Of a stretch of DNA of 64,000 bases, positions 1 to 64,000 are shown one piece after another. The first letter of the stretch is position 1, and each line of letters opens with the position of its first letter. Source of the stretch: Streptosporangium sp. NBC_01495 (GTDB taxonomy: Bacteria; Actinomycetota; Actinomycetes; Streptosporangiales; Streptosporangiaceae); the NCBI RefSeq assembly GCF_036250735.1, contig NZ_CP109430.1, forward strand, positions 6,944,001-7,008,000, read 5' to 3'. The position numbers and the translations under genes are program-made. A model generated the notes under the pieces. The model worked only from the letters and a program-made list of their open reading frames with translations. It was not told the origin of the DNA and did no database searches.

Positions 1-1386
1 GACGAGCCGTCACAGGGGTCGAGCTACGTCATCCCCCACTCCATCGACGCCTACATCCATCAGATGATCGGGTACAGCGGGGTGGCCGCGGACAAGCGCT
101 ACGGACGCGTGCTGGGCGGGATCGCCCAGGACGGCAAGGTGGTGAAACGGCCGTTCGTGCTCAACTCGAACTACAGCCAGCCGCTGGTGCGCCGGTTGTA
201 CAACGTGATCCCCGTAGACAAGCAGCGGACCAGCCCGTGGCGGGAGGTCTTCACCGGCGCCACCTCGCTGATCTGCCAGAACGCCGCGATCATCGAGACC
301 TACGGCTTCGTCCCTCTGGGCCCGGACAGCTGCGGTGGCGGTGACCAGGAACTTGTCGACCCCGCATCGCCCAGCTACCAGATCCGCAACATCAAGAGCG
401 GCAAATGCGTGGCGATCGACGGTGCCAGCACCGCCGACGCCGCCCGTGCCGTGCAGCAGACCTGTGGCAGCGGTCCCGAACAGCGGTGGACCTGGCACGG
501 GACCACAGTGCGGCAGCTCAAGAACACCCGCAGCGGCAAGTGCCTGGCGATCCGCAACGGCAGCATCACCAATGGTGCGCAGGCCATCCAGATGACCTGC
601 GGGTCCGGCACCGAGCAGCAGTGGATCCTGCAGGCCGACCCGGCGGGCTCGGAGAGCCACCTCATGAACACCAAGAGCTCCCTGCTCCTGTCCGTTTCCG
701 GCGGCGGCAGCACCGCCAACGGCGCCCAGCTGGTCCAGTGGACGGCCGACAACAGCCCTGAAAAAGACTGGACCCTGCAGACCGCCACCACCGTCTCACC
801 GGGAGTGGACACGCTGATGGACACCACGACCTTGACGGCCACCACATCCTCGGCCACCGTGACAGGCGCCACGGCGATCCCGGCCCCGGTGGGGAAGGCG
901 GCGATCGCGGCGGCGGCGGTGAACCAGTGGGTCACGGTGATCTATCCGAAGCGGTTGGTCGACATCCGCAACGGCAGATGCAGATTCCAGGGGTACTGGA
1001 GCCAGAAAGGCGCCAGGCCCGGCAGCGAGCCCATCGGTGGCTCCTTCTTTGAGACCCGCGGATATCTTGTCGGCCCCAAGTGCGCGGTGTCGATGCACTT
1101 GCAGGTCATCAACTACAAGAGGAAGAACGTGGGGATATTCGTCGCTGATCATTACGTTGACGCCGGCAAGCCCTCAAGCCCCGGTAAGAACGAGCGCTGG
1201 ATGTTCTGGGGACCCCTCGGCGGCGGGTCCTACCAGCTGAAAATCGGTAACGTACCTTATCTCCTCAGTTACACCCTGAAGGACCTGACCACCGGTGGTG
1301 TCGCCTCGGTCGGGCAGATCTGGGGACCGAAGGCGAACTGGTGTGACGGCTGGCCCGGACCGGGCGCCTGCCCCACCACAACCTGA
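1..1386 (+). CDS. secreted substrate-binding-like protein with ricin-type lectin domain (5' end outside window)
   Basis: The reading frame is open from base 1, so the N-terminus and any signal peptide lie outside the window; 461 residues are visible. Visible residues 1-110 resemble the C-terminal lobe of PstS-like phosphate-binding proteins as found in actinobacteria (an IPHSIDAYI segment, then a YNVIPVDK segment and a late ICQNAAIIETYGF stretch). Residues about 124-260 form a ricin B-type lectin domain: three repeats with paired cysteines, each ending in a QxW or related motif (EQRWTW, EQQWIL, EKDWTL). The last 150 residues, with several cysteines, are not recognised. The likely role is carbohydrate binding outside the cell; the ligand is unknown. 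The lectin call is firm, the binding-protein call moderate. No partner gene is visible. Confidence 0.75.
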   Translation, partial: DEPSQGSSYVIPHSIDAYIHQMIGYSGVAADKRYGRVLGGIAQDGKVVKRPFVLNSNYSQPLVRRLYNVIPVDKQRTSPWREVFTGATSLICQNAAIIETYGFVPLGPDSCGGGDQELVDPASPSYQIRNIKSGKCVAIDGASTADAARAVQQTCGSGPEQRWTWHGTTVRQLKNTRSGKCLAIRNGSITNGAQAIQMTCGSGTEQQWILQADPAGSESHLMNTKSSLLLSVSGGGSTANGAQLVQWTADNSPEKDWTLQTATTVSPGVDTLMDTTTLTATTSSATVTGATAIPAPVGKAAIAAAAVNQWVTVIYPKRLVDIRNGRCRFQGYWSQKGARPGSEPIGGSFFETRGYLVGPKCAVSMHLQVINYKRKNVGIFVADHYVDAGKPSSPGKNERWMFWGPLGGGSYQLKIGNVPYLLSYTLKDLTTGGVASVGQIWGPKANWCDGWPGPGACPTTT

Positions 1387-1427
1387 CCGCCGGGCCTCGA
1401 TGGACGACCTGGTCACCGCCGGCGGGG

Positions 1428-1790
1428 ATGCCCCGCCGGCGGACGGCCGCGCGGCTCTCCCTCGGGCACCTCGGGCCACACCGTGTCGGCCCGCACGGCT
1501 CCGCCGAACCCGCCTTCTTCGCCTGCCCGGACAACACCGCCCACATGGCCCTCGAACGTCCCGGCCCCGACCTCGCCCTGCCTGGCCTGCACATCGCCGA
1601 GGTGGTCGCCGACCAGGCCGCCCGTGACGGCCGCACCCGCGTCGCCGTGCTCGGCACCGGATACACGATGAACGGCCCGATCTACCCTCGCGCGCTCGCG
1701 GCCCGCGGGATCGCGGCGGAAGTGCCGGACCTGGACGACCGGGAGGTGGTCAACCGGATCATCTTCGAGGAGCTCGTCAACGGGTCATGA
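1428..1790 (+). pseudogene. aspartate/glutamate racemase fragment
   Basis: From about residue 30 the frame matches the middle of Asp/Glu racemases: a CPDNTAHMA segment in place of the family's first catalytic-cysteine region, then LPGLHIAEVVADQAARDG, RVAVLGTGYTM and a NRIIFEEL segment. The usual C-terminal half, with the second catalytic cysteine in a GCTE-type motif, is missing because the frame stops right after EELVNGS. The N-terminal third is also absent; the residues before the match look like untranslated filler. The piece lies among transposase debris, so it is read as a decayed fragment. An expressed short protein cannot be excluded but would lack catalytic residues. Confidence 0.6.
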
Positions 1791-1851
1791 GGTCGGGCGC
1801 GGCACCCGAACCACATCTAGTTAGTGCTCCACTTGCCGAGCGAACAGCTTC

Positions 1852-2280
1852 TCAAGCTGTGAAATTATGCCATTCATCTTCGCAGGCACGCTGCGTGCCC
1901 TTTACCTGGCAACCCCGTACCCTGACTGGCGCGCCTTCGGGAAGATCGCCAGTCGCCCAGGGCGAGCAGTACGGACTGGCGTGACCCCGGGTAGTGGCGA
2001 TGCGATCCACCGTACCGTTGCGGTTAACGTCAAGTTGAACCTCGACGCCCCAACCGTCAGCAGCTGGGTCGCACGCTCCGATAGCGTCACCCGGGGCGCT
2101 GCCCGACGGATCATCTGACCAGTAGGCGGTGCCTGGAGATGGACACCATTCATGCACCCCGCAGGTCCATATGCTCCATACCAGCCCGGAGGCCTGCGCC
2201 GGGCTGGCCGAAGCGACTAATAACCCGAGGGCGGCCAGAACTCCGGTGAGAGCTCTGGCAGATAAGATCATCTTTCGCAT
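1852..2280 (-). CDS. small secreted cysteine-rich protein
   Basis: A 142-residue protein starts at ATG 2280, with a second in-frame ATG at 2271. The N-terminus is a typical signal peptide: MRK, a hydrophobic run rich in A, L and V, then SASPAQA as a cleavage site near residue 30. The mature part is about 110 residues with six or more cysteines, several tryptophans and an acidic NRNGTVD segment, which suggests a small disulfide-bonded extracellular domain. The frame stays open upstream into a transposase fragment; that is read-through of IS debris and not part of the gene. No strong Shine-Dalgarno sequence is visible. Function not recognised. Confidence 0.6.
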   Translation of the reverse strand: MRKMILSARALTGVLAALGLLVASASPAQASGLVWSIWTCGVHEWCPSPGTAYWSDDPSGSAPGDAIGACDPAADGWGVEVQLDVNRNGTVDRIATTRGHASPYCSPWATGDLPEGAPVRVRGCQVKGTQRACEDEWHNFTA

Positions 2281-2290
2281 GGCCGAAATG

Positions 2291-2845
2291 TACCCCGATA
2301 TCACATAGACGGTCCACGCTGGCGGCCGCCCATTCCGGACCGCCTGGTGCGGGCCGTAGCCACCCAGGACCGCGTCGGCGACCCACCACACGGTGGTGCG
2401 ACCATCGCGAAACCGCCGCACGACCTTGGTCCAGGCGCCCGGCGCGTGTGGACCTCCCCAGACAAGCTCTCGGGCGGTGTCGATCGGCGTGTGCGCCGCA
2501 TCGGCCGGGGCCCAGGAGCCCTGGTGTGGCTTGAGCGCGAGCACGAACGGCAACCGGGCGGCCCACCGTTCAGCGCTGAAGGCCGCATTGTCGCCGTAGG
2601 CGCAATCGGCCACCAGCGCTCGAAACGGCATGGCGGCGACCTGTGCCCGACCCGCGAGCGCGGCCGCGAGCTGCGGCTTGGTGCGAAACGCCGGATCGTT
2701 GCGGCCGCGGGGCAGCCGAGTGGCGGGGTATAGGGCGCCGCGTGCAGCGGATAGTAGACCCGCTCGTCAGCCCAGAGCGTGGTCACCGCCACGATCCCGT
2801 TCTCGATCTTCCCGACCGAGCCCAGATACTGAGCGGTCATCATCA
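2291..2845 (-). mobile_element. IS701-like transposase fragment, frameshifted and truncated at both ends
   Basis: On the minus strand one frame encodes AQYLGSVGKIENGIVAV and then WADERVYYPLHAAPYTP; the next frame continues with RGRNDPAFRTKPQL and VADCAYGDN, LPFVLALKP and GGYGPHQ segments. Together these are the central part of an IS701-family DDE transposase, including a DCAYGD catalytic-aspartate motif. One missing base near 2730 shifts the frame. The N-terminal and C-terminal parts are gone, and no terminal inverted repeats were found, so it cannot be active. Confidence 0.75.
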
Positions 2846-2923
2846 CGACCACCCCCGAACAGCACCAATCGTCCCGATCTACCGGCTTACCGCGGCATCA
2901 GTCCCATGTCAACAAACCACCGA

Positions 2924-3340
2924 CTAGGCGCTGAGGGCCCGCGCGACCGTGAGGCTGTCCTCGTAGATGTGGTAGCGGGTGACGAGTCCGTCCTCGACGG
3001 TGAGGTGCAGCGCGAACGGTGAGGTGTACGCGACCCCGCCGTTCCGCACCGTCTGCGCGATCTCCCCGAACACGACGGCGTGCGCCCCGTCGACCAGGAT
3101 CCGCGTCACCGATGTGCCGTCCAGTTCGGGCACGTGATGGGCCTCCAGCGACCGGAAATGGTCCGCCACCTCGGCCCGGCCGGACCGGGGGCGAATCCAC
3201 GGCACCGCCGGATGCCCCTCAGCGGGCCAAGAGAGCTGCCAGTCGATCGGCTCGGCGAACAACTCCGCTGTACGGTCGTGATCGCCCTTGACGATCCGAC
3301 GCAGCAGCTCTTCCACGATGTCACGGGTTTCATCACTCAT
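2924..3340 (-). CDS. SnoaL-like / NTF2-like domain protein
   Basis: The protein has 138 residues. The opening helices (RDIVEELLRRIVKGDHDRTAELFAEPIDW) followed by alternating strands, the central RAEVADHFRSL segment and the final TRYHIYEDSLTVARAL are typical of small SnoaL/NTF2-like cone-shaped folds. Family members range from polyketide cyclases and isomerases to binding proteins, so the ligand cannot be named. The start is supported by an AGGAT sequence 7-8 bases upstream of ATG 3340. It stands alone: the upstream 234 bases separate it from the XRE/DUF2975 pair, and its downstream side is IS debris. Confidence 0.7.
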   Translation of the reverse strand: MSDETRDIVEELLRRIVKGDHDRTAELFAEPIDWQLSWPAEGHPAVPWIRPRSGRAEVADHFRSLEAHHVPELDGTSVTRILVDGAHAVVFGEIAQTVRNGGVAYTSPFALHLTVEDGLVTRYHIYEDSLTVARALSA

Positions 3341-3574
3341 GTCGCAATCCTCACAGTTTCGGATGCCACCCGTCGATTACCGCCGAGGTATGGCAGGCCC
3401 GCAGAGATCAGGACAAGGTGGATCGCCTCATTGTCGCCAGGTCACACCCGCCTGCTCCTCGGGGCTGATCGTCACACGCTCCTCCCTCTCACTCGTCCGA
3501 GACGGTCGACCGCGCCTCGGACAACCATCCGGGGTGGGAGCGGCGCTTCGCGGGGGACCGTACAACGCGACCGC

Positions 3575-3814
3575 TTATCGTTCTTCCCCGGGGTGATAGC
3601 CGAGCAGGTCACCTGGCTGACAGCCGAGGACTTCGCAGATCTTGGTCAGCGTGGTGAACCGGACGGCCTTGGCCCGGCCGTTCTTCAGGATGGACAGGTT
3701 GACGACGGTCACCCCGACCCTGCCGGCCAGTTCGGTGAGCGTCATGCCACGTTCTTCCAGGAGCCGGTCGAGGTGGACGGTGATGGCGTGGGTATCCGTC
3801 TCCGCGGGCGACAT
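3575..3814 (-). CDS. XRE-family helix-turn-helix regulator (79 aa)
   Basis: Almost the whole protein is a Cro/CI-type DNA-binding domain. LDRLLEERGMTLTELAGRVG forms the first helices, VVNLSILKNGRAKAV the recognition region, and FTTLTKICEVLGCQPGDLLGY the C-terminal helices. Its start codon overlaps the stop of the upstream DUF2975 gene by one base (TGATG), so the two are translationally coupled. Pairs of a DUF2975 membrane protein and a small XRE protein are widespread in bacteria; the small protein is presumed to autoregulate the pair. An A/T-rich inverted repeat upstream of the operon (4466-4496) is the obvious operator candidate. Confidence 0.85.
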   Translation of the reverse strand: MSPAETDTHAITVHLDRLLEERGMTLTELAGRVGVTVVNLSILKNGRAKAVRFTTLTKICEVLGCQPGDLLGYHPGEER

Positions 3815-4431
3815 CAGATGACTCCTTCAAGATCGTCGCGCATCCGCACCCCGTCACGCAGGATGCCCGCCACTGCCAGCGCCCCAAGTCCGACGAGCGG
3901 CACGACCAGCGGGATCTCCCCTATCTGGTAGCGGGCCTCGCCCACGGCCATCGTGTCCAGCAGCCTCATCATCGCGAAGTTCTCGATCTGGGGAGCCAGG
4001 AGACCACCGCCGAGCAGCCACCAGCCCAGGAAACGCACCTGACGCGTGACCTGGGAGATGTAGACGCCGCCGCGGGCGCGCCACAACAGCCGCCACAGCA
4101 GGAAGAACGCGCCGGCGGCCACCACGAAGCCCGGGAAGGTGGTCAGAGCGTGCCAGAGGTACTGGCCGGCGTCGGGGGAACCGTCGATGAACTCGAGGCC
4201 GTTCGCCGAGGCCATGACGCCTGGCCGGGCCATCTGCGTGAACGCCGGGTGATCGAGAGGAATGCCGTAGCCATTGGGCGACTGGGCCGCTATGACGCGG
4301 TAGGTCAGGCCGAAGAAACCGGCCCGGGAGTAGAGCACCATGCCGGTGACCACCCCGGTCACCAGGACGAGGACCGCGAAGACCGCGGGCCGGCGCGCCA
4401 CTCGTCCGATCGTGCTGTGCCGTGTTGCCAT
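3814..4431 (-). CDS. DUF2975 membrane protein
   Basis: This is a 205-residue integral membrane protein with four predicted transmembrane segments: about residues 15-35, 95-115 (FVVAAGAFFLLWRLLW), 135-155 (FLGWWLLGGGLL) and 170-190. The RGGVYISQVTRQVRFLGWW stretch after the second segment is the characteristic DUF2975 motif. Function is unknown; the family nearly always sits next to a small XRE regulator, as here, which suggests a membrane-regulator pair responding to an envelope or growth signal. It is the first gene of a two-gene operon, and translation runs into the regulator through a TGATG junction. Confidence 0.75.
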   Translation of the reverse strand: MATRHSTIGRVARRPAVFAVLVLVTGVVTGMVLYSRAGFFGLTYRVIAAQSPNGYGIPLDHPAFTQMARPGVMASANGLEFIDGSPDAGQYLWHALTTFPGFVVAAGAFFLLWRLLWRARGGVYISQVTRQVRFLGWWLLGGGLLAPQIENFAMMRLLDTMAVGEARYQIGEIPLVVPLVGLGALAVAGILRDGVRMRDDLEGVI

Positions 4432-4465
4432 TATGCCGCCTCCAAGGCGTATCGTTTTTCGATGG

Positions 4466-4496
4466 TATCGATAAACATAGCTATTGATAATCGATA
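4466..4496. promoter_or_regulatory. inverted repeat, candidate operator of the DUF2975/XRE operon
   Basis: TATCGAT at 4466-4472 and ATCGATA at 4490-4496 form 7-bp arms around an ATAGCTAT core. The block is markedly A/T-rich in a GC-rich setting and lies 35-65 bases upstream of the DUF2975 start. The position suits a promoter-overlapping operator for the encoded XRE protein. The rest of 4432-4843 shows no gene on either strand. Confidence 0.45.
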
Positions 4497-4843
4497 TGGC
4501 AAGCGAGCCTCAGCCGACGGGGCACCTACTGTGCTCCGCGCCCACGGGTCCCTTTGGTGGTGGCGATCACGCCCGGTAACCGGCGAGGTGGTCACACCCG
4601 CGGATCCGTCGCCGAGGCGGGTGCGGGTCGCCCGGCGCCGTTCATCGAACTCGCGCACGTTCGTTGTCGGCGGGCGAGCACGTCGTCGGGGACCGCGCCG
4701 ATCACCGCCCGCACAAGTCCGACAAAACAGTTGTGATCAAGCCCTCCCCCTCCGCCACCGGGGTAACTATGATCATGGTTTCGGCGAAGGCGGTACGCCG
4801 CCCCGCCGGAAACGGTCAACCCCCCCACCCGAAGGGATGGCTC

Positions 4844-5107
4844 ATGTCCACCAAACTCACCAGACTGGTCGCGACATCGTTCGCGGCGATCGCCCTGGCA
4901 ACTGCGGGATCCGCACTGGCGACGCCCGCCAACGCCGGCACGTCGAGCACCTCGTTCGCCGCCGCGTCCACATGGATCAAGTACGGCGACTACTCGTCAG
5001 ATGCGAAGTGCAAGGCGAAGGGCAAGCAACTGCGAGCGAATGGGACATACCTGTCGTACTACTGCGAGTACACGGGCTTTTTCACGCTGATGGTCCTGAC
5101 CAGGTAA
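4844..5107 (+). CDS. small secreted protein (87 aa)
   Basis: ATG 4844 follows a GAAGGGA ribosome-binding site at 4831-4837. Residues 1-31 form a clear signal peptide ending near TPANAG. The mature peptide is about 56 residues with two cysteines (DAKCKAKGKQL and YYCEYTG), probably one disulfide, and a basic middle. The pattern WIKYGDYSS...AKCKAKG...YYCEY recurs in small exported actinobacterial proteins of unknown function, which may be bioactive or structural. It is monocistronic and ends in a strong hairpin terminator. Confidence 0.7.
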   Translation: MSTKLTRLVATSFAAIALATAGSALATPANAGTSSTSFAAASTWIKYGDYSSDAKCKAKGKQLRANGTYLSYYCEYTGFFTLMVLTR

Positions 5108-5119
5108 CCGGCTGAACAC

Positions 5120-5152
5120 ACGCAGCCCGGAACGGCGATCTCCGGGCTGCGT
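5120..5152 (+). terminator. hairpin terminator after the small secreted protein
   Basis: A perfect 12-bp stem (5120-5131 with 5141-5152) and a 9-base loop begin 12 bases after the stop codon. There is no clear T-tract, as is common in GC-rich actinobacteria. Confidence 0.75.
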
Positions 5153-5189
5153 CCTGCGGGGGGAAGCTCAAAGCTTGTAGTTTCTCGCC

Positions 5190-6227
5190 ATGGAGATCAG
5201 GGCGGCGCTGGTCGGTCAGGCACGAATCCGGGAGGCGGCCCGTTGGATGGGGAGACCGTCGGCGGTCGAGGTCCGGCGGGAACGGTCACCGAGACTGCTG
5301 CGTCGAGAAGACACGCTCCTGAAGCTGTATGACCTGAACAGGTTCTTCGGCGCGGAAGCCTCATTGATCAATACGTTCACGGTGCCGTGGCCGGATGAAC
5401 ACGCATGGGAAGCGGCGGTCAGCCCCGACGGCGACGTCGGCGTGTTCTGCAAGGACGACGCCGTCTGTGCGGTCACATCATCCGGTGTCGTGCTGTGGGA
5501 ACACCGTGGCCACGGCCGGGACCACCCGAAGGAGAACCGGTCCTCATGCCGGGTCACCGACGACGGACGGTACGTGTGGGCGATGCTGGTCGGTGAGGTC
5601 GGCGGTGGCTCCTACCTCGGCGATGAGTGGCTCGTGCTGGAGGCCGACAGCGGACGTGTGGTGTCGCGGGAGACCCTGGACTGCGCCGCTGTCGGTGGTG
5701 AACATCTGTCACATCCCGATGGTCAGCACATGGGTCTGGGCGTCGGGGAAGGCCAAGACGGCGCGCACATGTACTGGGGCCGGTTGGAAGACGGCGTCCT
5801 ACGCGTGTGGACGCACGATGACGACGACCGCATCCTGACCGATGTCCATCCGAACGGACTGTCCTTCATCACCTTCACCCTGCCGGATGAGATCGCCTGG
5901 CACTCCTTCCCCGGTGGAGCCCTCATTCGCAGTCTCACCGCCATGGACGCATGGGGTCCGGCCTCCGGCGATGACGAACCCTACTGGGATGTAGGGGGCG
6001 GCTACATCGACGCCGACACCGTGCTCGCCACGGCGACGGCCTACGCCAAGACTCCACAGGATGCCCGGCACATCTTGATCGATTCCTCCACGGGGACCAC
6101 CCGCGGCGAAGTGCGCTACCCCCTGCCCGTGACCGGCTACGCACGTCCGCTCGCAGACGGCACCTGGCTCACCGCCGAAAACGACACCGTCTTCCGCTGG
6201 AGAGTTTCCCGAGCACGAGACAGCTGA
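5190..6227 (+). CDS. hypothetical protein, WD40/beta-propeller-like
   Basis: The predicted protein has 345 residues. From about residue 65 it shows repeated strand-rich units resembling propeller blades (AAVSPDGDVGVFCKDD, CRVTDDGRYVWAML, GDEWLVLEADSGRVV, TDVHPNGLSFITF, HILIDSSTGTTRGEV). SPDG/TDDGRYV and D-S-G turns are typical of WD40- or PQQ-like repeats. No signal peptide or membrane segment is visible, so it is probably cytoplasmic. The N-terminal 55 residues are basic and poorly conserved in character; a later start at ATG 5247, with GGAGG upstream, is possible. Function unknown; it has no operon partner. Confidence 0.6.
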   Translation: MEIRAALVGQARIREAARWMGRPSAVEVRRERSPRLLRREDTLLKLYDLNRFFGAEASLINTFTVPWPDEHAWEAAVSPDGDVGVFCKDDAVCAVTSSGVVLWEHRGHGRDHPKENRSSCRVTDDGRYVWAMLVGEVGGGSYLGDEWLVLEADSGRVVSRETLDCAAVGGEHLSHPDGQHMGLGVGEGQDGAHMYWGRLEDGVLRVWTHDDDDRILTDVHPNGLSFITFTLPDEIAWHSFPGGALIRSLTAMDAWGPASGDDEPYWDVGGGYIDADTVLATATAYAKTPQDARHILIDSSTGTTRGEVRYPLPVTGYARPLADGTWLTAENDTVFRWRVSRARDS

Positions 6228-6421
6228 GCGTCTCGATCCGCTCCCACAGCTCGTCCAAGACGACCCAGGGCAAGCCCGTTCCTCCAGTGTCCTGCGCCAT
6301 AAATTCGTCCGCTAAGCCTGGAGCGGTTGTATGGCGCGGACTGGACGACCGAAAGGAGTAATCACTGTGAGCACGGGCGTACCCTGCCGACGCTGCGAAC
6401 GTCGGCCTGCCTGATCACCAT

Positions 6422-7564
6422 CTATCGATCGCTTGGAGAGGTACGCCGACTGAGGCTGATCCGCAGACGGGTCTTGGCATTGCTCTGGATGGATGCCGAT
6501 CCCTCCGAACCGGACGCGGACCCCGCGCTCGCACAGCCCCTGTCGCCGATCCCGCAGTAGCCGGAGTACAGGAAGCCTCGCTTGAACGGCTTGCCGAGGT
6601 CCAGTTCGATGTCCACGTAGCTTGGGAGCTCGTTGAACGCCATGTTCGGGAGGATGAACTCCCTGCCGGTGTATCTCTGCAGGACTGTCTGCTTGACGGC
6701 GGGCTTGCAGACGAACGGGTTCGCGTAGGTGTTGTATCCGAGCCCGACGCCGGTGTTGAGGTATCCGACGTCCTGACACTGGTACAGCACTCCGCGCATC
6801 GCGGCCGCGTTCTTGGCTCCCCGGTATCTCGAGGCGAAGTTCTGGAAGCACGACTTCGACTCGCCGGTGCTGTAGGGGGAGGGGCCGGCGGCCGCGATCG
6901 CGCCGAGGAAGTCCCTGTTGCAGCCGATCTTCGGTGACAGGTCCTGCCCTCTGAGCAGCGCGGCACGCTTGCAGCCGGTCACCGTCTGGAAGACGCCGAC
7001 GACGTCTTCGTTCGGGCGGAGCCGGGAGTACGCGAGGACGAGGTCGACCTGAGCCGCGAGCGGGTACGCCCCGGTGTTGCCGGACTCCTGGTCGAGGAGG
7101 CGAAACCACTCCTCGAAGCTCGGCACCTGCACCTGGATGTCCTGGGGCAGGGTGTAGACGGCGAGGTCCGTCGGGGTGTCGTAGCTTTCCAGGTCTGGAA
7201 ACCCGACGTACGACAGGATTCCGATGCCGACCTTCGGAGGATTGTCACCGTAGAGCCTGCGCAACACGAGGTAGCGCTCAAGATTGGTGTTGGATCCCCC
7301 CCAGGCGTACCAGAAGCCACTGGGGTAGAGCGTCGTACTTCCGCGCGGGTGTGTCGTGGTGAAAAGAAAGGGCGAGACGCATCGAATCTGTCGGTTGTTC
7401 CATGCGGTCAGGTACTCGGCCGGTGTGGAGACGCAGCCGGCCCTGGTCTGGGCCACCGTTCGCATCGATTCTGAGGGCGCCGCCCAGGTCATGGTGAGCG
7501 CGAGAACGCAGGCCGCGACGGCGAGAGACGACTTCCGGGCGGCCGACGGATGCTTGAGGTTCAT
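6422..7564 (-). CDS. secreted hypothetical protein (380 aa)
   Basis: AAGGAG precedes ATG 7564. The first ~33 residues are a signal peptide (basic start, AVAACVLALTMTWAAPSES). The mature protein is rich in aromatic residues and has scattered cysteines (about ten), for example GCVSTPAEYLTAWNNRQIRC and ESKSCFQNFASRY, which suggests a disulfide-stabilised extracellular protein. The C-terminus ends in a low-complexity Ser/Gly/Ala stretch followed by a basic tail. No enzyme motif is recognised. It is a single gene with free space on both sides. The tail could be a frameshift or later extension, since its composition differs from the rest. Confidence 0.6.
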   Translation of the reverse strand: MNLKHPSAARKSSLAVAACVLALTMTWAAPSESMRTVAQTRAGCVSTPAEYLTAWNNRQIRCVSPFLFTTTHPRGSTTLYPSGFWYAWGGSNTNLERYLVLRRLYGDNPPKVGIGILSYVGFPDLESYDTPTDLAVYTLPQDIQVQVPSFEEWFRLLDQESGNTGAYPLAAQVDLVLAYSRLRPNEDVVGVFQTVTGCKRAALLRGQDLSPKIGCNRDFLGAIAAAGPSPYSTGESKSCFQNFASRYRGAKNAAAMRGVLYQCQDVGYLNTGVGLGYNTYANPFVCKPAVKQTVLQRYTGREFILPNMAFNELPSYVDIELDLGKPFKRGFLYSGYCGIGDRGCASAGSASGSEGSASIQSNAKTRLRISLSRRTSPSDR

Positions 7565-7759
7565 GCGTGCTCCTTGAGGCTCGATCGGCCGGTTCCGGTC
7601 GGATTGGAACGGATCGAACTACCGTGACCAATGTCAAGGAAAGGAACGATGCCGAGCCGCCGACGTGGCCGTTGATTGCCTCACCCAGACCGAACTGAGG
7701 GCAGGACCGCAACTGGAGGAAGGTTCACGGCTCGTACTCCCGCACAGGGCACGGTCCCC

Positions 7760-7870
7760 TTCTGCCGAGGGTGGCCGTTGTCCCGTGTCGATCTCGGCTC
7801 GGCGGCCCCAGCCACGCAGGGCCTTACGGCCGATGCCGAGCTGGTCTGCCACCCGGCCTCCGCCGTCAGG
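7760..7870 (-). mobile_element. IS3-type transposase OrfA remnant
   Basis: The minus-strand translation reads RVADQLGIGRKALRGWGRR and then AEIDTGQRPP, the helix-turn-helix core of IS3-family OrfA proteins (VAxQLGIGxxxLRxWVRQAEID). Only about 35 codons survive and the flanking sequence does not match. It is a short relic. Confidence 0.55.
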
Positions 7871-7871
7871 A

Positions 7872-8270
7872 TCACAAAGTGTCGCTCATGTCATCCGAGA
7901 GCCGCACGATGTGCGGGATCCCGGCCGGGTTGCTGATCCAGTGGGCGGCCAAGCTTGAGGGCAGTGGTTCGAGCTCGTCCTGCGGATGCACGCCGTGCTC
8001 GGCGAGGTGGCGGGTGGCCAGCTCCACGTCGTCGGTGAAAAGCTCCAGCCACACCTCGGCCTGGGCGTAGTTGTCCACCCGGTCGAACCACAGTTTCACC
8101 GGCCCGAACTGGACGGACGCGCACTGCGCCACCGCGCCGTCCACCCCCTCGCCGCTCTCCTCGGCCACCTCCATGCCGAGCACGTCCCGATAGAAGGCGA
8201 CGGTGCGGTCGAACTGGGCCTTGGGCAGTTTCATGGCGACGTTGCGGCCGCCCTGGAACGTGGGTCTCAT
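7872..8270 (-). CDS. VOC (glyoxalase/bleomycin-resistance) family protein
   Basis: This 132-residue protein has the paired beta-alpha-beta-beta-beta modules of the vicinal-oxygen-chelate fold: FDRTVAFYRDVLGMEV, then VQFGPVKLWFDRVD, VWLELFTDDVELATRHLAEHGV and a C-terminal SNPAGIPHIVRL. Family members are glyoxalases, dioxygenases or drug-binding resistance proteins; the metal ligands are not clear enough to choose. It is the third gene of an operon with the SRPBCC and ArsR genes; its ATG overlaps the ArsR stop by four bases and AGGAGA lies upstream. The trio is a common actinobacterial stress or small-molecule module. Confidence 0.85.
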   Translation of the reverse strand: MRPTFQGGRNVAMKLPKAQFDRTVAFYRDVLGMEVAEESGEGVDGAVAQCASVQFGPVKLWFDRVDNYAQAEVWLELFTDDVELATRHLAEHGVHPQDELEPLPSSLAAHWISNPAGIPHIVRLSDDMSDTL

Positions 8271-8617
8271 GGCTGGGTCTCCTGATCGCGGTCGAGGTAG
8301 GCGCTGAGGGCGTGCAGGGTTCGGTCCCAGTCGCGGGCGAGCGCGGCCAGGAAGGATTGCGCGGTCGCCATCGGGGCCGATTCGAGGTGGTAGCGGACGC
8401 GGCGGCGTTCCGCCGGCACCGCCCGTACGAGACCGGCACCGGACAGCAGGGCGAGGTGCTTGGCGATCGCCTGGCGGGAGATGGGCAGGCGATCGGCGAG
8501 GTCGGTCGCGGTCGCCGGGCCCCGGGCGGCGAGCTCGGCCAGGATGGCCCGCCTGCTGGAGTCCGCCAGCGCGGCGAACACGGCCACCGCCACCTCCTCG
8601 GGGTCAGTGTCGGCCAT
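8267..8617 (-). CDS. ArsR-family winged-helix repressor
   Basis: This 116-residue regulator carries the core VFAALADSSRRAILAELAARG, then TDLADRLPISRQAIAKHLALLSGAGLV as the helix-turn-helix and VRYHLESAPM as the wing, all typical of ArsR proteins. The usual metal-binding cysteines (ELCVC-type) are absent, so it belongs to the non-metal branch that pairs with SRPBCC/AHSA1 proteins. It overlaps the SRPBCC gene by 14 bases upstream and the VOC gene by four bases downstream. It probably represses this operon through the palindromes just upstream of the SRPBCC start. Confidence 0.88.
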   Translation of the reverse strand: MADTDPEEVAVAVFAALADSSRRAILAELAARGPATATDLADRLPISRQAIAKHLALLSGAGLVRAVPAERRRVRYHLESAPMATAQSFLAALARDWDRTLHALSAYLDRDQETQP

Positions 8618-9035
8618 CGAGGTGACGCACCAGCTTGGCCAGCCCCTCCCGCCAGCCCTCGACGTTGCCCCGGTAGGCAGCGGCGAGCTCGTCGGGTAGC
8701 TGCGCGAACCCCGTCTCGGTCAGGCCGAGCCGGGTGCCGTCGCCGACGGGATGGAGCACGATCTCGACGCGGGTGCTGCGCGGGTCGCCGGGCGGGAGCC
8801 CGTCGACGGGCCAGGTGAAGCACAGACGGCGCGGCGGCTCGACGGTCTCGATCCGCAGGACCGACCACGTGCCACCCCAGCACATCCTGATCTGGCCACC
8901 CGGCCGCAGGTCGTCGATCTCCGCCTTGTCGCCGAGCCAGCCGCCGAGCCCGTCAGCGGTGGTCAGGGCCGCCCACACCTTCTCGATCGGGTGGGCGAGA
9001 TCGAGCGTCCGCTCGATGCGGTCGGGAATCGGCAT
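8604..9035 (-). CDS. SRPBCC (AHSA1-like) protein
   Basis: The protein has 143 residues. IERTLDLAHPIEKVWAALTTADGLGGWLG at the start, the middle GGQIRMCWGGTWSVLRIE and C-terminal GLTETGFAQLPDELAAAYRGNVEGW are characteristic of the AHSA1/CalC branch of the START-like fold, which binds hydrophobic ligands. The start at ATG 9035 is chosen because GGAGGT lies six bases upstream and the homologous fold begins at once; a longer frame reaches 9098 but runs through the operator region. It is the first gene of the SRPBCC-ArsR-VOC operon. Confidence 0.8.
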   Translation of the reverse strand: MPIPDRIERTLDLAHPIEKVWAALTTADGLGGWLGDKAEIDDLRPGGQIRMCWGGTWSVLRIETVEPPRRLCFTWPVDGLPPGDPRSTRVEIVLHPVGDGTRLGLTETGFAQLPDELAAAYRGNVEGWREGLAKLVRHLDGRH

Positions 9036-9047
9036 TCGGCACCTCCA

Positions 9048-9093
9048 TGGCAACCATCTGGTTGCCACAACCATATAGCAACCAGATGATTGC
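9048..9093. promoter_or_regulatory. tandem palindromic operator of the SRPBCC-ArsR-VOC operon
   Basis: Two sites with the same core lie just upstream of the SRPBCC gene. Site 1 (9048-9067) is TGGCAACCA, two bases, TGGTTGCCA, a perfect palindrome. Site 2 (9078-9093) is GCAACCA, two bases, TGATTGC, with one mismatch. Their centres are 28 bp apart. Site 1 overlaps the start of the 5' leader. This is the expected layout for ArsR autoregulation. The space from 9094 to 9256 holds no convincing gene. Confidence 0.6.
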
Positions 9094-9256
9094 GACAATC
9101 TCGGGTGATGCCGTTCGGATCCACCACCACCGGCTCGGTCCCGTGCTCGCGCCGGTACGTTTCGGCCCGCACGCGGACGGCCGGGAAAGGCTCATCGCCC
9201 CTGCGAATGATCACGTGGCGGCCGTCTCCACACCCCCCGCCCCCGGATCCCGCGCG

Positions 9257-9442
9257 TTACTCGTCCCGGGCTCGGCGTACACCGGCACGATCTTCGCCCG
9301 GATCGCCGACCTCGACGACTCTGCCGACAAGCCGCCCACCGCCGTCAGCCAGCGGACCGGCCTCGATACACTGCCCGCCACCATCAGGGCTCCTGGTGCT
9401 GATGTGCCAGGCCACGCCGGCCAACTCCCCAGGGCTGATCAT
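9257..9442 (-). pseudogene. decayed second copy of the DUF397 gene
   Basis: The frame from ATG 9442 encodes MISPGELAGVAWHISTRS, then DGGGQCIEAGPLADGGGRL. This is almost the same as the intact DUF397 protein encoded at 9511-9738, but it then diverges and lacks the conserved C-terminal W-x-F part. About 130 bp of DNA (9339-9470) repeat 9631-9762, including the upstream coupling region. It looks like a tandem duplication that has lost its 3' half. Confidence 0.65.
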
Positions 9443-9510
9443 CACGTACTTCTTCCACTCGCTCACTTGGCTACGCCCGGAAGATCGATACGCCCATCCT
9501 TGCGGCGCGG

Positions 9511-9738
9511 TTACGCGATGGGGAAGTCGAACTCGCCGTCTTTGACGCCGCCGACGAACGCCTCCCACTCAGCCCGGGTGTAGACGATCACCTCGGCATC
9601 GGGACGACGACTGTGCCGTACGGCGACGCGCCCACTGCCGTCAGCCAGCGGACCTGCCTCGACACACTGACCACCACCATCGGCACTTCTGGTGCTGATG
9701 CGCCAGGCCACGCCTGCCAGTTCCTCAGGGCTGATCAT
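9511..9738 (-). CDS. DUF397 protein (Scr2-like partner)
   Basis: This is a 75-residue protein of the DUF397 family: ELAGVAWRISTRSADGGGQCVEAGPL, VAVRHSRRPDAEVIVYTRAEWEAFVGGVKDGEFD. Its ATG overlaps the stop of the upstream DUF5753 regulator by one base (TGATG), and GGAGGAG lies inside that gene's last codons. DUF397 proteins in actinobacteria are almost always coupled to a DUF5753 helix-turn-helix protein; the Streptomyces Scr1/Scr2 pair is described as a toxin-antitoxin-like regulatory pair affecting secondary metabolism. The molecular function of DUF397 itself is not settled. Confidence 0.85.
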   Translation of the reverse strand: MISPEELAGVAWRISTRSADGGGQCVEAGPLADGSGRVAVRHSRRPDAEVIVYTRAEWEAFVGGVKDGEFDFPIA

Positions 9739-10613
9739 CACGTACTCCTCCCGCTCGCTCGTCTGACACGGCCAACCGCAGCCCGGATGACGGTCGCGGA
9801 CTCATCCGGGGTGAGAGCAGTGCTCCGTAAGGAATCGTACGCTCGCGCGAAGATCTCGGCGCCCTCCGCTTCGGTGTAGACAGCACCTCCCCGAGTCTCC
9901 ACATAGGTCACGTCGGAGTAGGGCTCCGGCATATCGAAGATCGTGAAAGCGCCCTCGGGGCTGGCGTGCGCCCCGATAGCGAACGGCAGGACTCGAACGA
10001 CCACGTTCGGCCTGGTCATGGCCTCAGACAAGTACTCCAGCTGGGCGCGCATCATCTGCGGTCCGCCGATCGTGCGGTGCAGCACAGCCTCGTCGAGGAC
10101 GATCTCCAGGTTCGGGGCCGATTCGGCATCGAGTACGCGCTGCCGATCCATTCGAAACTCCACCCAGCGCTCGATCTGCTCGCCGGGAGCGTCGGCGGCA
10201 CCCGCCGCGATGACCGCTTGGGCGTAGTTCCGGGTCTGGAGGAGGCCAGGTATGACCATCGCCGCATAGCAGCGAATCCCCTCGGTACGGGTTTCGAGCC
10301 AGGCGTGGTCGAACAGTCCACCGAGGGAGTCGTCGGCATAACCGTCCCACCAGCCCTTGCGCCAGATGTCGCGGCTGATCTGCTCCAACCCGTCGCGGAC
10401 CTTCTGGTCGCCTACGCCGTACAAGTTGAGGAGTGCCAGCACGTCGGCCGCCCTCGCCGGGATGATGCCGGACTCCAACCGGCTGATGGTTCCAGCGTCA
10501 CGTTGCAGGTAGTCGCCCGCCTGCTTGAGTGTCAGCTTGGCCGACTCGCGGAACTCCCTCAGGTGTTTGCCGAGCCACTGCGCCCGTAGCGTCGGTCCTC
10601 GCTTCGCGCCCAT
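9738..10613 (-). CDS. Scr1-family XRE regulator with DUF5753 domain
   Basis: This 291-residue regulator starts at ATG 10613, behind a GGAGA site; an upstream extension to 10697 lacks family similarity and is rejected. Residues 10-70 form an XRE helix-turn-helix (LGKHLREFRESAKLTLKQAG, TISRLESGIIPAR). The rest is DUF5753: QISRDIWRKGWWDGYAD, ETRTEGIRCYAAMVIPGLLQT, VEFRMDRQRVL, LEIVLDEAVLHRTIGG, VVVRVLPFAIGAHASPEGAFTIFD, then a YTEAEGAEIFARAYDSLRSTAL tail. It is coupled to the DUF397 gene downstream. Such pairs probably sense a ligand through the C-terminal domain. Confidence 0.9.
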   Translation of the reverse strand: MGAKRGPTLRAQWLGKHLREFRESAKLTLKQAGDYLQRDAGTISRLESGIIPARAADVLALLNLYGVGDQKVRDGLEQISRDIWRKGWWDGYADDSLGGLFDHAWLETRTEGIRCYAAMVIPGLLQTRNYAQAVIAAGAADAPGEQIERWVEFRMDRQRVLDAESAPNLEIVLDEAVLHRTIGGPQMMRAQLEYLSEAMTRPNVVVRVLPFAIGAHASPEGAFTIFDMPEPYSDVTYVETRGGAVYTEAEGAEIFARAYDSLRSTALTPDESATVIRAAVGRVRRASGRST

Positions 10614-10839
10614 CGCCGTCTCCTTCGAGCTCGCGCCGCTTGCACTGTCGGCTAGTACCAGACAAACCAGGACAAGACCAACAACCTCATCAAGCAAGCT
10701 TGCGTCATCCTGAATTCGATGTCACGCTACCGAAGTAGCGGCGGTCACGCTACGCATTTATCCGAAAACACAGGGGAATCGGAGCGCGGCCGTCCACTGG
10801 ATCTCCACTCAGGTTCAGCATCGGAAGGGAGTGCTCGAC

Positions 10840-11205
10840 ATGGAGCACCACACTGGTTCCGACCATGCCCCGGACTTCGGCGAGCGTGGCCCGCAGAACA
10901 CGGATCACGAGCGCGCACGCACGCCGACCGGCAACCCCCCTCGCATGTTCGCCCTGGTCCAGGAGTTGTTCTACGAGGAGAACGAGGACGACGAGAGGGA
11001 CGAGGAGAGCGTCACGGAGGTGGTGGCCTACGGACTGGCGTTGCCGTGCGGGACGGCGGCGACCGTCGGTGCGAACGGCCGCGACTTCGGCCGATGGACA
11101 AGCGCCCACAGTGCCGCGCGGCGGCTGCACTCCGACCTTGTCTGGTTCGGGGACAACCGGCGGACGTCCGAGATCGAGCCGGGCAGCTACGAGACCGGCC
11201 CCTGA
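10840..11205 (+). CDS. hypothetical protein divergent from the Scr1-like gene
   Basis: This 121-residue protein starts at ATG 10840, eight bases after GGAAGGGAG; the upstream GTG at 10831 is less well placed. The first 30 residues are polar. Then come RMFALVQELFYEEN, an acidic EDDERDEESVTEVVAYGLALP block, and GANGRDFGRWTSAHSAARRLHSDLVWFGD. No known domain is recognised. The gene is divergent from the DUF5753/DUF397 operon, a place where such clusters often hold a third small protein, so functional association is plausible but unproven. Confidence 0.55.
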   Translation: MEHHTGSDHAPDFGERGPQNTDHERARTPTGNPPRMFALVQELFYEENEDDERDEESVTEVVAYGLALPCGTAATVGANGRDFGRWTSAHSAARRLHSDLVWFGDNRRTSEIEPGSYETGP

Positions 11206-11294
11206 CGCATCGGTTGATTCCTGCCATCGAGCTTCCCCCGTAGCCCGGACACCAGCGGTGTGGCATCAGGCCTCCGGGTCCGGCCGCCGGTGAC

Positions 11295-11575
11295 GCCGCC
11301 TGGCCCGCGCCGCCGAAGGCCGCACACCCGAACCGTCGGCCTGCCTCATCGACGCCCAGGGCGTTAAGACCTCCACCAACGTCCCGACCACCCACCAGGG
11401 CATCGACACCGCCAAGAAGGTCGTCGGCCGCAAGCGCAGCATCGTGGTCCACCCCCTCGGACTACTGCCGGCGGTGCTGGTCACCGCCGCCCTCGTACAG
11501 AATCCGGTCGCCGGCACCACCCTCATCGACCAGATCGCCGCCACCCATCCCACCATCCGCAAAGCTGGGACTCAT
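11295..11575 (+). mobile_element. IS5-type transposase fragment
   Basis: The plus-strand translation reads CLIDAQGVKTSTNVPTTHQG, then IDTAKKVVGRKRSIVVHPLG and TALIDQIAATHP-like residues. This is the central DDE region of an IS5-family transposase (D at IDAQ; GKK-VGRKR). The reading stays intact for about 90 codons, then runs into unrelated sequence after AATHPTIRKAG. No inverted repeats or N-terminal part were found. Nothing else is recognised between 11576 and 11837. Confidence 0.65.
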
Positions 11576-11837
11576 GACGTGATCCTTACCGGCACCTCTA
11601 CTTTGGCGCTGGTGGCACCGACCCGGCTGGAGGGCCGTGTTCAGGTTTGCCTTGGTCGACCGGCCCATTTCCACGAGTTCATCGTCTGGACGTGCACGGC
11701 CCAACGGTGGCCGCCCGCGATCGTGATGCCTGCCGGGGGCGGCTTCCAGCCTGCCGATGCCGGGAGGTGGTGCCCTCCCGGCCGGTCTGGCCGACGGCCC
11801 ACCGGCGGATGGGCTTCACCATCGATCCTCAAACTGG

Positions 11838-12950
11838 CTATTTTGGTACGTAGCCGTTCTGGTAACTGGTCCTGGAGTAGAGGTCCATGGAGTAGACGTC
11901 CCGGTCATGCTCCGGGATAAGGCCGGGCAGTCTGATGTTGGCCTCCTGAGGCATGCGCCTGAGCGCGTCTCCCAGTTGTCTCTGGACTTCCGCCATGAAC
12001 GCGCGGGCGTCCTTGTCGTCGCCGTTCCAGATATCCGAGATCTCCCAACCGCCCTTGTTGACCACATGGTCAAAGCGGGACTGGGCGGTGCGCAGGACCT
12101 GCGCGCACTCCTCCGTCCCCCGCGCCACCTGGCCGTGGACGGCTGCCAGGCCCCGGATGTTCTCGTAGATGCTCCGAAGCGCCTCCTGTGCCTTGTCGGC
12201 ATCGGCGCCCACCCAGGGGGCGTCGCGGATCTCCTGGGCCCGGTACATGAGCGCGTGCGCCGCCTCGGTCAAGCCGTTGGCGATGTCGGTGGTGCCGTTG
12301 GCGTGGCCGCTCAGGGCCTCGGGCTTACAGGACATCAGCATCTCCCGGAGCCGCTCCCTGCTTTCGTACTGGTACGTAGCGGTACGCTCGACATCCTCGA
12401 TCGGGTTGAACCCCAACCCGAAAGCACCGGCCAGCTGGATCGTGTTTCCTTCCGGCCAGCTCATGTGGCCCGGGTAGGCGTTGCTCACCCGGTAGCGACC
12501 CTCGTCCTCGCGCTTTATTGGGTCTTCCAGTACATCCCAGTGAGGTGGACTCGCCCGCCAGGCGCCCTGGTCGACGAACTGGTAGTTCCGGCCGCTCGTG
12601 GCGACCAGGGCACCCGCCGCCGCGCATTCCGCCATCACGTCACCGACGAGACAGGAGAGATGCTCCCCGAACGTCAAGATCGTGACGAACGTGGCCCATG
12701 CCGGGTACCAGTCCATGGTGCCGGCGGTCACCTTTTCGCTGGGCAGCACCGGCGTGCGCAGCAGTTTGTAGACGTGGTCGAACTCGGTGATGAGCCTCCC
12801 GCCGATCGTCTGTAACCGCGTGTATGGGACCTCGACCCCGCCCCCGCCCCCGCGTTCGAGGCCGAGCCCCGGCCAGTAGTCCTGCCTCATGGGATAGGTC
12901 TCCCATTCCGACCACTCGTCCTCCAGGGTCGGCTGAGGCTCCCGAGGCAT
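11838..12950 (-). CDS. large WXG100-like / ESX-related hypothetical protein
   Basis: The protein has 370 residues; ATG 12950 is preceded by GAAGGGTG, and an upstream ATG at 12980 has no such site. The C-terminal half is mostly helical and contains WVGADADKAQEALRSIYENI, followed by AVHGQVARGTEECAQVLRTA. This resembles the W-x-G turn between two helices of ESX (type VII) secreted proteins and their larger actinobacterial relatives. The N-terminal half is acidic and aromatic and includes a possible hydrophobic stretch (FVTILTFGEHLSCLVGDVMAE). There is no signal peptide, which fits a type VII substrate. No secretion genes are seen nearby. Assignment is tentative. Confidence 0.5.
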   Translation of the reverse strand: MPREPQPTLEDEWSEWETYPMRQDYWPGLGLERGGGGGVEVPYTRLQTIGGRLITEFDHVYKLLRTPVLPSEKVTAGTMDWYPAWATFVTILTFGEHLSCLVGDVMAECAAAGALVATSGRNYQFVDQGAWRASPPHWDVLEDPIKREDEGRYRVSNAYPGHMSWPEGNTIQLAGAFGLGFNPIEDVERTATYQYESRERLREMLMSCKPEALSGHANGTTDIANGLTEAAHALMYRAQEIRDAPWVGADADKAQEALRSIYENIRGLAAVHGQVARGTEECAQVLRTAQSRFDHVVNKGGWEISDIWNGDDKDARAFMAEVQRQLGDALRRMPQEANIRLPGLIPEHDRDVYSMDLYSRTSYQNGYVPK

Positions 12951-13055
12951 GGCTTCACCCTTCGCGCTTGTCGTGATCAAAGACGGAGTGTTACGAACAA
13001 GGCCTGACAGGAAGACGAAGATCGGATTAACGCTACCGGTCCGGACGCCGAACGA

Positions 13056-13260
13056 TCAAGGCCCCCACTCGCCGGGCAAGGGCGGCACATTACTGCGCCG
13101 CCCTCCCCTCAGAACCGTGCGTGCAACTCGTCGCCGCACACGGCTCAAGCAAGCCCCACAGGGCGGTTCAGATCTGTGGAGCCAACCCCTTCCCGAGACG
13201 GTCAGGACAACGGCCAAGCCCCACCGAACCCCCACGTCACGAAGAGCGACCGGGGGCACA
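13056..13260 (-). mobile_element. probable group II intron ribozyme remnant
   Basis: Read on the minus strand, the segment contains AGCCGTGTGCG, a short spacer, then GCACGCACGGTTCT followed by GAGGGGA. This is the conserved hairpin found just upstream of the reverse transcriptase ORF in bacterial group II introns (GAGCCGTGTGCGG...CGCACGGTTCTG). Upstream GTTGTC, CCGT and GGGTTGGC pieces also fit the family loosely. No reverse transcriptase follows, so only a relic remains. No protein gene is seen in 12951-13312. Confidence 0.45.
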
Positions 13261-13270
13261 ACACCAAAAG

Positions 13271-13300
13271 GACGCCCCGGCCCGTGACGGCCGGGGCGTC
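13271..13300 (-). terminator. terminator of dps
   Basis: A 12-bp GC-rich stem (13271-13282 with 13289-13300) and a 6-base loop sit 13 bases after the dps stop codon. On the minus strand it is followed by CTTTTGG, a short T-run. Confidence 0.8.
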
Positions 13301-13312
13301 TCGAAAGACGAT

Positions 13313-13780
13313 CTAGCGCTGGGCCTCGATCATCCAGTGGTGCTTCTCCAGGTCCTGCGTGATCTCGATGAGGAGGTCCTGGGTGACCAGATCGGGCTTC
13401 TCGGTGGCTTCGATGCGCTCGCGCATCCGGCGGATGATGGACCCGAGGATGTCCGTCATGGCGGCCACGACCTTGCCGTCGTTGATGTAGCCCGACTCCA
13501 GCTGCGGCACCTCACTGGTACCCGCGAGCGTGGAGGCCCGGCCGTCAGGGTTGCACCCGAGGGCCACCGCGCGCTCGGCGACGGTGTCCGCGTGCTTCCT
13601 GGCCGACGAAACGATCTTGTCGAGCTGCAGGTGCAGTGAGCGGAAGTTGTGACCGATCACGTTCCAGTGGGCCTGCTTGGTCAGGAGCGACAGGTCGAGC
13701 AGGTCGACAAGCGAGCCCTGGAGAACGTTGCCAACGACTTTCTTGTCTTCTGCCTTGAGCGGACTGGTGATCGCGGACAT
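13313..13780 (-). CDS. dps: Dps-family DNA-protecting ferritin-like protein
   Basis: This 155-residue protein has the Dps four-helix bundle with the dimer-interface ferroxidase site: LLTKQAHWNVIGHNFRSLHLQLDKIV supplies the H-x-n-D signature, with further DTVAERAVALG and C-terminal ITQDLEKHHWMIEAQ helices. Dps oxidises Fe2+ with peroxide, stores it inside a 12-mer and shields DNA in starvation or oxidative stress. GGGGGAAG lies upstream of the ATG. It is monocistronic, ends in its own terminator and is divergent from a MerR gene. A GGTACG-N7-CGTACC inverted repeat in its leader may be an operator. Confidence 0.93.
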   Translation of the reverse strand: MSAITSPLKAEDKKVVGNVLQGSLVDLLDLSLLTKQAHWNVIGHNFRSLHLQLDKIVSSARKHADTVAERAVALGCNPDGRASTLAGTSEVPQLESGYINDGKVVAAMTDILGSIIRRMRERIEATEKPDLVTQDLLIEITQDLEKHHWMIEAQR

Positions 13781-13817
13781 GGAATCTTCCCCCTGTTTCG
13801 AGCTTAGTTTCCCCTTT

Positions 13818-13836
13818 GGTACGAAATGTCCGTACC
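13818..13836. promoter_or_regulatory. inverted repeat in the dps leader
   Basis: GGTACG (13818-13823) and CGTACC (13831-13836) are perfect 6-bp arms with a 7-base spacer, 38-56 bases upstream of the dps start. It is a candidate repressor or activator site; the binding protein is unknown. Confidence 0.35.
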
Positions 13837-13868
13837 CACCTATCTGCCTTCCTATTCAGGCCATCAAG

Positions 13869-13898
13869 TTGACACTGTCATAGTTACAGTGTCACTAT
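13869..13898 (+). promoter_or_regulatory. promoter and operator of the MerR-VIT/vWA operon
   Basis: TGACACTGT (13870-13878) and ACAGTGTCA (13886-13894) form a perfect 9-bp inverted repeat with a 7-base spacer. The same bases contain a TTGACA -35 (13869-13874) and, 18 bases on, CACTAT as a -10. The repeat sits between the two elements, which is the classic MerR activator arrangement. The -10 ends only six bases before the ATG at 13905, which predicts a leaderless mRNA. Confidence 0.6.
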
Positions 13899-13904
13899 CG
13901 GGGC

Positions 13905-14657
13905 ATGGAATGGACCATCGGTGAACTGGCTGAGCGGGCATCCGCGGCGCTGACCCCCACCGCCCAGCTCAACGGGCGGGTCAGGGACGTGCCCAACGAG
14001 CGCCTCATCCGCTGGTACTCCACGATCGGCCTCCTCGACCCCCCGTCGGCCCGCCGAGGCCGCGTCGCCATGTACGGCAGGCGCCACCTGCTCCAGATCG
14101 TCGCCGTCAAGCGGCGCCAGTCCGACGGCCGGACCATCGCCGAGATCCAGGCCGAGCTGGCCGGGGCCACCGACCAGACCCTGGAGTCGATCGCCCGCCT
14201 CCCCGGCCCCCCGCCGGAGCACACGACGGAGCCCTCACCGGGACACCCGCCCGCCCCTCCGGCCGAGACCGGCTCCCCCAGGGCGGCGCGCCCGCGTTTC
14301 TGGGCCGGGCCGGCCGCGGCCTCGGCGGCCACCGGCCCCGCTCCGCCGAAGCCACCGCCCCCGGCCTCGCCCGGCAAGGCCCCATCCCCACCGGCCTCGT
14401 CCGGCAAGGCCCCGCCGCCTCCAGCCGAGACCGGCAAGGCCCCGCCCGCCCAGAAGTCACCGGACAAGACCCCGCCCGCCCCGGGAGCCGTGATCGTCCA
14501 CGGTGTGCGGCTGGCGAACGGCGTGACGCTGATGCTCGACACGGGCGGACACGCCCCCACACCCGACGACCTCGCCGAGATCGCCGCCGCCTCGGAGGGG
14601 CTCCTGTCGCTCCTCCGCGAACGCGGCCTCACACCTCCGGAAGGAATCCACGCATGA
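13905..14657 (+). CDS. MerR-family transcriptional regulator with proline-rich middle
   Basis: The protein has 250 residues. Residues 3-90 form a MerR-type DNA-binding domain: WTIGELAERA, ERLIRWYSTIGLLDPP, RVAMYGRRHLLQIVAVKRRQ, TIAEIQAELAG. Residues 100-190 are low-complexity Pro/Ala/Lys repeats (SPGKAPSPPASSGKAPP). The C-terminal 50 residues form a small hydrophobic domain (VIVHGVRLANGVTLMLDTGG, LAEIAAASEGLLSLLRERG). The gene overlaps the VIT/vWA gene by four bases (ATGA), so the two are made together. A perfect inverted repeat in the promoter suggests autoregulation. The effector is unknown; the usual metal-binding cysteines are missing. Confidence 0.85.
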   Translation: MEWTIGELAERASAALTPTAQLNGRVRDVPNERLIRWYSTIGLLDPPSARRGRVAMYGRRHLLQIVAVKRRQSDGRTIAEIQAELAGATDQTLESIARLPGPPPEHTTEPSPGHPPAPPAETGSPRAARPRFWAGPAAASAATGPAPPKPPPPASPGKAPSPPASSGKAPPPPAETGKAPPAQKSPDKTPPAPGAVIVHGVRLANGVTLMLDTGGHAPTPDDLAEIAAASEGLLSLLRERGLTPPEGIHA

Positions 14658-17008
14658 TTACCTCGATCACAACGCTGCCGCCGGAGGAGTGCCACCCCGT
14701 CCCCGACGCCGGACTGGGGGCGCTCACCACTGAGCGCGGCAACCTGCCGCTGGAGAGCGTGGACGTGACCGCCGCCGTGTCCGGCCTGAGTGCCGGGGTC
14801 GAGGTGGTCCAGGGCTTCCGCAACCCGCACGACGTGGCACTGGAGGCGACGTACGTCTTCCCGCTGCCCGACCGGGCCGCCGTGACCGCCTTCAGGATGG
14901 AGGCCGACGGCCGGGTCATCGAGGGCGTGCTCAAGGAGCGCGGCCAGGCCAGGGCCGACTACGACCAGGCGATCTCCCAGGGGAGGCGGGCCGCGATCGC
15001 CGAGGAGGACCGGCCGGACGTCTTCACCATGAGGGTCGGCAACATCGTGCCCGGCGAGCGGGTCACCGTGCACCTCACGCTGAACCAGCCGCTCCCGTAC
15101 GAGGACGGCGCGGCCACCTTCCGCTTCCCGCTGGTCGTCGCCCCCCGCTACATCCCGGGCACCCCGCTGGACGGCGAGCGGGCGGGCGACGGCTGGGCCC
15201 CGGACACCGACGCGGTCCCCGACGCCTCCCGGATCACCCCGCCGGTGCTGCTGCCCGGCTTCCCCAACCCGGTCCGCCTGTCGCTGGCCGTCTCCGTCGA
15301 CCCCGCCGGTCTGGAACTGCGCGAGGTCCGTTCCAGCCTGCACGTGGTCCAGGAGGAGGGCACCGTGATCCGCCTCCAGCCGGGTGAGCGGCTGGACCGC
15401 GACTTCATCCTGCGCCTGGCCTTCGACGCCTCCACCTCCCTCGCGCTGGTCCCTGACGAAAACAGCGAAGGTGAGGGCACGTTCACGCTGACTGTCGTCC
15501 CCGAACCTGCGCCCGCCGGGGCCGGGGCCAAGGACGTGGTGCTGGTGCTCGACCGCTCGGGCAGCATGACCGGCTGGAAGATGGTGGCCGCCCGGCGCGC
15601 CGCCGCACGCATCGTCGACACGCTCACCTCGGGTGACCGGTTCGCGGTGCTCTCCTTCGACACCGTCGTGGAGTACCCGGAGGGACTCGGCGAGGGGCTG
15701 TCCGAGGCGTCCGACCGCAACCGCTACCGGGCCGTGGAGCACCTGGCCAGGCTGGAGGCGCGCGGCGGCACCGAGATGCTGTCCCCGCTGGAGCGGGCCG
15801 TCGCGCTGCTCGCCGACTCCGCCGGGGACCGGGTGCTGGTGCTCGTCACCGACGGGCAGGTCGGCAACGAGGACCAGATCCTGGAGCGGACCGGCGCCGG
15901 GCTGGCCGGGGTGCGGGTGCACACGGTCGGCATCGACAGGGCGGTCAACGCCGGTTTCCTGGGCAGGCTCGCCGGGCTGGGAGGGGGCAGGTGCGAGCTG
16001 GTCGAGTCCGAGGACCGGCTGGACGAGGCGATGGAGCACATCCACCGCCGGATCGGCGCCCCCCTGGTCACCGACCTGTCCCTCAAGGCCGACGGGCTCG
16101 ACCTGGTCACCGAGACGGTCAGCCACGTCGGCTCGATCTACTCGGGCGTCCCGCTCACCGTGCTCGGCCGCTACCGTGGCACCGCCGCCGGAGCGCTGAC
16201 CGTACGGGGCCTGGCCGCCGACGGCTCGCCGTGGGAGCGGAGGGTCACCGCGTCCGTCGTGGACAACCCTGCCGTACGGGCGATCTGGGCGCGGGCGCGG
16301 CTGCGGGCCCTGGAGGACCGTTACGCGGCCGGTGACCGGTCGCTGGAGGCCGAGATCGTCGAGACCTCGCTCAGGTACGGGGTGCTCTGCCGGTTCACCG
16401 CCTTCGTGGCGGTCGACACGCAGGTGGTCGCCGAGGGCGGTCCGGGACACCGGGTGATCCAGCCGGTGGAGCTGCCCAGCGGCTGGGAGAGCCCGGTCAC
16501 CGCCGCGCCGATGATGCTGACCTCGATGGCCTTCGGGAGCGCGGCCCCGGCCCCTCCGCCGATGGGGCCGCCCGGGATGGCCCCTCCCGGCGCCGCGCCG
16601 AAGTTCGCGGCGAGCCCGGCCGTCGGTGGCATGTCCCAGGAGTCGGCGGCCGGAGGCTTCGACGACCGCGCCCGGATGCTGCCCCGTCCCGTGCCGGCGG
16701 GGGCTCCCCCGAGGGGAGGCGCGCCGCAGGCCAGGCCGCAGGACCCGCCGAGGGAGCAGCTCGCCGAGGAGCTGAAGCGGCTGCGCGCCGCGGCGTCCCT
16801 GCCCGCCGCCGAGCGGCTGCGCCTGCTGGAGGACCTGGGCAGCCGTCTCGCGGCCCTGGCCGTCTACCTCGGCGGCCACGCGGAACTGGCCGCCCTGGCG
16901 AGCGAACTGCAGGCCGGAGGGGACGTGGACGCTCTGTGGCGGCGGGCCGTGGAGGTCCTGGAGTCCCTGACGGGCTCCGCCAAGCGGCGCCCCTTCTGGA
17001 AGCGATAG
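14654..17008 (+). CDS. VIT and von Willebrand factor A domain protein
   Basis: This is a 784-residue protein. Residues 15-140 are a VIT domain (VSGLSAGVEVVQGFRNPHDV, EATYVFPLPDRAAVTAFRM, GERVTVHLTLNQPLPYEDG), and residues 293-465 a vWA domain with an intact metal-ion-dependent adhesion site: DRSGSM supplies DxSxS, and later T and D residues follow in GGTEM and LVTDGQVG. Residues 620-695 are a Pro/Met/Gly-rich linker, and the last 75 residues are helical (EELKRLRAAASLPAAERLRLL). No signal peptide is seen, so it is probably cytoplasmic. Bacterial VIT/vWA proteins are thought to assemble protein complexes through metal-bridged contacts. It is coupled to the MerR gene. Confidence 0.9.
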   Translation: MITSITTLPPEECHPVPDAGLGALTTERGNLPLESVDVTAAVSGLSAGVEVVQGFRNPHDVALEATYVFPLPDRAAVTAFRMEADGRVIEGVLKERGQARADYDQAISQGRRAAIAEEDRPDVFTMRVGNIVPGERVTVHLTLNQPLPYEDGAATFRFPLVVAPRYIPGTPLDGERAGDGWAPDTDAVPDASRITPPVLLPGFPNPVRLSLAVSVDPAGLELREVRSSLHVVQEEGTVIRLQPGERLDRDFILRLAFDASTSLALVPDENSEGEGTFTLTVVPEPAPAGAGAKDVVLVLDRSGSMTGWKMVAARRAAARIVDTLTSGDRFAVLSFDTVVEYPEGLGEGLSEASDRNRYRAVEHLARLEARGGTEMLSPLERAVALLADSAGDRVLVLVTDGQVGNEDQILERTGAGLAGVRVHTVGIDRAVNAGFLGRLAGLGGGRCELVESEDRLDEAMEHIHRRIGAPLVTDLSLKADGLDLVTETVSHVGSIYSGVPLTVLGRYRGTAAGALTVRGLAADGSPWERRVTASVVDNPAVRAIWARARLRALEDRYAAGDRSLEAEIVETSLRYGVLCRFTAFVAVDTQVVAEGGPGHRVIQPVELPSGWESPVTAAPMMLTSMAFGSAAPAPPPMGPPGMAPPGAAPKFAASPAVGGMSQESAAGGFDDRARMLPRPVPAGAPPRGGAPQARPQDPPREQLAEELKRLRAAASLPAAERLRLLEDLGSRLAALAVYLGGHAELAALASELQAGGDVDALWRRAVEVLESLTGSAKRRPFWKR

Positions 17009-17078
17009 TCTCCCCGCCCCCGCAACAGGGAGCGGATCAGGACACTGCGGCAGCCGCGACCCGGGGCCGACGCGACCA

Positions 17079-17130
17079 GCCCTGGGGCGGTCTCGTGACC
17101 GTTCGAACGGTCACGAGACCGCCCCAGGGC
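17079..17130. terminator. 52-bp perfect palindrome, bidirectional terminator
   Basis: Bases 17079-17104 are the exact reverse complement of 17105-17130, centred on TTCGAA, so a 24-26 bp stem forms on either strand. It lies between the convergent VIT/vWA gene and the repeat-tailed membrane protein gene and probably ends both transcripts. Confidence 0.75.
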
Positions 17131-17193
17131 GCGAAGACCACGCTTCGGGCCGGGCCCCGGATCCGTCGGCGGGCGGTCTCACCGTCACCGTCT

Positions 17194-18171
17194 CTACGGT
17201 TCGACGGTGACGGTCCTCGTTGGAATCGGTTCCGTCGGTGCGGTTGTTTCCACCTGGTCGTCCGGTTTGACGGTGACGGTCCTCGTCGGAGTCGCCTTCG
17301 GCGGTGCGGTCGCGCCCACCCGATCGTCTGGTTCGACGGTGACGGTCCTCGTCGGGATCGGCTCCGGCCGTGCGGTCGTGCCCGTTCGATCGTCCGGTTC
17401 GACGGTGACGGTCCTCGTCGGGATCGGCCACGGCGGTGCGGTCAGACCTGCCCGGTCGTAGACCCCGACCTCCCACCGCCCCGGCCGCCGCCCGAGTTCG
17501 GCGGTCAGCCGTTCGATGACCCCGGGCCGGAGCAACGCCGCCATCACGTACTTGCCGTCACACAGCCCCAGCTCCTTCCTGGCCACCTTGCAGCCGTCAT
17601 ACGCGGTTCTGAGCGGACCGGCACGGCGGGTCGACCTGTCACCGGGCAGAACCCAGACCTTGAAGCTCTGCGGCCGCTCCAACCAGTCGGGGCTCGCCGA
17701 TTCCTTGTTGCTGGAGACGTTCGCGCCGTCCTTTCCACAACTGCTGACCGAACCACCACGAGCCGACCGGATCACCACCAACGCCTTCGGATCAGCGCAT
17801 ACGACCTTGTACGAGGTGTAGAGGCTCAATGGCTGGAACGTGACCGTCGTTCCGGCGGGCATGGTCGTGGAACCGTACGACGCGATCAGGGGGGCCGAAT
17901 AGGTGGGCGTTCTGTTCTCGGGGGGCAGCGCGGACGACGGGGAGACCGCCGCCGTCATCGGCGGCTTCTTCTCCACCGGTTCCAGGCCCGTCCAAAGCCC
18001 CTGGGCCGGGAAGGCCACGGTGATCGCGGCGGCCCCCGCCAGCGCGACGCCCGCCACGGCCCTGCGCCGCCTGATCCCGCGCCCCCGCCGCACGATCTCC
18101 CGCATGTCGGGAGGGCCGCCGGGGACGCGTTCGGCCAGCACCGCGCGCAGCTCTTCTTCGGTGTGGGTCAT
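17194..18171 (-). CDS. single-span membrane protein coupled to the ECF sigma factor, with C-terminal repeats
   Basis: The protein has 325 residues. Residues 1-35 are polar (EEELRAVLAERVPGGPPDM, REIVRRGRGIRRRRA). Residues 36-58 form one transmembrane segment (VAGVALAGAAAITVAFPAQG). The rest is predicted extracellular. A central region (residues 95-250) has two cysteine pairs; the tail holds four near-identical units of about 20-22 residues built on PTRTVTVEPDDR, separated by TAPP-type stretches. Its ATG overlaps the sigma factor stop by four bases. The place and topology are those of an anti-sigma factor or sensor, though no zinc-binding anti-sigma motif is seen. The DNA repeats at 17196-17440 are close in sequence, so copy number may vary between strains. 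Confidence 0.7.
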   Translation of the reverse strand: MTHTEEELRAVLAERVPGGPPDMREIVRRGRGIRRRRAVAGVALAGAAAITVAFPAQGLWTGLEPVEKKPPMTAAVSPSSALPPENRTPTYSAPLIASYGSTTMPAGTTVTFQPLSLYTSYKVVCADPKALVVIRSARGGSVSSCGKDGANVSSNKESASPDWLERPQSFKVWVLPGDRSTRRAGPLRTAYDGCKVARKELGLCDGKYVMAALLRPGVIERLTAELGRRPGRWEVGVYDRAGLTAPPWPIPTRTVTVEPDDRTGTTARPEPIPTRTVTVEPDDRVGATAPPKATPTRTVTVKPDDQVETTAPTEPIPTRTVTVEP

Positions 18172-18659
18172 CGTCGTACTCCCGTCATCTGCATCTCCGG
18201 GTGAACGCGGAGATGTCTCAGCGCCCGGCCGAGCTGGGTCTTCACCGTGCCGAGGGAACAGCCGAGCACGTCGGCGCACTGCGCGAGCGTGAGCTCCTCG
18301 AAGTAGTGCAGGACGATGACCGCGCGCTGCCGCCTCGACAGGCCGCCGATCGCCTTCCAGAGCACGTGGCGACTGCCGACCTCGGCGGTGAAGTCCCGCG
18401 GATCGGCGCGCTCGGGAAGGTGCTCGGCGGGCACCTCGTCGCGCCACTTCCTGCGCCACCAGGAGGCATGGGTGTTGACGATGATCCGGTGCACGTACGG
18501 GTCGGGATCGCCCTCGATTCGCCGCCACGCCACCCATGCCTTGGCCAGCGCCGTCTGCACGAGATCCTCGGCGGTCGCCCTGTTCCCCGTGAGCAGATAC
18601 GCCGTATGTCGGAGCCGCTCGTAACGCGTCGCCACATAACCGTCGAACCCGTCGTCCAT
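18168..18659 (-). CDS. SigE-family ECF RNA polymerase sigma factor
   Basis: The protein has 163 residues, the usual length of actinobacterial SigE-type (ECF) factors. Region 2 is FDGYVATRYERLRHTAYLLTG, EDLVQTALAKAWVAW; region 4 is IGGLSRRQRAVIVLHYFEEL, LAQCADVLGCSLGTVKTQLGRALRHLRVH. GGAG is placed upstream of ATG 18659. It is cotranscribed and translationally coupled with a membrane protein that may control it. The regulon cannot be read from this window; the upstream space carries degenerate repeats and shows no clear autoregulated promoter. Confidence 0.9.
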   Translation of the reverse strand: MDDGFDGYVATRYERLRHTAYLLTGNRATAEDLVQTALAKAWVAWRRIEGDPDPYVHRIIVNTHASWWRRKWRDEVPAEHLPERADPRDFTAEVGSRHVLWKAIGGLSRRQRAVIVLHYFEELTLAQCADVLGCSLGTVKTQLGRALRHLRVHPEMQMTGVRR

Positions 18660-18812
18660 TCGCGATCTCCGTCCTGAAGCCTCACAGGCATCTACTCGGT
18701 GGCGAGCCGGTTCGGACGACAGCGGGATGCGATGAGTGGACCTGCCTTCCGCCGTTTCACGGGAGCGAGGCGGAGTCCACGGCGCGGCGGGCACGGCGGA
18801 GCGGTCGTCGGC

Positions 18813-18984
18813 GCGACGGCCTTCGCGAATACGACGCCCCTCGCACGGACGCGGACCATGACAGCCTTCACAAGTACAGCCCTCGCACGAGCGCGGACCA
18901 TAGCGGCCTTCCCCGGGTACGGCCCTCCCACGGGCGCGGATCGCGACGGCCTTCGCGGATACGGCCTTCGCGCGGGCGCGGATC
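18813..18984. repeat. four degenerate tandem repeats of 41-47 nt
   Basis: Four units follow each other, each containing a GGCCTTC core, a TAC, a second CCTCGCAC-type core and a GCGCGGA(C/T)C end. Units 2-4 are 41-42 nt, unit 1 is 47 nt. They fill most of the 429-bp gap (18660-19088) between the sigma factor and mmuM genes. No gene or RNA is recognised there. Confidence 0.6.
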
Positions 18985-19088
18985 ACCGTACGCGACGAAG
19001 ATGCCCGCGGGGCCGATATGGGACAGCGCGGGGACGAGGGCGTGAAGAGCGGGGTTCCATCCCCGGCCGCTACACATAAAGTAGCGGG

Positions 19089-19961
19089 ATGGTGATTCTG
19101 GACGGCGGCCTGGCCACCCATTTGGAGGAGCTGGGCGCGGACCTGCGAGACGACCTCTGGTCGGCGAAACTCCTGTTGGAGAACCCCTCTGTGATCCGGC
19201 AGGCGCATCTCGACTACTTCGCCGCGGGTGCAGAGGTGGCGATAACGGCGAGTTACCAGGCGAGCATCCCCGCTTTCGTACGGCGGGGCCTGAGCGCCGC
19301 CGAGGCCGAGGACCTCATCCTGCTCTCCGTGCACCTGGCCGCCCAGGCCAGGGACGCCCACGGCTCGGGCACCGTGGCCGCCAGCGTCGGCCCGTACGGC
19401 GCATACCTGGCCAACGGCGCCGAGTACACCGGCGACTACGACCTCGACGAGGACGGCCTGACCGACTGGCACCGCGACCGCTGGCACATCCTGGCCGACA
19501 GCGAGGCCGACCTGATGGCCTGCGAGACCATCCCGTCCTACACCGAGGCCAGGGCGCTGAGGCGGCTGCTCGCCGAGACACCGGGGATGCGGGCGTGGGT
19601 GAGCTTCTCCTGCCGCGACGGCGAGCACATCAACGACGGCACCCCGCTCAAGATGGCTGCCGGTCTTTTCGCCGGGAACCCCCAGGTGATCGCGATCGGC
19701 GTCAACTGCACGGCACCGCGCCACGTGCTCAGCCTGATCTCGCAGATCAAGGGCAAGCCCACCATGGTCTACCCCAACTCCGGCGAGGTCTGGGACTCGG
19801 CGAACCGGCGCTGGCTCGGGCTGGCCGACCCGGTGGAGTTCGGAGAGGCCGCGGCCGGGTGGACCGCCGCGGGCTCCGCCTTCGTCGGCGGCTGCTGCCG
19901 TACCACCCCGGAGCACATCCGCCAGATCCGCGCCCACCTCACGGGGGCGGGCGCCCCGTGA
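19089..19961 (+). CDS. mmuM: homocysteine S-methyltransferase
   Basis: This 290-residue cytoplasmic enzyme transfers a methyl group, typically from S-methylmethionine, to homocysteine to give methionine. It has the DGGLATHLEELG start, the ITASYQASIPAF strand-helix, the MACETIPSYTEARAL segment, and the three zinc cysteines: one in VNCTAP and two in GGCCRTTPEHI at the C-terminus. Its length matches MmuM/YagD-type enzymes, which lack the cobalamin domains of MetH. ATG 19089 has only a weak GCGGG upstream. The gene stands alone, flanked by degenerate repeat tracts. Confidence 0.92.
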   Translation: MVILDGGLATHLEELGADLRDDLWSAKLLLENPSVIRQAHLDYFAAGAEVAITASYQASIPAFVRRGLSAAEAEDLILLSVHLAAQARDAHGSGTVAASVGPYGAYLANGAEYTGDYDLDEDGLTDWHRDRWHILADSEADLMACETIPSYTEARALRRLLAETPGMRAWVSFSCRDGEHINDGTPLKMAAGLFAGNPQVIAIGVNCTAPRHVLSLISQIKGKPTMVYPNSGEVWDSANRRWLGLADPVEFGEAAAGWTAAGSAFVGGCCRTTPEHIRQIRAHLTGAGAP

Positions 19962-20032
19962 GGCCCTGACCGGCCACCGCGCGTCCCATGCCCGTAGCCG
20001 CCGGATCCCCTGCCGCACATCTCGGGGGATCC

Positions 20033-20200
20033 GGTAGCGGACACCTGCCAACCCTCCGGTGAGAACAGGCCGGATACCCGCTTGCCCTCAGCGGGATCAA
20101 GCCGGGCACCTGTCAGTGGGAACCAAGGTCGGACGCCCGCTCACCCCTAGGCGAAAACAGACTGCACGTCCGACTCACCCTTCGGCGGGAACGGGCCGGC
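20033..20200. repeat. degenerate tandem repeats of about 33 nt between mmuM and rhaB
   Basis: Five units of 25-35 nt can be lined up, built on GGCCGGACACCCGCT, CACCCTTCGGCGGGAACA. Three central units are 33 nt long. The last unit runs into the 3' end of rhaB, whose stop codon is at 20175-20177, so the final residues of RhaB are encoded by repeat sequence. Confidence 0.6.
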
Positions 20201-21830
20201 CGAGCAGCGTCTCCGTGGACGGGATCCCGGCATCGGGACGAGGTTCGTAACGCTCCAGGTGCTGGGTGCGCCGGACCAGGGCGCGCAGGTCGGCGAGGGT
20301 TCCGGAGACGACCCCGTCCGCTCTGGCCTGGACCAGGACGTTGCCGATCGAGGTGGCCTCGACGGGCCCCGCGACCACGGGGAGGCCGCAGGCGTCGGCG
20401 GTGAGCCGGCAGAGCAGCGCGTTGTGTGAGCCTCCCCCGACGATGTGGATCGTGTCCACCGCCCGGCCGGTGAGCCGCCGGGCGTCCTCGATCGCCGCCC
20501 GGTGGGCCAGCGCCAGGGAGTCGATCACGCAGCGGACGATCCGGGCGCGGGTCTCCGGCACGGGCCGGCCGGTACGGCGGCAGAAGTCGGCGATGCGTCC
20601 GGGCATGTCACCGGGCGTGCGGAAGATCGGGTCGTCGGCGTCCACGACCGACCGGAACGGCTCCTCCCGGGCGGCCTGCCGGAGCAGCCCCTCCAGATCG
20701 ACCCGCCCTCCCGGCGCCTCGGCAGGCGAAGCCCCGGCGGGCGGCCCTTCGAGCGACCCGGCGGACGCCCCCGTGGACGGCTCGGTGGACGATTCGGTCG
20801 ACGCCCTGGTGAACGACCCGGTGGACGGCTCCGTGCCGGGCGGGATCTCCGCCGGAGCGGTCTCCGACTCCCAGGTGCGGATGCACTCCTGCAACAGCCA
20901 CAGCCCGGTGACGTTGCGGAGGTAGCGTACGGTGCCGTCGATGCCCGCCTCGTTGGTGAAGTTGGCCCGCCGCCCCTCCTCACTGATCATGGGCTGGTCC
21001 AGCTCGACGCCGACCAGCGACCAGGTGCCGCAGGAGATGTAGGCGAACCGCTCACTCCTCGCGGGGACCGCCGCCACCGCGGAGGCGGTGTCGTGGGAGC
21101 CGACCGCGATGACCCGGGTGTCCGGGGAGAGCCCTATCTCGGCCGCGACCTCCGGCGCCAGCGGGCCGATCACCTCGCCGGGACGCCGGATCGGCGGCAG
21201 GACCCTGGCCGCGGGGCCGAGGCCGCCCACCAGCGCGGTGTCCCACCGGCGGGTCCTGGCGTCGAGCAGCTGGGTGGTGGAGGCGTTGGTCAGCTCCGCG
21301 CCGACCTGCCCGGTCAGCCAGTACGCGATCAGGTCGGGAATGAGCAGCAGTGTCGAGGCCGAGGACAGCCGGGGCTCCACGGCGAGCTGGTGGATGGTGT
21401 TGAACGGCTGGCGGGCGATGCCCGTGCGGGCGTACAGCTCCTCGAAGGGGACCTGGCTGGCCGCCTTCTCGGTACGGGCGTCACGGTAGTGGACGGGGTT
21501 GCCGAGCAGCGCGCCACTGTCGTCCAGGAGCCCGTAGTCGACGGCCCAGGAGTCGATCCCGATGCCGTCGACGTGGCCCGCCGCGCGCAGGCCGTCCAGC
21601 ACGCCCCGGTAGATCCGCAGGATGTCCCAGTACAGCGTGCCACCGGCCCGGACGGGCACGTTCGCGAAACGGTGCACCTCGCGCAGTTCCAGGGTGTCCG
21701 GTCCGATCTCGGCGACGACCACCCGGCCGCTCGACGCGCCGAGGTCGACCGCGGCGTACCGCCCGGTCCGCCCAGCCCGCCCGTGCTGTCCGGACCGCGT
21801 GGGCTGTCCGGTCCCCGGTGCCGGCTGCAT
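20175..21830 (-). CDS. rhaB: rhamnulokinase with a repeat-like insertion
   Basis: This 551-residue FGGY-family kinase phosphorylates L-rhamnulose. AAVDLGASSGRVVVAE starts the first ATPase lobe; IDSWAVDYGLLD, VGSHDTASAVAAVP, YISCGTWSLVGVEL and the late HIVGGGSHNALLCRLTADA with GLPVVAGPVEATSIGN are family signatures. It is about 60 residues longer than usual: residues about 323-360 are an inserted Thr/Ser/Glu/Gly/Pro stretch (TEPSTGSFTRAS...EPSTGAS) encoded by degenerate repeats. GAGAGGGGAT precedes ATG 21830. It lies 83 bp downstream of rhaD and is presumably controlled by the divergent LacI protein. Confidence 0.92.
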   Translation of the reverse strand: MQPAPGTGQPTRSGQHGRAGRTGRYAAVDLGASSGRVVVAEIGPDTLELREVHRFANVPVRAGGTLYWDILRIYRGVLDGLRAAGHVDGIGIDSWAVDYGLLDDSGALLGNPVHYRDARTEKAASQVPFEELYARTGIARQPFNTIHQLAVEPRLSSASTLLLIPDLIAYWLTGQVGAELTNASTTQLLDARTRRWDTALVGGLGPAARVLPPIRRPGEVIGPLAPEVAAEIGLSPDTRVIAVGSHDTASAVAAVPARSERFAYISCGTWSLVGVELDQPMISEEGRRANFTNEAGIDGTVRYLRNVTGLWLLQECIRTWESETAPAEIPPGTEPSTGSFTRASTESSTEPSTGASAGSLEGPPAGASPAEAPGGRVDLEGLLRQAAREEPFRSVVDADDPIFRTPGDMPGRIADFCRRTGRPVPETRARIVRCVIDSLALAHRAAIEDARRLTGRAVDTIHIVGGGSHNALLCRLTADACGLPVVAGPVEATSIGNVLVQARADGVVSGTLADLRALVRRTQHLERYEPRPDAGIPSTETLLGRPVPAEG

Positions 21831-21913
21831 ACGATCCCCTCTCAGAAACCAGGAAACAGGAATGCCCCCGGCTCCCGTCCGGCGGGACAGGAGCCGGACA
21901 AAAGAAGACGGGT

Positions 21914-23956
21914 TCAGCGCAGGAAGGCCGCCGCGACACCCGCGTCGACCGGGATGTGCAGCCCGGTGGTCTGGGTGAGCTGGGTCAGCTGGAAGACCGC
22001 CCCCGCCACGTGCTCGGGCAGCACCTCGCGCTTGAGCAGGGTGCGCCGCGCGTAGTACTCGCCCAGCTTCTCCTCCTCCACCCCGTACACCGCCGCCCGG
22101 TTCGCCCCCCACCCCGAGGCGAAGATGCCGGACCCGCGCACCACCCCGTCGGGGTTGACCCCGTTGACCCGGATCCCGTACCCGCCGAGCTCGGCCGCGA
22201 GCAGCCGCACCTGGTGCGCCTGATCGGCCTTGGCCGCCCCGTAGGCCACGTTGTCGGGGCCCGCGAACACCGCGTTCTTGGAGGAGATGTACACGATCTC
22301 CCCGCCCATCCCCTGGGCGATCATCACCCGGGCGCTCTCCCGCGAGACCAGGAACGACCCGCGGGCCATCACGTCGTGCTGCAGGTCCCAGTCGGCCACC
22401 GTGGTCTCCAGCAGCGAGCGCGACAGCGACAGACCCGCGTTGTTCACCACCAGGTCCACCCCGCCGAACGCCAGCACCGCCTCCCGGATCGCGGCGACCA
22501 CCTGTGCCTCGTCGGTGACGTCCACCTCCACCGCGACCGCGACGTCCTCCGGCCGGTACGCCCTCGCGCCCAGCTCGGCGGCCACCTCGCGCGCGGCGCC
22601 GAGGTCGCGGTCGGCCACCACCACGCACGCCCCCTCGGCGGCCAGCCTGCGCGCGGTCGCCGCCCCGATGCCCGAGCCGCCGCCGGTCACCACGGCCACC
22701 CGCGTCGCCAGCGGGCGCGCGGGCGGCATCCGGCGCAGCTTGGCCTCCTCCAGCTCCCAGTACTCGATCCGGAACTTCTCGCTCTCCTCGATCGGCGCGT
22801 ACGAGGAGAGCGCCTCCGCGCCGCGCATCACGTTGATCGCGTTGACGTAGAACTCCCCGGCCACCCGCGCGGTCTGCTTGTCCCTGCCGAAGGAGAACAT
22901 GCCCACGCCCGGCACCAGCACGATCGCCGGATCGGCCCCCCGCATCGCGGGCGAGCCCTCCACGGCGTGCCGCCGGTAGTAGGCCGCGTACTCCTCGCGG
23001 TAACCGGCGTGCAGTTCCCGCAGCCGGGCGATCACGTCCTCGATCGGCGCGGTGGCGGGCAGGTCCACCACCAGCGGGGCCACCTTGGTCCGCAGGAAGT
23101 GGTCGGGGCAGGAGGTGCCCAGCGCCGCCAGCTCGGGGTGGCGCTCGCGCGACAGGAAGTCCAGCACCTCGCCGGTGGCGGTGTGGTGGCCGACCTGCGG
23201 GGCGTCGGTGGAGGCCAGGCCCCGCACCACGGGGAGCAGCGCCGCCGCCCGCCCGGCCCGCGCCTCCTCGTCCAGCGGCTCGTACCCGGCGAGCACCGGC
23301 CCGAACGGCTCCGCCCGGCCGTGCTCGGCGATGTACGCCTCCGCGGTGCGGATGATCTCCAGCGAGTTGGCCTCGCAGGCGGCCGAGGTGTCGCCCCAGG
23401 CGGTGATGCCGTGCCCGCCCAGGACGCATCCGATCGCCCGGGGGTTGCCCGCCTTGATCGCCGCGATGTCCAGCCCCAGCTGGAAGCCCGGCCGCCGCCA
23501 GGGCACCCACACCACCCGGTCCCCGAAGATCCGCGTCGTCAGCGACTCGCCGTCGGCGGCGGTGGCGATCGCGATCCCCGCGTCCGGATGCAGGTGGTCC
23601 ACGTGCGCCGCGTCCACCAGGCCGTGCATCGCGGTGTCGATCGACGGCGCGGCGCCGCCCGTGCCGAAGGCGCAGAAGCCGAACGCCGCGACCATCTCGT
23701 CCTCGCGCCCGACCCCGGGATACACCCCCGTCAGCGCCCGCAGCCGGTCCAGCCACAGCACCGCCAGACCGCGCTCGGCCAGGGTGCCCAGGTCTCCCCC
23801 GGACCCCTTGACCCACATCACCTCGGCCGGAGTCCCGGTCACCGGGTCGGTCGCCGTCCCTTTGGCCGAGGTGTTGCCTCCCGCGAAATTGGTGTTCCGC
23901 GGATCGGCCCCCAGCGCGCGCGACCGCTGCAGCAGTTCCTCAACCGGCGACGTCAT
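21914..23956 (-). CDS. rhaD: bifunctional rhamnulose-1-phosphate aldolase / short-chain dehydrogenase
   Basis: The 680-residue protein is a natural fusion. Residues 1-400 are a class II aldolase (NTNFAGGNTSAKGT, VKGSGGDLGTL, the zinc histidines in DAAHVDHLHPDAGIA and LGGHGITAWGD). Residues 430-680 are an NAD(P)-dependent SDR with VVTGGGSGIGAATARRLA, NNAGLSLSRSL and the YGAAK catalytic pair. In bacteria with this fusion the aldolase splits L-rhamnulose-1-phosphate to dihydroxyacetone phosphate and lactaldehyde, and the SDR oxidises lactaldehyde. The start at ATG 23956 is set by GGAGAGG. It is followed by rhaB. Confidence 0.93.
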   Translation of the reverse strand: MTSPVEELLQRSRALGADPRNTNFAGGNTSAKGTATDPVTGTPAEVMWVKGSGGDLGTLAERGLAVLWLDRLRALTGVYPGVGREDEMVAAFGFCAFGTGGAAPSIDTAMHGLVDAAHVDHLHPDAGIAIATAADGESLTTRIFGDRVVWVPWRRPGFQLGLDIAAIKAGNPRAIGCVLGGHGITAWGDTSAACEANSLEIIRTAEAYIAEHGRAEPFGPVLAGYEPLDEEARAGRAAALLPVVRGLASTDAPQVGHHTATGEVLDFLSRERHPELAALGTSCPDHFLRTKVAPLVVDLPATAPIEDVIARLRELHAGYREEYAAYYRRHAVEGSPAMRGADPAIVLVPGVGMFSFGRDKQTARVAGEFYVNAINVMRGAEALSSYAPIEESEKFRIEYWELEEAKLRRMPPARPLATRVAVVTGGGSGIGAATARRLAAEGACVVVADRDLGAAREVAAELGARAYRPEDVAVAVEVDVTDEAQVVAAIREAVLAFGGVDLVVNNAGLSLSRSLLETTVADWDLQHDVMARGSFLVSRESARVMIAQGMGGEIVYISSKNAVFAGPDNVAYGAAKADQAHQVRLLAAELGGYGIRVNGVNPDGVVRGSGIFASGWGANRAAVYGVEEEKLGEYYARRTLLKREVLPEHVAGAVFQLTQLTQTTGLHIPVDAGVAAAFLR

Positions 23957-24049
23957 GACACCTCTCCGCTCACTCGTCCACCTGTCATCTCCCGCGGACA
24001 TCCGGCGGGGCCCTCACGGGAGACCGGGACGCGACGGGGCTGGATCTTC

Positions 24050-24193
24050 TTAAAAACGTTTTAAAGACGGTGAAAAAGCTATGGGACACTCACGACACTG
24101 TCAACGCCGTCACACCGGATCACGGGCCGAAAGCCGTCAAGCGGGCCGAAAATACCAGCCTGACTGGCGGACCAACGGTTGTTACGTTTTAAT
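24050..24193. promoter_or_regulatory. two operator-like sites in the rhaD / lacI-type intergenic region
   Basis: AAAACGTTTT at 24053-24062, inside TTAAAAACGTTTTAA, is a 10-bp palindrome with the central CG typical of LacI-family operators. TTACGTTTTAA at 24183-24193 shares the half-site ACGTTTTAA and abuts the regulator's start. They lie about 100 bp from rhaD and just before the repressor gene. This suits joint control of rhaDB and autoregulation. Confidence 0.55.
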
Positions 24194-24195
24194 CA

Positions 24196-25209
24196 ATGCA
24201 CATGAGTTCGGTGAGCATAAAGGAAGTCGCGACACGGGCCGGGGTGTCCCCCGGAACGGTCTCCAACGTGCTCAACCGCCCGGAGAAGGTCGCCGAGAGC
24301 ACGCGCGCCCGGGTCGAGGAGGCCATCCGCGATCTGGGGTTCGTCCGGCACGGTTCCGCCTCCAGCCTGCGGGCCGGGCACAGCCGCACCGTCGGCCTGT
24401 CGGTCATCGACATCGGCAACCCCTTCTTCACCGACGTGGCGGCGGGGGTCGAGGAGGTGGCCAGCGAGCGCGGGTACGCGGTGATCCTGGGCAACTCCTC
24501 GGGCGACCGGCTCAAGGAGGAGCGCAACCTGCTGGTCTTCGCCGAACAGCGGGTCCGCGGGGTGCTCATCACGCCCGCCGGGGCGAACCTGGCCAAACTC
24601 GACCAGCTCAAGGAGCGCGGCATCAGCGTGGTGCTGGTCGACCACCCCGCCGAACGCGCCGACCAGTGCTCGGTGGCGGTCAACGACATCACCGGCGGCT
24701 CGCTCGCGGTCTCCCACCTGCTGTCCACCGGGGCCGAGCGGATCGCCTACGTCACCGGCCCCCTCACCATCCGCCCGTGCGCCGACCGCCTGATCGGCGC
24801 GGAGCGGGCGCTGGCCGCGGCGGGCCGCGACCCCGGGGAGACCCTGGAGGAGATCGCGGTGAACGCGATGAACGCCAGGTCGGGGCAGCAGGCGGCGGAG
24901 AAGATGATCGCCGGGGGACGGCTGCCCGACGCCGTGTTCTGCGCGAACGACCTGCTGGCCCTGGGCATGCTGCGCGGTCTGCTCCAGGCGGGCGTGCGGG
25001 TCCCCCGGGACATCTCCCTCATCGGCTACGACGACATCGACTTCGCCTCGGCGTCGGCGGTCTCGCTCAGCTCCGTCCGGCAGCCGACCCACCGGCTGGG
25101 CCGGGTCGCCACCGAGCTGCTGCTGGACGAGTGCGACAATCCCGAGTCGCACGCCCATCAGCAGATCATGTTCCAGCCCGAGCTGATCATTCGCGAGTCG
25201 GCCCCCTGA
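24196..25209 (+). CDS. LacI-family transcriptional regulator of the rhamnose genes
   Basis: This 337-residue protein has the LacI layout. Residues 5-55 are the helix-turn-helix and hinge (SIKEVATRAGVSPGTVSNVL, VAESTRARVEEAIRDLGFV), followed by a periplasmic-binding-protein-like sensor domain (SRTVGLSVIDIGNPFFTDVA, GVLITPAG, VVLVDHP, VAVNDITGGSLAVSHLL, FCANDLLALGMLRGL, LIGYDDIDFA). It is divergent from rhaD-rhaB and probably releases repression when a rhamnose-pathway sugar binds. No Shine-Dalgarno sequence is visible before ATG 24196; ATG 24202 is an alternative, and leaderless translation is possible. Confidence 0.9.
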   Translation: MHMSSVSIKEVATRAGVSPGTVSNVLNRPEKVAESTRARVEEAIRDLGFVRHGSASSLRAGHSRTVGLSVIDIGNPFFTDVAAGVEEVASERGYAVILGNSSGDRLKEERNLLVFAEQRVRGVLITPAGANLAKLDQLKERGISVVLVDHPAERADQCSVAVNDITGGSLAVSHLLSTGAERIAYVTGPLTIRPCADRLIGAERALAAAGRDPGETLEEIAVNAMNARSGQQAAEKMIAGGRLPDAVFCANDLLALGMLRGLLQAGVRVPRDISLIGYDDIDFASASAVSLSSVRQPTHRLGRVATELLLDECDNPESHAHQQIMFQPELIIRESAP

Positions 25210-25225
25210 TCCCGCCTCCGCCCGG

Positions 25226-25966
25226 TCAGGGACGCCTGCGCGCCTCCTTGGCGGCCTGTCTGGCGGCCTCCTTCGCCCCCTTGGCCGCGCGGGCGGCCTC
25301 GACCTTGGCGCTCGCGGCGTACTTGTCGACGTACTCCTGGCCGGAGAGCTCCATCAGCGCGTACATGATCTCGTCGGTGACGGCGCGCAGGACGAGGCGG
25401 TCCTCCTCCATCCCGTAGTAACGGGTGAAGTCGAGCGGCTTGCCGAACTTCACCCCGGGGCGGATGCCCAGCTTGGGCAGGGCCCTGCCCGAGGGCATCA
25501 TCTCGAAGGTGTTGACCATCGCCCACGGAACGACCGGCACCCGCGACTCCAGCGCCAGGCGGGCCACACCGGTCTTGCCCTTGTAGAGGCGGCCGTCGTG
25601 GGAACGCGTACCCTCGGGGTAGATGGCGAGCACGTGCCCCTCCTCGAGGATGCGCTTGCCGGTGCGCAACGCCGCCTCGCTGGCCTTGCCTCCGGAGCGG
25701 TCGATGGGGACGGTGCCGACACCGCTGAAGAAGGCCCTGCTCATCAGCCCTTTGAGACCGCGGCCGGTGAAGTAGTCGGACTTGCCGAGAGAGATCACCT
25801 TGCGCCGCAGGAACAGCGCCCCGAAGAAGTGGTCGGCGAACGACAGGTGGTTTCCGGCCAGGATCACCGGCCCTTGCTTCGGCACGTTCCCCACGCCCTC
25901 CACCCACGGGCGGAAAATCAGATGGAGTAGGGGCGAGAGGATGGCCTTGACCACCCAGTAGAACAC
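25226..25966 (-). CDS. plsC: 1-acyl-sn-glycerol-3-phosphate acyltransferase
   Basis: This 246-residue membrane-associated PlsC-family enzyme transfers an acyl chain to lysophosphatidic acid in phospholipid synthesis. Visible motifs are NHLSFADHF (HX4D, residues 39-47) and YPEGTRSHDG (residues 115-124), plus the middle GTVPIDRSGG and VPVVPWAM blocks. The N-terminus is hydrophobic (FYWVVKAILSPLLHLIF), a likely membrane anchor. The C-terminus is a long Ala/Lys/Glu helix (AKVEAARAAKGAKEAARQAA). GTG 25966 is supported by GGAG. It converges on the LacI gene with 16 bp between stops and is divergent from the esterase gene. Confidence 0.9.
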   Translation of the reverse strand: MFYWVVKAILSPLLHLIFRPWVEGVGNVPKQGPVILAGNHLSFADHFFGALFLRRKVISLGKSDYFTGRGLKGLMSRAFFSGVGTVPIDRSGGKASEAALRTGKRILEEGHVLAIYPEGTRSHDGRLYKGKTGVARLALESRVPVVPWAMVNTFEMMPSGRALPKLGIRPGVKFGKPLDFTRYYGMEEDRLVLRAVTDEIMYALMELSGQEYVDKYAASAKVEAARAAKGAKEAARQAAKEARRRP

Positions 25967-26115
25967 TCGATGCTCCTTCGATCGGCAGGCGGGGACCTGG
26001 AGTTATCCTCCCACTTCCGATCCCGGCCACCTACCCCACCGAACCACCCAAATCGACCTCTCGCAAAACACGTCCCAGTCGTGCGACGATCGGGCGAACC
26101 TTACTAGGAGCCGCG

Positions 26116-26880
26116 ATGCCAGTCATGCCCGGTGCGGAGGCGTACCACCATGCGGGGGGACAGGTCGGCGTCCTGCTCTGCCACGGTTTCACCGGATCGC
26201 CACAGTCGTTGCGCCCCTGGGGCGAGTACCTGGCGGCGGCGGGCATGACGGTGGCGCTGCCGAGGCTGCCCGGCCACGGCACCACCTGGCGGGAGATGGC
26301 CCGCACCCGCTGGGAAGACTGGTACGCCGAGCTGGACAAGGCCCTGGCGGACCTGCGCGGCAGCTGCGCCGAGGTCTTCGTCATGGGCCTGTCGCTCGGC
26401 GGGTGCATGGCGCTGCGGCTGGCCGAGGTGCACGGCGACGGGATCAAGGGATTGGTGGTCGTCAACCCCTCGATCGTCAACGACGCGCCGCTGCTCAGGC
26501 TGGCGCCGCTGCTCAAGTTCGTGATCGCGTCGGTGCCCGGCGTGGCCGGGGACATCAAGAAGGAGGGGGCGGCCGAGCTCGGCTACACGCGTACGCCGGT
26601 CAAGGCCGCGGCCACCCTCCTGCGGCTGTGGTCGCTGACCCGGTCGGAGCTGGGTAAGATCACGCAACCTGTCCTGGTTTTCCATAGTCCGCAGGATCAT
26701 GTTGTGAAACCGGTGAGTGTGCGTATTCTGCGTGAGAGGCTGACCGGGGGGAATCTGAATGTGGTGGAGCTCGCCGACAGCTACCACGTCGCGACGCTTG
26801 ACAACGATGCTGATCGGATCTTTGCGGGGAGCCTGGAGTTCATCACCTCGAACGCGTCTGTACCCTTGCAGAGAGACTGA
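26116..26880 (+). CDS. alpha/beta-hydrolase, Est30-type carboxylesterase
   Basis: The 254-residue protein is close in layout to small bacterial carboxylesterases and monoglyceride lipases. VGVLLCHGFTGSPQSLRPWG gives the oxyanion-hole region, MGLSLGG (near residue 91) carries the nucleophile serine, FHSPQDHVV the acid and ADSYHVATLDND the histidine. LPRLPGHGTTWREMARTRWEDW is a family block. It probably hydrolyses short- or medium-chain esters; the substrate is unknown. AGGAG sits six bases before ATG 26116. It is divergent from plsC, and the pair is often found together in actinobacteria. Confidence 0.9.
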   Translation: MPVMPGAEAYHHAGGQVGVLLCHGFTGSPQSLRPWGEYLAAAGMTVALPRLPGHGTTWREMARTRWEDWYAELDKALADLRGSCAEVFVMGLSLGGCMALRLAEVHGDGIKGLVVVNPSIVNDAPLLRLAPLLKFVIASVPGVAGDIKKEGAAELGYTRTPVKAAATLLRLWSLTRSELGKITQPVLVFHSPQDHVVKPVSVRILRERLTGGNLNVVELADSYHVATLDNDADRIFAGSLEFITSNASVPLQRD

Positions 26881-26946
26881 TCGCGAGCGGGGGATGCGCG
26901 GTCTCCGGGAGAAAGTGATCGGCCGATGAACAACGGGCCCAACTAG

Positions 26947-27423
26947 GTGACACCTCAAAGCGATGAGGACGAGGTCTGGCGTCAGATCGTCGCGTCCTTC
27001 AACGACACCGCCGAGCGCGACTCGGCAGATCAGCCGTGGCCGGACAGCGAGAACCTTCCGGCCGAGCCTCCGCGACGGGTGATCAAACAGTCGGACGAGG
27101 AAGACCTCCTGCGTGAGGACGACCCCGCCGACGAGGCCGAAACCGGCACGGAACAGTCCGAAGGAGAGGACGAAGAGGGCCACTACGTGCCTCCGCCCCC
27201 ACCTCCCCTGCCCAAGACCGACGCCACCACCAAGATCGCTTGGCTGGCGCTGTTCGGCGGTCCCGCCTACCTGTTGCTGAGCGCCGCGCTCAGCTGGAAC
27301 CTCCAGGGATGGATGCTCTTCACCGCGGTCGCCGCGTTCATCGGCGGTTTCGTGGCGCTGGTGGTCCGGATGGGCGACGGCCCGCCCAACGACTCCGGCT
27401 GGGACGACGGCGCGGTCATCTGA
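26947..27423 (+). CDS. acidic membrane protein with two C-terminal transmembrane segments
   Basis: The 158-residue protein starts at GTG 26947. Residues 1-80 are very acidic (EEDLLREDDPADEAETGTEQ and a later SEGEDEEGHY), followed by a polyproline run (PPPPPPLP) and two hydrophobic spans: IAWLALFGGPAYLLLSAALS, and FTAVAAFIGGFVALVVRMG. The tail is acidic again. This layout, a charged cytoplasmic N-terminus and a hairpin membrane anchor, recurs in Streptomyces and relatives next to the esterase and plsC genes. Function unknown. A six-codon ORF (26926-26946, MNNGPN) with its own AG-rich leader ends immediately before the GTG. Confidence 0.7.
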   Translation: MTPQSDEDEVWRQIVASFNDTAERDSADQPWPDSENLPAEPPRRVIKQSDEEDLLREDDPADEAETGTEQSEGEDEEGHYVPPPPPPLPKTDATTKIAWLALFGGPAYLLLSAALSWNLQGWMLFTAVAAFIGGFVALVVRMGDGPPNDSGWDDGAVI

Positions 27424-27553
27424 GCGGTTCGTCCGGCCGCGGCCGTCGGCGCGGGGCGTCGGCCGCGCCCGTCCCCGATCCCCGATCCTCGATCGGACCG
27501 TCCTCGATCGCCCGGAACGGTCGTGCCCGATCACCGGGCAGACCGTGCCCTGG

Positions 27554-28681
27554 CTACGACTTGGCGCGGTCCGGGTTGCCGAAGCGCTCGATCACGTCGG
27601 TGTACTTGCCGGAGGCGTCGACCACGTGGCCGACGGTCCACACGGTGTCGGTGCCCGGCAGGTACGCCACCGACTGGAGCCTCACCGTCCGGGGGGCGGC
27701 GGTCTCCGGACCGCGCAGCGCCTTGACCGTACGCCCGTCGTATCGGAGCAGGAAGGCCTCGCCCGGCCGCTCCAGGTCGACACCCGAGATCCAGAAGTGC
27801 CCCTTGCGGTCGCCCGTCACCCCGTACAGGCGGACGTCACCGTCGGGGAGGGACACCCGGGACCACTTCTTGCCGTTCCACGACAGGGCCAGCGGGACGA
27901 TCCCGCCGTTCTCCCGGTAGACGCCCCCGACGGCGAGGGCCCGCTTGGGCCCGTCGAGGTGGACGTCACGCAGGTAGCCGCCGGGAATCTCCGGCGCCTT
28001 GTGGGTCTTCCAGCGCCCGCCGGACTGCCTCATGATCAACGGCTTGCCCCCGGTGTCGCCCACCGCCCACCCGTCGCTCTTGCCCGACAGCGCCACCCCG
28101 TACAGCGCGCCCCTGTCGGGCAGCTGGGTGAGCTTCCACTTCGAGCCGGTGCCGGTCACGACCATGGGCAGCTTGTCGCGGCGCCCGACGGCGACCACCC
28201 GGCCGGGAACGGCCGCCACCCCGCCCAGCCAGTCGCCCGAGTGCAGCTTGTCGACGATGACCCTGTCGAAGGACGACCCGTCTCCCCTCGCCAGGTAGGG
28301 GAGGCCGTCGTGCCCCTCGCCGACGGCCCACAGCTCGGTCGCCGAGGCCGCCGCGACGGAACGCAGGGGGCCGGCACCGGTCGGGTCGTTGCGGATGCCG
28401 ACCTCGTTCCAGGAGGTGCCGTCCCAGTGGGTGATCGCGCCGCGGCTCTGCCAGACGTCCCAGACGCTCTGCTGGCCGACCGCCCACACGCTCGTGGCCG
28501 AGACCCCCGCCACGTCGGACAGGGACCCGTCACTGCTCAGGCCCGCGCTGACCGGAGCCTGCCATGCCTCGGCCGCGGGCGGGCTGACGGGATCGGCGTG
28601 GGCTGGGAACGTTTGCGAGGACAGCAGGAGCAGGCCTCCCGCGCAGAGAACCAGCGCACGCCGCGGAAGGCGACGGGTCAT
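27554..28681 (-). CDS. secreted beta-propeller-like protein
   Basis: The 375-residue protein has a signal peptide (residues 1-29, ending PAHA). The mature part consists of repeats with the pattern GVSATSVWAVGQ, AAASATELWAVGEG, GVALSGKSDGWAVGD, GVTGDRKGHFWISGVD, VWTVGHVV. These blade-like units, each ending in a W-x-V-G strand, suggest a six- or seven-bladed propeller similar to exported actinobacterial repeat proteins. There is no catalytic motif. It faces the acidic membrane protein gene, and a GC-rich 130-bp gap with no clear hairpin separates their stops. Confidence 0.7.
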   Translation of the reverse strand: MTRRLPRRALVLCAGGLLLLSSQTFPAHADPVSPPAAEAWQAPVSAGLSSDGSLSDVAGVSATSVWAVGQQSVWDVWQSRGAITHWDGTSWNEVGIRNDPTGAGPLRSVAAASATELWAVGEGHDGLPYLARGDGSSFDRVIVDKLHSGDWLGGVAAVPGRVVAVGRRDKLPMVVTGTGSKWKLTQLPDRGALYGVALSGKSDGWAVGDTGGKPLIMRQSGGRWKTHKAPEIPGGYLRDVHLDGPKRALAVGGVYRENGGIVPLALSWNGKKWSRVSLPDGDVRLYGVTGDRKGHFWISGVDLERPGEAFLLRYDGRTVKALRGPETAAPRTVRLQSVAYLPGTDTVWTVGHVVDASGKYTDVIERFGNPDRAKS

Positions 28682-28767
28682 GTTTCAAATGGTACGGGGC
28701 TCGTCCGCTCCCCGCATGCCGGTCTCCCCACTTGACCCGCGCGATCTGGAAAGACACTCCGCCCCCG

Positions 28768-29619
28768 TCACGGAAACTCCCGCCCTCCCGGCTCTCCCGG
28801 CTCCCCGGGAGGGTCGGGATCGGGCTCCCCCGGCGTGGCGCCCGGGTGGTCGCCGACACCGGATGATCTCACCGGGGTCGTACCGGGATCGGCGCCCGCG
28901 GCCGGGCCCGGACGGTCTCCGGCCTCGGGGCGCGGGTGGTCCAGATCAGCGATCACCGGCAGGTGGTCGGTGGCGGCCACCAGGTCGGCGGGGTCGGCGT
29001 CGACCCCGCCGCAGGAGACCACGGATAGGCCGTCCATCGCGAAGATCGCGTCGATCCGCTTGTGCGGGCCCCTGGCGGGGAAGGTGAAGCCGTCGCCGCG
29101 CGGCGAGACCGGGTAGCAGTCGGTCAGCCGCTCGGTGAGGTGCCGCCAGCTCGGCTGGCCGGACTGCTCGTTGATGTCTCCGGCCAGCACCGGCAGCGCG
29201 TCGAACCGGTCGGCCACCTCCCGCAGGAGCCTCATCGCCTCGGCCGCGTGGTGACGCCGGGCGGTCTCGTCGAGATCCAGGTGGATGGAGCCGACGGCGA
29301 CCCGCCGTCCTTCCGACTCCACCACGGCGATCGCGATGGCGCGCCGCTCCAGGGGGAAGAAGGGCTCCAGGAGACGGCCCTCCCCGTGCAGCAGCCGCAC
29401 CCCGGGGCCGGTCAGCACGGCGACCCCGCCCCTGCGGCGGCCCGCGGCCACGGTCAGCCCGCCGAAGGCGGCCAGCCGCCTTCGCCTGCGGCGCCAGCAC
29501 AGGAACCGGGGGGCCTCCTGCACGCAGAGCACGTCGGCGCGGAGCGCGGCGACCACCCGCCCCAGCGCCGGGACGTCGTCCTTCATGGAGCGCACGTTGT
29601 AGCTGGCGATCCTGAGCAC
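28768..29619 (-). CDS. endonuclease/exonuclease/phosphatase family protein
   Basis: The protein has 283 residues. It begins with LRIASYNVRSMKDDVPALG and VLCVQEAP (the metal-binding N and E), then VAVGSIHLDLDETARRHHAAEA, LPVLAGDINEQSG (GDxN catalytic motif), HKRIDAIF and ATDHLPVIADL (final D-H). These are all the EEP-superfamily residues, so it should be an active phosphoesterase or DNase. The last 50 residues are a proline/glycine-rich tail (PGATPGEPDPDPPGEPGEPG). GTG 29619 follows GAGGTGG; GTG 29622 is an alternative. There is no signal peptide, so the substrate is intracellular. Confidence 0.85.
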   Translation of the reverse strand: MLRIASYNVRSMKDDVPALGRVVAALRADVLCVQEAPRFLCWRRRRRRLAAFGGLTVAAGRRRGGVAVLTGPGVRLLHGEGRLLEPFFPLERRAIAIAVVESEGRRVAVGSIHLDLDETARRHHAAEAMRLLREVADRFDALPVLAGDINEQSGQPSWRHLTERLTDCYPVSPRGDGFTFPARGPHKRIDAIFAMDGLSVVSCGGVDADPADLVAATDHLPVIADLDHPRPEAGDRPGPAAGADPGTTPVRSSGVGDHPGATPGEPDPDPPGEPGEPGGREFP

Positions 29620-29729
29620 CACGGCCACCTCACTTCGCGACGCGTGCCGCGAGGATAACCGCGCATCACCGGACGTACCAGCCACCCGCCCCGATCGGCA
29701 TGCGGGCGGCCGGTACGCGCCGGAGGCGG

Positions 29730-30674
29730 TCAGCGCCTGCGGGCGAGATCCGCCGCGCCCACCACACCCGCCGCCGCGCCGAGCTCGGCGCAGCGGATGT
29801 CGGCCAGCGGGCGGTGCCCCCGGCCGCTCAGATGGGTGTTGTAGAACTCGCGGGTCTCGTCGATCCACAGGTCGGCGGCACGCGAGACGCCGCCGCCGAG
29901 GACGAAGCAGCCCGGGTCGAGGACGGCGGCGAGGTCGGCCAGGCCCTGGCCGATCCAGCGGGCCATCGAGGAGAACGCGGCCAGCGCGGCCGGGTCGCCC
30001 TGCCTGGCGGCCTCGGTGACCTCCTGGCCCTCGATCTGGTCGGGCGTTCCTCCGGCGATCTCCAGGAGCTTGACGGCCCGGTCGGGCTCGGCCTCGGCGA
30101 TCATCCTGGCCTCGCTGACCAGGGCGCTGCCGCTGGCGTACTGCTCCCAGCAGCCGAGGTTGCCGCACCCGCACAGACGTCCGTCGGGGACCGCCTGCAT
30201 GTGGCCGAGCTCGGCGCCCATACCCCAGCGACCCCGGTAGAGGGAGCCGTCGAACACGATGCCGCCGCCGATGCCGGTGCCGACGGTCACGCAGACCAGG
30301 TGGGTCTCGCCGCGACCGGCACCGAACCTGGCCTCGCCCCACGCCATCGCGTTGGCGTCGTTCTCCACCACCACGGGAAGGCCGACCATGTCGGAGACCT
30401 TCCTCTGCAGCGGCTCCTCGCGCCAGGCGAGGTTGGGGGCGAAGCGGACAATGGACCTGGTCTCGTCGACGAACCCGGCCGCGCCGAGACCTACGGCCTC
30501 GATCTCCCGGCCCTTGGAGAGTTCCAGGATCACGTCACCGATCGTGTGGGCGACCCGGTCCGGATTCTCCGCCGGGGTGGGCCGCAGAACATGCTCGATG
30601 ATCTGGCCGTCCTCGTCGACGACTCCCGCCGCGACCTTCGTACCGCCAATGTCCACACCGATGGTCAGCGCCAT
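29730..30674 (-). CDS. ROK-family glucokinase
   Basis: This 314-residue sugar kinase has the ATP motif TIGVDIGGTKVAAGVV, the VVVENDANAMAWGEARFG active site with catalytic Asp, VTVGTGIGGGIV, and the ROK zinc signature ELGHMQAVPDGRLCGCGNLGCWEQY. It phosphorylates glucose with ATP; in Streptomyces the orthologue GlkA also mediates glucose repression. ATG 30674 is chosen because the conserved start follows directly; an upstream GTG at 30704, overlapping the DUF5304 stop, would add ten residues. It lies downstream of the DUF5304, ArsA and SRPBCC genes. Confidence 0.93.
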   Translation of the reverse strand: MALTIGVDIGGTKVAAGVVDEDGQIIEHVLRPTPAENPDRVAHTIGDVILELSKGREIEAVGLGAAGFVDETRSIVRFAPNLAWREEPLQRKVSDMVGLPVVVENDANAMAWGEARFGAGRGETHLVCVTVGTGIGGGIVFDGSLYRGRWGMGAELGHMQAVPDGRLCGCGNLGCWEQYASGSALVSEARMIAEAEPDRAVKLLEIAGGTPDQIEGQEVTEAARQGDPAALAAFSSMARWIGQGLADLAAVLDPGCFVLGGGVSRAADLWIDETREFYNTHLSGRGHRPLADIRCAELGAAAGVVGAADLARRR

Positions 30675-30700
30675 TGTCCGTTCATCCTCTCCCCCTGGGC

Positions 30701-31954
30701 TCACCCCAGGTCGATGTGCTCCACAGGGGTGTCTCCTCGCTCGCGCTCCCGCTCCCGCTGCGCGGGCGCGGGCTTGCCGAGTCCGTCGACGGCCGACTTG
30801 AAGGCGGCGAACAGCTCGGTGCCCGCCTGCATGAGGTGGTCGGTGACGGCACCGCCCGACTCACGCTGCGCGGCCATCGCGCGGCAGACGGGGCAGGCCC
30901 GGCAGATGTACTCCTCATGCTCCGAGACCGCCTCCTCCCACACGTCCCGCTCTCTTCTTCCTCGCCCACCACCGGAAAGCGCGCTGCCGAAACCGGTCAT
31001 CGTGCCCTTGATCAGATTCTTGCGCAGTTCTTTGGTGGCTTTCCGCTGCAGCGTGTCGAAGAGTTTGAACGCCTCCTCGGCGGCGGCGCCCAGCGGGTCC
31101 TTGCCGCCCTGGGACCGCTCATCCCGAGACCGCTCATCCCGAGACCGCTCATCCCGAGACCGCTCATCCCGAGACCGCTCATCCCGAGACCGCTCATCCC
31201 GAGACCGCTCATCCCGAGACCGCTCATCCCGAGACCGCTCATCCCGAGACCGCTCATCCCGAGACCGCTCATCCCGAGACCGCTCCTCGGCCGCGGCGGC
31301 CTTGTCGCGCCCCGCGGGCTCGACGCGGTCGCCTGGCCGGGTCCACGGGGTCCATCCGGTCGCCCGCTCCTCGCGCCTGACCCGCTCGGCGCGCTCGAAC
31401 CACTCGGCGCGCGCGTCGCGCCCGGCCCGCTCCGAACCCGGGGCCGGCTCGGTACGCGGGGTCTGGGCGGGGTCCGGGGTGTGCTCGGCACGAGGGGCCT
31501 GCTCGGAGGGCGCGGCCTCGGCCACGACCTCCACCTCGACCACCTCCAGGCGCGCGACCTTCTCGACGCGCTCGGCCCGCGCGGGCTCCCCGGCGTCCTC
31601 CGGCCGCTCGACGGCCTCCACCCGCTCCACCCGCACAACGGACTCGACGGACTCGACGGACTCGACGGACTCGACGGACTCGACGGACTTGGACGCTCCG
31701 GTACGCCGGCCCTTCGGGGTTTTCCCGACCGGCTCCGCGCTCCGCCCCTTCTGGGCCGTCTTCCCGGTACGTCGGCCCTTCTGGGCCTTACCGGCGTCCT
31801 CGGCACCCCCGGCGCCTCCGGCGGTCGCGGTGCCCTCGGCGCCCTCGACGCCTCCGGCCTCGGGCGGTGGCGTCACGGCGTCGGCGGTCTTCCGTGGCCT
31901 CCTCGGCGCGCGCGGCTTCGGGGTCTTCTCTGCGTCGTTCGTGTTATCGGTCAT
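30701..31954 (-). CDS. DUF5304 protein with a 5-residue tandem repeat
   Basis: The protein has 417 residues. The conserved part is the C-terminus (residues about 290-417): AEEAFKLFDTLQRKATKELRK, HEEYICRACPVCRAM (a CxxC pair) and VTDHLMQAGTELFAAFKSA, typical of the actinobacterial DUF5304 family. Before it lie a basic Pro/Arg/Lys N-terminus, SVE repeats (31640-31690), acidic VE-rich stretches and twelve copies of RSRDE encoded by a 15-nt repeat. The low-complexity half is probably disordered. GGAGGG precedes ATG 31954. The gene overlaps the ArsA gene by 11 bases and precedes glucokinase, an order also known from Streptomyces. Function unknown. Confidence 0.8.
   Translation of the reverse strand: MTDNTNDAEKTPKPRAPRRPRKTADAVTPPPEAGGVEGAEGTATAGGAGGAEDAGKAQKGRRTGKTAQKGRSAEPVGKTPKGRRTGASKSVESVESVESVESVESVVRVERVEAVERPEDAGEPARAERVEKVARLEVVEVEVVAEAAPSEQAPRAEHTPDPAQTPRTEPAPGSERAGRDARAEWFERAERVRREERATGWTPWTRPGDRVEPAGRDKAAAAEERSRDERSRDERSRDERSRDERSRDERSRDERSRDERSRDERSRDERSRDERSRDERSQGGKDPLGAAAEEAFKLFDTLQRKATKELRKNLIKGTMTGFGSALSGGGRGRRERDVWEEAVSEHEEYICRACPVCRAMAAQRESGGAVTDHLMQAGTELFAAFKSAVDGLGKPAPAQRERERERGDTPVEHIDLG
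31113..31290. repeat. 15-nt tandem repeat, 12 copies, in the DUF5304 gene
   Basis: The unit CGAGACCGCTCATCC is repeated eleven times without visible change, and the twelfth copy differs (CCTCGG). It encodes RSRDE on the minus strand. Because the unit is a multiple of three, loss or gain of copies keeps the frame. Confidence 0.95.
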
Positions 31955-33116
31955 CAGGCCCTCCCGATTCGAACCGTACCCGGAGAAACCCATCTCGGAG
32001 CGCGGCGTCCCGCACCGGCCTGCGGGCCAGCGCGACGGGCAGGGCCAGGACACGGCGGTAGGAACCCGCGTTGACGATCAGCTCGTCACCCTTGCGCGCC
32101 AGATCCACCTCGTCCTTGTCCGCGAGCGGCAGGGCCAGGATCAGCTCGCCGTCGGCGGTGATCCGCAGCGGCGGGTCGACGGAGGGCGGGGCGAAGGGGT
32201 CGCCCTCGCCGTACATGGCCTCGGCGACGGCGGCGAGGGCGTCAAGGCCGACGGGCTCGGCCTCCAGGTACGGCACGATGTGCACGGGCAGCGGCGCGAA
32301 GGACTCCTCGACCTCGGCCAGGTGACGGGCCTGGGCCCGCACCCACCTCTGCCGCCACGGGTCGGCGCCCTCGGAGGGGAAGACGCGGTTGGCGATCACC
32401 GCGTCCACCCGGTAGCCGTACAGGCTGAGGGAGGTCAGCGTGCGCCGGGCCTCGGCGAGCACGACGGCCTCGGGGGTGAGCACCAGCCGGACGCTCGCGC
32501 CGGGTCCGGTGAGCAGCTCGCGCACCTCCATCAGGCCCCGGTGGAGCCGCTCCCCGGCGCCGATCACGTGGTCTTCCGGCACGCTGACCTGCGCCAGGCG
32601 GCGGACCAGCGGGGAGAGGGTGCTCAGCAGCCGCCTGCCGATGGGCAGCAGCCGGTTCACGTGCCAGTCGAGGGCCTCGGGCAGGGCGAGCAGCCGGAGC
32701 GTCTCGGCGGTCGGGGCGCAGTCGATGACGATGACGTCCCACAGCCCGGTGTGCGCCTGCTCGCGCAGTTCGAGGAGGGCGATGACCTCCTCGGCGCCGG
32801 GCAGCACCGTGATCTCCTCGGCGGTCACCTCGTCGAGGCCGAGCTCGGCGAAGACGCCCCTGGCGTAGTCACGCAGCTCGCCCCACTGGCGTTCCAGCGC
32901 CCGCTGGGTGTCGACCTGGTAGAGGGAGAGGCCGGGCGCGATCTCCGTGGGCTCCCCGCCCGCCCGCACGTCGAGGGCGTCGGCCAGCGAGTGGGCGGTG
33001 TCGGTGGAGACCACCAGGGTCTTGAGCCCGGACCGGGCGGCGAGCGTGGCCGTGGCGGCGGCGACGGTCGTCTTGCCGACGCCGCCCTTGCCGGTGAAGA
33101 GCAGGACCCTGCTCAC
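31944..33116 (-). CDS. ArsA-family ATPase
   Basis: The 390-residue protein has the deviant Walker A VLLFTGKGGVGKTTVAAATA at the N-terminus, the switch VVSTDTAHSLADAL, DVIVIDCAPTAETLRLLALPE and a C-terminal small domain (LRITADGELILALPLADKDE, VNAGSYRRVLALP) like the HSP20-type tail of bacterial ArsA homologues. It is a single-domain form that likely acts as a dimer. Despite the name no arsenic genes are near; the actinobacterial homologues may act in tail-anchored protein targeting or other transport. GTG 33116 follows GGGAGG; a longer upstream extension lacks family similarity. Confidence 0.88.
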   Translation of the reverse strand: MSRVLLFTGKGGVGKTTVAAATATLAARSGLKTLVVSTDTAHSLADALDVRAGGEPTEIAPGLSLYQVDTQRALERQWGELRDYARGVFAELGLDEVTAEEITVLPGAEEVIALLELREQAHTGLWDVIVIDCAPTAETLRLLALPEALDWHVNRLLPIGRRLLSTLSPLVRRLAQVSVPEDHVIGAGERLHRGLMEVRELLTGPGASVRLVLTPEAVVLAEARRTLTSLSLYGYRVDAVIANRVFPSEGADPWRQRWVRAQARHLAEVEESFAPLPVHIVPYLEAEPVGLDALAAVAEAMYGEGDPFAPPSVDPPLRITADGELILALPLADKDEVDLARKGDELIVNAGSYRRVLALPVALARRPVRDAALRDGFLRVRFESGGPDDR

Positions 33117-33189
33117 ACCGCCTCCCGGCCCAAGGGCGCGGGGCTCCGCTCCGCGACCGCGCCGTGCCAAGCGCCCGGCCCCCTCGTGC

Positions 33190-33627
33190 TCATGGGGTCT
33201 CGACGCGCTTCTTCAGCCCCTTCAGGGCGGTGTCGATGATGACCTTCTCCGCCTTCCGCTTGATCATGCCGATCATCGGGACCTTGAGATCGACGGCGAG
33301 CTCGTACGTCACCTCGGTGCCGCCGCCCGCGTCGGCAAGACGATAACTCCCGGTGAGCCCGGAGACCATCTTTCCCGCCTCGGCGACGTTCCAGTCGACG
33401 GACTCGTCGCCGTGCCAGGTGTAGCGGAGGGTGTACTCGTCGCTGATCACGCCCGCGTCGAGGACGAACCGGACCGTGGCGGGCCGGCCGTCCTCCCCCG
33501 TGGAGAGGACACGCGCGGCCTTCACCTGGCCGGCCCACTCCGGGTACGAGGGGAAGTCGGCGATGACCGTCATGATGGTCGACCGGTCCGCGCCGATCGT
33601 GATGCTGGAGGTGGTGCGATCAGCCAT
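33190..33627 (-). CDS. SRPBCC (polyketide cyclase/START-like) protein
   Basis: The 145-residue protein has the START-like pattern: SSITIGADRSTIMTVIADFPSYPEWAGQVKAARVL, then VRFVLDAGVISDEYTLRY, VDWNVAEAGKMVSGLTGSYRL and a long C-terminal helix (KVPMIGMIKRKAEKVIIDTALKGLKKRVE). It resembles mycobacterial and Streptomyces Coq10-like lipid-binding proteins. A hydrophobic ligand is likely. It is 73 bp upstream of the ArsA gene in the same direction and belongs to a conserved block (SRPBCC-ArsA-DUF5304-glucokinase). Confidence 0.88.
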   Translation of the reverse strand: MADRTTSSITIGADRSTIMTVIADFPSYPEWAGQVKAARVLSTGEDGRPATVRFVLDAGVISDEYTLRYTWHGDESVDWNVAEAGKMVSGLTGSYRLADAGGGTEVTYELAVDLKVPMIGMIKRKAEKVIIDTALKGLKKRVETP

Positions 33628-33749
33628 GGGGCAACCGTACTGCTTCACGATCGTCCGCGTACGTCCCGGAGGGGCCGGGCGTGGCCGCCACGGTGACAGG
33701 AAGCGGTGGCACGAAGCGGACACCTCACGCGTCCGTCGCTCCGGTACGG

Positions 33750-34517
33750 CTACCACTCCAGGACGTAGGGAACGCCTCTGTTCCGGAAGTGCCCCACGTT
33801 GAGGCATTCGGTCCTGCCGACCCGGGTGCGGGCGGCGAGGGGCTGGTGCACGTGGCCGAACAGGGCGTAGCGCGGCTGGGTCCGCCTGATCGCCTCCAGG
33901 GTGGCCTCGCTGCCCCGCTCGAAGCGCCGGGCGACCACGTCGTAGAGCAGTTCGGGGATCGCGGGAGGGATGTGGCAGCAGAGCACGTCGACCTCGCCGA
34001 CGGCCTCGACCTTGCGGGCGAACTCCTCGTCGTCGATCTCGTACGGGGTCCGGTACTGGGTGCGCAGCCCGCCCCCGACGAAGCCGAACCGGAGACCGCC
34101 GATCTCCACGGTCTCGCCGTCGAGCACGTGGTGGCCCTCCCGGACGTACTCGGGCCAGTAGGTCGGCAGATCCACGTTGCCGTAGGTGATGTACGCGGGA
34201 GTCGGCATCGCGGCGAAGATCTCGCCGTACTGCCGCCGGACGGAGCGCTCGATGTGGTCGCGCGGGTCGCCCTCCAGCGAGGCCCACAGCCCGGAGGACA
34301 TGGCCCGCGCCTCGTCGAACCGCTTGGCCGTCCGCAGCGCGATGAACTCCCCCGCCCGCTCGGCCCCGAAGAGCTCGGCGAAGATGCCCTGGGAGTGGTC
34401 GTCGTAGTCGACGAACAGGATCAGGTCCCCCAGGCAGATCAGCGCGTCGGCGCCGTCTCCCGCGCGGGCCAGGGCGTCGGCTCTCCCGTGAACGTCGCTG
34501 ACGACGTGAACCCGCAT
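33750..34517 (-). CDS. metallophosphoesterase
   Basis: The 255-residue calcineurin-like enzyme has the metal ligands in order: VVSDVHGR, LICLGDLILF, YITYGNVDLP (GN-x-D), VLCCHIPPAIPE and LFGHVHQP. These five blocks make an active two-metal centre. The substrate is unknown; the family includes protein and cyclic-nucleotide phosphatases. ATG 34517 has AGGA eight bases upstream; ATG 34526 is an alternative. It precedes the SRPBCC/ArsA/glucokinase block with 120 bp between and is divergent from the acyl-CoA synthetase gene. Confidence 0.88.
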   Translation of the reverse strand: MRVHVVSDVHGRADALARAGDGADALICLGDLILFVDYDDHSQGIFAELFGAERAGEFIALRTAKRFDEARAMSSGLWASLEGDPRDHIERSVRRQYGEIFAAMPTPAYITYGNVDLPTYWPEYVREGHHVLDGETVEIGGLRFGFVGGGLRTQYRTPYEIDDEEFARKVEAVGEVDVLCCHIPPAIPELLYDVVARRFERGSEATLEAIRRTQPRYALFGHVHQPLAARTRVGRTECLNVGHFRNRGVPYVLEW

Positions 34518-34655
34518 GTCGGACATCCTAACCACCAACGAATACCGCCATATGTGATGAACCTCGCAGGGCGCGGGCGCGACGGGGAGGCACACGGCGC
34601 GGCCGACGGTCCGGCGCGACGGTACTTGCTACGGTGAAATCACTCTTGATAACGC

Positions 34656-34695
34656 CTGGGTGACGAATTTACCCAGACGTAACTTATCGCGATAA
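34656..34695. promoter_or_regulatory. two inverted repeats upstream of the acyl-CoA synthetase gene
   Basis: CTGGGT (34656-34661) and ACCCAG (34671-34676) are 6-bp arms with a 9-base spacer, and TTATCGCGATAA (34684-34695) is a perfect 12-bp palindrome. They stand 43-82 bases before the start codon, where a fatty-acid-responsive repressor could bind. The regulator is not in the window. Confidence 0.45.
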
Positions 34696-34737
34696 CTTCC
34701 AGGCAGCCCATCGATCGTGCGTCTCCAGGAGCGACCC

Positions 34738-36531
34738 GTGCGCGAGTACAGCGTCCCCGTGCTGGTGGATGTCCCCGCCTCCGCCAACCTCACCGACACG
34801 GTGTTCCGGCGTGCGGAGGAGGAGCCCGACGTCGTCGCCCTGCGCCGCAAGGTCGGTGACGACTGGATCGCCGTCACCGCCCGTGAGTTCCGCGACCAGG
34901 TCGCCGGGGTGGCCAAGGGCCTGATCGCGGCGGGGGTGGAGCCCGGCGACCGGGTGGCCCTGATGTCGCGCACCCGCTACGAGTGGACCGTGATCGACTA
35001 CGCGATCTGGTCCGCGGGGGCGGTCGGCGTGCCGATCTACGAGTCCTCCTCGGCCGACCAGGCCGCCTGGATCATCTCCGACAGCGGCGCGAAGGCCGTG
35101 TTCGCCGAGCTGGAGTCGCACGAGGAGACCATCAGGGAGGACGCGTCCGGCCTGCCCGGCCTCAAGAACGTCTGGCGCATCGAGAGCGGCGCCCTGGACG
35201 AGCTCACCGCGCTCGGCGCCGAGATCACCGACGACACGCTCGCCGAGCGCAGGACCGGGCGCGGCATCGCCGACCTGGCGACCATCGTCTACACCTCGGG
35301 CACCACCGGCAGGCCCAAGGGCTGCAGCCTCACCCACGACAACCTGCTGTTCACCGCCAAGAACGTCGCGAAGGGCCCGCTGGAGCGCCTGTTCACCGTG
35401 GAGGACAGGGCGGGGCTGCTCTTCCTGCCGCTCGCGCACGTCTTCGCCCGCATGATCGAGGTCGTGCTGATCGAGACGGGCACGATCCTCGCGCACACCC
35501 CCAACATGAAGAACGTCGCCCCCGACCTACAGGCCTTCAAGCCCACGTTCCTGCTGGGCGTGCCCCGCGTGTTCGAGAAGGTCTACAACGGCGCCGAGCA
35601 GAAGGCGACCGCCGAGGGCAAGGGGAAGATCTTCCACGCCGCGGCCGACACCGCCGTCGCCTGGAGCAGGGCCGAGTCGGCGGGCGGCGCGGGACTGGGC
35701 CTCAGGCTCAAGCACGCCCTGTTCGACAAGCTCGTCTACGGCAAGATCCGCGCCGCGACCGGGGGCAGGCTGACGACGGCGGTGTCCGGCGGTTCCGCCC
35801 TCGGCGAGCGGCTCGGCCACTTCTTCCGGGGCGTGGGCATCGAGACCCTGGAGGGCTGGGGCCTCACCGAGACCTCCGCGCCGTCCTCGGTCAACATGCC
35901 GGGGGCCAACAAGATCGGCACCGTCGGCAAGCCGTTCCCCGGCGTCACCATCGGCATCGGCGAGGACGGCGAGGTGCTCGTCAAGGGCCGCCACGTCTTC
36001 CTGGGCTACTGGAACAACGACGAGGCCACCGCCGAGGCGATCGACGCGGACGGCTGGTTCCACACCGGCGACATCGGCGAACTCGACAGGGACGGCTACC
36101 TCCGCATCACCGGACGCAAGAAGGAGATCATCGTCACCGCCGCGGGCAAGAACGTCGCCCCGGCCCCGATGGAGGACCACATCCGCGCCCACCCGCTGAT
36201 CAGCCAGGCGATGGTGGTCGGCGACGACAGGCCGTTCGTCGCGGCGCTCATCACGCTCGACGTCGAGGCCCTGGAGCAGTGGAAGGCCGCCAACGGGAAG
36301 ACGGGGATGGATCTCGCCGGCCTCAGCTCCGACCCGGCCATCGTCGCCGAGGTGCAGCGGGCGGTGGACGACGCCAACAGGTTCGTCTCCAAGGCCGAGC
36401 AGATCAAGAAGTTCACCGTCCTCGACATCGACATCAGCGAGGAGAGCGGGCACCTCACCCCGACCCTGAAGATCAAGCGCAACATCGTGATGCGCGACTT
36501 CGCCAAGCAGGTCGACTCCCTCTACCGCTGA
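34738..36531 (+). CDS. long-chain fatty-acid-CoA ligase (AMP-forming)
   Basis: The 597-residue enzyme activates long-chain fatty acids to acyl-CoA through an acyl-adenylate. The P-loop motif IVYTSGTTGRPKGCSLTHDN lies near residue 184. WGLTETSAPSSVN and WFHTGDIGELDRDGYL, with ITGRKKEIIVTAAGKNVAP, are the adenylate and hinge motifs; the conserved lysine of the C-terminal domain is in TPTLKIKRN. It matches the bacterial FadD15/SCO2131-like clade. GTG 34738 follows AGGAG by six bases; a GTG at 34717 would add seven residues. It is monocistronic. Confidence 0.93.
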   Translation: MREYSVPVLVDVPASANLTDTVFRRAEEEPDVVALRRKVGDDWIAVTAREFRDQVAGVAKGLIAAGVEPGDRVALMSRTRYEWTVIDYAIWSAGAVGVPIYESSSADQAAWIISDSGAKAVFAELESHEETIREDASGLPGLKNVWRIESGALDELTALGAEITDDTLAERRTGRGIADLATIVYTSGTTGRPKGCSLTHDNLLFTAKNVAKGPLERLFTVEDRAGLLFLPLAHVFARMIEVVLIETGTILAHTPNMKNVAPDLQAFKPTFLLGVPRVFEKVYNGAEQKATAEGKGKIFHAAADTAVAWSRAESAGGAGLGLRLKHALFDKLVYGKIRAATGGRLTTAVSGGSALGERLGHFFRGVGIETLEGWGLTETSAPSSVNMPGANKIGTVGKPFPGVTIGIGEDGEVLVKGRHVFLGYWNNDEATAEAIDADGWFHTGDIGELDRDGYLRITGRKKEIIVTAAGKNVAPAPMEDHIRAHPLISQAMVVGDDRPFVAALITLDVEALEQWKAANGKTGMDLAGLSSDPAIVAEVQRAVDDANRFVSKAEQIKKFTVLDIDISEESGHLTPTLKIKRNIVMRDFAKQVDSLYR

Positions 36532-36600
36532 GGGGTCTCCACGGGCCGGGTACGCCGGGAGTCTTCGCGACGGACGAGCCGGCCCGTACCGTCCAACCGG

Positions 36601-37725
36601 CTAAGGGGTCTCCGCGGGCTCCAGGAGGCGGGCGAAGCGGGAGGCCGCGAGCTCCCAGCTCCACTCCCGCGCCGCCCACTCCCGCCCGCGCTCCCCCATG
36701 GCACGCGCCCCGGCCGGGTCCTTGAGCAGGCCGACCAGGGCCGCCGCGACCTCGTCGGGGCGGGTGCCGTCGACGACCAGGCCGGTCTCCCCGCGCAGCA
36801 CGGCGTCGGGGGCGCCGCCCGAGGAGCCGGCCACCACGGGCAGGCCGCTGGCGGAGGCCTCCAGGTAGACGATGCCGAGCCCCTCCACGTCGACGCCGCC
36901 CAGGCGGGTGCGGCACGGCATGGCGAACACGTCGCCCGCGGCGAGGTGGCCGGGCAGCTCCGCCTCGGGCACGGGGCCGGTGATCCTGACCGAACCGCCC
37001 AACGGCCGGGCCAGCCGTTCCAGGGTCCTGCGGTACGGGCCCCCGCCGACGATCAGGAGCACCGCGCCGGGCACGTCCCGGATCACGCCGGGCCAGGCCC
37101 GCAGGAGCGTGTCCTGGCCCTTGCGCGGCACCAGCCTGGACAGGCAGACCACCACCGGCCGCTCTCCCAGGCCGAGTTCCGCGCGTACCCGCCCTCCCCC
37201 GGCCCCCGGGTGGAACACCCCGGTGTCGACGCCGGGTGCGAGCCGCACCAGCTTGTCCTCGGCTATCACCCCGGCCAGCCTCCGCCGGGTGTACTCCCCG
37301 AGGTAGGTGACCACGTCGGCGTTCGCCCCGATCCTGGCGAGCACCCGGCGGCCGATCGGGATCCCGGTCCAGCCCGCCTCGTGGCCGTGGGTGACCATGA
37401 CGACGCGGCGGGCCCCGGCCTCGCGCATCCTGGGCGCGATCAGCCCGAGCGGCGCCGCCGCCCCGAAGACCACGGTGTCGCACCCGAACTCGGCGACCAG
37501 CCCGGCGGCCCGGCGGGCCACGGCGGGCGTGGGCAGCATCAGCGAGGTGGGGTGCCGCACGACGGGGTACGGCTGGCGCAGGTCGAAGGCCTCGCTGCCG
37601 GCCCACCGGGGGGCGTAGACGACGACGGAGCCGGGCGGGCGGCGGGCGATGAGACCGTACACGAACGACTGGATCCCCCCGGCGCGGGGCGGGAAGTCGT
37701 TCGTGACGACCAGCGTGCGGTTCAC
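36601..37725 (-). CDS. GT4 glycosyltransferase, PimB-like mannosyltransferase
   Basis: The 374-residue GT-B enzyme starts TLVVTNDFPPRAGGIQSFVYGL, has VMVTHGHEAGW, PGVDTGVFHPG, VVVCLSRLVPRKGQDTLLRAWP, and the donor-binding VEGLGIVYLEASASGLPVVAGSSGG with the two glutamates spaced as EX7E. This is the PimB' group that uses GDP-mannose to add the second mannose of phosphatidylinositol mannosides on the cytoplasmic face. Orthology is likely, not proven. GTG 37725 overlaps the stop of the M48 peptidase gene by four bases, so it is the third gene of a coupled operon. Confidence 0.85.
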   Translation of the reverse strand: MNRTLVVTNDFPPRAGGIQSFVYGLIARRPPGSVVVYAPRWAGSEAFDLRQPYPVVRHPTSLMLPTPAVARRAAGLVAEFGCDTVVFGAAAPLGLIAPRMREAGARRVVMVTHGHEAGWTGIPIGRRVLARIGANADVVTYLGEYTRRRLAGVIAEDKLVRLAPGVDTGVFHPGAGGGRVRAELGLGERPVVVCLSRLVPRKGQDTLLRAWPGVIRDVPGAVLLIVGGGPYRRTLERLARPLGGSVRITGPVPEAELPGHLAAGDVFAMPCRTRLGGVDVEGLGIVYLEASASGLPVVAGSSGGAPDAVLRGETGLVVDGTRPDEVAAALVGLLKDPAGARAMGERGREWAAREWSWELAASRFARLLEPAETP

Positions 37726-38999
37726 GGTTCGGGGAGGCCGTTCAGCCTGGCCCAGGAGCGCGCCATGGCGATGCGCTGCGGTGCCGTGGGATGCGATGCA
37801 TAAAGTACATATTCGATGAAATCGGGCGACAAATCCGAAATATTAGTAACTGCCAGTCGTTTCTGCATCGCCACGAACGTCGCCGGGTCCCTGGTCAGGT
37901 CCAGCGCGTGCACGTCCGCGCGGGCCTCGATATGCCTGCTCACCAGGTTCTGGGCCGGCCCCGACAGGACCGTGGCCAGGCTCAGCAACCCCATGACCAG
38001 CCCCACCGCCGCCGGGTCGCCGAGCGAGGTGACCCCCGCCCGGCGCCGCACGCCCGGTGCCGAGGTCACCACGTAGAGCAGGCACGCCCCGAACGCCGCG
38101 CCCAGGCCGCCGACGAGCGTGCCCCACAGCACGTCGTCCGCCTTGGCGTGGCCCAGCTCGTGCGCGACCACCAGCTCGACCTCGTCGGCGGGCGCGCGGA
38201 GCAGCGTGTCGTAGACCACGATCCTGCGGGTCGCGCCGAATCCGGAGACGTACGCGTTGAGCGCGGTGGTCCGCCGGGAGGCGTCGGCGACGAGCACGTT
38301 CTCGACCGGCACGCCGTCCCTGGCGGCCATGGCGAGCAGGTCGTCGCGGAGCCGCCCGGCCTCCAGCGGCCTGAAGTCGTTGAAGACCGGCTCGACGAGC
38401 ACCGGGTAGGCGAAGGAGGCGGCCACGGTCAGGACGAACGCCCCGGCCGCCGCGGGGATCCACCAGCGCCGGAAGCGCCGCGCCAGGGCGATCACCGCCA
38501 CCACCATGATCGCGGTCAGTGCGGCGCCGATGCCGGTGCTCTTGGCCCGGTCGGCCGCCCACGCCGGCCAGGCCTGGGTGGACAGCCCGAAGTCGCGCAG
38601 GTAGCTCTCCGACCACATCCCCAGGGGCCAGCGCAGCATCGCCACGGCCACCGACAGCACCAGCACGCCGAGCAGCGCCCGCAGCCACCACGGCCCCGGC
38701 AGCCGGCCGGCGAGCCGCGCGCCCAGCGGGGTGGCCACCAGCACCCCCGCCACGACCAGCGTCAGGCCGAGCGACAGGTAGCCGGGGAGGCTCACCAGCG
38801 CGTCGAACGTCTCGGCCCTGGCGATCTGCTCGGGGGTGAAGTCGCGGGCCGGGTCGGGGGCGACGGCCGGAGCCCCCTCCGCCAACGTCCTCCAGGGCGT
38901 GGTGAACGCCACGACCGCCAGCGTGGCCACCCCCAGGCCGGCCAGCGCCCCCCCCGCCGGCCGCACGCCCGAGGGCGCGTCCGTCGTGCTCAGCGTCAC
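37722..38999 (-). CDS. M48-family membrane zinc metallopeptidase (Ste24/CAAX protease-like)
   Basis: The 425-residue polytopic protein has about seven hydrophobic spans (for example GLGVATLAVVAFTTPW, YLSLGLTLVVAGVLVATPLG, VLVLSVAVAMLRW). The catalytic site VVAHELGHAKADDVLWG (HExxH near residue 280) is followed by the third zinc ligand in SRHIEARADVHALDL. YVSGFGATRRIVVYDTLL just before is the usual M48 segment. It probably cleaves membrane or prenylated substrates, or acts in quality control. It overlaps its neighbours by four bases on both sides: the MA-type peptidase gene upstream and the mannosyltransferase gene downstream. Confidence 0.9.
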   Translation of the reverse strand: MTLSTTDAPSGVRPAGGALAGLGVATLAVVAFTTPWRTLAEGAPAVAPDPARDFTPEQIARAETFDALVSLPGYLSLGLTLVVAGVLVATPLGARLAGRLPGPWWLRALLGVLVLSVAVAMLRWPLGMWSESYLRDFGLSTQAWPAWAADRAKSTGIGAALTAIMVVAVIALARRFRRWWIPAAAGAFVLTVAASFAYPVLVEPVFNDFRPLEAGRLRDDLLAMAARDGVPVENVLVADASRRTTALNAYVSGFGATRRIVVYDTLLRAPADEVELVVAHELGHAKADDVLWGTLVGGLGAAFGACLLYVVTSAPGVRRRAGVTSLGDPAAVGLVMGLLSLATVLSGPAQNLVSRHIEARADVHALDLTRDPATFVAMQKRLAVTNISDLSPDFIEYVLYASHPTAPQRIAMARSWARLNGLPEP

Positions 39000-39865
39000 G
39001 TGAGTTCCTTCCTGAGGTAGTCGCGCCAGGCTCCGGTGAACTCGGCCACCGGCAGCCCGAGTGCGCTCCCGACATCGCTACCGTAGAGCCTCACCAGGGC
39101 CTTCTCCCCGAAGCGCTCCGCGACGAACCGGCAGGCGAGCCACGCCTCCTCGTACGCCTGCGCGAGCCGCGGCGCGCCGGGGGCGAAGTCGGCCGGGGCC
39201 GGGAGGCGGCCGGGCAGGACGCCCGAGCGCACCTCGGCGGCCAGCTCGGCGGCGGCCGTGCGCACCGCGATCCCGGCGTCGCGGTAGCCCGCGTAGTCGG
39301 CGAAGCCCTCCGACAGCCACATCGGCACCCGCCCGCCGCGGGTCGCGCCGGTGGCCACGTGGGCGAGCTCGTGGGTGATCACCACGTCTTTGCCGGTCGC
39401 GGTGAGCCTGGCGTATCCCGACGGCAGGACGATCACCCGGTCCGCGGTCGCCATCGCGGCCAGCCCGTGGGTGCTCCCGGCCCCGGCGAGCGCCGCGGCC
39501 TCGGCGTCGGTGGCGGGGAAGAGAATCACCGCGAAGACCGGCCCCCAGATCTCCGCGATCGTCGCGCGGGCCCGGTCGGCCCTGGCCGCCAGATCCCGCA
39601 GGACGGCGGCCGGGACGCCGTGGCCGATCACGAGGGAGTGCTCACCCCGGACGGTGACGGCGGCGCCCGGCCACAGGTCTCGGAGGTCGCGCGGGCTCGG
39701 GGTGGCGTCCGGGAGGGTCCCGGCGTCGTACGGGGAAAGGTGGCGGGGGACGCGCGGGAGCGGGGCGGCTCCGGCCAGGAGGGGTCCCGTCCCGGCGAAC
39801 GGACCGGCGCTCATCAGCGCCAGCATCCCGGCGAGCACGGCGCGGCGCCCTTTCGGGACGGACAT
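38996..39865 (-). CDS. secreted peptidase-MA-like metallopeptidase
   Basis: The 289-residue protein has a signal peptide (KGRRAVLAGMLALMSAGPFAG, cleaved near residue 33). A gluzincin-type active site is present: VVITHELAHVATGA (HExxH) and 20 residues later MWLSEGFADYAGY with the third ligand E. The rest (IWGPVFAVILFPATDAEAAAL) fits the peptidase-MA family. It should be exported or surface-bound. ATG 39865 opens the operon; its stop overlaps the M48 gene by four bases. Two proteases cotranscribed with a mannolipid enzyme suggest a role in envelope maturation. Confidence 0.8.
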   Translation of the reverse strand: MSVPKGRRAVLAGMLALMSAGPFAGTGPLLAGAAPLPRVPRHLSPYDAGTLPDATPSPRDLRDLWPGAAVTVRGEHSLVIGHGVPAAVLRDLAARADRARATIAEIWGPVFAVILFPATDAEAAALAGAGSTHGLAAMATADRVIVLPSGYARLTATGKDVVITHELAHVATGATRGGRVPMWLSEGFADYAGYRDAGIAVRTAAAELAAEVRSGVLPGRLPAPADFAPGAPRLAQAYEEAWLACRFVAERFGEKALVRLYGSDVGSALGLPVAEFTGAWRDYLRKELT

Positions 39866-39894
39866 ACGAGCCGATGGTACTCGACCGGCATGGA

Positions 39895-39934
39895 GCGGCC
39901 CCGGCCCTCCGCGGGGAGGGCCGGGGCCGCTTTT
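39895..39934. terminator. strong GC hairpin between nlpC-type and peptidase genes
   Basis: A perfect 16-bp stem (39895-39910 with 39915-39930) and a 4-base loop are followed on the plus strand by TTTT. It lies 150 bp after the NlpC/P60 stop on the minus strand; probably it stops that transcript before the peptidase operon. Confidence 0.65.
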
Positions 39935-40084
39935 CCGTGCTCGGGCACGTGCCTTCGGGCGCGTGCCCGGACGCGGGCTCGGGCTCCTGTACTCGGACGC
40001 CGTACTTCGGACGCCGTGCTCAGGCGCGGGTCTCGGGTTCCGCGCTCGGCGCGCGGGCCCCGGGCTCCGTGCCCGGACGCGGGT
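39935..40084. repeat. degenerate repeats downstream of the NlpC/P60 gene
   Basis: Short units recur: GT(A/G)C(T/C)(T/C)CGG(A/G)CGCC of 13-14 nt, alternating with longer 26-27 nt versions that add GCGGGCTCGGGCTCC. At least seven units fill the gap between terminator 39895-39934 and the gene's stop codon. No gene is seen. Confidence 0.5.
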
Positions 40085-40720
40085 TCAGGCTCCGGGTCGC
40101 ACCGCTCCGGCGAAGGAGGACCTGTAGTAGCCCGCCAGCCTCACGATGCGAACCGTCTTGCCGCTGCTCGGCGAGTGGACCATCCTGCCCTTGCCGACGT
40201 ACATGCCGACGTGGCCCTTCCCGCTGAAGAACAGCAGGTCACCGGGGTGCAACTTGCTCCACGAGACCTTCTTCCTGATCGACCTGTACTGGCTGTGCGT
40301 GACCCTGGGGAGGGACACGCCCGCCTTGCGCCAGGCGTATCGGACGAGCCCCGAGCAGTCGAACGCTCCGGGACCGGAGGCTCCCCACCGGTACGGATCG
40401 CCGATCTGCTTCTTCGCCGCCGAGACCGCCTTGCCGGCCCGGACCTTCTGCAGTGCCGCCCTACTCAGCTTGGTCTTGCCCTTGCCCTTGGCCTTCGCCG
40501 TGGTCGTGGCCCGAGTGGCGGTCTTCGTGGTGCTTTCGGCCTTCTCCGAAACGCCGGCCGCGCTGTTGACCAGGATCTCGGAGGGACCGTCCGCCGTCGC
40601 CTGCGCCGCCGTGGACCCGAGGGTGACCGCTCCGGCTGAGGCGGTCAACGTGAGGGCGATACCGCCGATGGAAAGGCGGAAAAGGCGCGACAGACGGGGG
40701 TTGTGCGGGGTGGTAGACAG
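40085..40720 (-). CDS. secreted NlpC/P60 peptidoglycan hydrolase under a c-di-AMP riboswitch
   Basis: The 211-residue protein begins at CTG 40720: AAGGAG lies five bases before it, and MSTTPHNPRLSRLFRLSIGG plus a following hydrophobic run form a signal peptide in this frame. A start at TTG 40648 would cut into that signal. Residues 45-75 are a linker rich in Thr, Ala and Lys. The NlpC/P60 domain (residues 90-205) has FDCSGLVRYAW (catalytic Cys), GHVGMYVGKGRMVHS (two His). It should cleave D-Glu/DAP-type peptide bonds in the wall. The ydaO riboswitch in the leader links it to c-di-AMP and osmotic control, as for rpf/nlpC genes of other actinobacteria. Confidence 0.88.
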   Translation of the reverse strand: MSTTPHNPRLSRLFRLSIGGIALTLTASAGAVTLGSTAAQATADGPSEILVNSAAGVSEKAESTTKTATRATTTAKAKGKGKTKLSRAALQKVRAGKAVSAAKKQIGDPYRWGASGPGAFDCSGLVRYAWRKAGVSLPRVTHSQYRSIRKKVSWSKLHPGDLLFFSGKGHVGMYVGKGRMVHSPSSGKTVRIVRLAGYYRSSFAGAVRPGA

Positions 40721-40742
40721 GATTTCTCCTTGGGACTTCCAC

Positions 40743-40888
40743 TGATGCCTACCGGGTTAGCTGACGGATTCGGGCTTGGAAGATGCCCTACGGCACAAAT
40801 ATGCCGATTCACCCCTGGCCACGCTGTGCTGGGCCTTTTGGGTCCCCGGTTCCATGCCTCCTGGCTGCATGGATTCGGCGGGCCGCCG
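40743..40888 (-). ncRNA. ydaO-yuaA (c-di-AMP) riboswitch
   Basis: Read on the minus strand: CGGCCCGCCGAATCC, then CAGGAGGCATGGAACCGGGG, ACCCAAAAGGCCC, GGGGTGAATCGGCA, GCCGTAGGGCATCTTCC, GCCCGAATCCGTCAGCTAAC, CCGGTAGGC. This order and the spacing are the conserved ydaO core, including GAACCGGGG, GGGGTGAATC and the closing CGTCAGCTAACCCGGTAGGC. It ends 22 bases before the CTG start. The element senses cyclic di-AMP and usually turns off wall hydrolase genes. Confidence 0.93.
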
Positions 40889-41310
40889 TGATGAGCCCTG
40901 CCCCCGGGTGGGGGCACGGCGGCCGGTTGGATTTCTATAGGGACACCGGCCCGAAGACCGACATTCGCCGCGACGGCGTGGCTTGCACGTCGCGACGCCA
41001 GAAGTTACCCCGATCTCCAACTTTCGGCAAAGCATTCTCAAAATCAGGAGGTCGAACGAGCCTCTTGATCTTCCTGTTACCCCTGCTTAATGACTATTTA
41101 TGCTATTGAGATATGACTCTCGTCACATCCTTCGCATCACACCCTGATAAATCACAATTCTGTAATATTCATCACACTTACCATGATCCAGGTTTGATCC
41201 CGGCGGATGGACCGTTCCCGGGCGATCGGCCGGACGACTTCGGCGCCCGGCGCACGCGCGGGCGCCGTGGATCACCCCCCGGAGACCCGCCTCGACGATC
41301 TTTAATCCGG
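40889..41310. promoter_or_regulatory. A/T-rich promoter region upstream of the riboswitch
   Basis: No gene is seen. The A/T content rises from about 41030 to 41200, as expected for a promoter of the minus-strand riboswitch transcript. Four TCACA/TGTGA half-sites stand at 41123-41127, 41137-41141, 41152-41156 and 41172-41176; TGTGATGAATATTAC is close to the Crp consensus half (GTGA-N6). An extra GC hairpin lies at 40897-40915 (GCCCCC/GGGGGC type). Confidence 0.4.
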
Positions 41311-41524
41311 CGGCGGGGGTGGACCCGCAACGGAACCGTTTCGTACGTTAAGCCGGTCCGGTCAGGTCAGAGGGGGCGCTGAACGGGGTCGGCAGGGAGT
41401 CGTCAACGTACGTTCCGGTTCTGGCGCAGACCGCTTTCGATCTTGATTGTGCGGAGGATCGCCCTGGTGGAGTGATGTTCGGTGATGGTGATCTACGTGT
41501 CCGGAAGTCCTCAGTAACGGACAA
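41311..41524 (+). repeat. left ~214-bp inverted repeat of the oxidoreductase cassette
   Basis: This block is nearly the reverse complement of 44690-44898. Agreement runs from CGGGGGTGGACC outward end to GTAACGGACAAG at the inner end, with a 5-bp insertion (an extra CCGGT) and about ten substitutions. It contains GGGGGCGCTGAACGGGG and two ACGTACGTT motifs. Confidence 0.9.
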
Positions 41525-41773
41525 GATCGGATTATGGGTTATCAACACGAGTTCGTGAGCGCTATGTAATGGCCTGATCGCTTACCGCTGCAAAGAGACC
41601 AACCACAGTGCGTCGACCGTTACATACCTCACAACCCGCGAAGTGCCGATGCCAATCGGTAACTCGGCACTTCATTCTCATGATCCTGCCGGCCGTTGTT
41701 GGGGGTGACTGTCTGGATGGTCACGCAGATCTCGGTAGCCGAACTGGGCGCCCTGCTCGGTCGGTGCCGGTTG

Positions 41774-42775
41774 TCACTGAACGGGGCCGGGCTGATCGGC
41801 ATCGTGATCAACCAGGACAGTGATCACTTTCTTGCCTCGAGCGTGGCCGGTCTCAGCTGCTTGGTGGGCGTGTCCGATGTCCTGCAGTTGGTAGATCTCC
41901 TCCACGATCGGGCGCAGCCTGCCCTGGTCGACGTAGTCGGCGAGTGCCGCCAGGTCCGTTCGGCGGGAGCGGGCCATCATCAGGCGCACGCGTGGCCCTG
42001 GCAGGACGGCCGAGCGCAACGCGAAGGCCATCGCATCGGCGGAGGTGGTCATCATCCTGCCGCGCGGGCGAAGCAGGCGCCGGTAGGCGTCGAGCGAGGT
42101 GCCATGGCAGTCGAGGATCACGTCGAAGTCGCCACTCAGACGGTCTGGGGCGGCGTAGTCGAGGGTATGGCCGGCGCCGAGGTCGCGGCAGAAGGCGTGG
42201 TTGGCCGGGCTGGCCACGGCGGTGACCTTGGCGCCCATGGCCTGGCCCAGTTGGATCGCGGCGCTGCCCACCCCGCCGCTGGCGCCGACCACCAACAGGT
42301 CTTCACCTGGCTTGAGCCGTACCACATCGCGTAGCGCACGCAACGCGGTCACGCCGACGCTGGGCAGGGCGGCTGCCCTCACCAGGCCAACTGTGGTCGG
42401 CGCCGCGCTGACGGCGGACGGCTTGGCAGTGAGGTATTCGGCCGCGGCTCCCGCGCGGCCCGCCACGTCGCCGAGGAATCCCCACACCCGCTGCCCGACG
42501 GCCAGGTCACTCACTCCTGCGCCGAGCGCGGTCACTTCGCCGGCGAAGTCCAGCCCGGTCCGTTTGGGGAAACGCCGCCCGGACATGATCTTCATGCCGC
42601 CGGAGCGGATCTTCACGTCGATCGGGTTGATGCTGGAGCCGTGCACGCGGATGAGCACCTCTCCGGCCCGGGGCTCAGGCGCGGGAACGGTGCGTACGGC
42701 CAGCTCCTCCGCGCTGCCGTACCGGTCGTATTCGACAGTGCGCATCATCGAAGATCCATTCATCGAAGGATTCAT
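41774..42775 (-). CDS. MDR-family NAD(P)-dependent oxidoreductase (quinone oxidoreductase-like) 1
   Basis: The 333-residue enzyme is a zinc-independent medium-chain dehydrogenase. GroES-like N-terminal part: YGSAEELAVRTVPAPEPRAGEVLIRVHGSSINPIDVKIRSG. Rossmann motif: LLVVGASGGVGSAAIQLGQ near residue 165. C-terminal HQAAETGHARGKKVI is the usual family end. It probably reduces quinones or enones with NADPH. Its ATG 42775 overlaps the stop of the second oxidoreductase by four bases; ATG 42748 (MMRTVEYDRYG) is an alternative start. Second gene of a two-gene operon repressed by the divergent TetR protein. Confidence 0.88.
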   Translation of the reverse strand: MNPSMNGSSMMRTVEYDRYGSAEELAVRTVPAPEPRAGEVLIRVHGSSINPIDVKIRSGGMKIMSGRRFPKRTGLDFAGEVTALGAGVSDLAVGQRVWGFLGDVAGRAGAAAEYLTAKPSAVSAAPTTVGLVRAAALPSVGVTALRALRDVVRLKPGEDLLVVGASGGVGSAAIQLGQAMGAKVTAVASPANHAFCRDLGAGHTLDYAAPDRLSGDFDVILDCHGTSLDAYRRLLRPRGRMMTTSADAMAFALRSAVLPGPRVRLMMARSRRTDLAALADYVDQGRLRPIVEEIYQLQDIGHAHQAAETGHARGKKVITVLVDHDADQPGPVQ

Positions 42776-43767
42776 CGAAGGTCCATGGAGACGACGAGCT
42801 TGCCGCGGGTGTGTGCGGTGGCGAGGTCGCGGTAGGCCTGCACGGCGTCCTCGAGCCGGTAGCGTCTGCTGATCGGGTCGGGCAGTGTGCCTGCGACCGC
42901 GAGGGCCGCGATCGTGGAGAAGGTGTCGGGCCGGGCTGCGGTCGTGCCCATCACCACGGTTACCGTGAGGTCCTCGCGGGCGAACGCGGACGGCTCCGGG
43001 GTGCCGGGCGTGGTGCTGAGCAGGCGCCCTGCCGGGCGGATCGCCTTGGCAGCCCGCACCACTGCCTCGCCTTCGAGTGCCAGATTGACGACCGCGTCGA
43101 CCCCCTCGGGGTGGCGGCGCAGGGTCTCTTCGACCACGTCGGTCGCGAGATAGTCGATCACGCCGGCCGCTCCGAGTCCTCGGACGTAGCCCTCGTCCGC
43201 GGGTGCCGTGGTGGCGATGACCTCGAGCTTCTCCCCGGCCAGCAGCGGCACGACCACGCTGCCGATACCGCCACCCGCACCGATCACCAGGACCGTTTCG
43301 CCCGGCTGGAACCCTCCGGCCGCCATCACCGCCAGGCCCGTCATGCCAGTGCTCGGCAGCGCCGCCGCATGTTCGACACTCAATCCCTGGGGGCGCCGGG
43401 CAATGTATGCGCCGGCGTGAAAGAGCGCGTACTCGGCCATCGCGCCCGAGGTGACCGCAGGAATGCCGACCCCGGCGGCGAACGACGGCGGCGCCCCGAA
43501 CCCGAAGACCTCCTCGCCCACCGCGAACCCGGCCACCTCCGGGCCCAGCTTGGTCACCGTCCCGGCGAAGTCAGTGCCCAGCACACAGGGGAAGTCCAGC
43601 GGCACCAGGTCGCGGACCGTGCCCTCGCTCATCAGCAGGTCTGCGGGATTGAGCGAGGCCGCGCCGATCCGCACCTGAAGCTGGCCGGGACCCGGATCCG
43701 GGATGGGCAGCTCCTCGATGCCGAAGGTGTCGGGTGTGCCGTACTTCCTTGCCACCAAGGCCTTCAT
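42772..43767 (-). CDS. MDR-family NAD(P)-dependent oxidoreductase 2
   Basis: The 331-residue protein begins MKALVARKYGTPDTFGIEEL, with the GroES-like domain (SLNPADLLMSEG, LGTDFAGTVTKLGPEVAGF), the cofactor loop ETVLVIGAGGGIGSVVVPLL near residue 155 and C-terminal AVQAYRDLATAHTRGKLVVS. No structural or catalytic zinc cysteines are visible, so it is a quinone-reductase-like MDR. It is about 30% similar by eye to the next gene, which suggests an old duplication. GGAGG precedes ATG 43767. The promoter contains the TetR palindrome 43783-43797. Confidence 0.9.
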   Translation of the reverse strand: MKALVARKYGTPDTFGIEELPIPDPGPGQLQVRIGAASLNPADLLMSEGTVRDLVPLDFPCVLGTDFAGTVTKLGPEVAGFAVGEEVFGFGAPPSFAAGVGIPAVTSGAMAEYALFHAGAYIARRPQGLSVEHAAALPSTGMTGLAVMAAGGFQPGETVLVIGAGGGIGSVVVPLLAGEKLEVIATTAPADEGYVRGLGAAGVIDYLATDVVEETLRRHPEGVDAVVNLALEGEAVVRAAKAIRPAGRLLSTTPGTPEPSAFAREDLTVTVVMGTTAARPDTFSTIAALAVAGTLPDPISRRYRLEDAVQAYRDLATAHTRGKLVVSMDLR

Positions 43768-43782
43768 GGTTGTCCTCCAAAC

Positions 43783-43797
43783 GAGACAATATGTCTC
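43783..43797. promoter_or_regulatory. TetR-type operator between oxidoreductase and repressor genes
   Basis: GAGACA-ATA-TGTCTC is a perfect palindrome (6-bp arms, 3-base spacer), 16 bases upstream of the MDR start and 100 bases before the TetR start. It is the natural binding site for the divergent repressor. Confidence 0.7.
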
Positions 43798-43897
43798 AGA
43801 TCAGGCATGATGTCCGCAAGCAATAGTGCCGCCACTTCAGGCGGGCGACCAGTCTCACTTCCGCAGCTATGTACCGACCTGGACAAGGAGCCATGAA

Positions 43898-44473
43898 TTG
43901 TCTCGCTCACCGGACAACGTCCGGGTGCGCCGCACCCGCAAGCTGCTCCGCGAGGCCCTGGTCGAGCTCATCGAGGAGCGCGGATTCGACCGGCTCACCG
44001 TGGGCGAGATCACCGAGCGGGCGATGGTCAGCCGGGCCGCCTTCTACCGCAACTACCGCGACAAGTACCACCTCGTGGAGCAGGTCTTCGAGGAAGCGAT
44101 GGACGCTCTGCTGGGCACGATGGCCGATGATGTTCAGAAGCCACCGCTGGAACGATGGGTGGTCTTCTTCGCGCACATCGCCGAATACCATCGCCTCTAC
44201 GGCGCGCTACTGGGCAAGAACGGCAGCCCCTGGTTCGCCGCGAAGATGCGGCAGTCACTGGCCGACATGGTCACCGAGCACCTTCGGCCGCCTCCATCGT
44301 CCGACGGGCTTGTGCCGATCGTCCTGGGGGGAATGTTCGTCCAGGCCATCACGTGGTGGCTGGAGAACGGCAGGCCATCCTCCCCACGAGAGATCGCCAC
44401 TCGCACAGGACGGCTCGCCTCGGCCATCATCACCGAGACCAACAACTCGACCACTCCGATGCGCGACCGCTGA
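43898..44473 (+). CDS. TetR-family repressor
   Basis: The 191-residue regulator starts at TTG 43898, placed seven bases after AAGGAG (43885-43890). An ATG at 43893 is better visible but is in another frame, and the long upstream frame to 43826 has no ribosome site. The helix-turn-helix is VRRTRKLLREALVELIEERGF, TVGEITERAMVSRAAFYRNY, RDKYHLVEQVFEE. The C-terminal ligand domain ends with MFVQAITWWLENGRPSSPREIA, common in TetR proteins controlling oxidoreductases. It is divergent from the MDR operon and probably controls it through GAGACA-ATA-TGTCTC. Confidence 0.88.
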   Translation: MSRSPDNVRVRRTRKLLREALVELIEERGFDRLTVGEITERAMVSRAAFYRNYRDKYHLVEQVFEEAMDALLGTMADDVQKPPLERWVVFFAHIAEYHRLYGALLGKNGSPWFAAKMRQSLADMVTEHLRPPPSSDGLVPIVLGGMFVQAITWWLENGRPSSPREIATRTGRLASAIITETNNSTTPMRDR

Positions 44474-44579
44474 CGGCCCGGATCCGAGACGTCGTCGGTA
44501 ATCAGATTGTCGGAGGCGGCCACTCAACTGTCCGGCCCTTGCCTGTGGCCTATCTACCGTCGGATTCGCACCCGGATCA

Positions 44580-44690
44580 GAAGGAGGCCTGCTGCAGCGC
44601 CCGGTAAGCCCGGTAGATGGTGCCGCGGCCGACCCCCCAGGGCACGGGCGATCTCGGCCACGGTGACGCCTTGGGCCGCGTATGACCTTG
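44580..44690 (-). pseudogene. serine recombinase (resolvase-type) C-terminal remnant
   Basis: The minus strand reads AAQGVTVAEIARALG and, after one extra base, GVGRGTIYRAYRALQQAS, the helix-turn-helix that ends Tn3-type resolvases and invertases. The catalytic N-terminus is missing and the frame is broken. It abuts the right inverted repeat, so it is probably a leftover of the element that made the repeats. Confidence 0.6.
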
Positions 44691-44898
44691 TCCGTTACCG
44701 GGGACTTCCGGACACGTAGATCACCATCACCGAACATCACTCCACCAGGGCGATCCTCCGCACAATCAAGATCGAAAACGGTCTGCGCCGGAACCGGAAC
44801 GTACGTTGACGACTCCCTGCCGACCCCGTTCAGCGCCCCCTCTGACCTGACCGGCTTAACGTACGAAACGATTCCGTTGCAGGTCCACCCCCGCGGCG
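44690..44898 (-). repeat. right ~209-bp inverted repeat of the oxidoreductase cassette
   Basis: Nearly the reverse complement of 41311-41524 (over 90% identity by eye). The two copies enclose about 3.2 kb with both oxidoreductase genes, the TetR gene and the recombinase remnant. From 44899 to 44977 no gene is present; the phosphoribosyltransferase start follows. Confidence 0.9.
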
Positions 44899-44977
44899 TC
44901 GAACACAGGGGTTATATACCTGTTTGGGTAATTTTTGGCGGGGTAAGGCAGGCGCGTACTTCAGGGAGGCGGTAATC

Positions 44978-45805
44978 ATGTCGAACCGCTTGTTCCAGGA
45001 CAGACACGACGCGGGCCGGGTGCTCGCGGGTCTCCTCGACACGTACCGGGGACGGCCCGACATCGTCGTCCTGGGCCTGCCCCGGGGCGGTGTACCCGTG
45101 GCGTACGAGATCGCGACGGCCCTGGGCGCCCCGCTCGACGTCTTCCTCGTCCGCAAGCTCGGCACTCCCGGAAGGGAGGAGCTCGCGATGGGGGCGATCT
45201 CCAGCGGCGGGGTGACCGTCCTCAACGAGGGCGTCGTCGGGGGCCTCGGCATCGCGCCGGAGACCGTCCGGCGGGTCGCCCGGCGCGAGCGGCGGGAGCT
45301 GCTCCGGCGCGAGCGGGCCTACCGTGAGGGGCGCCCGCCCCCGGACCTCGCGGGCAGGACCGTCATCGTGGTGGACGACGGCCTCGCGACGGGGGCGAGC
45401 ATGCGCGCCGCCCTCCAGGCCCTGCGCCGTCTCCGGCCCGCCAGGACCGTCGTCGCCGTACCGGCCGCGCCGGAGTCCGCCTGCCAGGACCTCGCCGCCG
45501 TGGTGGACGAGGTCGTCTGCGCCACCACGCCGTCGCATTTTTTCGCGGTCGGGCAGTCGTACCGGGACTTCACCCAGACGACCGACGAGGAGGTGTGCGA
45601 TCTTCTCCGCGCCACGTCGGGTTCGTCTCCCGGCACCGCCGAATCTTCCATCGGCGTGGAGCCTTCCGGCACCGCCGAGCCTTCCACCGCTGTCGAGTCT
45701 TCCGGAACCGCCGACAAGGCCGGCGAGAACCCGCGGCCCGCCGCGGTCAGGGGCGGACGGCTCCGACGATCCCGCGGCCGTAGGCGGACAGCGGGACGAC
45801 CTTGA
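44978..45805 (+). CDS. phosphoribosyltransferase-domain protein with repeat-like tail
   Basis: The 275-residue protein has the type I PRTase fold: [44 protein letters not shown], and the PRPP-binding loop [20 protein letters not shown] near residue 125-145. [20 protein letters not shown] matches the end of stand-alone PRTases fused or linked to hydrolases in other bacteria. The last 70 residues are a degenerate tail ([28 protein letters not shown]) and a basic end. GGGAGGCGG precedes ATG 44978. Its 3' end overlaps the convergent NlpC/P60 gene by 59 bp. Confidence 0.85.
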
Positions 45806-46739
45806 CGACGTCGCCGGTCTGCGGGGCGTGCACGATCTGGCCGTTGCCCGCGTACATGGTGACGTGGCCGAGGCCCTCGCTGAAGATGAGGTCGCCCGGC
45901 TGGAGCTCGTTCAGCGAGACCTTGCGGCTCGCGCCCCAGCTCCACATCTCCCAGGTCGTACGGGGAAGACTGACTCCCCCTTGCCGCCAGGCGGCCTGGA
46001 GCAGTCCTGAGCAGTCCCAGCCGCTGGGACCCGTGCCGCCGTACCGGTAGGGCTTGCCGACCTGGGCGAAGGCGAACTGCAGGGCGGCGCGGGCGTTGCC
46101 CGAGGCGGAGCCGTTGTACTGGATCCCGGCGCTCTCGGGGTTGCCCGTCTTGAAGACGTTGAGCTCACGCAGGATCTTCGTCTGGGCCTTGACCATCTTG
46201 TCGGCCTTGGCCTTCTCCTTGACCAGCTCGTCACGCGTCCCGTCGGCCTCGGCGAGGGCCTTCTTCGCCTCGTCCCTGCTGGTCCGCAGCGCCTTGGTGG
46301 CCTCGTCGAAGGCGCTCAGGGACTGGGCGCGGGAGGTGGACATCTGGTCGGCGGCGGCCAGGCCGCTCAGCAGGGCACCGGGGTCGGCCTGGTAGATCAT
46401 GCCTTCCCAGCCGTTGATCACCCCGACCTGGTACGTGCTGACGGCCATCGTGACGAGCTCCTTGCGCAACCCGGCGACCTGCTCGTTCTGGCGGGTCAGG
46501 TCGCCGTTCAGCGTTTGGTACTTCTTCCTGGCCCGCTTCCACTTCTCCGAGGCCTGGTTGTACTTCTCGACGATCTGGTCGGCCTGCTCGTTGAGCTTCT
46601 CCAGCTTCTTCTTGGCCTGGGCGAGCGTCGGCTTCGGCTCGGCGAACGCTCCGCTCACCGGCAGCATCAGCAACGCGAGCGCGAGCCCGGCCGCCACCGG
46701 TATCCGAATCAGTCCAACCGGCAAACCCGCCACGGCCAC
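45747..46739 (-). CDS. secreted coiled-coil NlpC/P60 endopeptidase (RipA-like)
   Basis: The 330-residue protein starts at GTG 46739, behind GGGAGG; a longer frame to 46805 has no ribosome site. Signal peptide: residues 1-35 ([19 protein letters not shown]). Residues 40-210 are a long coiled coil ([41 protein letters not shown]). Residues 225-330 form the NlpC/P60 domain, with [11 protein letters not shown] (Cys), [16 protein letters not shown] (His). The layout is that of RipA/PcsB-type hydrolases for daughter-cell separation, whose coiled coil blocks the active site. No ydaO element is seen upstream, unlike the NlpC gene at 40085. Confidence 0.9.
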
Positions 46740-46889
46740 GTCAACGCCTCCCAGACTGCACCAGACCTGCGGCGAATAGTACAGAAGAAGTAATGATTGG
46801 CTCACCTTTTCGCCGGGTTTGCTCCTTACTCGCAGGTGAAAAGCAGGTGAAACGCTTTACCCGCGGTCGGCGGCGCCCTCCTCACGAGC

Positions 46890-46967
46890 GGCGGCGCCCC
46901 GGCCGCGGGGAGCGGTCTGGCCGGACCCCCGGATCGCGGGAAGCGGTCCGGCCGGACCCCGGTCGCG
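46890..46967. repeat. two degenerate ~30-nt repeats
   Basis: GGGAGCGGTCTGGCCGGACC and GGGAAGCGGTCCGGCCGGAC, each followed by C-rich CCGG(A/T)C, repeat with a period near 31 nt just after the stop of the 46968-47600 gene. They lie in the 228-bp gap between two minus-strand genes. Confidence 0.4.
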
Positions 46968-47600
46968 CTACCCGCAGGTGGCGACGGCGCAGATCTTGGC
47001 GGTCATCTTCCTGGCGTCGCGCAGCTGGACGGCCCAGTCGCTCCTCTCGGGCTTGGCGTACTCCCCAGCCCAGAGATAGACCAGGACGGCGTTGCCCCTC
47101 CTGACCAGCACGCTCCGGTCACCGCCCACCCCGGCCTTTCCCCCGTAGTAGACCTGGCCGGAGATCCTCAGCGCCTCGTCGCCGAGTCCGGTCAGGCGCG
47201 AGGAGGCGTAGCGGTAGCCGGCACCCGAGTCGGTCCTGGCCCTGCATCTGGTCAGGGCGGCGCGCACCTGGGCGACGGCCGAGACGGCCGAGGCCCGCGA
47301 GCCGTACAGGATCACCTGCTCGACCTTCATGAAGTCCGGCACGCCGGTGAAAGTCACCGTCCGCGCGGCCACCCGGCCGGTCGCGGCCAGCGTGCTCCTG
47401 TCGCACGGGTTGACGGCCAGCCCGGCCTTCGCCGAGTTGCCGACCTTCCAGTTGGTCTCGGGGTCGTTGTCCTTCCTGGCGGCGTCCTTCTCGTACAGCA
47501 GGAAGCCCTTGGGGATGGCGACCGTCGTGGCCGCCGCGGGGGCGGTGACGGTCGCCCCTGCGGCCAGAACGGCGAGGGCGAGCGTTATGATCTTCTTCAT
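46968..47600 (-). CDS. secreted protein with PknH-like extracellular domain
   Basis: The 210-residue protein has a signal peptide (MKKIITLALAVLAAGATVTA, cleavage near residue 24). The mature domain shows VILYGSRASAVSAVAQVRAALTRC, YRYASSRLTGLGDEALRIS and SVLVRRGNAVLVYLWAG, the pattern of PknH_C/sensor-type domains: strand, helix, then a G-D-E-A strand and a hydrophobic strand pair. Four cysteines can form two disulfides (one joins NPCDRS to TRCRA, one is in the C-terminal KICAVATC). AGGAGG is upstream. Ligand unknown. It is transcribed alone. Confidence 0.75.
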   Translation of the reverse strand: MKKIITLALAVLAAGATVTAPAAATTVAIPKGFLLYEKDAARKDNDPETNWKVGNSAKAGLAVNPCDRSTLAATGRVAARTVTFTGVPDFMKVEQVILYGSRASAVSAVAQVRAALTRCRARTDSGAGYRYASSRLTGLGDEALRISGQVYYGGKAGVGGDRSVLVRRGNAVLVYLWAGEYAKPERSDWAVQLRDARKMTAKICAVATCG

Positions 47601-47647
47601 CGAATCAAACCTCCTGGGTGATCCGATGCTTCACGACCACGAAAGGT

Positions 47648-48970
47648 TTACGCGCGCCCCAGACGTCTGAGAAGAAGCACCGAGGGCACCGGCCTGGCGC
47701 CCATCCTGCGGACCGACTCGGCCACCTCGCGATCCGAGGAGACCACCGCGACCGCGCGCCCCGTGGGCTCGGCGCGGACCAACTGGCGGATCAGGTCGTC
47801 GGCGATCTGGTTCGGGGCGCTGAACAGCACGCGCACCCCCCTGGGCGCCGAGACCGGGACCGGCCCGTTCAGCTCGGCGCCGTCGAAGACACAGGTCAGC
47901 TCGGTACGGGTCTGCGCGTAGAGCGCGCCGAGACCGGTGAGGAGGCGGCTGCGCTGGTCGGCCAGGGTGAACGTGCCGTAACCGGTCTTGGTCACGTTGT
48001 AGCCGTCGACGATCAGGTGGATCTGCGGCAGCGCGAGCAGCTGGTCGAGCAGGGCGGGGTCGTCGTCGGCGAGCGCCCGCGCGGGAACCGCCTGGACCCC
48101 CTGCCTGCCGGGCGCCACCGAGGCCACCGAGTCGGCGGGACGGTGGATGCCCGAGGGCAGGGCGAGCTCCCTGCGCAGCCCGGCGGCGGCGTCCTGCAGG
48201 GCGTCGAGCAGCATCCGGACCTTGGTGTCCTCCACGCTGCGGCCCTCGCGGGCGGCCCTGCGCGTCGACTCCAGCTGCCGCTCGGCGTCGGCCAGCCGCT
48301 CGCGCAGGCGGCGCAGCTCGCTCTCCACCGTGTTCCCCGCCGAGAGCGCGCCGGCCCTCACCTCGTCGGCCATCTCCTGGGCGGCGGCGGCGCGCGCCTC
48401 GGCCGCCCTGGTCCGCTCGCGGGCGTCGTGCAGCCTGCGGCGCAGGTCGGAGACCTCCGAACGCGAGGTCTTGAGCTGCTCGCGCAGCCGCTCGGACTCC
48501 TCCTTGGCCGCGGTCTTCTGGGCGGCCAGCTGCTCGCGCAGCCGGGAGACCGTCTGCTCCTGTGCGGAGCCCTCGGCCACGGCGACCGACCGCTCAAGGT
48601 CGGCGCGGGCCACCTCCACCATGTCCGCCCAGCCCGGCGGCCGGGTCAGGTAGGCGGCGGCGGCCACCATGACGGGCTCGGCCGCCGGTGGGACCGTGCC
48701 CTCGGCAAGGCTCGCGACCAGCTCGGGCCAGCCCGCGGTCAGCGTCTCGGCGACCAGCTCGCGGAACTTCTTGTCGGTCTCCAGCTGCGCGGCGATCGGG
48801 GCACTGCCCAGCTTGGCCCGCTTGCGGGGCTCGAACCTGGCGATCCCCTTCAGCGGCAGCGGCACCGAGGCGGCGGGCATCGAACCGAGAATCTGGGAGG
48901 CCAGCTCCACGACATGTAAGCGGACCTGCTCGGGTAACGGACGAGACAGGCCCTCTCCGGCTGAACTCAT
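47648..48970 (-). CDS. coiled-coil NYN-domain (PIN-like RNase) protein
   Basis: The 440-residue protein has an N-terminal 100 residues of unknown fold, a coiled coil at residues 120-250 (REQLAAQKTAAKEESERLREQ, SELRRLRERLADAERQLE) and a C-terminal NYN domain: IHLIVDGYNVTKTGYG, LTCVFDGAELNGPVP, ADDLIRQLVRAEP, AVVSSDREVAESVRRMGARP. The acidic residues D (DGYN), D (FDGAE) and D (SDRE) form a PIN-like metal site, so it may be an RNase like YacP. ATG 48970 is preceded by TAGGGG; GTG 48973 is also possible. It is conserved in Streptomyces and mycobacteria as a housekeeping-type gene. Confidence 0.85.
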   Translation of the reverse strand: MSSAGEGLSRPLPEQVRLHVVELASQILGSMPAASVPLPLKGIARFEPRKRAKLGSAPIAAQLETDKKFRELVAETLTAGWPELVASLAEGTVPPAAEPVMVAAAAYLTRPPGWADMVEVARADLERSVAVAEGSAQEQTVSRLREQLAAQKTAAKEESERLREQLKTSRSEVSDLRRRLHDARERTRAAEARAAAAQEMADEVRAGALSAGNTVESELRRLRERLADAERQLESTRRAAREGRSVEDTKVRMLLDALQDAAAGLRRELALPSGIHRPADSVASVAPGRQGVQAVPARALADDDPALLDQLLALPQIHLIVDGYNVTKTGYGTFTLADQRSRLLTGLGALYAQTRTELTCVFDGAELNGPVPVSAPRGVRVLFSAPNQIADDLIRQLVRAEPTGRAVAVVSSDREVAESVRRMGARPVPSVLLLRRLGRA

Positions 48971-49148
48971 CACGGCCCCTACTCGGATCGGTCTTCACGT
49001 CAAGGGTACGGCTACCGCACCCTGACCCCGACCTGACCGTAAGTCGACCGGCGGCCGACGGGGCCGTGAACGCTCTGTGGACAAGCGCTTGCTGGTGGGT
49101 TACGACTGTGCGGATCGACTTGTGACGCACGCCACCCGGGAGAGCGCG

Positions 49149-50288
49149 ATGGACGAGCCGAAGAACGAGCGCGGCCGGCAGGCCGAGGGCATGCGGACAT
49201 CGACCCGCGACCTCGGAGCGTTACGGGAGCGGATGCGCTCCTGGCTCGGCGCGAGGGTGGGGTCCCCCGTCACGGTCTCCCCGCTGTCCCGTCCCTCGGG
49301 CAACGGCCTGTCCAGCGAGACCCTGCTCTTCGACGCCTCCTGGACCTCCGCCGAGGGCGGGCACGACGTCCGGTGCGTCGCCAGGATGGCCCCGGCGAGC
49401 GAGGCGGTGCCGGTCTTCCCTGGCTACGACCTCGGCAGGCAGTTCGAGGTCATGCGGATGGCGAGGGAGCGCGCGGGCGTGCTCGCGCCCCGGACCCTGT
49501 GGTACGAGCCCGACCCCGGGCCCCTGGGCGCCCCGTTCTTCGTGATGGAGCGGCTCACCGGCGACGTGCCGCCGGACCTGATGCCCTACACCTTCGGGAG
49601 CTGGCTGCTGGACGCCTCCCCCGCCGACCGCGACCGGCTGCAGCGAAGCAGCGTCGAGATCCTGACCACGCTGCACGACGCCCCGTTCACCGCCGGGGAG
49701 CTGCGCCCCCTGGAGATCCCCGGGACGGGCGGGACGGCGCTGCGCAGGCACGTCGAGGACCAGCGGGCCTACTACGAGTGGGCGCACGGCTCCATGCCCA
49801 TCCCACTGCTGGAGCGGACCTTCGGCTGGCTGGAGGAGCACTGGCCCGCCGACCCGGGACCCGACGTGCTGAACTGGGGTGACGCCCGCATCGGCAACGT
49901 GATGTACCGGGACTTCACCCCGGTGGCGGTGCTCGACTGGGAGATGGCCGCGGTCGCCCCCCGTGAGCTGGACATCTCCTGGATGATCTTCCTGCACGCC
50001 TTCTTCCAGGACATCACCGAGATCATGGAACTGCCGGGGATGCCGGACTTCATGCGGCGCGAGGATGTCTGCCAGACGTACCACGAAATAACGGGATACA
50101 AGCCTCGGGACATGGAGTTCTACGAGACGTACGCCGCCCTCAGGCACGGCATCATCATGGCCCGCGTCGAGCACCGCCGGATCCACTTCGGCGAGCAGGC
50201 CATGCCCGGCGACCCCGACGACCCCGACGACCTGGTGATGCACCGGGCCACCCTCGAGCGGATGCTGGACGGGAGTCACTGGGGCTGA
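49149..50288 (+). CDS. aminoglycoside phosphotransferase-like (ACAD10-type) kinase
   Basis: The 379-residue protein starts at ATG 49149, after GGGAGAGC; an in-frame ATG at 49077 lacks a site. The kinase-like fold is shown by PSGNGLSSETLLFDASW, VARMAPASEAVPVFP, ERAGVLAPRTLWYEPDPGPLG, PFFVMERLTGDVPPD, then LNWGDARIGNVMYRDFTP (catalytic D, metal-binding N) and VAVLDWEMAAVAPRELDISW. The usual HGD is WGD, a variant common in actinobacterial members. It probably phosphorylates a small hydroxyl compound or a CoA-linked intermediate, as the ACAD10 N-terminal kinase does. The C-terminal region is enriched in charged residues. It is monocistronic. Confidence 0.85.
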   Translation: MDEPKNERGRQAEGMRTSTRDLGALRERMRSWLGARVGSPVTVSPLSRPSGNGLSSETLLFDASWTSAEGGHDVRCVARMAPASEAVPVFPGYDLGRQFEVMRMARERAGVLAPRTLWYEPDPGPLGAPFFVMERLTGDVPPDLMPYTFGSWLLDASPADRDRLQRSSVEILTTLHDAPFTAGELRPLEIPGTGGTALRRHVEDQRAYYEWAHGSMPIPLLERTFGWLEEHWPADPGPDVLNWGDARIGNVMYRDFTPVAVLDWEMAAVAPRELDISWMIFLHAFFQDITEIMELPGMPDFMRREDVCQTYHEITGYKPRDMEFYETYAALRHGIIMARVEHRRIHFGEQAMPGDPDDPDDLVMHRATLERMLDGSHWG

Positions 50289-50411
50289 GGGCGCCAGGGA
50301 GCCCCCTCCCGGACGCGTGGATACCGCGGGTTCTCCCGGCGCCCGGCGCGCACCGGCCAGGGAAGGGGGCGGTGCGGTAAATGTCGGTCGAGGCTTCTAA
50401 GGTCGTGAATC

Positions 50412-52136
50412 GTGGACTACGCCGTGCAGGGAACACTCGACGAGCTGGGCACCCCGCTCAGCCAGATCACCTTCGTCGTGTTCGACCTGGAGACCACCGG
50501 CGTCTCGGCGGGCGAGCACGCGATCACCGAGATCGGGGCGGTCAAGGTCAGGGGCGGCGAGGTGCTCGGCGAGTTCGCCACCCTGGTCGACCCCGGCTCG
50601 CCGATCCCGCCGTTCATCTCGGTGCTGACCGGCATCACCGACAGCATGGTGGTGGCGGCGCCGAGGATCGAGTCGGTGCTGCCGTCCTTCCTGGAGTTCG
50701 CCGCGGGCTCCACCCTCGTGGCGCACAACGCTGGGTTCGACCTGGGGTTCGTCAGGGCGGCCTGCGCCGCGCACGGCTATCCCCCGCCGGCCCACCAGGT
50801 GGTCGACACCGTCGACCTGGCCCGCAAGCTGCTGACCCGCGACGAGGCACCCAACTGCAAGCTGTCCACGCTGGCCAGGATCTTCAGTGGCACCGAGCCC
50901 TGCCACCGGGCGCTCGCCGACGCGCGGGCCACCGTCGACGTGCTGCACGCCCTGCTGGAGCGGGCGGGTTCCTTCGGGGTGCGGACGCTGGAGGAGCTCA
51001 AGGGCTTCGTCCGCGCGCCCACCCCCGAGCAGCGCCGCAAGCGGCACCTGGCCGACTCGGTGCCGGCGGGTCCCGGCGTCTACGTGTTCGAGGACGAGGG
51101 CGGCGACCCTCTCTACGTCGGCAAGAGCACCAACCTGCGCAACCGCGTGCGCGGTTACTTCACCGCGAGCGAGACCAGGCCCCGCGTCCGCGAGATGATC
51201 GGCATCGCCGCGCGGGTCAGGTCCATCGCCTGCGCGACCTCGCTGGAGGCCGAGGTCAGGGAGCTGCGGCTGATCGGCTCGGCCAAGCCCCGCTACAACC
51301 GCAGGTCGCGCTTCCCCGAGAAGATGTTCTGGCTCAAGCTGACCGACGAGCTGTTCCCCCGCCTGTCGGTCGTCCGCGAGGTCAAGGACGACGAGGCCTC
51401 CTACCTGGGCCCGTTCAACAGCACCCGCGCCGCCGAGGACGCCCGCACGGCCCTGCACGAGACGGTCCCGCTGCGGCAGTGCACCGAGCGGATCACCCCG
51501 CGCACCAGGCGGTCCGCCTGCGCCCTCGCCGAGATCGGGAAGTGCGGGGCGCCCTGCGAGGGCCGCCAGAGCCCCGGCGAGTACGCCGTGCACGTCGTGG
51601 CGGCCCGCCGGGCGATGGAGCTGGACGCGGCCCCGGTCTTCTCCGCGATCGAGGCCAGGATGGAGCGCCTGGCCCTGGACCAGCGCTACGAGGAGGCCGC
51701 CGCCGACCGCGACCGGCTCGCCTCCTACGTCCGCACCTCGGCCCGCATGCAGCGGCTGCGGTCACTGACCGCGATCTCCCAGATGGTCGCCGCCGCCCCC
51801 CAGCCGGGCGGTGCCTGGGAGATCCACGTCATCCGGTACGGGCGGCTCGCCTCGGCCGGGGTGATGCCCAAGGGCGCCCACCCCACCCCGTTCGTCGAGG
51901 CGCTGACCGCCACCGCGGAGACGGTGCAGCCGGGGCCGGGGCCGGTCCACGCGGCGAGCGCCGAGGAGACCGAGTGCGTCCTGCGCTGGCTGGAGTCGCC
52001 GGGGGTGCGGCTGGTGCAGGTGGAGGGCACCTGGAGCCTGCCCGTGTCCGGCGCGGGGCGGCTCAAGGCCCGCATCGACCGCGCCTACCGGACGGCCGAG
52101 CCGCGCCGGGCACGTGAGGGCCGCCCGCTGGGCTGA
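50412..52136 (+). CDS. DEDDh exonuclease fused to GIY-YIG (UvrC-like) nuclease
   Basis: The 574-residue protein joins two nucleases. Residues 15-190 are a DnaQ-type 3'-5' exonuclease: VVFDLETTGVSAGEHAITEI, TLVAHNAGFDLGFVRAA, HRALADARATVDVL (DEDDh ligands). Residues 215-300 are a GIY-YIG domain: GPGVYVFEDEGGDPLYVGKS, TNLRNRVRGYF, SLEAEVRELRLIGSAKPRYN. Residues 400-450 carry a UvrB-binding-like UVR helix hairpin (RMERLALDQRYEEAAADRDRL). The same fusion occurs in mycobacteria (Rv2191-like) and Streptomyces; it is thought to act in DNA repair as a Cho-like incision and end-processing enzyme. GTG 50412 is the start. It is probably monocistronic. Confidence 0.9.
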   Translation: MDYAVQGTLDELGTPLSQITFVVFDLETTGVSAGEHAITEIGAVKVRGGEVLGEFATLVDPGSPIPPFISVLTGITDSMVVAAPRIESVLPSFLEFAAGSTLVAHNAGFDLGFVRAACAAHGYPPPAHQVVDTVDLARKLLTRDEAPNCKLSTLARIFSGTEPCHRALADARATVDVLHALLERAGSFGVRTLEELKGFVRAPTPEQRRKRHLADSVPAGPGVYVFEDEGGDPLYVGKSTNLRNRVRGYFTASETRPRVREMIGIAARVRSIACATSLEAEVRELRLIGSAKPRYNRRSRFPEKMFWLKLTDELFPRLSVVREVKDDEASYLGPFNSTRAAEDARTALHETVPLRQCTERITPRTRRSACALAEIGKCGAPCEGRQSPGEYAVHVVAARRAMELDAAPVFSAIEARMERLALDQRYEEAAADRDRLASYVRTSARMQRLRSLTAISQMVAAAPQPGGAWEIHVIRYGRLASAGVMPKGAHPTPFVEALTATAETVQPGPGPVHAASAEETECVLRWLESPGVRLVQVEGTWSLPVSGAGRLKARIDRAYRTAEPRRAREGRPLG

Positions 52137-52191
52137 CGGCCGCGCTGATAGCTTCTGAGGCGGCAAGCCGCACTCAACGAGGAGGAAGCTC

Positions 52192-52479
52192 GTGGTCACC
52201 GCGATCGTTCACATCAACGCCGAGGTGGGCCGGATCCCCGAGGTCGCCCAGACGGTCGCCGAGATCGACGGGGTGAGCGAGGTCTACTCCATAACCGGGG
52301 AGTACGACCTGATGGCCATGGTCCGCGTCACCTCCTACGAGGAGATCGCCGAGGTCGTCCCCGGCCGGATCAACAAGGTCGACGGGGTGCTGCACACCGA
52401 GACCCACGTCGCCTTCCGGGCCTACTCACGGCACGACCTGGACGCCGCCTTCTCGATCGGCCTCGGCGAGTCCGACTGA
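52192..52479 (+). CDS. stand-alone Lrp/AsnC ligand-binding (RAM) domain protein
   Basis: The 95-residue protein is only the alpha-beta sandwich RAM domain of Lrp/AsnC regulators: VTAIVHINAEVGRIPEVAQT, GVSEVYSITGEYDLMAMVRV, VDGVLHTETHVAFRAYS. The helix-turn-helix is missing, so it cannot bind DNA by itself; such small proteins bind amino acids or act as dimerisation partners. GAGGAGGAAG lies before GTG 52192. It follows the exonuclease gene by 55 bp and overlaps the convergent histidine kinase gene by 58 bp. Confidence 0.9.
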   Translation: MVTAIVHINAEVGRIPEVAQTVAEIDGVSEVYSITGEYDLMAMVRVTSYEEIAEVVPGRINKVDGVLHTETHVAFRAYSRHDLDAAFSIGLGESD

Positions 52480-53447
52480 CCCCGGCCCGGCGGGTCCGGC
52501 GGCGCCGAGGTCCCTTCTTCTCCGGTACGGGTGAAACCGGCTTCTCCGGTACGGGTGAAACCGGCGCGCGAGGCGGGTCCGGCGTCGCCCCCCTCACCCG
52601 CGCCTGCGGGACCCCGGTGCGGCCCGACGGGCGTGTCTCCCTCGCCCGTGCGGCCTCCCACCTCGCCCGCGGTGGGCAGCCGCGCCCGCACCTCGAACCC
52701 CCCTCCGGGCAGGGTCCCGGCCGCCAGTGTCCCGCCGAACAGGAGGGCCCGCTCGCGCATGCCGAGCAGGCCGTGCCCCGCGGCCGCCGAGGGGGCGGTC
52801 CTGCCGTCGTCCCGTACGAGGACGTCGAGGAAGCCCGGCCGCCAGCGCAGCGTGACGCGGGCCGAGCGGGCACCGGCGTGCCGCAGGGTGTTGCCGAGCG
52901 CCTCCTGGACGATCCGGTAGGCCACCAGTTCGAGGGCGAGCCCGACCTCGGCGGGCCTGCCGTCCTCCATCACGTCCACCCGCAGACCCTGCTCCCTGAC
53001 CCCGGCGAGCAGGTCGCGGAGGTCGGACAGCCTGGGCTGGGGCGTCCTGCCGGTCGAGGGGCCGTCGAGGTCGAGCAGCGACAGGGTGCGCTGGAGCTCG
53101 ACGAGCGCCTGGCGCCCCGACTCCTCGGCCACCCGCAGGGTCTGCCTGGCCCGTTCGGGATCCTTGTCCATGATCATTCGTCCGGCGCCCACCTTGAGCG
53201 TCATCATGCTGACCCCGTGGGCGACGACGTCGTGCAGCTCGCGGGCGATGCGCGCCCGCCTCTCGGCGAGCTGGGCACCGGCCAGCGCCTTCCCCTGGTC
53301 GGCGAACCTGGCCTCCCAGGACCTGAGCCTCAGCAGCAGAAGTCTGCGCTCCCACACCAGGCTCGCCACGGCCGCGCACAGTACGAGCGCCGCGTACGAC
53401 AGCAGGATGGGGAACATCTGCTCGGTCAGGGGGTCAGCACGCCACAT
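52422..53447 (-). CDS. orphan two-component sensor histidine kinase (NarL/DesK type), reduced sensor
   Basis: The 341-residue protein has one N-terminal membrane helix (FPILLSYAALVLCAAVASLVW), the HisKA_3 box RARIARELHDVVAHGVSMMTL with the phosphoacceptor His, and the HATPase pieces VQEALGNTLRHAGA (N-box) and DDGRTAPSAAAGHGLLGMRERALLF (G-box). Homologues begin with several membrane helices, so this one has a minimal sensor. The C-terminal 60 residues are a degenerate tail containing a perfect 24-nt repeat (GFTRTGEA twice, 52513-52560). No response regulator of the NarL type is adjacent. Confidence 0.88.
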   Translation of the reverse strand: MWRADPLTEQMFPILLSYAALVLCAAVASLVWERRLLLLRLRSWEARFADQGKALAGAQLAERRARIARELHDVVAHGVSMMTLKVGAGRMIMDKDPERARQTLRVAEESGRQALVELQRTLSLLDLDGPSTGRTPQPRLSDLRDLLAGVREQGLRVDVMEDGRPAEVGLALELVAYRIVQEALGNTLRHAGARSARVTLRWRPGFLDVLVRDDGRTAPSAAAGHGLLGMRERALLFGGTLAAGTLPGGGFEVRARLPTAGEVGGRTGEGDTPVGPHRGPAGAGEGGDAGPASRAGFTRTGEAGFTRTGEEGTSAPPDPPGRGQSDSPRPIEKAASRSCRE

Positions 53448-53524
53448 GGCCGCAATCTAGAACGGCTCTCCCAAGCGATACATCCTCTCTTGGGCGGATC
53501 TTCCATCCGCCCCGGAGGGGAGGA

Positions 53525-53548
53525 CCTCCGGGGCCGTGGCCCCGGAGG
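53525..53548. terminator. GC hairpin between trpD and histidine kinase genes
   Basis: An 11-bp stem (53525-53535 with 53538-53548) with a 2-base loop lies 120 bases downstream of the trpD stop on the minus strand. It could end trpD transcription. The remaining 53448-53670 gap carries loosely repeated C/G-rich units and no gene. Confidence 0.45.
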
Positions 53549-53670
53549 CCACGCGTCGGGACGGCTTCCCCGCCCGGACCCCGGCCGCGCTCCCCAAGAC
53601 CGCCGGGACGTGTCAGGACGGTCTCCGGGAACGCGGGCCGGGATTTCCCCGGCAAGGTCACAGGGCGGGG

Positions 53671-54741
53671 TCAGGACGGCTTCAGCGCCCGGCTGATCTC
53701 GATCCAGCGGTCGAGGGTCTCGGCGGCGGCGCCGGAGTCGACGGCCCGCGTCGCGCGCTCGTAGCCCACGGCCATCGCGGCGTTCAGGTCGTCACCGGCA
53801 CCGTCGTCCGCGGCCTCGCCCGCGCCGTCGAGGGCGACCAGCGCGGCGGCGGCGTTCAGCAGCACCGCGTCACGGACCGGCCCCGTCTTGCCGCCGACCA
53901 GGTCGCGGACGGCCTGGGCGTTGAACACCACGTCCCCTCCGCGCAGCGCGTCGGGCGCCGCCCTGGGGATGCCGAGGGCGGCCGGGTCGAAGACGACCTG
54001 CTCCAGGACGCCCCGGCGCACCACCCAGACCGTGGAGGTCGTGGCGATGGTGAGCTCGTCCAGCCCGTCGTCGCCCCTGAAGACCAGGGCGGAGACCCCG
54101 CGCTCGGCGAAGACGCCCGCGACGACGGGGAGCATGCCCGCGTCGAAGATGCCGATCGCCTGGGCGGCGGGCCTGGCCGGGTTGGTCAGCGGGCCCAGGA
54201 AGTTGAAGATCGTGGGGATGCCGAGCTCCTTGCGCGTGGGGCCCACGAAGCGCAGCGCCGGGTGGTAGACCGGCGCGAAGCAGAAGGCGATCCCGGCCTC
54301 CACCGCGACCCTGGCGGTGTCGGCCGGTACCAGGTCGAGCACGATCCCGAGGTGCTCCAGGACGTCGGCGGCGCCGCAGGAGGAGGAGGCGGCCCGGTTG
54401 CCGTGCTTGACGACCCTGGCCCCCGCCGCGGCGGCCACGATCGCGGCCATGGTGGAGACGTTGACGGTGTGGGCCCGGTCGCCGCCGGTGCCGACCACGT
54501 CGACGACGGGACCCTCGACCGACAGCGAGGTGGCCCGCTCCAGCATCGTGCGCGCCAGGCCGGTCACCTCCGCGACCGTCTCACCCTTCGCCCGCATCGC
54601 CACCGCGAAGCCCGCGATCTGGGCGGACGTGGCGGAGCCGGACATGATCTGGTTCATCGCCCAGGCGGTCTCGTCGGCCGTCAGGTGCTCGCCCGCGATC
54701 AGGGCGGACAACAGCGCGGGCCAGGTGGTGCGCGCGTCCAT
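53671..54741 (-). CDS. trpD: anthranilate phosphoribosyltransferase
   Basis: The 356-residue enzyme transfers phosphoribose from PRPP to anthranilate, the second step of tryptophan synthesis. Motifs are [20 protein letters not shown] (PRPP loop GTGGD), [45 protein letters not shown], and [15 protein letters not shown]. Its length is the family norm. GGAGACC precedes ATG 54741. No other trp gene lies nearby; trpD isolated next to the cytochrome bc-oxidase genes is a known actinobacterial arrangement. It follows a receiver-like gene, 28 bp downstream. Confidence 0.93.
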
Positions 54742-54769
54742 GGAGGTCTCCAGGGGGGTTCCGGGGGGT

Positions 54770-55198
54770 CTACCGGGCGGACAGACGGGTGGACAGGCGG
54801 CGGCGCATCAGGTCGGCGACGGTCTCGGCGAGGACGACCGGGTCGATCGGCTGCGGCACGACGGCCTCGGCGCGCGACCACTCGGCCAGCCAGCGGTCGT
54901 CGCGGCGGGCGATCAACAGGCAGATCGGCGGGCAGTCGTGGACCTCGTCCTTGGCCTGGCGGGCCACACCCATGCCACCCGCCGGCTGGGCCTCGGCGTC
55001 GAGCACGGCGACGTCGATCTCTCCGGAGTCGAAGTGCTGGATGACCTTGGCATGGGTGGCGCACTCCACGATCTCCACGAGGGGCACGTCGCCGGCGGGG
55101 CGGCGGCCGATCGCCTGCCGCACCTTCTCGCGGGTGCTCGCGTCGTCGCTGTAGACGAGGACCCTCATCTTGTCGTCGGTGCTCACGGTCGCGCTCAC
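54770..55198 (-). CDS. response-regulator receiver-like protein
   Basis: The 142-residue protein starts at GTG 55198 (AGGGA just before); ATG 55168 is an alternative that would give 132 residues. It is a lone receiver-like domain: [20 protein letters not shown], then [19 protein letters not shown] with the presumed phosphoacceptor D, and [20 protein letters not shown] with a late [17 protein letters not shown] (the K of classic receivers is replaced). No output domain follows. It lies between trpD and the divergent ctaE operon, the same place as in other actinobacteria, so it may be linked with respiration. Confidence 0.75.
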
Positions 55199-55288
55199 TA
55201 TCCCTCGTCGATGTATGGTCACCTGGGATGCTACCGGTCAGCCGGTCCGGAGACCCAGGCCGGAGCCAGGGGCGAGTAAATTGCCCTA

Positions 55289-55330
55289 TACGTCCACTTT
55301 GGGGGGACGTATGCACCCCCTATCGGGGGG
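55289..55330. promoter_or_regulatory. two inverted repeats in the ctaE leader
   Basis: TACGTCC (55289-55295) and GGACGTA (55305-55311) are perfect arms with a 9-base spacer; ACCCCC and GGGGGGT (55314-55330) form a second hairpin. Both are 34-75 bases upstream of ctaE ATG 55364, in the divergent space with the receiver gene. They could be an operator or leader structure of the ctaE-qcrCAB operon. Confidence 0.4.
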
Positions 55331-55363
55331 TCGTGCGGCGACCCGAGCAGGAGAGCCGCAATA

Positions 55364-55981
55364 ATGCTGCCCGTGGCGACAGCATCCGCAATTTCAACGA
55401 CGACGACAGCACACTCGTCCCGCAGACCCGATCTGGTCAGCGTCGGGACGATCGTCTGGCTGTCCTCCGAGCTCATGTTCTTCGCGGCGCTGTTCGCGAT
55501 GTACTTCACCATCCGGTCGGTGAGCATCGGCCAGGGACTGCCCTGGCCCGAGGCCCACCTGAACATCCCGTTCGCCCTGGCCAACACGATCATCCTGGTC
55601 CTGTCGAGTGTGACCTGCCAGCTGGGCGTGTGGGCCGCCGAGAAGGGCCAGGTCGCCAAGCTGCGCTTCTGGTACGTCGTCAGCTTCCTGATGGGCGCCG
55701 TGTTCGTGGGCGGCCAGCTGTACGAGTACAGCGAGCTGGCCCACGAGGGGCACACGCTGTCGCACTCCGCGTACGACTCCGTGTTCTACCTGACCACGGG
55801 TTTTCACGGCCTGCACGTGACGGGTGGACTGATCGCGTTCCTCTTCATGCTGGGACGCACGTACGCCGCGAAGCGCTTCACCCGTGAGCAGGCGACCAGC
55901 GCGATCGTCGTGTCCTACTACTGGCACTTCGTCGACGTGGTCTGGATCGGCCTTTTCGTAACCATCTATGGCATTCACTAA
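55364..55981 (+). CDS. ctaE: cytochrome c oxidase subunit III
   Basis: The 205-residue membrane protein has five transmembrane segments, the actinobacterial short form of subunit [106 protein letters not shown] and H residues in SSELMFF and HFVDVVW are family-conserved. AGGAGAG precedes ATG. It is the first gene of a four-gene operon with qcrC, qcrA and qcrB, so that both complexes of the aa3-bc1 supercomplex are made together. Confidence 0.95.
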
Positions 55982-55997
55982 GGAATCGGGGATCTCT

Positions 55998-56813
55998 GTG
56001 AATAGGATCACCGCTGGGCGGCGGCATCCCCTCGCGAGATACGCCGTCCTGCTCCTGGCCCTGGGCCTGATCGGCGGGGTCTACACCGTCGCGCTCTCGA
56101 TCTCCCCCAGCCGTCAGGCCGACGCCGCGATCGCGTCCGGCAGGGCCGACGACGTGGCGGAGGGCAAGAAGCTCTTCGAGCAGAGCTGCTCCAGCTGCCA
56201 CGGGCTCAACGCCGAGGGCACCGCCCAGGGTCCGACCCTGGTCGGCGTCGGCGCCGCCTCCGTGGACTTCCAGGTCAGCAGCGGCCGCATGCCCCTGGCC
56301 AATCCCGGAGCGCAGGCACCGCGCAAGCCCCCGGCGCCCTGGGTCAACGAGGACACCGTCCGGCAGCTCGCCGCCTACGTGCAGTCACTCGGCGGCGGCC
56401 CGGCCATCCCGACCGACGAGCAGGTCGACGCCGCCAAGGGCGACAAGTCCAAGGGCGGGGAGCTGTTTCGCGCGAACTGCATCCAGTGCCACAACTTCGT
56501 CGGCTCCGGCGGCGCCCTGACCCAGGGCAAGTACGCACCGCCGCTCCACGACGCCACCGAGAGGCAGATCTACGAGGCGATGATCACCGGCCCGCAGGCG
56601 ATGCCGGTGTTCAACGACAGCATCATCACCCCCGAGCAGAAGCGGGACATGATCGCCTACATCGTGGGCGTGCGTGAGGAGCCCAACCCGGGCGGCGCCG
56701 GTCTCGGCCGCATCGGCCCGGTCACGGAGGGTCTGGTGGCCTGGGTCGTCGGGCTCAGCCTCCTCTCCCTGGCCGCCATCTGGATCACCGCGAAGAGGCG
56801 ACAGGCCAAATGA
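55998..56813 (+). CDS. qcrC: menaquinol-cytochrome c reductase diheme cytochrome c subunit
   Basis: The 271-residue subunit has an N-terminal signal-anchor (ARYAVLLLALGLIGGVYTVAL) and a C-terminal helix (GLVAWVVGLSLLSLAAIWITA). Two c-type heme sites are present: CSSCH (residues 65-69) and CIQCH (residues 161-165), with Met ligands in GRMPLA and AMPVF regions. The diheme form replaces a separate soluble cytochrome c in actinobacteria. GTG 55998 is chosen; an ATG at 55968 inside ctaE would add ten residues. The gene overlaps qcrA by four bases. Confidence 0.95.
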   Translation: MNRITAGRRHPLARYAVLLLALGLIGGVYTVALSISPSRQADAAIASGRADDVAEGKKLFEQSCSSCHGLNAEGTAQGPTLVGVGAASVDFQVSSGRMPLANPGAQAPRKPPAPWVNEDTVRQLAAYVQSLGGGPAIPTDEQVDAAKGDKSKGGELFRANCIQCHNFVGSGGALTQGKYAPPLHDATERQIYEAMITGPQAMPVFNDSIITPEQKRDMIAYIVGVREEPNPGGAGLGRIGPVTEGLVAWVVGLSLLSLAAIWITAKRRQAK

Positions 56814-57922
56814 CTGACAACAATCACGACATCGAACAGCCGGAGGAGCGCGCGCCGAAGCGCGTGATCGGCACCCCCTCCCCGGCGACGAGCACCTCCA
56901 TCCTCGGCCACGAGGAGCCGAGGAAGGCGGACGTCGTCCAGGTTCCCGGTGTGACCCCGCAGGACGAGGCGACCGCGAGGAAGGGCGAGCGGTACGCCGC
57001 CCTCTGCTTCCTGGTCGCCTTCCTGGGCGGCATCGGCTTCGTGGTGTCGTACGTGGTCTTCCAGGTCGGCGACATCGAGAAGACGCAGGTCTCCAACCTC
57101 GCGCTGGGCGGCACGCTCACGCTGGCCCTGCTCGGGCTGGCCGCGGGCCTGACGACCTGGGTCCGCCTGGTCATGCCCAAGTACAACCTGGTCCAGGAGC
57201 GCCACCCGATGGCCTCCGACACCCAGACCAGGTCCTACGTGGCCGAGACCTTCCTGCAGGGGGCGAACGAGAGCGGCATCGCCAAGCGCCCGCTGCTGCG
57301 CCGCACCCTGCTCGCCGCCGCCGCCCCGCTCGGCCTGGCCCCGCTGGTCCTGCTGCGCGACCTCGGCCCGAGCCACACCAACTTCCCGGCCAAGCTCCGG
57401 CACACCGTCTGGGGAGAGAAGACCAAGGACGGCAAGCCGCGCAAGCTCATCGTCGAGGGAAGCGGCTCGCCCATCAGGGCCGCCGACTTCAACTCCCCCG
57501 GCGGCATCCTCTCCGTGGTGCCCGAGGGCTACGAGCACGACCTGAACGCGCTGGCCAAGGCCACACTGATCCTGATCAAGTTCCGGCCCGAGGAGCTCAA
57601 GTCCGGGACCAACCTGAACTGGACCCACGACGGGATCGTGGCGTACTCCAAGATCTGCACGCACGTCGGCTGCCCCGCGGCCCTGTACGAGCAGACCACC
57701 CACCACATCCTGTGCCCGTGTCACCAGTCGACCTTCGACGCCGCCGACGGCGCCAAGGTCATCTTCGGCCCGGCCGCCCGGCCCCTGCCTCAGCTGCCGA
57801 TCGCCGTCGACAGTGAGGGATACCTCATCGCAACGGCGGATTTCCCGGTCCCCGTCGGTCCCAGCTTCTGGGAGCGCGGCGACGCCGAGGCCGAGGTCCG
57901 TGAGAACGGAGCCCAACAGTAA
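56810..57922 (+). CDS. qcrA: menaquinol-cytochrome c reductase Rieske iron-sulfur subunit
   Basis: The 370-residue protein has three N-terminal transmembrane segments (YAALCFLVAFLGGIGFVVSY, LALGGTLTLALLGLAAGLTT, and the PLGLAPLVLL span). The C-terminal Rieske domain binds a 2Fe-2S cluster with CTHVGC (about residue 283) and CPCHQS (about residue 302). It oxidises menaquinol at the Qo site. Actinobacterial QcrA is longer at the N-terminus than mitochondrial Rieske proteins, as here. ATG overlaps the qcrC stop by four bases; its TAA stop overlaps qcrB's ATG by one. Confidence 0.95.
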   Translation: MTDNNHDIEQPEERAPKRVIGTPSPATSTSILGHEEPRKADVVQVPGVTPQDEATARKGERYAALCFLVAFLGGIGFVVSYVVFQVGDIEKTQVSNLALGGTLTLALLGLAAGLTTWVRLVMPKYNLVQERHPMASDTQTRSYVAETFLQGANESGIAKRPLLRRTLLAAAAPLGLAPLVLLRDLGPSHTNFPAKLRHTVWGEKTKDGKPRKLIVEGSGSPIRAADFNSPGGILSVVPEGYEHDLNALAKATLILIKFRPEELKSGTNLNWTHDGIVAYSKICTHVGCPAALYEQTTHHILCPCHQSTFDAADGAKVIFGPAARPLPQLPIAVDSEGYLIATADFPVPVGPSFWERGDAEAEVRENGAQQ

Positions 57923-59616
57923 TGAGCATCGAGACCGTTCCCAAGCCCATCGAGGGCGCGAGCACCTTCGTCGACGACCGCATCGGCGCGGGAAACTTCC
58001 TTCGGCGCAACCTCCGGAAGATCTTCCCCGACCACTGGTCGTTCCTGCTGGGTGAGATCGCCCTCTACTCGTTCATCATCCTGCTGCTGACCGGCACGTT
58101 CCTGACGTTCTTCTTCAAGCCCGGCATGAACCACGTCGAGTACGCCGGCTCGTACGGCCCGCTGCAGGGCGTGGTCATGTCCGAGGCGTACGCCTCGTCG
58201 CTGAGCATCAGCTTCGACGTGCGCGGCGGCCTGCTGATGCGGCAGATGCACCACTGGGCCGCCCTGCTGTTCATCGGCGGCATGATGGTGCACGCGCTCC
58301 GGGTGTTCTTCACCGGCGCGTACCGCAAGCCGCGCGAGCTGAACTGGCTGATCGGCGTGCTGCTGCTCACGCTGGCGCTCGCCGAGGGCCTGACCGGTTA
58401 CTCCCTCCCCGACGACCTGCTCTCCGGCGCCGGTCTGCGGATCACCGAGGGCGTGGCGATCTCCCTGCCGCTCGTCGGCACCTGGATCACGTTCTTCCTC
58501 TTCGGCGGCGAGTATCCGGGCGAGGACGTCATCGCGCGCTTCTACTCGCTGCACATCCTGCTCATCCCTGGCATCCTGCTCGCGCTCATCTCGGCGCACA
58601 TGATCCTGATGTGGGTGCAGAAGCACACGCAGATGCCGGGCAAGGGCCGCACCAACGAGAACGTGGTGGGCGCGCCGTTCTATCCTGCCTTCATGATCAA
58701 GGCCGGCGCCTACTTCATGTTCACCTTCGGGGTCGTCGCGCTGCTGGGCACCTTCGCCCAGATCAACCCGATCTGGCTGTTCGGCCCCTACACCCCCGCC
58801 GACATCTCGGCGGGCTCGCAGCCCGACTTCTACATGGGCTTCCTCGAAGGCGCGCTGCGCCTGATGCCCGCCTGGGAGCTCAACCTCTTCGGCGGCGCGG
58901 GGGGCACGCTCGCGATGAGCGTACTGATCCCGGCCCTGGTGCCGATGGGCGTCGTCATGACGGGCCTGGCGCTGTACCCGTTCATCGAGCAGTGGGTCAC
59001 CGGGGACCGCCGCGAGCACCACATCGCGGAGCGTCCCCGCAACAACCCGCACCGCACCTCGATCGGCATGTCGGCGGTCACGTTCTACGGCATCCTGTGG
59101 CTGCTGGGCGCCAACGACGAGATCTCCGCGTTCTTCCACATCTCGCTGAACTGGACGACCTACGCCGGCCGGTTCCTGATCATCGCCGGTCCCGTGGTGG
59201 CGTACATCGTCACCTACCGGGTCTGCCTGGGCCTGCAGCGCGGCGACGCGGCGATCATCAGCCACGGCGTGGAGTCCGGTGTGATCAAGCGGCTGCCCCA
59301 CGGCGAGTACATCGAGGTCCACGTCCCGCCGCACGAGGCCATCGAGGCCCACATGCGGGGCAAGGAGGCGATCCCGATCGTCTCCGGAGGCGGCGCGGGC
59401 CCGAAGGACCGCGACGACATCCCGTCCAAGGGGATGCGCGGCCCGCTCGGCCGGCTCCGCGCCAAGATGAGCGCGGCGTACGGCGGCGAGAAGATCCCGC
59501 TCGACGACGGCCACGGCCACGCCGAGGAGCACGGCGCCATCGGCGAGGGTCACGGGAGTCACGAGGAGCACGCGGCGGTCGGCCAGGGCGGAGACGACAA
59601 GTCACTGACCCGCTGA
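57922..59616 (+). CDS. qcrB: menaquinol-cytochrome c reductase cytochrome b subunit
   Basis: The 564-residue subunit carries the two b hemes (histidines in MHHWAALLFIGGMMVHALRVF and HILLIPGILLALISAHM) and the quinol sites. It combines the cytochrome b N-terminal and C-terminal parts in one chain with eight or nine transmembrane helices. The C-terminal tail is long and His/Glu-rich (HGHAEEHGAIGEGHGSHEEH), as in other actinobacterial QcrB. The start overlaps the qcrA stop (TAATG). It closes the ctaE-qcrCAB operon; a strong hairpin follows 23 bases after the stop. Confidence 0.95.
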   Translation: MSIETVPKPIEGASTFVDDRIGAGNFLRRNLRKIFPDHWSFLLGEIALYSFIILLLTGTFLTFFFKPGMNHVEYAGSYGPLQGVVMSEAYASSLSISFDVRGGLLMRQMHHWAALLFIGGMMVHALRVFFTGAYRKPRELNWLIGVLLLTLALAEGLTGYSLPDDLLSGAGLRITEGVAISLPLVGTWITFFLFGGEYPGEDVIARFYSLHILLIPGILLALISAHMILMWVQKHTQMPGKGRTNENVVGAPFYPAFMIKAGAYFMFTFGVVALLGTFAQINPIWLFGPYTPADISAGSQPDFYMGFLEGALRLMPAWELNLFGGAGGTLAMSVLIPALVPMGVVMTGLALYPFIEQWVTGDRREHHIAERPRNNPHRTSIGMSAVTFYGILWLLGANDEISAFFHISLNWTTYAGRFLIIAGPVVAYIVTYRVCLGLQRGDAAIISHGVESGVIKRLPHGEYIEVHVPPHEAIEAHMRGKEAIPIVSGGGAGPKDRDDIPSKGMRGPLGRLRAKMSAAYGGEKIPLDDGHGHAEEHGAIGEGHGSHEEHAAVGQGGDDKSLTR

Positions 59617-59638
59617 CCCGTCACGGCTGACGCCACGA

Positions 59639-59676
59639 CGAAGGGCCCGGACACCGCACGGTGTCCGGGCCCTTCG
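59639..59676 (+). terminator. terminator of the ctaE-qcrCAB operon
   Basis: A 17-bp perfect stem (59639-59655 with 59660-59676) with loop GCAC starts 23 bases after the qcrB stop. Also stable on the minus strand. Confidence 0.9.
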
Positions 59677-59855
59677 TCGTACGCGGTCCCCGGCGGAAAA
59701 GCGCCCGTTGCGCGCCTCTCCCTGCGAGACGATGTTCGCTGTACGCGTTCCCGCCCGGACGATGCTCGTCGTACGTGTTCCCGGCAGGACGGCGCCCGTC
59801 ATGCATATCCCTGGCGGGACAGTGCCCGTCGCACGCGCTCCCGACGTGGACATGC
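59676..59855. repeat. six tandem 30-nt degenerate repeats
   Basis: Six units in a row, each about 30 nt: GT(C/T)(G/A)(T/C)(A/G)CGCG/T(T/C)(T/C)CCC... then a GGACG(A/G)(T/C)GC(T/C)C end. Units 3-6 keep an exact 30-nt period (starts near 59731, 59761, 59791, 59821), while units 1 and 2 are more worn. They fill the gap between qcrB terminator and the L,D-transpeptidase gene (59617-59990), which holds no gene. Confidence 0.7.
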
Positions 59856-59990
59856 CCTGAGCTGCCGCGAGGCCTCAGGGAGGCTCTCAGGAGTGCTTCT
59901 CCGGGCCTTTCACGGGCCGAGGCCCTAAACCCCCTCAGGCCGTGCCCCGGGCGTCCCCGGCTTCCTGGGCGGATGCCGGGGACGCCGCGG

Positions 59991-61223
59991 TCAGACGTCC
60001 TCGGTGTTGAAGTGCTTGAGGCTGCTCCACTTGAGCCACTGCTTCCAGCTCTCCTGCCAGTGGCCCCACCCGTTGGTGGGCTCCAGGACGCGGGGCGAGC
60101 CGGTGATGATGATCGGGTCCCCGATCAGGGTGTTGTCGAGGAACCACTTGGCGTTGCTCGGGCTCACGTTGACGCATCCGTGGCTGACGTTGGAGTTGCC
60201 CTGGGAGCCGACCGACCACGGGGCGCTGTGGATGTACTCGCCGCTGTTGGAGATGCGGACGGTGTCGTAGACGGTCAGCTGGTAGTAGCCGGCGGAACCG
60301 GGGCCGATGCCCGGGGAGGTCATGACGGTGACGTCCTCCCGGGACATGGCCAGGTGCACGCCGCTGGTCGTGTGGTACTTCCAGGTGCCGCCCTGCCCGG
60401 CGCTCATCGGCATCTCGCGGACGACCCTGCCGTTGCGCTTCACCGTGAGGTTGTGCGACTGGACGCTGCCCCGGGTGATCTGCGAGCGGCCGATCTTGAA
60501 GTTGACGATCTTGTTCGCGGCCCCGTACAGGCCGTCGCCGCCGCGTACCCCGGCGAGGCGGGCCTCGACCCGGACCCTGGTCCCGGAGGGCCAGAAGCTC
60601 TTCGGGCGGAAGTGCACGTTCCGGTTGTCGAACCAGTGCCACGCCCCCAGGACCGGCCTGGAGGTGCGGACGAGGAGGTTGCGCTCGATGGAGACCCGGT
60701 CGGAGACGTCGCGGTCAAAGGTGATCATCACCGGCATGCCGACGCCGACGGTCAGGCCGGTCGAGTCCCTGCCCGGCATGAAGCTCTCGATCGTGAAGGT
60801 CTGGTTCTTCTTCACCGTGGAGAAGGAGGAGGTCCTGGTGGTGACGGCGCCCGCCGGGTTGACGGCCGTCACGGAGACCTCGTAGGAGGCCCCTGGAGCC
60901 GCCGTGCCGCGGCTGCGCCACTGTGTGCCGTCGGCGCTGAGAACGCCCGGCAGGGAGCCCTTGGCGCCCTTCACGGCCCTCACGGTGACCTGCCTCAGGG
61001 TGCCGCCCTGCGCCGCGACCAGGACGGGGGTGTCCGTGGGGACGCCGCCGGCCCTGTCGAGAGGGGCCACGGTGACGACGGCCGCCGCGGCGGCGGACGG
61101 CGCCTGGGACGTCTGTGACGTCTTGCCGCCCGGTTCGGCGGTGTTTCCCGAGCAGGAGGCCGTCACCAGTGCGAGGGCCAGCAGTCCCGCTCCCCGGCTC
61201 GAATCACGGATCGCGTGTCCCAC
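59991..61223 (-). CDS. L,D-transpeptidase lipoprotein with Ig-like domains
   Basis: The 410-residue protein starts at GTG 61223 (GGGGAG five bases before). A lipobox LALVTASC at residues 17-24 makes it a lipoprotein. Two Ig-like domains (residues 45-150 and 155-250: TFTIESFMPGRDSTGLTVGV, RPKSFWPSGTRVRVEARLAG) precede the YkuD catalytic domain with HLAMSREDV-type strands and SNVSHGCVNVSPSNAKWF (catalytic His-Gly-Cys). It forms 3-3 cross-links in peptidoglycan, as LdtMt2-type enzymes do. It sits between the two respiratory operons and is probably transcribed alone. Confidence 0.93.
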   Translation of the reverse strand: MGHAIRDSSRGAGLLALALVTASCSGNTAEPGGKTSQTSQAPSAAAAAVVTVAPLDRAGGVPTDTPVLVAAQGGTLRQVTVRAVKGAKGSLPGVLSADGTQWRSRGTAAPGASYEVSVTAVNPAGAVTTRTSSFSTVKKNQTFTIESFMPGRDSTGLTVGVGMPVMITFDRDVSDRVSIERNLLVRTSRPVLGAWHWFDNRNVHFRPKSFWPSGTRVRVEARLAGVRGGDGLYGAANKIVNFKIGRSQITRGSVQSHNLTVKRNGRVVREMPMSAGQGGTWKYHTTSGVHLAMSREDVTVMTSPGIGPGSAGYYQLTVYDTVRISNSGEYIHSAPWSVGSQGNSNVSHGCVNVSPSNAKWFLDNTLIGDPIIITGSPRVLEPTNGWGHWQESWKQWLKWSSLKHFNTEDV

Positions 61224-61326
61224 ATGAACTCCCCTGTCCCGGACTGAACCACTGATTTAGTTATTACCCGGAGTAAGCGGTTCACCACATAAGACATCCA
61301 CCTTGACCCCCAAATAAACGCCAAAA

Positions 61327-61357
61327 AGCGGGCCACGGAAGCTTTCCGTGGCCCGCT
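61327..61357 (-). terminator. terminator of the ctaCDF operon
   Basis: A 14-bp stem (61327-61340 with 61344-61357) lies 23 bases after the ctaF stop; on the minus strand it is followed by CTTTTTGG. Confidence 0.85.
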
Positions 61358-61379
61358 CAGGTGGCGGTGAGGCGCGGGG

Positions 61380-61775
61380 TCAGTGCGAGAAGTTGCCCCG
61401 GTAGTACTCGAAGACGAAGCCGATCATGCTCATCAGGATCGCGAACACGCCGATCAGGAACAGCCACCAGCCGATGACCAGGCCGACCGCGCTGAGCGCG
61501 ACGGCCAGGCAGACGAAGAGCGGCCACCAGCTGTGCGGGCTGAAGAAGCCGAGCTCCCCGGCGCCCTCGCTGATCTCGCCCTGCTTGTCGTCCTCCGGCT
61601 GATCGCCGATGCGGCGGGCCGTGTACATGAGGTAGTAACCGATCATGAACGCGAAACCCACCGAGATGGCCATCGCCGTCGTGCCGACCGGCTCCTTGGA
61701 CCAGTACCAGTAGACGACGTCCACGGCGGCGAAGAAGACGCCGCAGAGGATGAACAGCCAGCCCTGGACCTTCAT
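61380..61775 (-). CDS. ctaF: cytochrome c oxidase subunit IV (actinobacterial type)
   Basis: The 131-residue membrane protein has four transmembrane segments ([82 protein letters not shown]). A short polar loop ([21 protein letters not shown]) separates the pairs. It is the CtaF subunit found only in actinobacterial aa3 oxidases and supports assembly of the supercomplex. Its ATG overlaps the ctaD stop by four bases. Followed by a strong terminator. Confidence 0.93.
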
Positions 61776-63430
61776 CGGTTCTCCTCCAGCTCATGGGCCG
61801 GGATGTACGGGTGCTTGAGGTCGAACGCCGGGCGCTCGGACCGGATACGGGGCAGCGAGGTGAAGTTGTGCCTCGGCGGCGGGCAGGACGTCGCCCATTC
61901 GAGGGAGTTGCCGTACCCCCACGGGTCGTCCACGGTGACCTTCGGCGCGGTCTTGTGGGTCTTCCACACGTTGTACAGGAACGGCAGCGTGGAGGCGCCC
62001 AGCAGGAACGCGCCCACCGAGGAGACCATGTTGAGGTCGGTGAACCCGTCGATCGGGCTGTAGTCGGCGTAGCGGCGCGGGAAGCCCTGCGCGCCGAGCC
62101 AGTGCTGGACCAGGAAGGTGGTGTGGAAGCCGACGAACAGCGTCCAGAAGTGCACCTTGCCCATGGTGTCGTTCAGCATCTTGCCGGTGAACTTGGGCCA
62201 CCAGAAGTAGAAGCCCGCGAACATCGCGAACACCACGGTGCCGAAGACCACGTAGTGGAAGTGCGCCACCACGAAGTACGAGTCGGACACCTGGAAGTCC
62301 AGCGGCGGGGAGGCCAGGATGACGCCGGTCAGGCCGCCGAACAGGAACGTCACCAGGAAGCCGATCGAGAACAGCATCGGCGACTCGAACGACAGGTGGC
62401 CGCGCCACATGGTGCCGATCCAGTTGAAGAACTTCACCCCGGTGGGCACCGCGATGAGGAACGTCATGAAGGAGAAGAACGGCAGCAGCACCTGTCCCGT
62501 GGGGAACATGTGGTGCGCCCACACGGTGATCGACAGGCCCGCGATGGCGATCGTCGCGCTGACCAGGCCGATGTAGCCGAACAGCGGCTTACGGCTGAAG
62601 ACCGGCAGCACCTCGGTCACGATGCCGAAGAACGGCAGCGCGATGATGTAGACCTCCGGATGCCCGAAGAACCAGAACAGGTGCTGCCAGAGCAGCGCAC
62701 CGCCGGTCTGGGAGTCGAAGATGTGCGTGCCGAGCTTGCGGTCGGCCTCCAGCGCCAGCAGCGCGGCGGCCAGCACCGGGAAGGCCATCAGCACCAGGAT
62801 CGAGGTGAGCAGGACGTTCCAGGTGAACATCGGCAGGCGGAACATCGTCATGCCGGGCGCGCGCATGCAGATGATCGTGGTGATGAAGTTCACCGAGCCG
62901 AGGATCGTGCCCAGACCGCTGATGGTCAGGCCCACGATCCACAGGTCGCCGCCGATTCCGGGAGAGCTGATCGCGTTCGACAGCGGGGTGTAGGCGAACC
63001 AGCCGAAGCTGGCCGCGCCGCCCGGGGTGATGAACCCCGACAGGGCGATGAGGCTGCCGAAGGTGAAGAGCCAGTAGCTGACCATGTTCAGTCGCGGGAA
63101 GGCGACGTCGGGGGCGCCGATCTGCAGGGGCATCAGCTCGTTGGCGAAGCCCGCGAACAGCGGGGTCGCGAACATCAGCAGCATGACGGTGCCGTGCATG
63201 GTGAACAGCTGGTTGAACTGCTCGTTGCTGGTCAGCTGGAGACCCGGCTGCGCCAGCTCCGCCCTCATGATCAGCGCCATGACGCCGCCGATCAGGAAGA
63301 AGATGAACGAGGTGATCAGGTAAAGGTGTCCGATGATCTTGTGATCGGTGGACGACGCCCACTTCGTGATGATCGAACCCTTGCGGGTCGGCACCGGGGA
63401 GAGGACGAGGGGTTCGTTAAGTGCGGTCAC
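61772..63430 (-). CDS. ctaD: cytochrome c oxidase subunit I
   Basis: The 552-residue catalytic subunit has twelve transmembrane helices. [20 protein letters not shown] carries a heme a ligand histidine; [20 protein letters not shown] has the CuB ligand and cross-linked Tyr, with WAHHMFPTG and [16 protein letters not shown] giving the other CuB and heme ligands. It reduces O2 to water and pumps protons. GTG 63430 overlaps the ctaC stop by four bases. The C-terminal end ([20 protein letters not shown]) is the usual actinobacterial tail. Confidence 0.96.
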
Positions 63431-64000
63431 TGGGCACCCGCCTGGCTAGCGATGTACTGGTCGAACTCGGCCGGGGGCACGAGCTTCACCGAGAAGAGCA
63501 TCCGGCTGTGGTCGACGCCGCAGAGCTCGGCACAGCGGCCGGCGTAGACACCGGGCTTGTCCAAGGTCTCGACCTCGAACTTGTTGTTCACCCCGGGGAT
63601 CACGTCGAGCTTGAAGTGGAACGCCGGGACCCAGAAGGAGTGGATGACGTCCGGCGAGTGGAGATCGAACCTGATCTTCTTACCGGCCGGCAGCACCAGC
63701 TGCGGCCCCTTGGTGTAGTCGGCGGCGGGCTGGCCGACCACCTGGGCGGTCTTGCCGTTGTAGTCCGTGGTGAAGCGCCAGCTCCACTGGAAGCCCTCGA
63801 CCTTGACCGTCACGTCGGGCTTGGCGGACATGCTGGTGATGTAGTTCTGGTCCCGCGCGGTGAAGAAGAAGAAAACGCCGACCATGATGATCGGCACCAC
63901 CGTGTAGAGGATCTCGATCGGGAGGTTGTACCGCACCTGGGGCGGCAGCTCCTCCTTGGAGTTCTTCTTCTTGCGGTGGAAGGCAACGGACCAGAGGATC
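63427..64000 (-). CDS. ctaC: cytochrome c oxidase subunit II (5' end outside window)
   Basis: The coding frame continues past base 64000, so the N-terminal signal and first membrane helix are cut; 190 residues are visible. It shows one transmembrane helix ([19 protein letters not shown]), then the CuA domain with [32 protein letters not shown] and the CuA motif [12 protein letters not shown]. It receives electrons from QcrC's cytochrome c domain. First visible gene of the ctaC-ctaD-ctaF operon, coupled by a four-base overlap. The basic, lysine-rich RKKKNSKEE segment lies just before the second helix, in the cytoplasm. Confidence 0.95.

Follow-up and report, generated by a model that had tools for sequence, protein, structure and literature searches.

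A non-autonomous Tn3-family transposon with two inverted resolvase-side ends encloses an MDR–TetR cassette in Streptosporangium

The window analyzed in this study is a stretch of 64,000 nucleotides from Streptosporangium sp. NBC_01495 (contig NZ_CP109430.1), in which two near-identical blocks in opposite orientation (41310–41529 and 44683–44897) enclose two reductase genes and a regulator gene. What are these blocks, and how did they come to stand on both sides of the same genes? They are 94–96% identical (94% over 219 aligned bases) with a single 5-bp indel, as the original prediction had described them, and its limits of 41311–41524 and 44690–44898 are right within a few bases. Chance is not a plausible source of such repeats. 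The ~215-bp repeat has no further copy within the 64-kb window and gave no match against plasmids and phages. We conclude with high confidence that the two repeats form the termini of a non-autonomous Tn3-family transposon.

Ends of the element and its insertion site

The outer 38 bp of each repeat form a Tn3-type terminal inverted repeat (IR), GGGGGTGGACC...ACGTTAAG, which reads GGGGGTGGACCYGCAACGGAAYCGTTTCGTACGTTAAG from the outside and is typical of the Tn3 family in its length, GGGG start and position. The left IR (GGGGGTGGACCCGCAACGGAACCGTTTCGTACGTTAAG; 41315–41352, plus strand) is the same 38-bp end that occurs in relatives, and the right IR (44855–44892, minus strand) agrees with it in 36 of 38 bases. 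The original prediction had guessed a Tn3-type terminus, which was correct in kind but not in sequence: its GGGGGCGCTGAAC...ACGTACGTT lies inside the arm, whereas the outermost 38 bp make up the terminus. In the outer flanks, where it had proposed to search for target duplications, the pentanucleotide GCGGC is present directly outside both ends (41310–41314 and 44893–44897; the chance of such a 5-mer match in this stretch is ~0.0026). The two IRs, each with GCGGC outside, thus delimit the element proper to 41315–44892 (3,578 bp). Its left arm (41315–41529, plus strand) and its matching right arm (44684–44892, minus strand) both consist of the IR, ~145 bp and a res site I.

The joined flanks without the element, containing one GCGGC, were used as a query in 16 Streptosporangium genomes (S. 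canum among them). Two congeners (G008 and G003) have an uninterrupted site in which the left flank runs unbroken through the target into the right flank, and the target is single-copy in the empty sites of G003 and G008, as GCGGC and GCCGC. Because only 8 bp of right flank are left before a rearrangement, there is little sequence to support the right side of the empty site; these first 8 bp are matched at 8/8 (G008) and 7/8 (G003) positions. From 44906 to ~45717, the window contains a phosphoribosyltransferase block in place of the congener sequence, which represents a separate change since its start is outside the target duplication. The element thus has a 5-bp target-site duplication, and relatives have the empty site, as is characteristic of the Tn3 family. 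Together with the IRs these features show that the element inserted as one unit, and the earlier reading of a composite transposon-like element with lost transposases came close to this result. The target in G008 lies at the 3′ end of an apparent methyltransferase gene on the minus strand; in the window, the element would have inserted at the 3′ end of such a gene, duplicating GCGGC.

One lineage, and its resolvase side twice

Of 299 genomes of the family Streptosporangiaceae, 9 contain the same 38-bp IR and none the reversed control pattern; among 343 family genomes, 22 have the ~215-bp arm in whole or in part. Named contigs belong to Streptosporangium, Sphaerisporangium, Nonomuraea and Acrocarpospora, and the window arms share 74–82% identity with seven other family ends. 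In the literature searched, we found no description of this Tn3 lineage of the Streptosporangiaceae. The original prediction named single repeats at unrelated loci as one half of what would refute it; these do exist but terminate related elements and have different neighbours. Reading them as MITEs was rejected: L047, L049, L052 and L056 are short elements with two IRs, none with a 5-bp duplication by eye and none matching the window arms end to end.

A full-length relative is present in Sphaerisporangium contig L091, with IRs at 3325 and 14511 (11.2 kb apart) and TTACC outside both. The decayed start of a tnpA is located 0.2 kb inside its left end, and its cargo encodes a FAD monooxygenase, an MFS protein and a TetR regulator. 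Remains of tnpA adjoin the same IR in L091 and in L088/L184, showing that these ends are common to an element encoding a Tn3 TnpA. L091 and the N. solani copy share their tnpA N-terminus, which corresponds to DUF4158, and the lineage's TnpA N-terminus matches the Tn4430 transposase (PDB 7qd4; 2.9e-8). Tn4430 differs in using a tyrosine recombinase, TnpI (PMC7157771).

The tnpR side is organized as IR, res sites I, II and III and tnpR in L093, L050 and L178, with the res sites assigned by homology and symmetry only. In L093, the IR occupies positions 1–38 and site I 182–207 (TGTCCGGAAGTCC/TCAGTAACGGACA), followed by sites II and III at about 250–322 and then tnpR. This gene encodes a serine resolvase matching the gamma-delta and Tn3 resolvases. 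The arrangement follows the canonical Tn3 plan, in which site III adjoins tnpR and exchange takes place at site I (PMC7157771). The subsite I-like dyad is kept in all full-length family ends, and sites II/III and tnpR follow in intact relatives.

By the same homology and symmetry, the window arms contain such dyads at 41498–41523 (plus strand; TGTCCGGAAGTCCTCAGTAACGGACA) and 44689–44714 (minus strand). The frameshifted C-terminus of a serine recombinase, noticed earlier at the inner edge of the right repeat, indeed abuts it (44580–44682, minus strand) and turned out to be the 3′ end of the transposon's own resolvase gene, with 84–88% DNA identity to the tnpR of L093 and L050. In the right arm, which is a tnpR-side end, a deletion starts just inside site I and leaves only the last ~100 bp of tnpR. 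The left arm repeats the tnpR-side end in inverted orientation and is likewise cut at site I, past which it has no further homology to intact ends. Of the res–tnpR region, the element retains site I and the tnpR remnant, with sites II and III absent. Given the tnpR remnant at the right arm and the tnpA beside the opposite end in the Sphaerisporangium relative, the window element bears the tnpR-side end twice, in inverted orientation.

The element encodes no TnpA of its own and fits a non-autonomous derivative only. A search at E ≤ 1e-60 for the lineage's TnpA N-terminus gave no match in the host genome, and a cognate TnpA was found in 1 of 251 family genomes by this search. The element is thus an orphan in this genome as assembled, which does contain 15 Tn3 tnpA genes or gene fragments of other kinds. 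Two of the three intact Tn3 transposases of the host were ruled out as the source, their best IR pairs being unrelated (L039 and L040), and the third (L041) yielded no convincing pair. A TnpA supplied in trans needs no more than two outer IRs of a single kind, which is how TIME-COMPs move (PMC13367494; PMC4133298). Such a TnpA would once have acted on the two outer IRs and moved the element by paste-and-copy.

Junctions at res site I and the origin of the two arms

We compared 16 tnpR-side ends, of which seven show further homology past site I and nine do not (both window arms, L048, L179, L180, L181, L182, L185 and L186). Past site I, the scores of these nine ends are at the level of shuffled sequences, and the sequences found there are mutually unrelated. 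In L180 and L182, homology ends at position 195–196, the dyad centre and expected point of strand exchange. Low conservation of the spacer between sites I and II means that several of the site-I junctions are fixed only to ~40 bp. Other stops were found inside site II (L004 and L095) and at site III (L047), and some single ends may adjoin host DNA rather than cargo. If breakpoints were uniform over the 0.9 kb of IR, res and tnpR, and assuming independent events, nine of them in the site-I interval would have a probability near 1e-7.

Where homology was lost at res site I in other Tn3 subgroups, resolvase-mediated exchange was the interpretation given (PMC7157771), and by analogy the site-I junctions of this lineage are likely of the same nature. 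In Tn5501, TnTsp1 and Tn5501.12, homology likewise breaks down at res site I, which was interpreted as resolvase recombination importing modules; these modules are toxin–antitoxin systems, the transposons belong to other subgroups, and no two inverted arms are involved (PMC7157771). A tentative extension, to which we give well under even chances, is that res site I serves as a docking point at which the resolvase repeatedly joins an IR arm to unrelated DNA, two arms placed head-out then yielding “R-R” cargo transposons. The only other candidate R-R element is a doubtful, degraded case (L188).

A route through gene conversion, in which the left (tnpA) end of a full Tn3 transposon was overwritten by its right end with no site-specific step, is possible but is also one we would not bet on. 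It would account for arms that are 94–96% alike vs at most 82% to any other copy, and in its favour the tnpA-side end of the N. solani copy, too, contains ~137 bp from the tnpR-side end, which are joined to tnpA as a fusion. Such conversion gives no reason to stop at res site I, yet 9 of 16 ends stop there, and three of the seven differences between the arms fall in the inner half of site I (p about 0.03). A strict TIME-COMP, i.e., two complete Tn3-derived miniatures that each have an IR at both ends and move the cargo between them as a composite, is unlikely. The inverted, res-bearing blocks of ~215 bp, the unrelated cargo and the size of 3.6 kb come near to TIME244 with tet(A) (3,414 bp, inverted; PMC13367494), and here too a duplication of the 5/6-bp type surrounds the whole composite, with no working transposition genes inside except for the tnpR remnant. 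However, an inner IR is absent from both arms at ≤13 mismatches in 38, and the blocks are one natural end of a larger transposon, the right one keeping its tnpR remnant.

The original prediction also considered an invertible segment, the cargo being flipped by recombination between the inverted arms via the resolvase or by homologous recombination. Inverted res-bearing copies do give inverted internal structures in 52 of 114 tet(A) TIME-COMPs (PMC13367494), and the arms are 94–96% identical. Inversion of the cargo by homologous recombination between the arms is possible. A resolvase-driven inversion is less likely since sites II and III are gone from both arms, which keep only site I, and tnpR is broken. 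No second orientation was seen, in the one assembly available, and we regard an invertible segment as improbable.

Considering the locus as a whole, we are strongly confident in a non-autonomous Tn3 transposon with two inverted tnpR-side ends and an MDR–TetR cargo, which a TnpA in trans would once have moved. Its ends are those of an actinobacterial Tn3 lineage (38-bp IR, ~145 bp and res site I), and the most likely origin of the arms is recombination at this site, a recurrent junction between IR arm and other DNA in the lineage. No intermediate on the route to two same-side ends was seen, which counts against this explanation.

Cargo genes and relation to known transposons

The cargo consists of two coupled MDR family reductase genes and a divergent TetR gene, as originally described. 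The first (41774–42775, minus strand; PF08240, PF00107, PF13602) encodes a reductase of the NAD(P)H:quinone/enone type, with TIGR02824 (quinone PIG3) as the best NCBIfam model, below cut-off. It overlaps by 4 bp with the second (42772–43767, minus strand; PF08240, PF13602; TIGR02824 again below cut-off). The TetR-family regulator (43826–44473, plus strand; PF00440 with 1.3e-11, PF14278; start codon uncertain) is oriented toward the right arm. The 15-bp palindrome GAGACAATATGTCTC (43783–43797), just upstream of the second reductase gene, is the palindrome originally proposed as the TetR operator, a role that is probable from its position. The two reductases likely form an inducible pair acting on a quinone- or enone-like compound; the divergent repressor would control the two-gene operon, which is probably induced by the compound handled.

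The nearest DNA relatives of the cargo (66–74%) come from one congener (G010, 67%) and otherwise from different genera within the family or class, and where relatives have both reductases the two genes lie apart. A genus-conserved cassette was therefore rejected, as long-stretch matches reach at most 74%, mostly outside the genus. No genus member showed the cargo at this locus, hence relatives carrying these genes here without the repeats, which would have spoken against a mobile cassette, were not encountered. Redox enzymes and regulators also stand beside other ends of the lineage: a ketopantoate-reductase-like protein, a P450 and a TetR (L004), a FAD hydroxylase and a TetR (L048), an SDR, an aldo/keto reductase and an HTH protein (L085), and an aldo/keto reductase and an MmyB-like protein (L095), in addition to the L091 cargo described above. 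We claim no enrichment because such genes are common in these genomes, and TetR_N counts (5/27 genes inside vs 1/32 outside) are too small, with gene calls too approximate, to support one.

Among known systems, Tn4556 of Streptomyces, a Tn3-family transposon, has 38-bp IRs, a 5-bp target duplication and a tnpA beside the left IR reading inward, with the resolvase gene inward from the right, a putative res between this gene and the right IR, and passenger genes in between (PMC6403206). In its overall plan it matches the window lineage. It differs in having both ends and an intact tnpA, whereas the window element has no tnpA side, and its resolvase was reported with a tyrosine-recombinase motif (PMC6403206), in contrast to the serine resolvase of the window lineage. 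TIME244 TIME-COMP (PMC13367494) and TIME-COMP1 (PMC4133298) share with the window element inverted res-bearing Tn3 blocks of similar length, unrelated cargo, a 5-bp duplication and the lack of tnpA. TIMEs have IRs at both ends and exist free, while each window arm is a natural end cut at site I, with one outer IR. The window element thus works like a TIME-COMP but fails its definition because each arm has only one IR.

The origin of the same end on both sides is of interest, as is the reason why res site I is where ends in this lineage stop. What was an unexplained repeat pair has become an insertion with exact ends, and a Tn3 lineage of the Streptosporangiaceae has been exposed with it. Annotation pipelines can miss such units since they carry no transposase. 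If the pile-up of junctions at site I holds, it offers a concrete, testable route for passenger-gene capture by Tn3 transposons, which is usually argued from single examples. If docking at res site I is true, R-R units could be mobilisable by the TnpA of any relative, never having had a tnpA side.

Right flank of the transposon

The right flank of the transposon contains a phosphoribosyltransferase block (window 44906-45717), which is flanked by two NlpC/P60 genes. One of the two congeners with an uninterrupted insertion site (G008) encodes a methyltransferase between the same two NlpC/P60 genes instead, and in other congeners the phosphoribosyltransferase is located elsewhere rather than at the counterpart of this position. 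The phosphoribosyltransferase block, starting 8 bp beyond the transposon, is a replacement event separate from the transposon insertion.

Other Tn3-family material in the source genome

We found a third copy of the transposon end in the chromosome of the source strain (G000:C1:4548920; position 8921 of locus L004), with 79% identity. It sits within a DUF4158 transposase reading frame and is adjoined by TetR, ketopantoate-reductase-like and P450 genes; a search for a second IR revealed none within about 29 kb. The same chromosome contains an apparently complete element from a different Tn3-family lineage (G000:C1:304465-313703; L040 6466-15704), with 38-bp IRs, an intact tnpA and GATTA flanking both sides. 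At 4.48-4.82 Mb lies a cluster of numerous disrupted tnpA genes and gene pieces of the Tn3 type, apparently a transposon graveyard.

Transposon ends at other loci

At locus L094 (2-56), the very first bases of contig G117:C44 hold two head-to-head IRs that together make up a nearly perfect palindrome some 55 bp long; this structure may be an artefact of assembly or the folded end of a transposon. At locus L188, a serine-recombinase-like reading frame is adjoined by two segments of the tnpR-side end (3605-3751 and 5033-5095), which are oppositely oriented and separated by 1.3 kb. This pair is possibly a decayed second element with two inverted tnpR-side ends. In the N. solani copy (L184/L088), the tnpA-side end includes about 137 bp of tnpR-side end sequence, which is merged into the beginning of tnpA. 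The ends of this transposon lineage have therefore been exchanged more than once.
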